From the NCBI GenBank assembly GCA_016214555.1, contig JACROF010000012.1:267485-299555 (forward strand): a stretch of DNA of 32,071 nucleotides, given 5' to 3'. A program made the translations under genes and the position numbers. Shown in pieces: positions 1 through 32,071 of the stretch (the first letter of the stretch is position 1; the number at the start of each line of letters is the position of its first letter). A model generated the notes under the pieces. It had not been told where the DNA came from. It did no database searches and saw only the letters and a program-made list of their open reading frames with translations. The stretch comes from Candidatus Levyibacteriota bacterium (lineage in GTDB: Bacteria > Patescibacteriota > Microgenomatia > Levybacterales > UBA12049).

Positions 1-131
1 CATTAGTGCAAATTGTGGGAATTTTGCTTTTTCATAAATCACTCTATGAAATTATTGCAGGACTTTCAGTAGCCTCATTTATTATGTTGTTATTGTTTCT
101 TATTTATTATTATTTATATGAAAAGAATTAA
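1..131 (+). CDS. C-terminal end of a membrane protein (partial; possibly Wzx-type flippase)
   Basis: One frame stays open from the left edge to a TAA at 129-131; the first full codon is at position 3. The roughly 42 residues visible are strongly hydrophobic: a segment around IVGILLF, a short polar break, then a membrane helix rich in Leu, Ile and Phe, ending in Tyr residues and a charged EKN tail. This is how many multi-pass membrane proteins end. The frame overlaps the start of the next gene by 14 bases, like other coupled pairs in this cluster. A polysaccharide flippase is a reasonable guess because the cluster otherwise has none, but no diagnostic residue is visible. Family assignment is inference only. 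Confidence 0.5.
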   Translation, partial: LVQIVGILLFHKSLYEIIAGLSVASFIMLLLFLIYYYLYEKN

Positions 132-897
132 AACTATCTCAATAGTTGTACCAAGCTATAAGCAAGAATCGACAATAGTTCAAAGCATTATAAGTTTAGA
201 TAATGCATTAGCTGAGCTTCCCTATAAATATGAAATCATTGTCGTTATTGATGGTTATTTAGATAAGTCATTCTCCCTCCTTAAAAAAATTCATAATCCG
301 CGTTTGCGAATACTAGGTTATGAAGAAAATAAAGGTAAAGGGTTTGCGGTTCGATTTGGTATGCTGGAAGCACATGGCGATGTTGTTGGGTTTATAGATG
401 GTGGTTTGGATATTGATCCTACAAGTATTTCGATGTTAGTCAATCATTTCATCTGGTATGATGCTGATGTCGTAATTGGCAGCAAGCTACACCCGGTTTC
501 GCAAGTAAACTACCCTTTTATCAGAAAAATCTTGTCTTGGGGGTATAGATCAATGATACGCATTATGTTTGGATTGAAGGTAAGAGATACTCAGGTTGGC
601 ATGAAACTTTTTCGAAAAACGGTAGTCACAGATATTTTTCCACGACTATTAGTTAAGAGATTTGCTTTTGATATTGAAATATTAGCTGTTGCTTATTCAA
701 GAGGGTTTAAGCGAATTTTTGAGGCTCCAGTTAAAATTATCTTTACCAATGAGAGTTCAATTGCAGGTAATAGTTTTAGTTCAGTTATTAGCAGATCATT
801 TTGTGAAGCTATTTTGCACATGCTGTGGGATACACTTGCTGTTTTCTACAGATTAAAAATTCTTCGTTATTATGATAAGAAGGTAAGTATTCAGTAG
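118..897 (+). CDS. GT2 glycosyltransferase, ALG5/DPM1-like (polyprenyl-phosphate sugar synthase type)
   Basis: This is a GT-A fold family 2 glycosyltransferase of 259 residues. It opens with the usual beta strand and loop (TISIVVPSYKQE). Its C-terminal part carries features of dolichyl/polyprenyl-phosphate glucosyl- or mannosyltransferases: RDTQVGMKLF, then FAFDIEILAVAY and an EAPVKI strand. Such enzymes move a sugar from a nucleotide donor to a lipid phosphate on the cytoplasmic face, for later use by GT-C enzymes. Two motifs are unusual: the normal DDGS nucleotide-binding loop reads IDGYLDKS, and the DxD region reads FIDGGLDIDP, lacking the second aspartate in its usual place. No C-terminal membrane anchor is obvious. 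It begins inside the end of the preceding gene and lies 2 bases before the next one. The lipid acceptor is inferred from the family. Confidence 0.82.
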   Translation: MKRIKTISIVVPSYKQESTIVQSIISLDNALAELPYKYEIIVVIDGYLDKSFSLLKKIHNPRLRILGYEENKGKGFAVRFGMLEAHGDVVGFIDGGLDIDPTSISMLVNHFIWYDADVVIGSKLHPVSQVNYPFIRKILSWGYRSMIRIMFGLKVRDTQVGMKLFRKTVVTDIFPRLLVKRFAFDIEILAVAYSRGFKRIFEAPVKIIFTNESSIAGNSFSSVISRSFCEAILHMLWDTLAVFYRLKILRYYDKKVSIQ

Positions 898-899
898 AT

Positions 900-1982
900 A
901 TGAATATTTTGATACTCAACTGGAGAGATCCAAAAAATCCAAAGTCAGGTGGGGCGGAAATTGTAACACACGAACACGCAAAAGCTTGGGTGAGAATGGG
1001 GCATAAGGTTGTATGGTTTTCTTCTCGATATCCTAATTCAATGCCTTCTGAGAAAATTGATGGAATTAGGGTTATACGAAGTGGAGGACCGTTCTTAACA
1101 TATTTGATAGCCCCTTTTTATTATGTAAGCAACAGGAAAAGCTTTGATATTGTAATTGATGAGATACATGGGATCCCATATTTTACTCCGCTATATGTGC
1201 GAAAACCAAAAGTAGCATTTATCCACGAGGTTGCAGATGATATTTGGGATTACATGTATCCTTTTCCAATTAATAAAGTTGGAAGATTTGTTGAGTCTTT
1301 CTATTTTAAACTTTACAAGAATATTTCTTTCTGGACTGTTTCTGAGTCAACTGAGAAGGATTTAAGAAAATTAGGAATAAAAAAAATTAGTCTTATACAT
1401 AATGGTATTTCTTTCCCAATCCAAAAAGTTGACAAGGAGAAGTATCCAACATTTATTTTTGTAAGCAGATTAGTAAAAATGAAAGGTGTTGAGGATGTTC
1501 TGGAAGCTTTTTCAAATATCTTGAGTAAGATTGGTAAGTCGAAACTATGGGTAGTAGGAGTAGGAGAAGCAGATTACATGGCATCCTTGCAAAAGAAAGT
1601 TATGCAGCTTGGTATAAAGGATAATGTAGAATTTTTTGGTAGAGTTACTGAAGACAGAAAGTATGAACTTCTTGGTCGATCACACCTCATCTTGCATGCT
1701 TCTGTAAAAGAGGGATGGGGGCTGGTTGTGATTGAGGCGGCAAGTCAGAAGACACCTGCAGTTGTATACAACGTTCCAGGGTTAAAAGATTCTGTTAAGA
1801 ATAACATTACGGGGATCATCGCTGCGAAAAATACGCCAGAATCATTGGCTAATGCTGTAATTGAGCTATTAAATGACAAGAAAAAATATTCAATTTTGCA
1901 AAAAAATGCTTACAATTTTGCTCGATCGTTGACTTGGTCTGATGCAACTACAAAAAGCATAAGTCTTTTAGAGTCATTATGA
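900..1982 (+). CDS. GT4 glycosyltransferase
   Basis: This 360-residue protein has the two-domain GT-B fold of family 4 retaining glycosyltransferases. The N-terminal domain has a glycine-rich acceptor loop (KSGGAEIVTHEHAKAW) and the domain linker follows IHNGI near residue 168. The C-terminal donor domain begins with FIFVSRLVKMKGVEDVLEAF and carries the E-x7-E type signature EGWGLVVIEAASQKTPAV, where the glutamates bind the donor sugar nucleotide. It would add one sugar to a lipid-linked chain in the cytoplasm; donor and acceptor cannot be read from sequence. Its TGA stop overlaps the next start by four bases, indicating translational coupling. Confidence 0.88.
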   Translation: MNILILNWRDPKNPKSGGAEIVTHEHAKAWVRMGHKVVWFSSRYPNSMPSEKIDGIRVIRSGGPFLTYLIAPFYYVSNRKSFDIVIDEIHGIPYFTPLYVRKPKVAFIHEVADDIWDYMYPFPINKVGRFVESFYFKLYKNISFWTVSESTEKDLRKLGIKKISLIHNGISFPIQKVDKEKYPTFIFVSRLVKMKGVEDVLEAFSNILSKIGKSKLWVVGVGEADYMASLQKKVMQLGIKDNVEFFGRVTEDRKYELLGRSHLILHASVKEGWGLVVIEAASQKTPAVVYNVPGLKDSVKNNITGIIAAKNTPESLANAVIELLNDKKKYSILQKNAYNFARSLTWSDATTKSISLLESL

Positions 1983-2824
1983 GCCAACCAAAAGTAACTA
2001 TTTCTATTCCTACATTTAATAGTGCTCTCTTTATCGAGAAGTGTTTACATGCCATTACCCAACAAACATATAAGAATATTGAGATTAATATAGTCGATGG
2101 TGGCTCAACAGACGAAACTCTATTATTAGCTAAAGAATTCCATGTGCAGAGTGTTTTAACATGTAGGGATTCATTATTAGCTTCGCGATACGAGGGAGTG
2201 AAGCAATCAGAAGGTGAATATATTCTCCTATTGGATAGTGATCAAATCTTAGAAAAAGATACTATCGAAAGAGCTGTTGGAGAAATGAAGAAAAAACAAG
2301 TAGATATGCTTGTTTTGGAAGAAAAAGTCTACAATCCTAATACATTTATAGATAAATTATTTGAGGCGGACAGGAGACTAGTCCACGAAATTAGAGATTA
2401 TAGCCCTTTTACGGGTGTAGTTCTGCCTCGTTTTTATAGAAGGAAAATTCTACTTGAGGCAATGAATTCGATACCAAAGAGTGTCATAAAGTCAGTTGGA
2501 GGACAGGATCACTCTATTATTTATTACGAAGTTTGGCAAAAAACTCAAAAAGTTGCTCTGATTAATAACGCCGTTTTTCATATAGAGCCCTCCTCATATT
2601 GGGTTTTATTGAAGAAATTTTATCGGTGGGGGATGACGAGTAATAAAGCCCATAACCCACGCTACGATGAATTGTTGCAAAGAAAGGAAAGGTTCAGGAC
2701 AGGATTATTTAAAAAGGGGTTATTTAAAGAAAGCATAGCGTCGATTTTCCTATTATTCCTTAAAGGAGTTCCTTATAAATTTGGCTATTTTCGAGCAAAA
2801 TTATCAACAAAACAACATGCCTGA
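1979..2824 (+). CDS. GT2 glycosyltransferase
   Basis: A 281-residue family 2 glycosyltransferase with clear GT-A motifs: VTISIPTFNS at the N terminus, INIVDGGSTDETL for the nucleotide-binding loop, and LLLDSDQ as the metal-binding DxD near residue 86. The C-terminal portion contains GGQDHSIIYYEVW, in the region where the catalytic acidic residue usually lies, and a basic, mildly hydrophobic tail that may sit on the membrane. It starts in a four-base ATGA overlap with the preceding GT4, so the two are likely made together. The sugar transferred is unknown. Confidence 0.87.
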   Translation: MSQPKVTISIPTFNSALFIEKCLHAITQQTYKNIEINIVDGGSTDETLLLAKEFHVQSVLTCRDSLLASRYEGVKQSEGEYILLLDSDQILEKDTIERAVGEMKKKQVDMLVLEEKVYNPNTFIDKLFEADRRLVHEIRDYSPFTGVVLPRFYRRKILLEAMNSIPKSVIKSVGGQDHSIIYYEVWQKTQKVALINNAVFHIEPSSYWVLLKKFYRWGMTSNKAHNPRYDELLQRKERFRTGLFKKGLFKESIASIFLLFLKGVPYKFGYFRAKLSTKQHA

Positions 2825-3725
2825 AGAACCCAAAATATCTATTGTTATACCAACGAAGAATAGGCAAGATCATCTTAAGAGACTCCTTGCTTCAGTCCAA
2901 AAATCTGCATACAAAAATTATGAAATCATCATAGTAAACGATGGTGATGAAATCTCACCATTTTCAAAGAGTAGCCACATACACGTACTGCAAAATAATT
3001 CAAATCAAGGTCTTGCTTTCTCTCGAACAAGAGGTGCTAAAAAAGCAAAGGGGGAGTATGTGCTTTTTATCGATGATGACAATGTTGTTGATAAAAATAT
3101 GTTAGAAATGTTAGCTAACTCTCTTACTAGTAACAGCACATTATTTGCGGTTGGTCCGGCCACTTATTATTTTTCAAATAAAAATAAAATTTGGTTTCTG
3201 GGATCAAGCATAAATCTTAGGACATCAATACCAATTTTTAAAAGAAAGTATGAACGAAGAGAGCTCCAAAAGGGAAATTTGCTTCAAACGGAAAATTTAC
3301 ATAATTGCTTTATGGTTTACAAGAAATATGGTGACGAAGTTGGATGGTTTGACCCTTTTGTTTTTATGAACGGTACAGAGTTTGATCTTTTTCAGAGAAT
3401 TAAAAAAAAGCATCCTACAAAATATTTAGCTACTGTGATTAACGCCAAGTGTTATCATGACGTTCCTGAGTTTCATAAAGATTTACTTAGAAGCATGGGG
3501 TTTGATAATAAAGAGCGAGTATATTATTTTCAGCGAAACAGAGGATTACATGTTGGAAGATATGGTCGAATGCTCGATAAGTTGAGCTTACTTATTGTTT
3601 TTTATCCTTTATTTTTAATTGTTTATTCACTCTTGTTCTTGTACTATAGACGAGGTGATTTTTTTCTCGCTCATTCAAGAGCGACATTTGATGGATACAA
3701 AATCCTTTTGAAAACACTTGTTTAG
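2817..3725 (+). CDS. GT2 glycosyltransferase with C-terminal membrane segment
   Basis: Family 2 glycosyltransferase of 302 residues from the ATG at 2817. The frame could begin at a TTG at 2781, but the extra 12 residues lie inside the previous gene and precede the conserved ISIVIPTKNRQ strand, so the ATG is preferred; it leaves an 8-base overlap. GT-A motifs are YEIIIVNDGD and FIDDDN (DxD). After the catalytic domain come DNKERVYYFQRNRGLH, common in rhamnosyltransferase-like GT2 proteins, and a hydrophobic segment (LLIVFYPLFLIVYSLLFLYY) that should anchor it in the membrane. The GDEI sequence replaces the more usual DGSxD loop. The substrate is unknown. Confidence 0.85.
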   Translation: MPEEPKISIVIPTKNRQDHLKRLLASVQKSAYKNYEIIIVNDGDEISPFSKSSHIHVLQNNSNQGLAFSRTRGAKKAKGEYVLFIDDDNVVDKNMLEMLANSLTSNSTLFAVGPATYYFSNKNKIWFLGSSINLRTSIPIFKRKYERRELQKGNLLQTENLHNCFMVYKKYGDEVGWFDPFVFMNGTEFDLFQRIKKKHPTKYLATVINAKCYHDVPEFHKDLLRSMGFDNKERVYYFQRNRGLHVGRYGRMLDKLSLLIVFYPLFLIVYSLLFLYYRRGDFFLAHSRATFDGYKILLKTLV

Positions 3726-3727
3726 TT

Positions 3728-5605
3728 ATGTGTGGAATACTTGGAGCAATTACAAAGAATAAGACGGAATTGGAGCTTTTTAGGAATGCTCTTCAAACTT
3801 TATCGCATCGAGGACCTGATTCAGAGGGCGTCAAAGAGTTTTCAGATAAAAAATGTGCAGTAATTTTTGGTCAGAAGCGACTGGCTATTATTGATTTACA
3901 TCCCAGCGCGAACCAGCCAATGTCTGACCACACTGGGAAATATTGGATAACATTTAATGGTGAAATATATAACTATTTAGAGCTTAAGGAAATTCTTATC
4001 AAGAAAGGCCACAAATTTCGTACAAAATCTGACACTGAAGTGATTCTTGAAGGCTATAAGGAATATGGGATAGAAATAGTAAAAAAGCTACGAGGCATGT
4101 TTGCATTTGGGTTATTTGATAAGAACAAAAATTTAATTTTTATTGCGCGTGATCATTTTGGCAAAAAACCACTGTATTATTTTTTAGGTAAAGATACTCT
4201 CATTTTCGGTTCTGAAGTTAAAGCACTTGTTGCATTTGTAAAAAACAAAAAGACCTTAACAATTGATCATCAAGCAGTCGTTAAATTTCTTATGTACGGG
4301 TATATACCCTCTCCGAATAGTATCTATAACGAAATTAAAAAACTCCCTGCAGCTACGGTTTTTGAAATTAGCTTGAAGCCAGTATCAATAACAAAGAGAG
4401 CCAGATTTTGGAAGCCTGAAAACATTACTTTAAATAATATACCACTTAGTGATGCGATGGAGAAAACGGACGAACTCTTTAGAGATGCGGTGAAGAGAAG
4501 GCTTATCGCCGATGTTCCTGTCGGAAGTTTTCTTTCAGGCGGAATCGATAGTAGTCTTGTTACTACAATAGCTTCAGAATTTCATCCGGGTATTGAAACC
4601 TTTAGTGTTGTTTATGCAGATAAAGAATTTGATGAATCAAAATATGTCAAAATAGTTGGTGATAATTTGTCAATAAAATATAATATGCTTAATTTCAAAG
4701 ACTCTTATGCATCATCGTTACTTAAAGAAGTACTTTCTTTTATGGATGAACCCATGGCAGATGCTTCATTGCTCCCAACAACATTTATTGCCAAGCAAAC
4801 GAGAAAAAAGGTAACAGTAGCGTTAAGTGGAGATGGAGGAGATGAGTTATTTGGAGGTTATCCTAAATATAATGCTCAACAACTCTTTAATAATCAACTT
4901 TTATTTAATATTCTTAGAGTCGGCAATTCAAAAATTATTGATTATCTACCAATAAATCCATCAAAAAAAAATATTGTTAAAAAACTTCTCAGCGGGACTA
5001 CCATGGAGAGTTATAGTAGGCATTTTGTATGGGGTAGCGGAGGGTTTACCTTTGTTGAGTTACAGAAACTTGTTAAAAGAAGTTTTTTGGAAAATGAGGA
5101 GAAAGTTTTTTCGGAGAGTAAACTTTTTTTTGAAACCTTTAAGCAGGCTGACGAAGGGAATAGAGTGCTTTTTTTAGACGTTATGATTCAATTGCCGGAT
5201 TGGTATCTTGTGAAGGCAGATCGAGGATCTATGTCTCAATCATTGGAAGTTCGTAGCCCATTTCTTGATGTGGATTTAGCAGAATTTGTTATGACTCTCC
5301 CATCAAAATATAAGTACTCGATAAATAAAAACAAAATTCTTCTTAAAAAAATAGCGAATAAGTATTTACCAAAAGCTGTCATTGATCGTAAAAAGATGGG
5401 ATTTGGTCTGCCTTTGAATAAATGGTTAACAACTAACTTTAAAGAAGAAGTCGAGGACTCACTTGCCGCTCTCCCAGAGGATATATTTGATAGGAATTAT
5501 GTTTTGTCTTTATGGGAAGGACTACTCTCAGGTAAAGAAGACAATGGGACAAGAATTTGGAGACTATTTATATTAGGATCATTTATAAAAAACCATGTCA
5601 GCTGA
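3728..5605 (+). CDS. asnB: Asparagine synthase (glutamine-hydrolysing) family amidotransferase
   Basis: A full-length (625 residue) AsnB-type enzyme. The initiator Met is followed directly by Cys2, the glutaminase nucleophile, in MCGILGA. The class II glutaminase domain (about 1-210) shows SHRGPDSEG, FNGEIYNY and RDHFGKKPLYY. The synthetase domain has the ATP PP-loop SGGIDSS at 270-276 and SGDGGDELFGG at 367-377. Glutamine ammonia would be used to amidate an ATP-activated carboxylate. The family includes true asparagine synthetase and enzymes in polysaccharide loci, such as WbpS, linked to amidation of uronic acids. Its position between glycosyltransferases and a methyltransferase, with a uronate epimerase elsewhere in the window, makes the latter role plausible but unproven. 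It lies 2 bases after the upstream GT2 and overlaps the next gene by 11 bases. Confidence 0.93.
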   Translation: MCGILGAITKNKTELELFRNALQTLSHRGPDSEGVKEFSDKKCAVIFGQKRLAIIDLHPSANQPMSDHTGKYWITFNGEIYNYLELKEILIKKGHKFRTKSDTEVILEGYKEYGIEIVKKLRGMFAFGLFDKNKNLIFIARDHFGKKPLYYFLGKDTLIFGSEVKALVAFVKNKKTLTIDHQAVVKFLMYGYIPSPNSIYNEIKKLPAATVFEISLKPVSITKRARFWKPENITLNNIPLSDAMEKTDELFRDAVKRRLIADVPVGSFLSGGIDSSLVTTIASEFHPGIETFSVVYADKEFDESKYVKIVGDNLSIKYNMLNFKDSYASSLLKEVLSFMDEPMADASLLPTTFIAKQTRKKVTVALSGDGGDELFGGYPKYNAQQLFNNQLLFNILRVGNSKIIDYLPINPSKKNIVKKLLSGTTMESYSRHFVWGSGGFTFVELQKLVKRSFLENEEKVFSESKLFFETFKQADEGNRVLFLDVMIQLPDWYLVKADRGSMSQSLEVRSPFLDVDLAEFVMTLPSKYKYSINKNKILLKKIANKYLPKAVIDRKKMGFGLPLNKWLTTNFKEEVEDSLAALPEDIFDRNYVLSLWEGLLSGKEDNGTRIWRLFILGSFIKNHVS

Positions 5606-6389
5606 TTATAAAGAATTAAACGAAGGAAGATATACAACTCTTCATGATTATACAAGTCTTTCTTTACTCGAAAAAATCTATTTTAACTTTTCGCCAGGAA
5701 CAATTGTTTTGCGACGACTATTTAAAATTCTAGATCAACATATTCAGTATTCCACGCAAAAAAATCCAAAAATCCTTGATGTTGGGTGTGGGGGTGGGAT
5801 GAAGGAGCTTGCGCTTCGTGGTAATGTTACTGGAATTGATATAAGTGATGCTAGTTTGGATAATGCTGAGAAAATTTATGAAAAAGTTATTGCGTATGAT
5901 CTATCAAAAAGCTACCCATTCCCTGATGAATCTTTTGATATTGTCTTTTGTTCAGAGGTATATGGACATATTGATGTTAACGATAAAAACCATTTTATGA
6001 ATGAAATAAAAAGAGTTTTAAAAAAAGATGGTTTTTTTCTTTTTTCTGTTGAGACAGATGGCAATAATTGGTTAACTCGATATTTGAGGAGAAAAAAAAT
6101 GTATAAAAAATTGTGGGTAGATTTTGATGGTCATATTGGTTTGGAAACTCCAAAGAAAACGATAACTAGATTTGAGAAAAGGTTTAGAAGCGTAAATTTT
6201 ATGGTAAATAATACCTATGTGTTTACAGTAGATGAGTTGGCTTCTATTTTTCCAGTTATTGCTCTTTTGGCAAAAAATACTATGGTTAGACGAATTATTA
6301 ATTTATCTGTTTTTCCACTTTATGAATTGTCTATTAGGGCAGCACGCTTATCTTCAGCAAATAATATATGCATATATGGTAAAAAATAA
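5595..6389 (+). CDS. Class I SAM-dependent methyltransferase
   Basis: A 264-residue Rossmann-fold methyltransferase. Motif I is ILDVGCGGG at residues 60-68, followed by an acidic residue at the end of strand beta2 (GIDIS, 80-84) that would bind the ribose of SAM. The post-I region YPFPDESFDIVFCSEVYGHI is typical of Methyltransf_11-type enzymes, as is the following helix with EIKRVLKKDGFFLFS. The C-terminal part (TRFEKRFRSVNFMVNNTYVF) resembles glycan or lipid methyltransferases in polysaccharide loci. It probably methylates a hydroxyl of a sugar in the product, but a small-molecule or lipid target is possible. The ATG lies inside the end of the asnB-like gene, arguing for coupled translation. 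Confidence 0.82.
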   Translation: MSADYKELNEGRYTTLHDYTSLSLLEKIYFNFSPGTIVLRRLFKILDQHIQYSTQKNPKILDVGCGGGMKELALRGNVTGIDISDASLDNAEKIYEKVIAYDLSKSYPFPDESFDIVFCSEVYGHIDVNDKNHFMNEIKRVLKKDGFFLFSVETDGNNWLTRYLRRKKMYKKLWVDFDGHIGLETPKKTITRFEKRFRSVNFMVNNTYVFTVDELASIFPVIALLAKNTMVRRIINLSVFPLYELSIRAARLSSANNICIYGKK

Positions 6390-7416
6390 TTTTTCTCTCT
6401 CAATTTGTATACCAACTTTTAACAGAGCGTCATATTTGTCAGAGACAATCCAATCTATTCTTTCACAAACATACACAAATTTTGAGCTTGTCATCATAAA
6501 TGACGGATGCACAGATAATACAGATAGTATTGTTGAAAGTTATAGGGATAAGAGAGTGAGATATTTCAAAAATAAAAAAAATTTAGGGTATATCAAAACA
6601 ATGAATAAAGCCACTATGCTCTCGAAAGCTGAGTGGGTAATGCATGTTTCAGATGACGATAGGATGATGCCGACAATGCTTGAAGAAATGATTGAGGTAC
6701 TTTCTGAATATAGTAATCAAGAGATTGGATTTGTTGTTCCTCAATCAGTAAATATCAACGAAAAAGGGGAGTTGATTAATGAGCCCGAAAAGCAACTAGT
6801 TAACAAAAAAAATATTCTGCTAAAACCAAAAGAATTTATATTTAACTTTACGCTTTACGGGAGGAAGATCCATGATAAGTATGTTTTTAATACATCATTT
6901 CCTTCCACTCTTTTTAATAAAAGGATTCTTATAGAGCTTGGCATGTCAAGCATAGATGTGCCTGTTTCTCATGATATTTTAATCGAGTCTAAAATTTGTC
7001 TTCTTTATCCAATTCTAGTTGTAGATAAACCTCTTTTTGAATATAGAATACATGAGAATTGGGGTTCGAGTTTAAATCGTAACGGTGAATATCTTACAGA
7101 ATATAATCATTATCTTAGAGAGTTATTTTTATTTATTGACAAAAATAAAATAGATTTTGACTACAATTTTCGCAAATATGCATATCAATCATTTGTTAAC
7201 TATCTATTTGCATTTAATGGTGGTTTGATTAGATTGGCTGGGAGATACAAAGAATCATATATGAAAAGATTGGAAAAAATATATGAATATGTTGTTTTTG
7301 GAATTACACATGATAGAACATTGTTGTTATCATTGATGTTTTATGTCGTAGTTATAGCATCTTTTTTACCGCAGTTAGCAATAATGAAGATTGGACAATT
7401 TTTTAGGAAAATTTAG
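6376..7416 (+). CDS. GT2 glycosyltransferase
   Basis: Family 2 glycosyltransferase of 346 residues counted from the ATG at 6376. The frame is open back to 6232, but those 48 residues are encoded within the methyltransferase gene and are only low-complexity hydrophobic sequence, so they are not part of the protein. Motifs are SICIPTFNRASYL, VIINDGCTDNTDSI for the nucleotide-binding loop and VSDDDRMMP for the DxD. Around two thirds along, DVPVSHDILIESKI probably carries the catalytic base. The C terminus has a hydrophobic stretch (SLMFYVVVIASFL) that could be a membrane anchor. It overlaps the methyltransferase by 14 bases and is the last gene before a promoter-bearing gap. Confidence 0.85.
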   Translation: MVKNNFSLSICIPTFNRASYLSETIQSILSQTYTNFELVIINDGCTDNTDSIVESYRDKRVRYFKNKKNLGYIKTMNKATMLSKAEWVMHVSDDDRMMPTMLEEMIEVLSEYSNQEIGFVVPQSVNINEKGELINEPEKQLVNKKNILLKPKEFIFNFTLYGRKIHDKYVFNTSFPSTLFNKRILIELGMSSIDVPVSHDILIESKICLLYPILVVDKPLFEYRIHENWGSSLNRNGEYLTEYNHYLRELFLFIDKNKIDFDYNFRKYAYQSFVNYLFAFNGGLIRLAGRYKESYMKRLEKIYEYVVFGITHDRTLLLSLMFYVVVIASFLPQLAIMKIGQFFRKI

Positions 7417-7430
7417 ACTAACTAATAGTA

Positions 7431-7459
7431 TTGACAACATAGGAAAAACATTGAATAAT
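7431..7459 (+). promoter_or_regulatory. Sigma70-type promoter upstream of the ColD-like gene
   Basis: A perfect TTGACA lies at 7431-7436 and AATAAT (five of six matches to consensus) at 7454-7459, with a 17-base spacer. A start near 7466 would leave a leader of about 40 bases before the ATG at 7507. It sits in a 90-base gap in a region where most gaps are under 15 bases. Confidence 0.65.
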
Positions 7460-7473
7460 AGTTTAGTTAAACT
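7460..7473. promoter_or_regulatory. Inverted repeat at the predicted transcription start
   Basis: AGTTTA at 7460-7465 and TAAACT at 7468-7473 are exact reverse complements separated by two bases. They sit immediately downstream of the predicted -10 box and span the expected +1. The placement would suit a repressor operator, but in AT-rich DNA such a short repeat can arise by chance. Confidence 0.25.
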
Positions 7474-7506
7474 TTAAAAGAATTAATATTAAAGCTCTAA
7501 CATTAG

Positions 7507-8682
7507 ATGATCAGACTCATAAAATCCACATATCATAACGAAAAAGAGACCACGAAAAAACTTATATCTTTTATAGGGCATGCTAAACAGCTAAGTTTTG
7601 GTCCCGAATGTCACAAGTTTGAAGCTGAATTTGCAAAATGGCAGAAGCGTAAACACTGCGTGTTTTTAAATAGCGGAAGCTCTGCAAATCTTGCAATGAT
7701 TCAGGCGCTTATAAATTTTGGTAAATTGAAAACGGGAGATATGGTTGGATTTTCGGCACTTACTTGGTCCACAAACGTTATGCCCATAATCCAACTTGGT
7801 TTAAAAGCCGTACCAATTGATGTAGAGCTTGATACACTTAATGTTTCAAGTAAGCAAGTTTTAAAAATATTAAAAAAATATCCAATTAAGGTGCTTTTTT
7901 TGACTAATCTTCTTGGGTTCTGCGACGATATTGATGAGATCAAAAGAATCTGCGATAAGAAAAAAATTATTTTTCTTGAAGATAACTGTGAGTCTTTAGG
8001 AACAGTCTATAAAGGGAAACTGTTGGGTAATTATGGGCTAGCAAGCTCAGTATCATTTTATGTTGGGCATCATATGTCAACCGTTGAAGGAGGCGCAGTC
8101 TGTACGGATAGTGAAAGGTTAGCAACAATGCTGAGGATCGTAAGAGCACATGGCTGGGACAGAAATTTATCTGAGCAAAAACAAGTTAAAATTAGGAATA
8201 AATATAAGATTAATTCTACTTTTTATTCTCGTTACACATTTTACGACCTAGGATACAATCTTCGTCCGACTGAGATAAATGCTCACATTGGAAGGATTCA
8301 AATTCCGTTTTTAAAGGAAATTACTAAACAAAGAAATAAAAATTTTTTTGAAATGGCGGTGCCAATTTATCAGAGAACAGATCGATACTATCCAATTAAA
8401 TACAGTCATATTGATTTTCTATCAAATTTTGCTATACCAGTTATTTGCAGATCTCAGAAGATTCGAGATGAGTTAGTTGAAAAATGTAATGACAAAATAG
8501 AGATCCGTCCTATTGTGGGTGGCGATATGACCAGGCAACCGTTTTTTAGTAAGTACATGAAGCAATTTTCATATGAAAGTTCTAATGCTAAACTAGTTCA
8601 CGAGCAGGGTCTTTATTTTGGCAATAATCCTGAATTAACTGATAGAGAAAAGAAATTGATTGTCCAAGTATTTACGAAATAA
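7507..8682 (+). CDS. DegT/DnrJ/EryC1-fold PLP enzyme, ColD-like sugar 3-dehydratase (His in place of PLP lysine)
   Basis: This 391-residue protein has the DegT/DnrJ/EryC1/StrS sugar-aminotransferase fold: FLNSGSSANL (about 53-62, cofactor phosphate binding), LEDNCESLG (about 157-165, containing the Asp that pairs with the pyridine nitrogen) and the active-site loop SFYVGHHMSTVEGGAV. Ordinary family members have Lys where this one has His188, in an HH pair. That replacement marks the PLP- or PMP-dependent 3-dehydratases, such as ColD of GDP-colitose synthesis and the E1 enzyme of CDP-ascarylose synthesis, which remove the 3-hydroxyl of a 4-keto-6-deoxysugar. The E1 iron-sulfur cysteine pattern is not evident and the length suits ColD. 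ManC in this window could start the GDP-sugar route. The substrate remains inferred. Confidence 0.8.
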   Translation: MIRLIKSTYHNEKETTKKLISFIGHAKQLSFGPECHKFEAEFAKWQKRKHCVFLNSGSSANLAMIQALINFGKLKTGDMVGFSALTWSTNVMPIIQLGLKAVPIDVELDTLNVSSKQVLKILKKYPIKVLFLTNLLGFCDDIDEIKRICDKKKIIFLEDNCESLGTVYKGKLLGNYGLASSVSFYVGHHMSTVEGGAVCTDSERLATMLRIVRAHGWDRNLSEQKQVKIRNKYKINSTFYSRYTFYDLGYNLRPTEINAHIGRIQIPFLKEITKQRNKNFFEMAVPIYQRTDRYYPIKYSHIDFLSNFAIPVICRSQKIRDELVEKCNDKIEIRPIVGGDMTRQPFFSKYMKQFSYESSNAKLVHEQGLYFGNNPELTDREKKLIVQVFTK

Positions 8683-8695
8683 CCCCCAAAAATTG

Positions 8696-9640
8696 ATGAA
8701 ACTCAACAAAAGAAAAGACTGTCCGATTTGTGGGAATTTAAAGGTTTTTTATCTGGATAAATTTTGGAGGTGCTCAAAATGTCTCTACCAATTCGCCGAC
8801 CCTCAAGATAAATCTTTCACTAAATCTTATTATCAAGAAGATATTGGATTGTTGGTTCAAAATGTGTTGGAAGGGAAAAATCCAAAAGCGTATCTACGAA
8901 AGTATGCTACCTTAGCAACCAAAACGATTGAACAGCTTAAGAAAGGTTTACGTATTTGTGATATTGGTTGTGGAACGGGTGCCTTTTTATTGAAGTTGGA
9001 AGAGGGTGGGCATAAGGTATATGGCTATGACATCAATAGAGCACAAGCTGAATTCGCAAGAAAAAAAAATGGGTTACGTCATATAAGAGATGCTCAAAGC
9101 CTTAGGGGATACTGCAGAAAAGTAAAAATTAGAAGGGAGTTTTTTGATGTGATTACATGTTTTGAGGTTATTGAACATGTTCTTGATTTGAATAAGTTTA
9201 TTGAAGAGGTTTACGCTTATCTTAAACCTGGTGGGATTTTCATACTCTCAACTCCAAATAACAATCGTATTCAGATGCATGAAAAATGGGATTATCCTCC
9301 AATTCACGTCTCTCGTTTTAAAAAAATGAATATGGAGTTACTCCTTAATAAACATAACTTTACTCTTAAAACCTTTAAGACATTTAATGAGCTTGGTTAT
9401 TATTCTGGGAATTTTATAGCTAAAATGAATATTTCACATAATGCACTTGAGCATATGGTCAAAGCATCAACAGACATCTCATCACCTCAGAAGTCATCAA
9501 GGAATGCTCAGCTCTTTATGCTTTTTTCAAAAGTAAAAAAAACAGCTTGTTGGTTTTTAGATTTACCACTTTATCTTTTTCTTAATATGCAAAAAGAAAA
9601 AGGTCACACTATGTTTGTTGTTGCTAAAAAAATTGTATGA
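8696..9640 (+). CDS. SAM-dependent methyltransferase with N-terminal zinc-ribbon-like motif
   Basis: From the ATG at 8696 this gives a 314-residue methyltransferase. A TTG at 8660 would add 12 residues, but these lie inside the upstream gene. The N terminus has two CxxC pairs (CPICG and CSKC, about 18 residues apart) that probably bind zinc. The catalytic domain follows: ICDIGCGTGAFLLKLEE (motif I), GYDIN (ribose-binding acid), TCFEVIEHV and LKPGGIFILSTPNN. The domain order resembles sugar C- and O-methyltransferases of deoxysugar and capsule loci. Its position 13 bases after the ColD-like dehydratase suggests that it may act on the same deoxysugar, possibly as a C-methyltransferase; this is inference. 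It overlaps the following GT4 by four bases. Confidence 0.8.
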   Translation: MKLNKRKDCPICGNLKVFYLDKFWRCSKCLYQFADPQDKSFTKSYYQEDIGLLVQNVLEGKNPKAYLRKYATLATKTIEQLKKGLRICDIGCGTGAFLLKLEEGGHKVYGYDINRAQAEFARKKNGLRHIRDAQSLRGYCRKVKIRREFFDVITCFEVIEHVLDLNKFIEEVYAYLKPGGIFILSTPNNNRIQMHEKWDYPPIHVSRFKKMNMELLLNKHNFTLKTFKTFNELGYYSGNFIAKMNISHNALEHMVKASTDISSPQKSSRNAQLFMLFSKVKKTACWFLDLPLYLFLNMQKEKGHTMFVVAKKIV

Positions 9641-10872
9641 GGATAGGGATGATTTTTCATTCGTTAAACGTGCCAGGAGGAAGTGCTTCTGTTTTTCTTT
9701 CATTAGCCCTGGCATTGCAGGAGCAGGGTCATAACGTTCATGTTTTTTGTTATTACTTTGATCCCGAATATTGTTTTCCGGAACTTAACAAGAAATTGAA
9801 GATTCACTGTATCAAAAAAATTGATTCAAGGTCTCATAGGATCAACACAAACAGTATTTGGATCCGTTTATTACTAGGGTATGAATACTATTTTAACGCA
9901 AGAAAAATTTATAGACTTCTAAAAAAGTTCAAATTTGATCTTTTGTATGCTGCGGAAGCAAGCGCTTACATTCCCGCTTTGATCTATAAGAAAAAGAAGT
10001 CTGTTCGAGTATATTGGAGCGTTTTTGACCCTATCTCACTTGTAGATAATAAGCGCCCAGGATTGATGACTCATAAATATAGGTGGTTTGCTACACTCCT
10101 TAAAATTCATAACCTTTTTGATACTCGGAATATCAGGAAAATTGATAGGGTAATAGTTCCGACAAAAAAAATGAAAAAACAGCTTGATTTGTTTTATGGT
10201 ATTAGCGCATCAGTTTTTCCTACTGCAGGAGTTCGGGTTCAAGAGAGTAGGAAGAAGCATATTTCTTTAATTGAGCGTAGGTTGCAAGAGAGGTTTAATT
10301 TTAGAAAAGAAGATGAGAACATTCTTTTTTCAAATGGGCACCTCCTTCCCCACAGAAGGTACGAAGATGTACTACATGCATTGCGATCATTGGTAAAAAT
10401 TGGCTATAGATGTAAATATATTATTTCCGGGAGTAATAAGTTTGATCCTAATTATTTTGTCTATCTTCAGGCCTTGGTGAAAAAGTTGCATTTAGATGAC
10501 TATGTGATTTTAGATACAGATTTTAAATCAAACGAAGAAATTTTAGGTTACTATCAGTATTGTGATATTTTTCTTTTTGTGAGCGTTGAGCAGACATGGG
10601 GTTTAGCTCCTTTTGAGGCAATGCTTTGTAAAAAACCAGTAATAATTTCAAAAGGCGTAGGCTGTTCGGAGGTTTTGACCGATAAAAAAGATGCGCTCAT
10701 CGTTCAGGAGCGTTCTCCGGAACAAATTGCAGAATGTATTGAGCATCTTGTTAAAAATAAGCTATTGTACAAGAAGGTATCAGAGGGTGGATACGAACGA
10801 ACGCTTGTTGATTTTACGTATCAGAATATTGCAGCAAAACTTATTAATATGATGAATGCGTCGGGTAACTAA
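9637..10872 (+). CDS. GT4 glycosyltransferase (paralogue of the facing minus-strand gene)
   Basis: A 411-residue GT-B fold glycosyltransferase. The N-terminal acceptor loop is NVPGGSASVFLSLALALQ. The donor domain includes PHRRYEDVLHALRSL and the family 4 signature QTWGLAPFEAMLCKKPVI, followed by GCSEVL. It begins in an ATGA overlap with the methyltransferase. It closely resembles the gene on the opposite strand: both have a D-x-E-x-C-(F/Y)-P-x-L block near residue 50, the PHRR-(Y/F)-ED block, and TWGLA-(P/V)-FEA. The two genes meet tail to tail with their stops overlapping by four bases. The sugar specificity is unknown. Confidence 0.87.
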   Translation: MRIGMIFHSLNVPGGSASVFLSLALALQEQGHNVHVFCYYFDPEYCFPELNKKLKIHCIKKIDSRSHRINTNSIWIRLLLGYEYYFNARKIYRLLKKFKFDLLYAAEASAYIPALIYKKKKSVRVYWSVFDPISLVDNKRPGLMTHKYRWFATLLKIHNLFDTRNIRKIDRVIVPTKKMKKQLDLFYGISASVFPTAGVRVQESRKKHISLIERRLQERFNFRKEDENILFSNGHLLPHRRYEDVLHALRSLVKIGYRCKYIISGSNKFDPNYFVYLQALVKKLHLDDYVILDTDFKSNEEILGYYQYCDIFLFVSVEQTWGLAPFEAMLCKKPVIISKGVGCSEVLTDKKDALIVQERSPEQIAECIEHLVKNKLLYKKVSEGGYERTLVDFTYQNIAAKLINMMNASGN

Positions 10873-12059
10873 TTTTGAGAGAATATAGAAAGCATTTCCT
10901 CTGCATATTTATCCCATGATATAGTTTTTTTTACAAAATCTTGACCTGCTATAGCAATTTTTTTTCTAAGATGATAATTCTTAAAAAGAATCTCAATTTT
11001 TTTAGCGATTTGCTTTGGAGATTCCGGATCAACAAGCATCGCTGTTTGGTTGTCATGTAAAACTTCATGCGCACCAGCGCCTCTGCTGACTATAGCCACA
11101 CAGCCCGATAATATTGCTTCAAATACTGCTAAACCCCATGTTTGCGGGCTGTTTGGAAAAACAAAAATATCAGACGTTTTATATTGATTTTTTAATTCTT
11201 CCTCCGTTACTCTACCTAAAAAGTTAACAGATGACTCAAGATGATATTTTTTAACGAGTGATTCGATCAATAAAAAATACTGAAGATCTGTTTTAGTCTC
11301 TCCTATGATTGATAAAGTAACATTTTTTAATCCTTTTTTATTTACTAGGATATTCATTGCTTTCACGATATCTTCAAACCGTCTGTGTGGAAAGAAAATT
11401 CCGGTTGCCAGAATTGAAAGATTTTTTTTGGGTTTATACACCCTTTTTAAATAAAAACTTTTTTGTTCCAGTCCACTTCTTACAACGACAGCATCTGAGT
11501 GGAGATATTTCCTAATGATTAATCTATTGATGTTATCAAGAACAATAGTTTTATTTATTTTTGTTCTATACTTTATTCTAAATTCAACATGAGTCCATCT
11601 TCGGTAGAGTGTTTCAGGGAGACTCGCACCATTGATAAAGAGATCATTCATCATCCAGAAGTTTTTTGAAGTATTAAAGTAGGATGAAAGTTTGTATACT
11701 TCAGTCTCATGGTAATTAAAAAAATCATAATGCACTTTTGCATCATGTTTTTTAATTAGATCACGAAGTTGTAAAAGATTGTGTTTTTTATTAATAAAAT
11801 GAGGAATGATATTAAAAATTTTTTGAAGTAAGCCATATTTGGCTAGATGGTGCGTTTGTTTTTTTGTGGATTCATTTACGGGATATACCTTAAGTTGTTT
11901 TAGAAGATGAGGGTAGCATTTTTCTCGATCTAGGTCTACACAAAATATGTCAACATGATGCCCTTTACGTTTGAGCGACAATGCTAACTCAAGAATTTGC
12001 CTAGCGCCTCCTCCGCTAATTTGTAGTCCCCAGATAATTAGTGCTACTTTTTTCTTCAT
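10869..12059 (-). CDS. GT4 glycosyltransferase on the minus strand
   Basis: This is the only gene on the minus strand: 396 residues from the ATG at 12057-12059. A GTG directly before it could add one residue. It is a family 4 GT-B glycosyltransferase with ISGGGARQILELALSLKRKG at the N terminus, FFPHRRFEDIVKAMNIL at the start of the donor domain, QTWGLAVFEAILSGCVAIVS with the conserved glutamates, and GAHEVLHDN. It is a diverged paralogue of the plus-strand GT4 ending at 10872. The reversed orientation interrupts an otherwise unidirectional cluster, so it needs its own promoter, probably in the 12060-12151 gap. It may be a later insertion or the result of a local inversion. The substrate is unknown. 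Confidence 0.87.
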   Translation of the reverse strand: MKKKVALIIWGLQISGGGARQILELALSLKRKGHHVDIFCVDLDREKCYPHLLKQLKVYPVNESTKKQTHHLAKYGLLQKIFNIIPHFINKKHNLLQLRDLIKKHDAKVHYDFFNYHETEVYKLSSYFNTSKNFWMMNDLFINGASLPETLYRRWTHVEFRIKYRTKINKTIVLDNINRLIIRKYLHSDAVVVRSGLEQKSFYLKRVYKPKKNLSILATGIFFPHRRFEDIVKAMNILVNKKGLKNVTLSIIGETKTDLQYFLLIESLVKKYHLESSVNFLGRVTEEELKNQYKTSDIFVFPNSPQTWGLAVFEAILSGCVAIVSRGAGAHEVLHDNQTAMLVDPESPKQIAKKIEILFKNYHLRKKIAIAGQDFVKKTISWDKYAEEMLSIFSQN

Positions 12060-12151
12060 CACGAATATTGTATAGTATATAATATAGTCTGCTTCATTAA
12101 TAGAGAGAGTAAGAGCATTTTTTTCTTGTAATATTTATGGTATAGGTATGT
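12060..12151. promoter_or_regulatory. Divergent promoter region
   Basis: This 92-base, very AT-rich gap is the only divergent junction in the window and must contain starts for both flanking genes. On the minus strand TACAAT (plus-strand ATTGTA, 12067-12072) starts 13 bases before the ATG, a spacing that suggests a leaderless or nearly leaderless mRNA. A TATAAT also occurs on the plus strand at 12078-12083 without a good -35 box. TATAGG at 12141-12146 lies 11 bases before the plus-strand ATG. No convincing -35 elements were found, so the exact promoters are uncertain. Confidence 0.45.
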
Positions 12152-14413
12152 ATGCGCTTGAAACATTTCTTGTTAATTTCTCCTTTTGTAATAATTGCGT
12201 TTTTTAATAGAACTCTTCTTTTTGGTACATCTAATCCCTCTTGGGGAGACATGGTTGCTATGCCCCCCTCGCCACTTCCGTTTTGGGAATCAATGTTGCA
12301 TGTCTGGAGAGATATTTTTACAGGAGGGTTTGGTCCAACAAATGTTCCACATCTTATTTTATCTCAGTTTTCATCTCTTGTTCCACTTTCAGTTTTGCAA
12401 GGAGCATACCTTTTCTTATTGTTTCCAATCCTTTTTGTAAGTTTTATTGACATTCTTAAGCAACTTTCCATAAAAAAATCTTGGACAGATCCCACAATAC
12501 TTCTTGAAGCAAATTTTTTAGTGCTAATAATCTATTTCTCAAACACATTTCTTGTAAATTTTATTCAAGGAAATCCAGATGTGTATTATGGTTATCTCCT
12601 TGGAATTCCATCTATTTTGTATCTTTATTTGTTCTTGCGGAAAAACGACTTTATATCTGGATTAAAGATGGTACTTCTCATAACAATTGCTTCCTGGTTT
12701 GGCTCCTTTTCATTTTTTTATCTTGCTGTTCTGCTTTTTCCTTTTTTTATTCTTTTTTTTCTCTTGTATAGAAAAAATGTTAGTATTAAATCTTTGTTTC
12801 TTCTTTTTGTTTTATTTTTAGCCTGCAACGCTTCTTTGTTATTTGCTACGATAAAGCCAATTTTAGATGCTGTTAGTTCAATTGGAGGAGCTACTGGGAA
12901 AGAAATCATTGACACATCCTTCTCTCTTTATAAAGGAATGAATCCTCTACAACTGTTTTATTTTGCAGGAAATTTTGGTGATGTCACGTGGCTTCTTTTT
13001 AACATTCCTGGAGGACATTTTTTTATGACGTTAGTTTTTTATCCAATTGTTGCTTTGCAAATCATTATAATGCTTATTTTAGCTTATAGTGCAACTTCCA
13101 CCACAACAAAGACTAGGCAAAAACAACTTATCTTTGGGCTTTTTGGAATATATATATTTTTCTTTACCCTTCTTCTCATTTGGGATACTGAATTTTTTTC
13201 ATCAATAGCTAGAAATATTCCAATGATCGCACTTTATAGAAATCCAAAAAAGGTTGTACTCTCTCTTTACGTCGCTTACATACTGGTTATCATATTTGTC
13301 AAACCTTTTATCAAAGCTAGTCATTATAAATATTCTTTATTGGGAATTTTATTATTAACTGCAATTCCTACAGTTGGCTTTATAAATGATGGATATAATG
13401 GTTTAAAAAATGCTTATGTTGTCTCATCAGCTTTTTACCATAAAGATGAGGTAAAAAGTGCGCAAAATTTTGAAAGGATTATTAATTTTCCGAATAGATT
13501 TATTGAACTAAAGAAATATTTGCGAGAGCAAGATGATAAAAGTGCTAATGATGTAGGCTACAGATTAGTAGTGCTTCCAGATAATAGCCAGACCCTGTAC
13601 CAAGGACAGTTGTTTTATCTCTTAAGTCCTTTTTATATCAATATAAATGCGGCTGTTTTTGGGCAATTGAAGGATCCTGTGACTATTATGAATGTATTAT
13701 ATACAAGTCTTATTAATGGTAATTCATCAATGTCAACTCAATTGTTGCAGATAGCAAATGTTAAGTATGTGGTAATTGATAGGCAAAGCTCTTATGATCT
13801 CTACATTAGTGATAAGAAACCACAGATTAGAACTTATTATGGCACATTTACATCTGGTCATCCTGAAGAATTTAAAAAATTAATAGATCAGCACAGGTTT
13901 TTAAAGTTGGTAAAAACAAATCAGAATTTCTATGTTTATCAAAATCTAAATTATAAAAATACATTTGTATACGCCCCAGAATATATTTGTAATAAAAAAA
14001 AGTTTGGGGTAGAAAATGACAACTGTGATTACTATGAATCTTTGTCAGCAATCCCACCAAAGTCAAATAAGGCTTTGGTCTCTAATCTTATTAGAAATAA
14101 CCCGACAGATTATAGCTTTGTTTTAAAAGCTGATGCAGCAGGAAAGAAGGTCATTTTTTTTAATCAGACATTTGATAGATTTTGGTCCCTTATTGGAGAG
14201 CAAGGTAGCAATGTAAAAGTTTCTGAACACAGAATAGGTAATTTTTATGGAAATTCTTGGACAATTGAGGTGCCTAATAAAGGGGAATACTTATTGAAAA
14301 TTAAATATAAACTTGAGCAGCCTTATCGCATATTGGTATTTTTTTCAACATTGAGTATATTGGGTACAATAAGTTTAATGGTATTTTTATCATTGAGAAG
14401 ACGAGGTATTTAA
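12152..14413 (+). CDS. Large GT-C/YfhO-like (AftD-like) membrane glycosyltransferase
   Basis: A 753-residue protein with about eleven N-terminal membrane helices (up to about residue 410), an extracytoplasmic domain of some 300 residues, and one C-terminal helix (about 724-745) followed by Arg residues. The first outside loop has an acidic residue and a WGD...P...W pattern (SWGDMVAMPPSPLPFWES), as expected for GT-C enzymes that use polyprenyl-phosphate sugars. IALYRNPKKVVLSLY resembles the Arg-x-Pro motif before a helix in AftD/YfhO-like proteins. The soluble part has LLQIANVKYVVID and a late DRFWSLI...GNSWTIE block, also found in YfhO-like proteins. I infer transfer of a lipid-linked sugar to an outside acceptor. 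It lies three bases before the epimerase gene. Exact family and substrate are uncertain. Confidence 0.68.
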   Translation: MRLKHFLLISPFVIIAFFNRTLLFGTSNPSWGDMVAMPPSPLPFWESMLHVWRDIFTGGFGPTNVPHLILSQFSSLVPLSVLQGAYLFLLFPILFVSFIDILKQLSIKKSWTDPTILLEANFLVLIIYFSNTFLVNFIQGNPDVYYGYLLGIPSILYLYLFLRKNDFISGLKMVLLITIASWFGSFSFFYLAVLLFPFFILFFLLYRKNVSIKSLFLLFVLFLACNASLLFATIKPILDAVSSIGGATGKEIIDTSFSLYKGMNPLQLFYFAGNFGDVTWLLFNIPGGHFFMTLVFYPIVALQIIIMLILAYSATSTTTKTRQKQLIFGLFGIYIFFFTLLLIWDTEFFSSIARNIPMIALYRNPKKVVLSLYVAYILVIIFVKPFIKASHYKYSLLGILLLTAIPTVGFINDGYNGLKNAYVVSSAFYHKDEVKSAQNFERIINFPNRFIELKKYLREQDDKSANDVGYRLVVLPDNSQTLYQGQLFYLLSPFYININAAVFGQLKDPVTIMNVLYTSLINGNSSMSTQLLQIANVKYVVIDRQSSYDLYISDKKPQIRTYYGTFTSGHPEEFKKLIDQHRFLKLVKTNQNFYVYQNLNYKNTFVYAPEYICNKKKFGVENDNCDYYESLSAIPPKSNKALVSNLIRNNPTDYSFVLKADAAGKKVIFFNQTFDRFWSLIGEQGSNVKVSEHRIGNFYGNSWTIEVPNKGEYLLKIKYKLEQPYRILVFFSTLSILGTISLMVFLSLRRRGI

Positions 14414-14416
14414 TTT

Positions 14417-15388
14417 ATGGCTAAGTCAAATGTACTAGTAACAGGCTCCGCAGGATTTGTGGGTTTTCATGTAGCAAAGCGATTGTTAGAGCGCGGTGAA
14501 AACGTTATTGGTGTAGATAATCTTAATGACTACTACGATGTGTCTCTTAAAAAAGACAGAAATTCATTTTTGCTTAAAGATAGAAAATATTCATTTCATC
14601 AAATTGACATATCAAATGCATCTGAAGTTGAAAAACTAATGCAAGGATCAAAGATAGATAGAATTTGTCATTTAGCTGCTCAGGCAGGCGTTAGATATTC
14701 ACTTGTCAATCCAGCTCTTTACACTCGAACAAATATTGAAGGATTTATTAACATTATTGAGTCCGCAAAAAAACACAACATCAATGAAATTGTTTATGCC
14801 TCAAGTTCATCTGTCTATGGGAATAATCCAATGCCAAGCAATGGGTTTTCAGAGAGTGATGCTGTAAATCAGCCTATATCTGTTTATGGTATGACTAAAA
14901 GAGCAAATGAACTGACAGCATATGCATATCATCATCTTTACGGAATAAATTTTACAGGACTTCGATTTTTTACAGCATATGGGCCATGGGGTAGGCCTGA
15001 TATGGCTTATTTCAGTTTTACTAAAGCAATTCTTGAGAATAAACCCATTAAGGTTTTTAACGAGGGAAATATGAGGCGTGATTTTACCTACATAGACGAC
15101 GTCGTCGATGGGGTAATAAAAGCACTCGAAAAGCCGTTTCCTTATGAAATTTTTAATATTGGTAATTCACGCACTGTTGAACTTAGTTATTTAATTGGAT
15201 GTATAGAAAGAGAGTTACACAAGAAAGCGATTCTGGACATGCAACCACTGCAGCCTGGTGATGTAACTGAAACTTTTGCTAATATTTCTCACGCTGAAGA
15301 ATTTCTTGGATTTCGTCCTAAAATTGCAATTGATGATGGTTTAAAAGAATTTATCAGATGGTATAACGAATATTATGGTAAAAGCTAA
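14417..15388 (+). CDS. NAD-dependent sugar epimerase, UDP-glucuronate 4-epimerase-like
   Basis: A 323-residue extended short-chain dehydrogenase. The NAD-binding loop is TGSAGFVG at 9-16, with an acidic residue after beta2 (VDNLNDYYD). The catalytic elements are Ser in the ASSSSVYG block (128-135) and the Tyr157/Lys161 pair in YGMTK. HLAAQAGVRYSLVNP, LRFFTAYGPWGRPDMA and RRDFTYIDDVVDGV are characteristic of UDP-glucuronate 4-epimerases (GAE/LpsL/Cap1J type), which interconvert UDP-glucuronate and UDP-galacturonate through a 4-keto intermediate. It would supply a uronic acid to the glycan. UDP-glucose dehydrogenase, which makes its substrate, is not in the window. A UDP-glucose or UDP-GlcNAc 4-epimerase is the main alternative. 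It overlaps the next gene by 14 bases. Confidence 0.85.
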   Translation: MAKSNVLVTGSAGFVGFHVAKRLLERGENVIGVDNLNDYYDVSLKKDRNSFLLKDRKYSFHQIDISNASEVEKLMQGSKIDRICHLAAQAGVRYSLVNPALYTRTNIEGFINIIESAKKHNINEIVYASSSSVYGNNPMPSNGFSESDAVNQPISVYGMTKRANELTAYAYHHLYGINFTGLRFFTAYGPWGRPDMAYFSFTKAILENKPIKVFNEGNMRRDFTYIDDVVDGVIKALEKPFPYEIFNIGNSRTVELSYLIGCIERELHKKAILDMQPLQPGDVTETFANISHAEEFLGFRPKIAIDDGLKEFIRWYNEYYGKS

Positions 15389-16451
15389 ACCTCGATTTAT
15401 TAAAAAAACTACGCAAAAAAAATCTCTTACTTTATATATTATTGGCTTGCTTATTGTTTTAAGCATATTTATCTCATTTATTCTCCAGAGTGGTTCACCT
15501 TTCTTTCTTCAACTCGCTGTAAACAGTGCAAAGATTATATCTCCAAACTATGATTATTCTGAGATTTATAAAAAAGAGAAAGTTAGATTCGAGATTGAAA
15601 CAGAATTTTCTTACCTTGGAATTATTTCAGTAAGATTTAATACTTTTAGGCGAATCAGTGAAGATAGTCTGATTTTTAGAATTAAAGAGAAAGGTCAGAA
15701 GAATTGGTATTATCAAAATATCTACAAAACAGATCAGTTTCAGAACAATGAATTATTTCCTTTTGGATTTCCTCCGATAAGCAATTCAAGAGGTAAGACA
15801 TATGTATTTGAAATTGAATCAAAAAAAGGGAAGCCAGGCGATGCAGTTGCCGTGAGTAGAACAACTCCAAATGTCTCCTCTACTTTTCAATACTCTTTAC
15901 AGAAGTTTTTCTATTTGGGATTCGAAGGAGTAGAATTTATTATTTATAAATATCTGCATGGGTTAGGTTCAGTTGAAAAGGATATTGTCGTTCTCTCGCC
16001 TTTTATTTTATTTTTTCTCTATAAAGCATACATAAAGAACAATAATGCACCAAGTATGATCAGGATGACTTTTATGGTCCTTATGGGGGCAACGCTATTT
16101 TATATCGTGTTACTTGGAAGGATTTTGCCAGGTGAACAAACAAATAATCAATGGGTTACTATTCTTCTTTTTCTTGTTTGGTTCATCTTTATTCTTAGGT
16201 ACAGGGTTCAAAGTAGAATATGGCTTGCATTAGCTGCTTTTGTAATATTTTTGATTCCTATTATTTTAATTTCATTTAAGAGACCTGATATGGGGGAACG
16301 TGCTGGACTGGTGGCGTATGGATTTCTTGTTATTGCAGTCTTGCATGGTTTTCTTGAGACAATAATTAAATCAATCCCAAAACTAACAGCATATGAATTT
16401 TTACTCATGTTAATTCCTTCAAATATTAAAAAGAGACTGCCTTACAAGTAG
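15375..16451 (+). CDS. Membrane protein of unknown function with one extracytoplasmic domain
   Basis: I do not recognise a named family. The 358 residues comprise a basic N terminus, one membrane helix (about 19-37), a soluble domain of about 160 residues, and five helices (about 204-220, 231-250, 260-276, 283-301 and 311-330) before a basic tail. The soluble domain looks rich in beta strands (VRFEIETEFSYLGIISVRF, DSLIFRIKEKG) and has a PFGFPPISNSRGKTYVFEIES block. Similar beta domains occur, as I recall, in membrane proteins next to GT-C enzymes in such clusters. The ATG lies inside the end of the epimerase gene, so the two are probably translated together. A role in glycan assembly or export at the outer face is inferred from context only. 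Confidence 0.7.
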   Translation: MVKAKPRFIKKTTQKKSLTLYIIGLLIVLSIFISFILQSGSPFFLQLAVNSAKIISPNYDYSEIYKKEKVRFEIETEFSYLGIISVRFNTFRRISEDSLIFRIKEKGQKNWYYQNIYKTDQFQNNELFPFGFPPISNSRGKTYVFEIESKKGKPGDAVAVSRTTPNVSSTFQYSLQKFFYLGFEGVEFIIYKYLHGLGSVEKDIVVLSPFILFFLYKAYIKNNNAPSMIRMTFMVLMGATLFYIVLLGRILPGEQTNNQWVTILLFLVWFIFILRYRVQSRIWLALAAFVIFLIPIILISFKRPDMGERAGLVAYGFLVIAVLHGFLETIIKSIPKLTAYEFLLMLIPSNIKKRLPYK

Positions 16452-16466
16452 TTTTGTACTATTTGA

Positions 16467-16494
16467 TTGAATATTATTATGTGTTATCTATAAT
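16467..16494 (+). promoter_or_regulatory. Promoter upstream of the DUF2079-like gene
   Basis: TTGAAT at 16467-16472 and a perfect TATAAT at 16489-16494 are separated by 16 bases. Transcription would begin near 16501, leaving a leader of about 24 bases before the ATG at 16525 with no clear Shine-Dalgarno sequence. It lies in the 73-base gap after the orphan membrane protein. Confidence 0.6.
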
Positions 16495-16524
16495 TAGGTA
16501 TGTGACTCAAGTTTGTATCACAAG

Positions 16525-17955
16525 ATGAAAGCAGTAAAAAATTACTTGACTGATGGTCTAAAAAAGTTCTCAGTACCACTGGGTATTTGCTTGATTTTTT
16601 TCATTTTTTACTCGATATTGGGTGTCGTACGGCATAATTATTACGGTTCATTTGGAGCTGATTTAGGTTTTATTGATCGTCAATTTTGGATTTATAGCCA
16701 TTTTAGTCTCGATGGGCTTCTGACAGGAAGTCATTTTGAATTTACTTCACTTTTTCTGTCTTCTTTATATTGGCTATGGTCTGATCCAAGAATGCTTATT
16801 ATTTTTCAGGCGTTCGTAATTACATTTTCAGGTGTTGCTGTATTTCTTTTAGCAAAAAGAAGAAAACTTAAATCTATTCTTTGTTATATCATTCTTCTTT
16901 CATATCTTACTTTTTTTGGTATTCAGAATGCTTTATGGTTTGATGTTCATTCTTCTGTTTGGGGGACAGCATTTTTTATGTGGTTTATTTACTTTTTGGA
17001 TACTAACAATAGGAGGGCTAGTATCATCACTTTTTTTCTAACAATTGGATCAAAGGAGAACATGGCTGCCTATGTATTTTTATTTACAGTAGTGTATTTT
17101 TTAATGACGAGAAAAAAGGATGCACTTCTTTTTGTATTTGCATCAATTGCATATCTATTACTCCTTTTTAAAATTGTATTTCCAGCGATTCTTCCAAAAG
17201 GATACACTTACTCAAGCTCGCAAGGATTAGTTTCTGGAAGTCCATTTCAGCTTTTTGATTCGGCCATAAAACGTGAGACACTGTTTTACACTTTCGCCTG
17301 GTTTGGATTTGTACCTCTTCTACTTCCTTTATACGCAATACCAATCTTAGGTAATTTAGCATCTTACTTTATTTTAGGACGAGAATACGTGGCTGCACAT
17401 GAAATATTTATGCACTATAGAGTTGATCTTGCTCCTCTTCTTGTTTCCTCAACTATTTTTGTGATTGGAAGGTTTAGGCGATTGAATAGTATATTTACTG
17501 CAGTCTATCTCTTGATATGCTTATTATTCTTTCAGTATACCCTTCACTCGCCTCTAAGTTACTTAACAAAGAGTTGGTTTTGGACAAAACCTAGTGGTGT
17601 TGATTCGATTAATAAACTCATAAAGGAAATTCCTCACGATAGTGATCTTGCAGCTCAGAACAACATTTTTCCTCATGTTAGTCAAAGGAGAAAGATTACA
17701 CTCATTTGGCCAGATGAAAGAACATTTAAGAAGAATTCGCCTTGTGGGAAACAAAACTGTCCATGGCTAAGATGGGACGGCTCTCCAAAGTATATAGTTG
17801 TTGATCTTTCCCCAGAATGGGACATCCGTCATTTATTGTGGCAGAACAATGAATACAAAATGGCAATCAATGGGCTGGAGAAGGAAAAGATTATTTCACT
17901 ACATCAACAAGTAGGAACAGCAAAACTATATATAGTCAATAAAAAACCAAAATAA
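16525..17955 (+). CDS. DUF2079-like multi-pass membrane protein (putative GT-C glycosyltransferase)
   Basis: A 476-residue protein from the ATG at 16525; an in-frame TTG at 16513 would add four residues. About ten hydrophobic segments are visible. The first extracytoplasmic loop contains GADLGFIDRQFW (about 44-55), and GSHFEFTSLFLSSLYWLW follows (about 68-85). These match the DLG-x-(F/Y)-x-Q...HF-x-P pattern of DUF2079 proteins, which are distantly related to GT-C transferases. The C-terminal soluble part has SDLAAQNNIFPHVSQRRKI, also usual in the family, and a late Cys pair (CGKQNC). Such proteins are thought to act on lipid-linked sugars outside the membrane, but biochemical proof is lacking. 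It has its own promoter-like sequence. Confidence 0.75.
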   Translation: MKAVKNYLTDGLKKFSVPLGICLIFFIFYSILGVVRHNYYGSFGADLGFIDRQFWIYSHFSLDGLLTGSHFEFTSLFLSSLYWLWSDPRMLIIFQAFVITFSGVAVFLLAKRRKLKSILCYIILLSYLTFFGIQNALWFDVHSSVWGTAFFMWFIYFLDTNNRRASIITFFLTIGSKENMAAYVFLFTVVYFLMTRKKDALLFVFASIAYLLLLFKIVFPAILPKGYTYSSSQGLVSGSPFQLFDSAIKRETLFYTFAWFGFVPLLLPLYAIPILGNLASYFILGREYVAAHEIFMHYRVDLAPLLVSSTIFVIGRFRRLNSIFTAVYLLICLLFFQYTLHSPLSYLTKSWFWTKPSGVDSINKLIKEIPHDSDLAAQNNIFPHVSQRRKITLIWPDERTFKKNSPCGKQNCPWLRWDGSPKYIVVDLSPEWDIRHLLWQNNEYKMAINGLEKEKIISLHQQVGTAKLYIVNKKPK

Positions 17956-17976
17956 ACTCATTGCTATTCTCTTTTT

Positions 17977-18005
17977 TTGTCCTCAGGCTCGTAAAATGAT
18001 ACAAT
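17977..18005 (+). promoter_or_regulatory. Promoter predicting a leaderless mRNA for the GtrB-like gene
   Basis: TTGTCC at 17977-17982 (four of six consensus matches) and TACAAT at 18000-18005 (five of six) have a 17-base spacer. The ATG at 18012 begins seven bases after the -10 box, which is where transcription should start. The message would therefore have no untranslated leader. Confidence 0.5.
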
Positions 18006-18011
18006 TGCTTC

Positions 18012-18959
18012 ATGGAAAAAGAAAAATCTTTTCTAAGCGTTGTCGTACCAGTCTTTAATGAACAAGATAGCATACAAGCTTTTTATAAAGAACTTATAAG
18101 GTGCCTGGAAAAAATTACAAAAAAATATGAAATTCTCTTTGTCGATGATGGTTCAGCAGATAAAACTTTTTCATTTTTGAAGGACATCCAAAAATTGAAT
18201 AAAAACGTATACGTATTTTCGTTTAGAAGAAATTTAGGTAAAGCAGAAGCTCTTACCTTTGGTTTTTTAAAATCAAAAGGAGATCTTATTGTGACCCTTG
18301 ATGCTGACTTACAAGATCAACCATCGGAAATTGAGCTTCTTATAGCAAAGCAAAAAGAAGGATATGATGTAGTTTGTGGATGGCGGAAAGATAGAAAAGA
18401 TGCTTCAAAGATGAAAATTATTTCAAGAATATTTAACGCTACTCTAAATGCTGTATTTCATCTTAATATTCACGATTATAATTGTGGCCTCAAGCTTTAC
18501 ACATCTGATGCGGCAAAAAGTCTTCACCTCTATGGAGGACTGCATAGATTTATACCTGTTCTAGCATATGAGCAAGGTTTTAGGATCTCTGAAATTCCTG
18601 TCAGGCATGAAGTAAGAAAATTTGGGGAGTCAAAATACAAATTTTCAAAAATTAAGGATATCCCTGATATTTTTACTATGCTTTTTTTAGTACGATACAT
18701 GAAGCGTCCCCTCCATTTTTTTGGTGCAATCGGGGGAACTTTGTCTCTTATTGGTTTTTTTATTCTTTCATATTTATCAGGTATAAAATTTTTCTTTGGT
18801 CAATCCATTGGGGGAAGACCATTGTTGTTTTTGGGGGTTTTGGCTGTTGTCGTTGGCGTTCAGATATTTTTTTCTGGATTTATCGCTGAGCTACTTATTA
18901 ATTTGTCACATCAAAAACAACAGCAGTATCCGCTAAAATATCCTCAGAATGATAATTAA
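18012..18959 (+). CDS. GT2 polyprenyl-phosphate glycosyltransferase, GtrB/DPM1-like with two C-terminal helices
   Basis: A 315-residue family 2 glycosyltransferase with textbook motifs: LSVVVPVFNEQDS, ILFVDDGSADKTF, DADLQDQP as the DxD loop, HDYNCGLKLY, and RHEVRKFGESKY near the acceptor phosphate site. Two membrane helices follow (about 238-262 and 272-300). This is the architecture of GtrB and related polyisoprenyl-phosphate glycosyltransferases. It would move glucose or another sugar from its nucleotide to undecaprenyl phosphate, giving a donor for the GT-C enzymes in this cluster. Unlike the GT2 at the left of the window, all canonical acidic residues are present. The gene has its own promoter-like sequence placed for leaderless expression. 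Confidence 0.9.
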   Translation: MEKEKSFLSVVVPVFNEQDSIQAFYKELIRCLEKITKKYEILFVDDGSADKTFSFLKDIQKLNKNVYVFSFRRNLGKAEALTFGFLKSKGDLIVTLDADLQDQPSEIELLIAKQKEGYDVVCGWRKDRKDASKMKIISRIFNATLNAVFHLNIHDYNCGLKLYTSDAAKSLHLYGGLHRFIPVLAYEQGFRISEIPVRHEVRKFGESKYKFSKIKDIPDIFTMLFLVRYMKRPLHFFGAIGGTLSLIGFFILSYLSGIKFFFGQSIGGRPLLFLGVLAVVVGVQIFFSGFIAELLINLSHQKQQQYPLKYPQNDN

Positions 18960-18992
18960 AGATAAAGCATTTCACTGCTGATGACTTCTGTC

Positions 18993-19021
18993 TTGACATA
19001 GAATTGAAGCTAGTTCATGCT
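18993..19021 (+). promoter_or_regulatory. Possible promoter before the half-length GT4
   Basis: A perfect TTGACA lies at 18993-18998 in the 83-base gap. The -10 match at the right distance is weak (CATGCT, 19016-19021, three of six). A GGAGAG at 19024-19029 could act as a distant Shine-Dalgarno for the ATG at 19043, with a 13-base spacing. This would start the longest transcription unit in the window. Confidence 0.35.
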
Positions 19022-19042
19022 ATGGAGAGAGTTTATTAAAAG

Positions 19043-19582
19043 ATGAAGATTGGTATAGACATTTCACAATTAACCTATCAGCAGACTGGTGTTGCAAATT
19101 ACCTTGAAGGGTTGGTAAAAGCTCTTATTGATAATGATAGCGGAGATGAATATGTGTTATTTTACTCTACCTTAAGAGGAAATCTTGCTAGCAGACTTGA
19201 GGAGTTGTTTAAAAATCCCCATGTCACTGTGAAAAAGTTTAAAATACCACCAACTATTCTTCATTTCCTGTGGAATAAACTTCATGTGCTTCCCATAGAA
19301 GTGTTTATTGGCGATGTAGATATTTTTATTTCATCAGATTGGACTGAACCCCCAGTCAAAAAAGCAAAAAAGGCAACTATACTTTATGATTTAATTGTTT
19401 TTCTGTATCCAAATGAGTCAACTGAGAAGATTATTGCAACTCAAAAAAGGAAGTTGATGTGGGTAAAAAAGGAGTCAAGCGCAATTTTTTGTATTTCTGA
19501 GGCAACAAAAAAAGACGCGATAAAAATACTTGGTATTGATGAAGGAAAATTTCATGTTATTTATCCAGGATTTACGTTATGA
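19043..19582 (+). CDS. Half-length GT4 glycosyltransferase (N-terminal domain only)
   Basis: This 179-residue protein matches the N-terminal acceptor domain of a family 4 glycosyltransferase: MKIGIDISQLTYQQTGVANYLEGL, a WTEPP block, FCISEATKKDAIKILGI and HVIYPG. Related full-length proteins, including the next gene and the one at 27837, continue after this block with a donor-binding domain of about 190 residues. Here the frame stops four codons after IYPG. The donor domain and its conserved glutamates are absent, so it should not catalyse transfer alone. It overlaps the next start by four bases (ATGA). It may be a degraded copy, a regulatory or acceptor-binding subunit, or one half of a split enzyme. 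A near-identical 20-base block recurs in the next gene at the equivalent codons, consistent with an origin by recombination. Confidence 0.75.
   Translation: MKIGIDISQLTYQQTGVANYLEGLVKALIDNDSGDEYVLFYSTLRGNLASRLEELFKNPHVTVKKFKIPPTILHFLWNKLHVLPIEVFIGDVDIFISSDWTEPPVKKAKKATILYDLIVFLYPNESTEKIIATQKRKLMWVKKESSAIFCISEATKKDAIKILGIDEGKFHVIYPGFTL
19551..19570 (+). repeat. Short repeat, copy 1 (end of the half-length GT4)
   Basis: This 20-base block matches 20066-20085 at 19 of 20 positions. Both copies encode His-Val-Ile-Tyr-Pro-Gly at the linker between GT4 domains. Copy 1 lies 12 bases before the truncated gene's stop. Confidence 0.6.
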
Positions 19583-20712
19583 AAATAGGGATTGACGCAA
19601 ACGAGGGAAATATTAAAGATAAAGTAGGAATAAGTGAGTATGTTTATGAGCTTATTTTGGAATTTTCTAAATTAGCATCAGTAGATAGAATATTTACAAT
19701 TTATTTAAAACGCAATCAAGCGGAAGATTTTCCTCAAGAGAAATCTTTTTGGAGATATTGTATTTTTGGTCCAAAAAAATTTTGGACACAATTTGCGTTG
19801 CCACTAAAGCTTTTTATTAATAAAGATAGACCTGACGTTTTCTTTTCTCCAGCCCATTATGCTCCAAGATTTTCGCCAGTCCCAACTGTCATATCAATTA
19901 TGGATTTGGCCTTTTTTCATTTTCCTGAGTATTTTACAAAAAAAGATTTAACTCAACTTCATAGTTGGACTAGTTATTCAATTAAAAATGCTAAAGCAAT
20001 TATAACGATTAGTGAGGCTTCTAAAAATGATATAATAAAATTCTATCAAGTTAGCAAGGAAAAAATTCATGTTATCTATCCAGGAATTAAAAACAAACAT
20101 ATGTTAGAACCTCACCTTTATTCTCTGCAAAAGTTGCAAAATACATATCAAATTCCTAAAAATTACATTCTTTTTGTTGGTACACTTCAGCCTCGAAAAA
20201 ATATTAATCGTCTTATTGAAGCATTCTCAAAATTGTTGAAGGAAAAAGGATTACCAGATGATCTTTCTCTTGTAATCGTAGGAAAAAAAGGTTGGAAATA
20301 CGAGGAAATACTAGCGGCTCCTGAAAAATATGGCGTTGAAGACAAGGTTATATTTTTGGATTTTGTAAAGAACGAAGATTTACAGCTTCTCTATGAACAT
20401 GCTCAGGTGTTTGCTTGGCCAAGTCTATACGAAGGCTTTGGTCTCCCTGTTCTTGAGGCAATGAAATACGGCTGTCCTGTTGTGACGAGTAATGTAAGTA
20501 GTCTTCCTGAAGCAGGAGGGGATGCGGCTTTGTACGTTGACCCAACAAAAGTAGATGACATTGAGAAAAAAATGTATAAGGTTCTTTCAGATAAAAAATT
20601 GCGATCAGATATGATTGAAAAAGGTAAAAATCATATTAAAAAGTTTAGCTGGGAGAACGCCGCAAAACAAACGCTTTCTGTTCTTGAGCAAGTCGTTCAT
20701 AATTCACGATGA
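19579..20712 (+). CDS. GT4 glycosyltransferase (full length)
   Basis: A complete 377-residue family 4 glycosyltransferase. The N-terminal domain starts MKIGIDANEGNIKDKVGISEYVYEL and includes ISIMDLAFFHFPEYF and ITISEASKNDIIKFY. HVIYPGI marks the linker near residue 168. The donor domain has ILFVGTLQPRKNINRLIEAF, a VGKKGW block and YEGFGLPVLEAMKYGCPVVTSN with the conserved glutamates. It resembles mannosyl- and rhamnosyltransferases of the same subgroup, though the donor cannot be read from sequence. It overlaps the half-length GT4 by four bases and may work with it. Confidence 0.9.
   Translation: MKIGIDANEGNIKDKVGISEYVYELILEFSKLASVDRIFTIYLKRNQAEDFPQEKSFWRYCIFGPKKFWTQFALPLKLFINKDRPDVFFSPAHYAPRFSPVPTVISIMDLAFFHFPEYFTKKDLTQLHSWTSYSIKNAKAIITISEASKNDIIKFYQVSKEKIHVIYPGIKNKHMLEPHLYSLQKLQNTYQIPKNYILFVGTLQPRKNINRLIEAFSKLLKEKGLPDDLSLVIVGKKGWKYEEILAAPEKYGVEDKVIFLDFVKNEDLQLLYEHAQVFAWPSLYEGFGLPVLEAMKYGCPVVTSNVSSLPEAGGDAALYVDPTKVDDIEKKMYKVLSDKKLRSDMIEKGKNHIKKFSWENAAKQTLSVLEQVVHNSR
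20066..20085 (+). repeat. Short repeat, copy 2 (linker of the full-length GT4)
   Basis: Matches 19551-19570 with one mismatch, in the same reading frame and at the same structural position. The two copies are 515 bases apart. Confidence 0.6.
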
Positions 20713-20741
20713 GAGATAAAACAGGACAATCAGTATCAAAA

Positions 20742-20748
20742 AAGGAGG
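20742..20748 (+). promoter_or_regulatory. Strong Shine-Dalgarno that decides the acetyltransferase start
   Basis: AAGGAGG ends five bases before the ATG at 20754. Strong sites of this kind are rare in the window, where most starts rely on overlap with the previous gene. Confidence 0.65.
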
Positions 20749-20753
20749 TTCTT

Positions 20754-21314
20754 ATGAGGGGTGGACGTAGAGTTTCTGCTGTGTCACTTGAAATGATAAA
20801 TTTTGTTTTGCATATCGTAGGCAACATCCCTTCTCATCATATTAGAAGATTTTTTTATAGAATGGCAGGCATGCAAATAGGAAAAGGATCAAGTATTCAT
20901 ATGGGTTTAAGAGTGTATGATCCCTCTCAGGTTGTTATTGGAAAGGACTCAATTGTAGGAGAGTTCACGGTGCTTGATGGTAGAGCTGAGTTGATAATCG
21001 GCGATCATGTTGATATAGCTTCTGAGGTCATGGTATACAACTCTGAGCATAATGTTCACGCAGAAGATTTTGCTGCTGAGGATGGAGTAATTCAAGAAAA
21101 AGTTGTAATTGAAGATTACGTATTTATTGGTCCAAGAGCGATAATACTTCCTGGAGTAACTATTGGGGTAGGGGCGGTTGTCGGAGCAGGAGCTGTTATT
21201 ACAAAGGATGTAAAGCCATATTCGATTGTTGGTGGAATCCCTGCGAGGGAAATTGGAGAGCGGAAAAATAAAAACCCCTCTTACAAACTTGGGAGGGCTG
21301 CATGGTTTCGATAA
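20754..21314 (+). CDS. Hexapeptide-repeat O-acyltransferase (WbbJ/maltose acetyltransferase-like)
   Basis: The chosen start gives 186 residues; an ATG at 20709, overlapping the previous stop, would add 15. The sequence shows a left-handed beta-helix built from hexapeptide turns (VVIGKDSIVGE, LIIGDHVDIAS, VVIEDYVFIGPRAIILPGVTIG, VVGAGAVITKDV) and ends with the usual SIVGGIPAREIG cap. The loop YNSEHNVH carries the probable catalytic histidine that removes a proton from a sugar hydroxyl, with acetyl-CoA as the likely donor. It would acetylate a sugar of the glycan or of its lipid-linked precursor. It sits between a GT4 and a GT2. NeuD-like N-acetyltransferases have similar folds, so O-acetylation is an inference. 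Confidence 0.85.
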   Translation: MRGGRRVSAVSLEMINFVLHIVGNIPSHHIRRFFYRMAGMQIGKGSSIHMGLRVYDPSQVVIGKDSIVGEFTVLDGRAELIIGDHVDIASEVMVYNSEHNVHAEDFAAEDGVIQEKVVIEDYVFIGPRAIILPGVTIGVGAVVGAGAVITKDVKPYSIVGGIPAREIGERKNKNPSYKLGRAAWFR

Positions 21315-22150
21315 TAATTCTCTCTTATAACAGAAGTGATTTGTTGAAAGAGTGTTTGTCATCGATATACAACAATGTTAAGAATAACTTTGAGGTGATT
21401 GTTGTTGACAATGCTTCAAGCGACGATAGTATCGAGGTTGTCAAAAAGAATTTCAAAAAAGTGAAACTTATTCAAAATAATGAAAATGCAGGGTTTGCAA
21501 AGGGTTGTAATATCGGGGCAAAAAACGCTACAGGAGAATACCTCCTTTTTCTTAATAGTGATGCAGAGCTAGAGAATGATCCTCTTCCTGCATTACTAAA
21601 AACGTTTGATGAAAATAAAGATGCTGGAATTGTTGGTGGATTGCTTCTTAATCACGATAATACTCTCCAGCGATCTTTCGGAAATTTTTATTTCATTAAA
21701 AATATTTTTATACTACTTTTTAGAGGCGAGAAAGGTGAACTTGAACGCTATAAGAGTTCAATTACTTTGAAAACAGATTGGGTAAGTGGGGGATTTATGA
21801 TGGTAAACAAGGAAGTGTTCCAGAGTGTAGGTGGATTTAATGAATCATATTTTATGTATATTGAAGATATGGATTTGTGTTATAGGGTAAAAAAAATTGG
21901 GAAATGTGTATATGTAAATCCTCATGCAAAAGTAAAACATTTGGGTCAGGGTAGTAGTAACAAGACATTTGCAATAGTGCACATTTTTGAAGGATTACAG
22001 ATTTTTTACAAACAACAGCGAAGTATCTATGAATATTATGTAGTAAAGTGTATGTTGGCAATAAAAGGAATTGCCTCTCTTCTCATAGGTGTATTAACCT
22101 TCAATAAATATTTAATTAGAACTTATATAGGAGCACTAAAAACATTATGA
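21302..22150 (+). CDS. GT2 glycosyltransferase, rhamnosyltransferase (WbbL)-like
   Basis: This 282-residue family 2 glycosyltransferase has a very regular motif set: VSIIILSYNRSDLL, FEVIVVDNASSDDSIE, NNENAGFAKGCNIGAKNATG and FLNSDAELE as the metal-binding loop. These are followed by DWVSGGFMMVNKEVFQSVGGFNE, SYFMYIEDMDLCYRVKKIG with the probable catalytic acids, and VKHLGQGSS. The combination is typical of WbbL-like rhamnosyltransferases, which add a deoxyhexose to a lipid-linked acceptor. The C-terminal end is hydrophobic and may associate with the membrane. It overlaps the acetyltransferase by 13 bases and the polymerase fusion by four bases. Rhamnose specificity is not proven by these motifs. 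Confidence 0.87.
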   Translation: MVSIIILSYNRSDLLKECLSSIYNNVKNNFEVIVVDNASSDDSIEVVKKNFKKVKLIQNNENAGFAKGCNIGAKNATGEYLLFLNSDAELENDPLPALLKTFDENKDAGIVGGLLLNHDNTLQRSFGNFYFIKNIFILLFRGEKGELERYKSSITLKTDWVSGGFMMVNKEVFQSVGGFNESYFMYIEDMDLCYRVKKIGKCVYVNPHAKVKHLGQGSSNKTFAIVHIFEGLQIFYKQQRSIYEYYVVKCMLAIKGIASLLIGVLTFNKYLIRTYIGALKTL

Positions 22151-25100
22151 AAGTAGTTTCGTATATTAAAGATAATTTTTTGCTTTTACTTACTTTGTTT
22201 TTTTTGGTTTTTATACCTTTATATCCCAAGCTCCCTCTTTTTGATATTAAACATACATGGGTATATATTCGGATAGAGGATTTATTAGTTGCCATTGCGT
22301 GGGGAGTGTATTTCGTATCATATTTTCGAAAAAAAGTAACGTTAAAAACCCCTTTATCATTACCCATCATTGTTTTTTGGATAATTGGCGCCTTAGCAAC
22401 TCTTAATGGCATATTGTTTATTTTCCCAAAACTTACTGGGGTCTTCTCAAGCATTGCAATATTGAGTTTTTTTAGAAGAGTTGAGTACCTATCTTTATTT
22501 TTTCTAGCATTTTCTGCGATAAAAAATAAAAATGCAATTAATCCAATAGTTATTACTTTATCCACAACCCTTTTTGGTGTTTTCGCTTATGGTATTGGAC
22601 AAAGATTTTTAGGTTTTCCTGCCTTTTTGACTATGAATGAGGAATTCGCGAAGGGAATACCTTTAAGGCTTTCTGCTCTCGCAAGAATTCCCTCAACTTT
22701 TGCTGGTCATTACGATTTAGCAGCATATCTTATTCTCTTGATTCCAATAATGGGAAGTATGGTATTTGGGTATAAAAAATGGTATTTGAAAATAATCTTT
22801 CTATTGCTGGCAACAGGTGGGCTTATTCTTTTGCTCATGACTGCTTCAAGAGTTTCATTTGCTGTCTATCTTATCTCAGCTGCATTTCTTCTTGTTTTGC
22901 AAAAGCAAAAGAAATATATAATCCCTGTTTTTATTTTAAGTATTCTTCTTCTCAAGTCTTTTACGGGATTATCACAGCGTTTTTCACAAACATTTACTCA
23001 GGTCGATCTCATTGTTGACTCACGAACTGGTAAAGCAATTGGAGTCGCCTCTGAAATTGGAGGAAATACTATTACTATTGAAGACAAGCAGTCAACTGGT
23101 GAAAATCTACCAACAGGGTCAAAATATATCAATTTACCTTCAACAAAAGGTCAACAATTTGATTCGCAGATTATTTATAAAAAACTTAAACCAGGAGGAG
23201 AGGGTGAAGAAATTATAACAAAGGCTGGGAAAGTAATTGTAAAAAAAGCTTTTGCATACGATGTATCATTTACCACTCGATTTCAAGGAGAGTGGCCAAG
23301 GGCGATAGAAGCATTTAAGCGAAATATTCTTTTTGGAAGTGGTTATGGATCAATTAGCCTTGCAACAGACAATAGTTTTCTTCGGATGCTTGGTGAAACA
23401 GGAATCTTAGGATTCTTCTCATTCATATTGATATTTATTTTTATGGGAATTTATCTTTTTAGAACGGTTGATGATATTGACGACAAAAGGATCCGAGCAC
23501 TTATCTATGGTGTTTTGGCAGGATCAATTGGTCTTGGATTAAATGCGATTCTTATTGATGTTTATGAGGCTTCAAAAGTAGCATTCGTTTTATGGACGGT
23601 GATTGGTGTAACTGTTGGTCTTGCTAGGTTATACCAAAAGAAGGAGATTCGTTATATATCAGAAATGAAGAGAATTTTTTCATCTACGCCAGCTCTTGTT
23701 GTGGTATTGCTTGTTAGTGGTTTTTTAGTTTTTTCAAAGTCTCTATCAAATTATTTTGCTGGGGATGATTTTACTTGGTTAAGATGGGCAGCTGATTGTC
23801 ATAGATTGTTGCAAGATCAAATACAGCAATGTTCAACAATACCTGCAACAATCGGTCAGTACTTTACAAATTCTGAAGGATTTTTCTATCGTCCTGGCAC
23901 AAGATCATATTTTCTTCTTGCATACCCAGTTTTTGAGCTTTTCCCGCTGCCGTTTCATGTGATTTCTCTACTTCTTCATCTCTCAGCTACATTATTGGCA
24001 TTTTTTATACTTAAAAAGTTTTTAAGAGATAAAATTTTTGGATTTGTAGGTGCATTATTTTTTCTTGTTCTTAGTATCCACTCAGAAGCAGTTTTTTGGA
24101 TTTCGGTAACTGGTCATATGATTGCAACAAATTTACTTTTTGCCTCGTTTTTGAGCTTTTTATATTGGAAGGAAACAAAGAAAAAAATTCTTTTCGTCTT
24201 TTCAATTTTTGCAATTATGTTTGCAACATTTTTTCATGAATTTGGAACTACTGGCTCATTCCTTCTTATTGCATATGATCTTATTTATGATTTTCCAAAA
24301 AACAAAAAGAGTCTTATGAAAAAATGGTACTACTTTTTACTTTTACTTCCGGTATTACTATATTATCTTTTGAGAAGTAGCGCATCCAGCGTCTGGTTTC
24401 AGGGTGACTATAGTTATAATTTGTCAAAACTTCCTTTAAATGTGATTGGAAATAGTATTGGCTATTTTATTACCAGCATTTCAGGGTTGGTTTTTCTTCC
24501 GTATTATTCAGCAATACGAACTATAAGTGCCCAAAATATCGCAGTAAGTGCATTAATAACTCTGGCTGTTGTAGGTGTGTTGATTGCGTTATTTGTTATG
24601 TACAAAAAGAAGATGCGTAACATTGATTTTAAGCCAATACTTATCGGGTTATCATTTTTTATTATTCCCCTATCTCCATTTCTAGGATTAGGTAATCTTA
24701 GTCCAAGGTATGCCTATACAGGATCAATTGGTGTAATTTTCCTTATTACTTGCTTCATGCAAAGCGTATTTCTCGGTAGAAAGAAGGATAATGTTACATC
24801 AGCTATTTTAGCAATAATAAGTATAATATTTATTTTTGTTCACATTAATCAGCTTGAAAAAAATAACAATGAGTGGAAAAAAGCTGGTGACATCACAAAC
24901 AGCACATTAGTTGGTATTAATTATGCATATGCGAATAATAATTCTTTACTTCCTAACTCTACATTTTATTTTGTTGATACTCCAATTAAATATGGTGATG
25001 CATGGGTATTTCCACAAGGAATGGAAGACCCACTATGGTTTTCCTTCCAGGATTCTTCACTCCAGGTAAAAAATGTATCCTCTATAGAGGAGGCAATTGC

Positions 25101-25224
25101 ACAGACGAAAATTGATCCATTGCGCATAAAAGCATTTCGATTTGAGAACGATGGTACTCTGGTTGAAATGAACTTGCCAACACCTGCTCCAATTCTTCAA
25201 CAAAAATCTACATATGATAAATAG
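22147..25224 (+). CDS. Fusion of O-antigen polymerase/ligase-like domain with a PMT/TMTC-like GT-C domain
   Basis: A single 1025-residue frame carries two membrane enzymes. The first (about 1-500) resembles Wzy/WaaL: many helices, RIPSTFAGHYDLAAYLILLIP near 181, TASRVSFAVYL, then a soluble insert (about 280-380) leading to RAIEAFKRNILFGSGYGS and DNSFLRMLGETGILGF near 400-423. The second (about 512-1025) resembles GT-C protein-mannosyltransferase-like or TMTC-like proteins: a first helix, then an outside loop with GDDFTWLRW (Asp540-Asp541), a Tyr-Arg-Pro block near 581, IHSEAVFWISVTGHM at about 644-658, further helices and a C-terminal soluble tail. The likely junction is near DNA position 23660. 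I infer coupled polymerisation or ligation with addition of a lipid-linked sugar on the outer face. It overlaps both neighbours. Confidence 0.78.
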   Translation: MKVVSYIKDNFLLLLTLFFLVFIPLYPKLPLFDIKHTWVYIRIEDLLVAIAWGVYFVSYFRKKVTLKTPLSLPIIVFWIIGALATLNGILFIFPKLTGVFSSIAILSFFRRVEYLSLFFLAFSAIKNKNAINPIVITLSTTLFGVFAYGIGQRFLGFPAFLTMNEEFAKGIPLRLSALARIPSTFAGHYDLAAYLILLIPIMGSMVFGYKKWYLKIIFLLLATGGLILLLMTASRVSFAVYLISAAFLLVLQKQKKYIIPVFILSILLLKSFTGLSQRFSQTFTQVDLIVDSRTGKAIGVASEIGGNTITIEDKQSTGENLPTGSKYINLPSTKGQQFDSQIIYKKLKPGGEGEEIITKAGKVIVKKAFAYDVSFTTRFQGEWPRAIEAFKRNILFGSGYGSISLATDNSFLRMLGETGILGFFSFILIFIFMGIYLFRTVDDIDDKRIRALIYGVLAGSIGLGLNAILIDVYEASKVAFVLWTVIGVTVGLARLYQKKEIRYISEMKRIFSSTPALVVVLLVSGFLVFSKSLSNYFAGDDFTWLRWAADCHRLLQDQIQQCSTIPATIGQYFTNSEGFFYRPGTRSYFLLAYPVFELFPLPFHVISLLLHLSATLLAFFILKKFLRDKIFGFVGALFFLVLSIHSEAVFWISVTGHMIATNLLFASFLSFLYWKETKKKILFVFSIFAIMFATFFHEFGTTGSFLLIAYDLIYDFPKNKKSLMKKWYYFLLLLPVLLYYLLRSSASSVWFQGDYSYNLSKLPLNVIGNSIGYFITSISGLVFLPYYSAIRTISAQNIAVSALITLAVVGVLIALFVMYKKKMRNIDFKPILIGLSFFIIPLSPFLGLGNLSPRYAYTGSIGVIFLITCFMQSVFLGRKKDNVTSAILAIISIIFIFVHINQLEKNNNEWKKAGDITNSTLVGINYAYANNNSLLPNSTFYFVDTPIKYGDAWVFPQGMEDPLWFSFQDSSLQVKNVSSIEEAIAQTKIDPLRIKAFRFENDGTLVEMNLPTPAPILQQKSTYDK

Positions 25225-26650
25225 TGTAAAGTTTTTTATTCTGTTGTTAATATTTTCCTTTGGATTTTTAGTACGACTTTATGGCTTTCATAATCCAATT
25301 GCAGATTGGCATAGCTGGAGGCAAGCAGATACATCATCAGTCTCAAGAAATTTTGCAGAGCATGGTTTTGATATTTTGCACCCAAAATTTGATGATATAT
25401 CAAATGTACCTTCAATGATTGACAATCCGCAAGGATATAGATTTGTAGAATTCCCGATATACAATGTATTTCAAGCAGGGTTGTTCAAGCTTTTTGGAAT
25501 TTTTTCAATTGAGGAGTGGGGAAGAATAGTAAGTATTGTCTCTTCTCTTTTTGCTGGATTATTCCTTTACCTTATTGTTAGAAAGTATTCAGGAGAGAGG
25601 GTAGGATTATTCGCGCTATTTTTTTATATTTTTCTTCCTTATAACATTTATTATAGTCGAACAATTTTACCAGACACGACTATGGTAGCTGCAATTCTTG
25701 GGGGAATTTATTTTTTTGATCGCTGGATACAGTCCAGAATGAAAAACTGGCTGCTTTTTTCTCTTGCTACCATTTGTACGACTAGTTCTATTTTGCTGAA
25801 ACCTTATGCTCTTTTTTATATCTTTGTCTTTCTTACTGTAGGGTATTCTGCATTCGGAGGTGCTTTTTTTAAAAATCGCAAAGTGCAGCTCTTTGGCCTG
25901 TTAGCGATAACCCCTTTTATGTTCTGGAGAATGTGGATGACACAATTCCCAGAGGGCATTCCGGCAAGTTCATGGCTTTTTAACGGAAATGGTATTAGAT
26001 TCAGACCATCTTATTTTCGTTGGATTATTTTTGAGAGACTAATTAAGCTTATTTCTGGCTTTGTCGGAATTACGTTTTTTCTTAGCGGAATATATAGCTT
26101 AGGTCGCGAAAAAAATCGACTAATCTATTTTGCATTCATTTTAGGTGCATTACTATACCTTACAGTTTTTGCTACTGGAAATGTCCAGCACGATTATTAC
26201 CAGGTCGTAATTATGCCTGTTGTAGCAATGATGTATGCACTTGGTGCCTCAGCTATTCTTTCAATAGAAAAAATAAAATTTTTACTTATTCGTTGGTTAA
26301 TAATCATTATTTTGACTATTCCGACGCTATATTTTGCATGGGAGCAGGTGAAGGGATATTATTATATAAATAATCCTGCAATAATTGCTGCAGGTGAGGC
26401 AGTTGATAGGCTTACCCCAAAAGATGCAAAAGTAATCACAAGCTATAATGGTGATACGTCATTTTTGTATCAGACAAAACGAAAAGGCTGGTCAAGTTTT
26501 CAAACATCGATTTCAGGACTAATCAATATGGGAGCTAATTATCTAATTTTTGCAAATCCTAACGCATCTGAGCTCAATTTTATTTCCCAGTATAAAGTCG
26601 TGGAGCGAGGAGATAATTATATTATTTATGACCTGCGTAAAAAGCCATGA
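25214..26650 (+). CDS. PMT/ArnT-like GT-C glycosyltransferase
   Basis: A 478-residue integral membrane protein with about ten helices. The first outside loop holds the probable catalytic aspartate in ADWHSWRQADT (Asp31), in the position of the acidic motif of protein O-mannosyltransferases and ArnT. Further hallmarks are FVEFPIYN near 78 and FLPYNIYYSRTILPD at about 141-154. The C terminus is a short soluble segment with AKVITSYNGDTSFLY and GANYLIF. Enzymes of this type use polyprenyl-phosphate sugars on the outer side of the membrane and glycosylate lipids, glycans or proteins. The GtrB-like enzyme at 18012 could make its donor. It overlaps the fusion gene by 11 bases and the next GT4 by four. 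Confidence 0.86.
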   Translation: MINSVKFFILLLIFSFGFLVRLYGFHNPIADWHSWRQADTSSVSRNFAEHGFDILHPKFDDISNVPSMIDNPQGYRFVEFPIYNVFQAGLFKLFGIFSIEEWGRIVSIVSSLFAGLFLYLIVRKYSGERVGLFALFFYIFLPYNIYYSRTILPDTTMVAAILGGIYFFDRWIQSRMKNWLLFSLATICTTSSILLKPYALFYIFVFLTVGYSAFGGAFFKNRKVQLFGLLAITPFMFWRMWMTQFPEGIPASSWLFNGNGIRFRPSYFRWIIFERLIKLISGFVGITFFLSGIYSLGREKNRLIYFAFILGALLYLTVFATGNVQHDYYQVVIMPVVAMMYALGASAILSIEKIKFLLIRWLIIIILTIPTLYFAWEQVKGYYYINNPAIIAAGEAVDRLTPKDAKVITSYNGDTSFLYQTKRKGWSSFQTSISGLINMGANYLIFANPNASELNFISQYKVVERGDNYIIYDLRKKP

Positions 26651-27840
26651 AAATCTTATTGGTATCATCATATCTTCCATACCCACTAACAAATGGTGGC
26701 AACATCCGTCTTTACAATCTTCTTAAGTTTCTTCAAAAAACACACGAGATTACTCTAGTTTGCGAAATACGACAAGGACAAAATAAAGATGATGTTCATG
26801 AGGTAGAGAAGGTATGTCATAAAGTGTATACAGTAAAGAGAAGGAAGCAGTGGTCTGTCAAAAATATTTTGAAAACAGCTGTTTCAGCAAATTCATTTTT
26901 GACAACCGGACATAAATTAGAGGAAATGTCGTTAATTGTTTCTATGTTACTTTCGAAAGAAAGTTTCGATGCAATTCATGTCGAGACATTTTATGTGCTT
27001 CAGAATGTTCCAAAAACAACTCTTCCCATAATTCTCGTAGAACATAACGTTGAATATTTAGTTTATGAGCGATTCAAAGAAAAAGCTTCTCTCTTTTTGA
27101 AACCATTGCTCACAATTGATATCGAGAAGATTAAAAGAGCAGAAAAACAGGCATGGAGTAGGGTAAGTATCGTTGTAGCAGTATCTGAAAAAGAAAAAGA
27201 AATTATAGGAGAAAAATGTAAATTTGTTGTTCCAAACGGAGTAGACTTAAAAACATTTGTTAAAAAAAAGATTGTAAATAGCGTAGATGTTAAAAAGAAA
27301 AAGATTTTGTATATAGGTGACTATACATGGATACAGAACACAGATGCTGTTTTGTATATTATAAAATTTATATGGCCTCTTATTAAGAAAAACCTTAATG
27401 TATCATTATGGATTGTCGGAAAAAATATGCCGGCTACATTTAAGAAAATTGGAGATAACGATGCAAGTATAATTTTTGATGATGACAATAAAGAAACAGC
27501 AGTAAAGATTTTTTCTGAAGCTGATGTACTTTTAGCACCTAAAAGAGTTGGAGGGGGAACAAGTTATAAAATTATTGAGGCAATGGCAGTTGGTACTCCA
27601 GTTGTAACTAACTCATTTGGTCTTGAAGGATTAGATTTTGAAAAAGATAAAGAAATAATTGTAGAGAATAAACCTGAAGAGTTAGCAGAAGAGGTGATCA
27701 GAGTGCTAACTCAGAAAGATTATTATAGGAGAATTTCAGATCAAGGAAGGAAAGCTGTTGAGAAAAAATATGATTGGATCGCAATTGCTGATAAATTAGA
27801 TGGTGTTTATCAGTCGGTTAAAAATATAAATAACTTATGA
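26647..27840 (+). CDS. GT4 glycosyltransferase
   Basis: A 397-residue GT-B fold protein. It opens KILLVSSYLPYPLTNGGNIRLYNLL, the acceptor-side loop of a GT4 subgroup common in exopolysaccharide loci. IILVEHNVEYLVYERF and VVAVSEKEKEII precede the VPNGVDLKTF linker near residue 200. The donor domain begins ILYIGDYTWIQNTDAVLYII and carries RVGGGTSYKIIEAMAVGTPVVT, in which a single glutamate pattern replaces the usual E-x7-E, followed by GLEGLDF. That variant is normal for this subgroup (compare WsaF-like or TIGR03087-type transferases). Both flanking junctions are ATGA overlaps, so it is expressed with its neighbours. The sugar specificity is unknown. Confidence 0.86.
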   Translation: MKILLVSSYLPYPLTNGGNIRLYNLLKFLQKTHEITLVCEIRQGQNKDDVHEVEKVCHKVYTVKRRKQWSVKNILKTAVSANSFLTTGHKLEEMSLIVSMLLSKESFDAIHVETFYVLQNVPKTTLPIILVEHNVEYLVYERFKEKASLFLKPLLTIDIEKIKRAEKQAWSRVSIVVAVSEKEKEIIGEKCKFVVPNGVDLKTFVKKKIVNSVDVKKKKILYIGDYTWIQNTDAVLYIIKFIWPLIKKNLNVSLWIVGKNMPATFKKIGDNDASIIFDDDNKETAVKIFSEADVLLAPKRVGGGTSYKIIEAMAVGTPVVTNSFGLEGLDFEKDKEIIVENKPEELAEEVIRVLTQKDYYRRISDQGRKAVEKKYDWIAIADKLDGVYQSVKNINNL

Positions 27841-28949
27841 AAATAGGCATTGATGGTAGATTTTGGGATGAGACTGGCGTTGGAAGATATATTAGGAATT
27901 TAGTTTTAAGCCTTGAAGAAATAGATAAAGATAACACGTATGTTATATTTGCCCTGACAAAAGATGTTGAGCAGATACGAAAGGAGTTAAATAATCCACA
28001 CTTTATTATAAAAGGCGTTGATATCCCCTGGCATTCTCTTAGAGAGCAATACTCTTTGCCAAAAATATTAGAAAACGAAGAATTAGATTTGATGCATTTT
28101 CCATATTTTTCTATTCCAATTTTTTACAATAAGCCTTTTGTTATTACAGTTCACGACTTGATTTTACATCATTTTTCAACCGGGAAAGCAACAACTCTTC
28201 CAAGGGTTTTTTACCACATAAAAAAAATTGGATACAAATATATTATCTCTCAAGCAGCAAAAAGATCTGAAAAAATTATTGCTGTTTCTCAGGCTACGAA
28301 GAATGAAATTATTGACCATTTATCCATTGATGAAAAAAAAATTGCAGTTATTTATGAGGGCGTAGACAATACGCTTAAGCAAAGCAAAAGCTTTGAAAAA
28401 TCTTCGGAAAAGTATTTTTTACATGTAGGAAATGTTTATCCTCACAAAAATATTGAGCGTCTTGTCGATGCATTCGTAAAGTCTGGCTTTGATGACACTA
28501 AGTTGATATTTGTTGGCAAAAAGGATTATTTTATGAAGCGTTTGGAAAAAAAAATTGCTGATAGTGATTTTCGAAATATACAATTTTTGGGATTCGTGGA
28601 TGATAAAACTTTGGCATCATTATACAAAAATTCTCTTGCAACAATCGTCCCATCACTTATGGAGGGATTTGGGTTACCAATTCTTGAGGCGATGTCCTGT
28701 GGATCGTTAGTTGTTGCTTCAGATATCCCATCATTAAGGGAGATCGGTAAAAATGGTGTTATGTATATTGATCCGTTTAATATCCAAGAAATTTCTGATA
28801 AGATGCGTAGCATCGCTCAGGCCGATAGAGATGATTTTAAAGAGATAATTGAGAGGGGTAAAAGCATTGTTAAGACTTATTCTTGGGAAAAAATGGCCAA
28901 GGAAACGTTAAAAGTTTATGAAAGTTGCGTTAGTTTACGACCGGATTAA
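27837..28949 (+). CDS. GT4 glycosyltransferase
   Basis: A 370-residue family 4 glycosyltransferase of the same subgroup as the genes at 19043 and 19579. It starts MKIGIDGRFWDETGVGRYIRNL and has FVITVHDLILHHF, IIAVSQATKNEIIDHL and a linker at AVIYEGVDN. The donor domain contains FLHVGNVYPHKNIERLVDAF, FVGKKDYF, FLGFVDDKTLASLY and MEGFGLPILEAMSCGSLVVASD with both conserved glutamates, followed by DIPSLREIG. Mannosyltransferases of this type are frequent, and ManC lies downstream, but specificity is inferred. It overlaps the next gene by 32 bases, the longest overlap in the window. Confidence 0.9.
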   Translation: MKIGIDGRFWDETGVGRYIRNLVLSLEEIDKDNTYVIFALTKDVEQIRKELNNPHFIIKGVDIPWHSLREQYSLPKILENEELDLMHFPYFSIPIFYNKPFVITVHDLILHHFSTGKATTLPRVFYHIKKIGYKYIISQAAKRSEKIIAVSQATKNEIIDHLSIDEKKIAVIYEGVDNTLKQSKSFEKSSEKYFLHVGNVYPHKNIERLVDAFVKSGFDDTKLIFVGKKDYFMKRLEKKIADSDFRNIQFLGFVDDKTLASLYKNSLATIVPSLMEGFGLPILEAMSCGSLVVASDIPSLREIGKNGVMYIDPFNIQEISDKMRSIAQADRDDFKEIIERGKSIVKTYSWEKMAKETLKVYESCVSLRPD

Positions 28950-30015
28950 TAAATGGGGAGGGGCTGAAAGAGTGCTTTTAGCTCTTCATGAACTTTTTCC
29001 AAATGCACCACTTTATACTTCAGTTTATAATAAAAAGAAAACATCATGGGTAAATAATTGGGATATTAGAACCTCTTTTCTTCAGGAATTCCCTTTTGCA
29101 AAGGATGCTCATGAATTTTACCCGCTACTTATGCCAGCAGCATTTGAGCAATTCAATTTTGATGAATATGATCTTGTTATTTCGGTTACCAGTGAATCTG
29201 CAAAGGGCATTATTACAAAACCTCACACAATACATATTTGTTACTGTTTAACTCCAACGAGGTATTTATGGAGCGGTTTTGAAGAATACTTTGATAACAA
29301 AATAATTCGCTATCTTTCATATCCAGCAATCTGGTATCTTCGCATGTGGGATAAGGTTTCATCGTCTAGGCCAGATAAATGTATTGCAATCTCTCATGAG
29401 GTCAAAAAAAGAATTAAAAAATATTATGGGCAGGAATCTGAAATTATTCATCCACCTGTTGATTTGTTTGCAACAAACTCGCAAAAGAATGTAAAAAAAA
29501 AAAAAAAATATTTTCTTATAGTTTCTCGACTTGTTTCATATAAAAGAATTGATATTGCAATTGAGGCGTGCAATACCATGAGGCTCCCTCTAAAAATAGT
29601 TGGCGTTGGTAATCAATTGGCTATGCTTAAAAATATGGCTGGGCCAACAGTAGATTTTCTAGGAGAAGTGTCTGATGAAAAATTGAAAATCCTCTATCAG
29701 GAGGCTGAAGCTCTTCTTTTCCCTGGATATGAAGATTTTGGGATAGTTATGGTTGAATCATTGGGTTTTGGTACACCTGTTATTGCTTTTAATAAAGGAG
29801 GCGCTAAGGATATTGTTACCCATAAGAAAACAGGAATACTTTTTGCCTCACAGAGCGCTTCTCAACTTATTTCCGCAATTAAAGAGTTTAGAAAAAGCAG
29901 CTTTAATTCATCAGAGTTAAAAAAAGAAGCGAGGCGTTTTTCGAAAGATGTTTTTTCAAAAAAGATGTTAAAAACGATCAACGATACATTGCAAAACTCC
30001 TCAAAGAGATTATAA
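28918..30015 (+). CDS. GT4 glycosyltransferase, WbaZ-like
   Basis: This 365-residue GT4 belongs to the WbaZ-like subgroup, many of whose members transfer mannose. It begins MKVALVYDRINKWGGAERVLLAL and has the characteristic HICYCLTPTRYLW block and CIAISHEVKKRIKKYYG. The donor domain carries FLIVSRLVSYKRIDIAIEA, FLGEVSDEKLKILYQEA and GYEDFGIVMVESLGFGTPVIAF. A run of sixteen A bases (29493-29508) encodes Lys residues at 192-197 in the linker between the two domains. Loss or gain of one A would end the protein within a few codons. The ATG lies 32 bases inside the previous gene, a long overlap but well supported by the conserved N terminus. Confidence 0.88.
   Translation: MKVALVYDRINKWGGAERVLLALHELFPNAPLYTSVYNKKKTSWVNNWDIRTSFLQEFPFAKDAHEFYPLLMPAAFEQFNFDEYDLVISVTSESAKGIITKPHTIHICYCLTPTRYLWSGFEEYFDNKIIRYLSYPAIWYLRMWDKVSSSRPDKCIAISHEVKKRIKKYYGQESEIIHPPVDLFATNSQKNVKKKKKYFLIVSRLVSYKRIDIAIEACNTMRLPLKIVGVGNQLAMLKNMAGPTVDFLGEVSDEKLKILYQEAEALLFPGYEDFGIVMVESLGFGTPVIAFNKGGAKDIVTHKKTGILFASQSASQLISAIKEFRKSSFNSSELKKEARRFSKDVFSKKMLKTINDTLQNSSKRL
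29493..29508 (+). repeat. A16 homopolymer tract inside a coding sequence
   Basis: Sixteen consecutive A bases lie in frame within the WbaZ-like GT4. Deletion of one A would bring TAG at 29519-29521 into frame, and insertion of one would bring TAA at 29541-29543 into frame. Either removes the donor-binding domain. Confidence 0.9.
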
Positions 30016-30016
30016 T
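29989..30016 (+). promoter_or_regulatory. Possible internal promoter for manC and the priming transferase
   Basis: TTGCAA at 29989-29994 and a perfect TATAAT at 30011-30016 are 16 bases apart. Transcription would begin near 30023, about six bases before the manC ATG at 30029. The -35 box lies in the end of the preceding gene. Confidence 0.45.
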
Positions 30017-30028
30017 AATAATGGTTTT

Positions 30029-31111
30029 ATGAAAATTCTTATATTTGCTGGTGGTGTTGGTACCCGATTGTGGCCCTTATCGCGGAAAAATACTCCCAAG
30101 CAGTTTGGACAGATTATTGGCGATAAATCCACGCTGCAACAAACAATCGATCGACTAACGCCTGAGTTTGATCCAAAGGATATTTTTATTGCAACAGGTG
30201 TTCAGTATAAAGAGACAGTGATATCGCAATTGCATAAAATTCCACAGGAAAATTTTATTTTCGAGCCTACAATGCGTGATGTAGGTCCAGCAATTGGTCT
30301 CAATGCTTTTTTACTTGCTAAGCTTCACCCAGATGAGCCAATAGCTATTCTTTGGAGCGATCACATGGTAAAAAATCACGTGATGTTTCGGCACGTATTG
30401 AGGCTGGCAGAGGAAAGTATTATAAAATATGATGCAAATTTTGTTTTTATTGGTCAGGAACCACGCTTTGCAAACCAAAATTTAGGGTGGATAAAATTAG
30501 GAGAAAAAATAAAAGAGGAAAACGGAGCAGAAATTTATGAGTTTAACAAACTTCTTTATAGGCCGAAACTTGAAGAAGCTGAACAATATTTTTCAGTTGA
30601 TAATTACGTATGGAATCTTGGATATTTTGTAACTACTCCACGATTTCTGGTTTCTCTCTTTAAAGAACATGCTCCAGACATGTATAGTAAATTACTGGAA
30701 ATTCAGGATGCGTATCAGACTCCAGAGTTTGAGAAAGTACTCCATAGCGTGTACTCAACGCTTGACAAGATCAGTTTTGACGATGCGATTCTTGTTAAGA
30801 TGTCACCGAAAAATGTATTTGTAATATCAACAGATCTTGGGTGGAGCGACATAGGCGCGTGGGATGCTCTTAAAGAAGCATTGGCAGAGTCATCTGAGGA
30901 GAATATTACTAAAGGGAAAGTTTTACTTGAGGATACTGTTGACTCATTAGTATTTAATTATACAGATCAACTGTCGGTAGGAATTGACCTTAAGGAAATG
31001 CTGGTTATAAATACGGATGATGTACTACTCGTGTGTCCTAAGAGTTCGGTGCCAAAAATTAAGAAACTCGTAGAAAATTTAAAGGGAACATCTCACGAAC
31101 ATCTTGCATAA
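30029..31111 (+). CDS. manC: Mannose-1-phosphate guanylyltransferase (GDP-mannose synthesis)
   Basis: A 360-residue nucleotidyltransferase that makes GDP-mannose from mannose 1-phosphate and GTP. The N terminus has the pyrophosphorylase loop FAGGVGTRLWPLSR (6-19) with PKQF at 23-26. EPTMRDVGPAIGL at 79-91 is typical of ManC, where EPxxRNTAPA is the more usual wording. WSDHMV (109-114) replaces the PADH motif. VWNLGYF and GWSDIGAWDAL follow. The phosphomannose isomerase domain found in many ManC proteins is absent, so mannose 6-phosphate must be supplied by another enzyme. GDP-mannose would feed the GT4 enzymes and possibly the ColD-like route. An internal promoter-like sequence precedes it. 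Confidence 0.92.
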   Translation: MKILIFAGGVGTRLWPLSRKNTPKQFGQIIGDKSTLQQTIDRLTPEFDPKDIFIATGVQYKETVISQLHKIPQENFIFEPTMRDVGPAIGLNAFLLAKLHPDEPIAILWSDHMVKNHVMFRHVLRLAEESIIKYDANFVFIGQEPRFANQNLGWIKLGEKIKEENGAEIYEFNKLLYRPKLEEAEQYFSVDNYVWNLGYFVTTPRFLVSLFKEHAPDMYSKLLEIQDAYQTPEFEKVLHSVYSTLDKISFDDAILVKMSPKNVFVISTDLGWSDIGAWDALKEALAESSEENITKGKVLLEDTVDSLVFNYTDQLSVGIDLKEMLVINTDDVLLVCPKSSVPKIKKLVENLKGTSHEHLA

Positions 31112-31113
31112 TT

Positions 31114-31779
31114 ATGCCATATGTAGAAATAAAAAAAAGTAGATGGCATGAATTCGCTAAGAGATTTATTGATGTGAGTGCAGCAATAGTAATTTTGTTG
31201 ATTTTTTTGCCAATTATTATTATTGTAGCAATTGCAATAAGACTCGATTCTAAAGGGCCTGTACTTGCGGATACCCCTGAGAGAGTAGGTAAAAATGGAA
31301 AGCTTTTTAAGATGTATAAATTCAGATCAATGATCCCAAACGCCCATGAGATATTACGACGCGATCCACAATTCTCCGTTCTTTATGATCAATACAAAAA
31401 AGGTAGTTACAAATTAAAAAACGATCCTCGAATTACAAAAGTTGGAAGATTTATTCGCAAGCATTCTCTTGATGAGGTGCCGCAATTTATTAATGTTTTA
31501 AAGGGAGATATGAGTATCGTGGGGCCAAGAGCATACTATCCAGATGAACTACGTGAGCAGCAGAAAAAATATCCAGAAACTCAGGATGCAGTCAAAGTTG
31601 TATTATCTGTTCGTCCAGGGATAACAGGCTATTGGCAGGTTTCGGGAAGAAGTGAAATAAATTTTGATAAAAGGATTGAGATGGATGCTGATTATGTTAG
31701 GAAAAGATCCATATTTTACGATTTTATGATTATATTTTTGACACCCGGTGCTATGTTGACCGGAAAAGGTGCGAGGTAA
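31114..31779 (+). CDS. Undecaprenyl-phosphate sugar-phosphate transferase (priming enzyme, PglC/WcaJ-C-terminal type)
   Basis: A 221-residue monotopic phosphoglycosyltransferase that should load the first sugar phosphate onto undecaprenyl phosphate and so begin glycan assembly. A basic N terminus ([11 protein letters not shown]) leads into one re-entrant hydrophobic segment (about 22-43). Conserved parts follow: [17 protein letters not shown] (57-73), [21 protein letters not shown] with the catalytic Asp120-Glu121 pair, [13 protein letters not shown] (127-139) and [14 protein letters not shown]. It ends close to TGKGAR, as full-length relatives do. The extra N-terminal helices of WcaJ or WbaP are absent, so this is the minimal form. 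LADTPERVG replaces the usual Phe-x-Gln-x-Arg-Val-Gly wording. It is the last gene of the long downstream unit. Confidence 0.93.
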
Positions 31780-31792
31780 ATACTTGTAAAAG

Positions 31793-31822
31793 TTGACAAA
31801 AAACTGTATCCTCACGTATCAT
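31793..31822 (+). promoter_or_regulatory. Promoter predicting a leaderless mRNA for the last gene
   Basis: A perfect TTGACA at 31793-31798 and TATCAT at 31817-31822 (five of six) are separated by 18 bases. The ATG at 31829 begins seven bases after the -10 box, at the expected transcription start. No Shine-Dalgarno sequence is present. Confidence 0.62.
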
Positions 31823-31828
31823 TAATTG

Positions 31829-32071
31829 ATGTCTGGATTTGAAAAAATAGATTTGGATTTAAAAAGTAACACTGTTCCAACAGAGGAGAATATGCCAAGA
31901 AAATCTTCACGAAAATTTAATTTTAAGAATAAGAAAAAAGCAATTATTATTACAGCAGCTATTGTCTTGCTCTTGTTGGTTGGAGTAGTTCTTCCAGTAG
32001 TTTCAGTTGCAAAATCTGTTAAGTCAACCTTTCTTCAAGCAAAGCTCCTATCTCTTGCAATTAAACAACAG
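31829..32071 (+). CDS. N-terminal part of a membrane-anchored protein (partial; possibly DUF4012)
   Basis: The frame runs from an ATG at 31829 to the end of the window without a stop, giving 81 codons. The first 20 residues are acidic (MSGFEKIDLDLKSNTVPTEE). They are followed by a strongly basic stretch (PRKSSRKFNFKNKKK) and one membrane helix (AIIITAAIVLLLLVGVVLPVV), then a helical region with AKSVKSTFLQAKLLSLAIKQQ. This is a type II anchor with the bulk of the protein outside. The post-helix region resembles the start of DUF4012 proteins, which I associate with polysaccharide loci of this kind of bacterium, but too little is visible to be sure. An internal ATG at codon 22 is less likely because the promoter spacing fits the first ATG. 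Confidence 0.65.
   Translation, partial: MSGFEKIDLDLKSNTVPTEENMPRKSSRKFNFKNKKKAIIITAAIVLLLLVGVVLPVVSVAKSVKSTFLQAKLLSLAIKQQ

Follow-up and report, generated by a model that had tools for sequence, protein, structure and literature searches.

A predicted ColD-type 3-dehydratase gene in a glycan cluster of a Levybacterium-like Patescibacterium, with relatives in phages

A gene in the glycan cluster of a Levybacterium-like Patescibacterium very probably encodes a ColD-type 3-dehydratase of GDP-4-keto-6-deoxymannose, as predicted from its sequence, its position in trees, and the genes that accompany its relatives. The window, which is the whole stretch of 32,071 nucleotides that we analysed, forms the final 32 kb of its contig and belongs to a genome of 1.05 Mb, whose kinship is inferred from its named nearest relatives. 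The following features of the window are relevant:

7507..8682, + strand: predicted ColD-type GDP-4-keto-6-deoxymannose 3-dehydratase, 391 aa (Pfam DegT, best PDB matches, tree, gmd/fcl context of relatives)
8068..8070, + strand: codon of the putative catalytic His188, in place of the PLP lysine (PDB alignment, clade alignment)
8696..9640, + strand: SAM methyltransferase of class I whose N-terminus contains a zinc-ribbon-like CxxC stretch (domain searches)
30029..31111, + strand: mannose-1-phosphate guanylyltransferase-like gene, ManC (NTP_transferase match; TIGR01479 below the curated cut-off; orthologues in the relatives G013 and G003)

Results

The open reading frame of the 3-dehydratase is intact and begins with ATG, and stop codons abound on the opposite strand. 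The protein matches the Pfam family DegT_DnrJ_EryC1 (DegT/DnrJ/EryC1/StrS family, E 4e-57), and its loop SFYVGHHMSTVEGG has a histidine at residue 188 (codon CAT), the site of the PLP lysine in sugar aminotransferases. In phmmer comparisons with the PDB, His188 aligned with His188 of ColD and with the histidine of E1, and engineered ColD chains carry N or K in this column. The residue is invariant in an alignment of 18 sequences, and an equivalent histidine is kept in 80/80 viral relatives, so it does not represent a sequencing error. The proposal of the initial annotation that a histidine replaces the Schiff-base lysine is therefore confirmed by the PDB alignment, the codon, and the clade-wide invariance, and no lysine is found at the PLP position when the protein is aligned with ColD, RfbH/E1, and aminotransferases. 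The loss of the lysine could also be that of a degenerate, inactive aminotransferase, but this is extremely improbable, as all members of the clade keep His188 and the residues of the cofactor site, and the reading frames are intact in the Patescibacterial loci.

ColD (WbdK; PDB 2gms, 2r0t, 3b8x, and 3gr9) from E. coli O55/O111 is the best PDB sequence match with 193 bits, followed by E1 with 138 bits, whereas GDP-perosamine synthase and other Lys-type DegT aminotransferases, which have the fold in common with the window protein and carry the Schiff-base lysine instead of the histidine, reach at most 93 bits. Perosamine synthase also uses GDP-4-keto-6-deoxymannose as substrate. We modelled the structure with the window protein and ten relatives as input, which gave a mean pLDDT of 82 with weak regions near residues 188–191 and 238–252. 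In Foldseek, this model retrieved ColD entries at the top, with a TM of about 0.80 and E1 just behind; its active-site loop has low confidence. ColD shares not only the fold and His188 but also cofactor-site residues, as G57, W87, D159, E162, S183, N251, and R253 align with ColD G56, W88, D159, E162, S183, N248, and R250, whereas residue 187 is a glycine and its ColD counterpart a serine. In two trees, the protein falls into a clade of its own (100/100 support) within the ColD side (99/98 and 100/95), and the E1 branch is separate (99/96), as are the Lys-type enzymes. It thus groups with ColD, and a clustering with His-containing relatives that act on unrelated substrates did not occur. The clade, for which we found no characterised member, is about 31% identical to ColD, and its loop reads SFYVGHHMSTxEGG in contrast to SSFYSHHIATMEGG in ColD. 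Two Levybacterial DegT proteins (L026 and L028) have other His-containing loops (STYAAHTLVTGVGG, STYVAHILITGVGG) and branch outside ColD and E1; in the genome G072, a ColC-like SDR is encoded about 5.6 kb downstream.

Orthologues with 61–81% identity were found in 10 of the 72 other family genomes searched, and more of them in Woese-, Sacchari-, Daviesbacteria, and other Patescibacteria. Beyond Patescibacteria, members of the clade are encoded on a plasmid of Streptomyces (49%), in an uncultured phage of 642 kb (50%), and on several viral contigs (46–50%). The Streptomyces operon has the order gmd, 3-dehydratase gene, and gene of a GDP-L-fucose-synthase-type SDR, and gmd and an SDR gene also adjoin more distant members of the ColD side in Chelatococcus, cyanophage S-CAM7, the archaeon Haladaptatus, and E. 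coli O111, the latter being ColD itself; the SDR beside the Haladaptatus 3-dehydratase is not Fcl-like. In the 642-kb phage, the 3-dehydratase gene follows shortly after the end of an Fcl-type SDR gene (417 bits against a cut-off of 500). Across the wider family, we examined 80 viral loci and found, within 6 kb, an Fcl/ColC-type SDR in 62, gmd in 47, and both in 46, CDP-glucose genes in none, and an RmlB-like SDR in nine, mostly as weak matches. A gmd or Fcl gene is present in 28 of the 36 viral groups that result from clustering at 70% identity, and in 45/80 loci it lies at most 150 bases away on the same strand. Based on this genomic context of the relatives, the substrate is likely GDP-linked, namely the product of Gmd.

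Among the Patescibacteria, an SDR gene follows directly downstream in four loci, one of them in the nearest complete relative (G013, one contig; the others are G043, L037, and L041), and in several other loci it lies at most about 12 kb from the 3-dehydratase gene. The best NCBIfam match of these neighbour SDRs is GDP-fucose synthase, below the curated cut-off, and they mostly keep the Cys, Tyr-Lys, and His motifs of Fcl/ColC. Judged by family they appear ColC-like and are not proven ColC. They belong to several sub-families that form their own clades outside the E. coli ColC/Fcl clade, and the last step may therefore differ from that of colitose.

Sets of gmd, 3-dehydratase gene, and Fcl-type SDR gene are frequent on the IMG/VR viral contigs (L173–L252), several of which have an extra Lys-type DegT gene just upstream. 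In the 642-kb phage (L138), the SDR and 3-dehydratase genes at 8071–10170 are followed by an FkbM-type methyltransferase gene, and a second DegT, which is E1-type with the Cys motif, is encoded at 16559–17860, about 6 kb beyond the 3-dehydratase.

The initial annotation had taken the histidine as a mark of ColD- and E1-type enzymes alike, of which only the ColD side has stood. E1/RfbH, a CDP-4-keto-6-deoxyglucose 3-dehydratase, and SpnQ share the fold and the histidine but differ in the sugar nucleotide and the tree branch, and they bind a [2Fe-2S] cluster via four cysteines that ColD does not have (PMC8987622). This four-cysteine motif occurs in E1-type relatives, whereas the window protein and all members of its clade lack it. 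RfbH is the highest-scoring NCBIfam model, but with 207 of 423 bits it remains far below the cut-off. An E1/SpnQ-type enzyme that depends on an iron-sulfur cluster and a reductase and converts CDP- or dTDP-4-keto-6-deoxyglucose is thus very unlikely in view of the cysteines, the tree, and the partner genes of the viral relatives, and an RmlB-type dehydratase was not found in the own assembly either.

The ColD-type assignment could also be too narrow, as the protein might be a His-type DegT enzyme that uses the Gmd product for a reaction other than C3 dehydration, or a 3-dehydratase whose substrate is a different GDP-4-keto-6-deoxy sugar. The distance of the clade from ColD, Gly187, and the several sub-families of partner SDRs would be compatible with this, but we consider it quite unlikely, since the neighbouring genes match those of ColD loci and the characterised His-type members of the DegT fold that are named in a review are all 3-dehydratases (PMC8987622).

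In the window, the ManC-like gene is indeed present as initially annotated, and it would supply GDP-mannose. It belongs to the conserved bracket of the cluster and lies outside the variable cassette. The 3-dehydratase gene is located in a variable stretch between blocks that relatives share, c3/c4 on the left and c5 to c14 on the right, the latter including manC and the gene of a WcaJ-like transferase, which is as expected for what appears to be a swappable sugar cassette. The methyltransferase gene that had been noted directly after it starts with ATG at 8696 on the same strand, only 13 bases past the stop codon, and the two genes are probably co-transcribed. This proximity had led to the idea of a C-methylated sugar, for example a virenose- or yersiniose-like one made in a route that includes the methyltransferase. 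However, the enzyme is a general class I methyltransferase in which we detected neither of the C-methyltransferase domains Methyltransf_13/14, and no counterpart was found beside the orthologues of the 3-dehydratase, which makes this route highly improbable. Elsewhere in the cluster, 3728–5605 is an asparagine-synthase-like gene, and the Streptomyces cluster has asnB about 11 kb from its 3-dehydratase gene. A protein of 1025 aa (22147–25224), conserved in two relatives, combines a first half that contains an O-antigen ligase/polymerase domain with a second, membrane half that matches no Pfam family.

As the initial annotation stated, the window contains neither gmd nor a ColC-like gene, and our protein searches of the own assembly also retrieved neither of them: there was no gmd above the cut-off and, in this incomplete assembly, no Fcl/ColC-type SDR, the best NF047922 match (63 bits) being a CapI-like SDR. 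In the family, gmd is present in 65/73 genomes, and in the relatives examined it lies within a ugd–rmd–gmd block, mostly followed by uxs (Rmd was identified via PDB 2pk3). Two genes that flank this block, one tested on each side, match between relatives at 43–66% and are absent from the own assembly. The whole Sua5/TsaC family, including the universal tsaC, is likewise missing there, although it was found in 14/14 control genomes. Since these genes are absent as well, an assembly gap is the simplest reading, and gmd is likely missing for this reason. When the gmd block from a congener was used as a DNA query, there was no match, but this was uninformative owing to divergence, hence the protein searches. 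A gap offers no such simple reading for the ColC-like gene, as its slot beside the 3-dehydratase gene is present in the own assembly and filled by other genes. The SDR at 14417 of the window was rejected as the reductase, as it appears to be of the UDP-glucuronate-epimerase type and is not closely related to Fcl. The sole Lys-type DegT of the own genome was likewise rejected as a pathway partner, as it is encoded on a seemingly foreign contig. This contig (C17, L007; 14.7 kb) has a G+C of about 0.40 versus 0.33, broken genes, radical SAM enzymes, and a cytidylyltransferase-like gene, and is probably foreign to the bin.

Discussion

From the homology, the histidine, the clade, and the partner genes of relatives, we infer the activity, the substrate, the product, and the glycan described here. 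By analogy to ColD, the Gmd product GDP-4-keto-6-deoxy-D-mannose would be bound to PMP as a Schiff base via its 4-keto group, and His188 would be the base that acts on the cofactor while the C3 hydroxyl leaves. Hydrolysis of the enamine would yield GDP-4-keto-3,6-dideoxymannose and ammonia, glutamate would regenerate PMP, and an iron-sulfur cluster or reductase partner would not be used. An SDR of the Fcl/ColC type or another type would then reduce the product and perhaps epimerise C5, giving a 3,6-dideoxyhexose, by analogy L-colitose, which the glycosyltransferases of the cluster would place into a surface glycan.

Of the 3,6-dideoxysugar route from GDP-mannose that had been suggested at the outset, the 3-dehydratase on the GDP-mannose/Gmd branch is borne out, whereas the assembled genome contains no ColC/Fcl-type enzyme, and, unlike the situation for ColD, gmd and colC are not clustered with the 3-dehydratase gene. 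By analogy, the end sugar may be of the L-colitose type, but it may also be a D-sugar, provided that Rmd carries out the reduction. In one other Levybacterial genome (G020), an orthologue of the 3-dehydratase occurs together with gmd and rmd, whereas no Fcl-type SDR exceeds 72 bits. In such Levybacteria, including the own genome, reduction by Rmd without C5 epimerisation would give a GDP-D-3,6-dideoxyhexose, for example tyvelose; we regard this as unlikely. If true, it would be a GDP route to sugars that otherwise belong to the CDP route, and to our knowledge, tyvelose-like D-3,6-dideoxyhexoses are known only from the latter.

The mechanism is ordinary and the ColD-type enzyme is already known; the interest lies in its occurrence in Patescibacteria and phages. 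Among the searchable papers, there was nothing on point on colitose-type sugars in Patescibacteria, and the occurrence of the enzyme in Levybacteria and many phages had not turned up. The chemistry of 3,6-dideoxysugars has been known mainly from enterobacterial O-antigens, and our prediction extends it to Patescibacteria and their minimal genomes, in which it would form a swappable cassette within a glycan cluster. As the set of gmd, 3-dehydratase gene, and Fcl-type SDR gene is frequent in phage contigs as well, our data suggest a role of this set in surface variation among Patescibacteria, their hosts, and phages.
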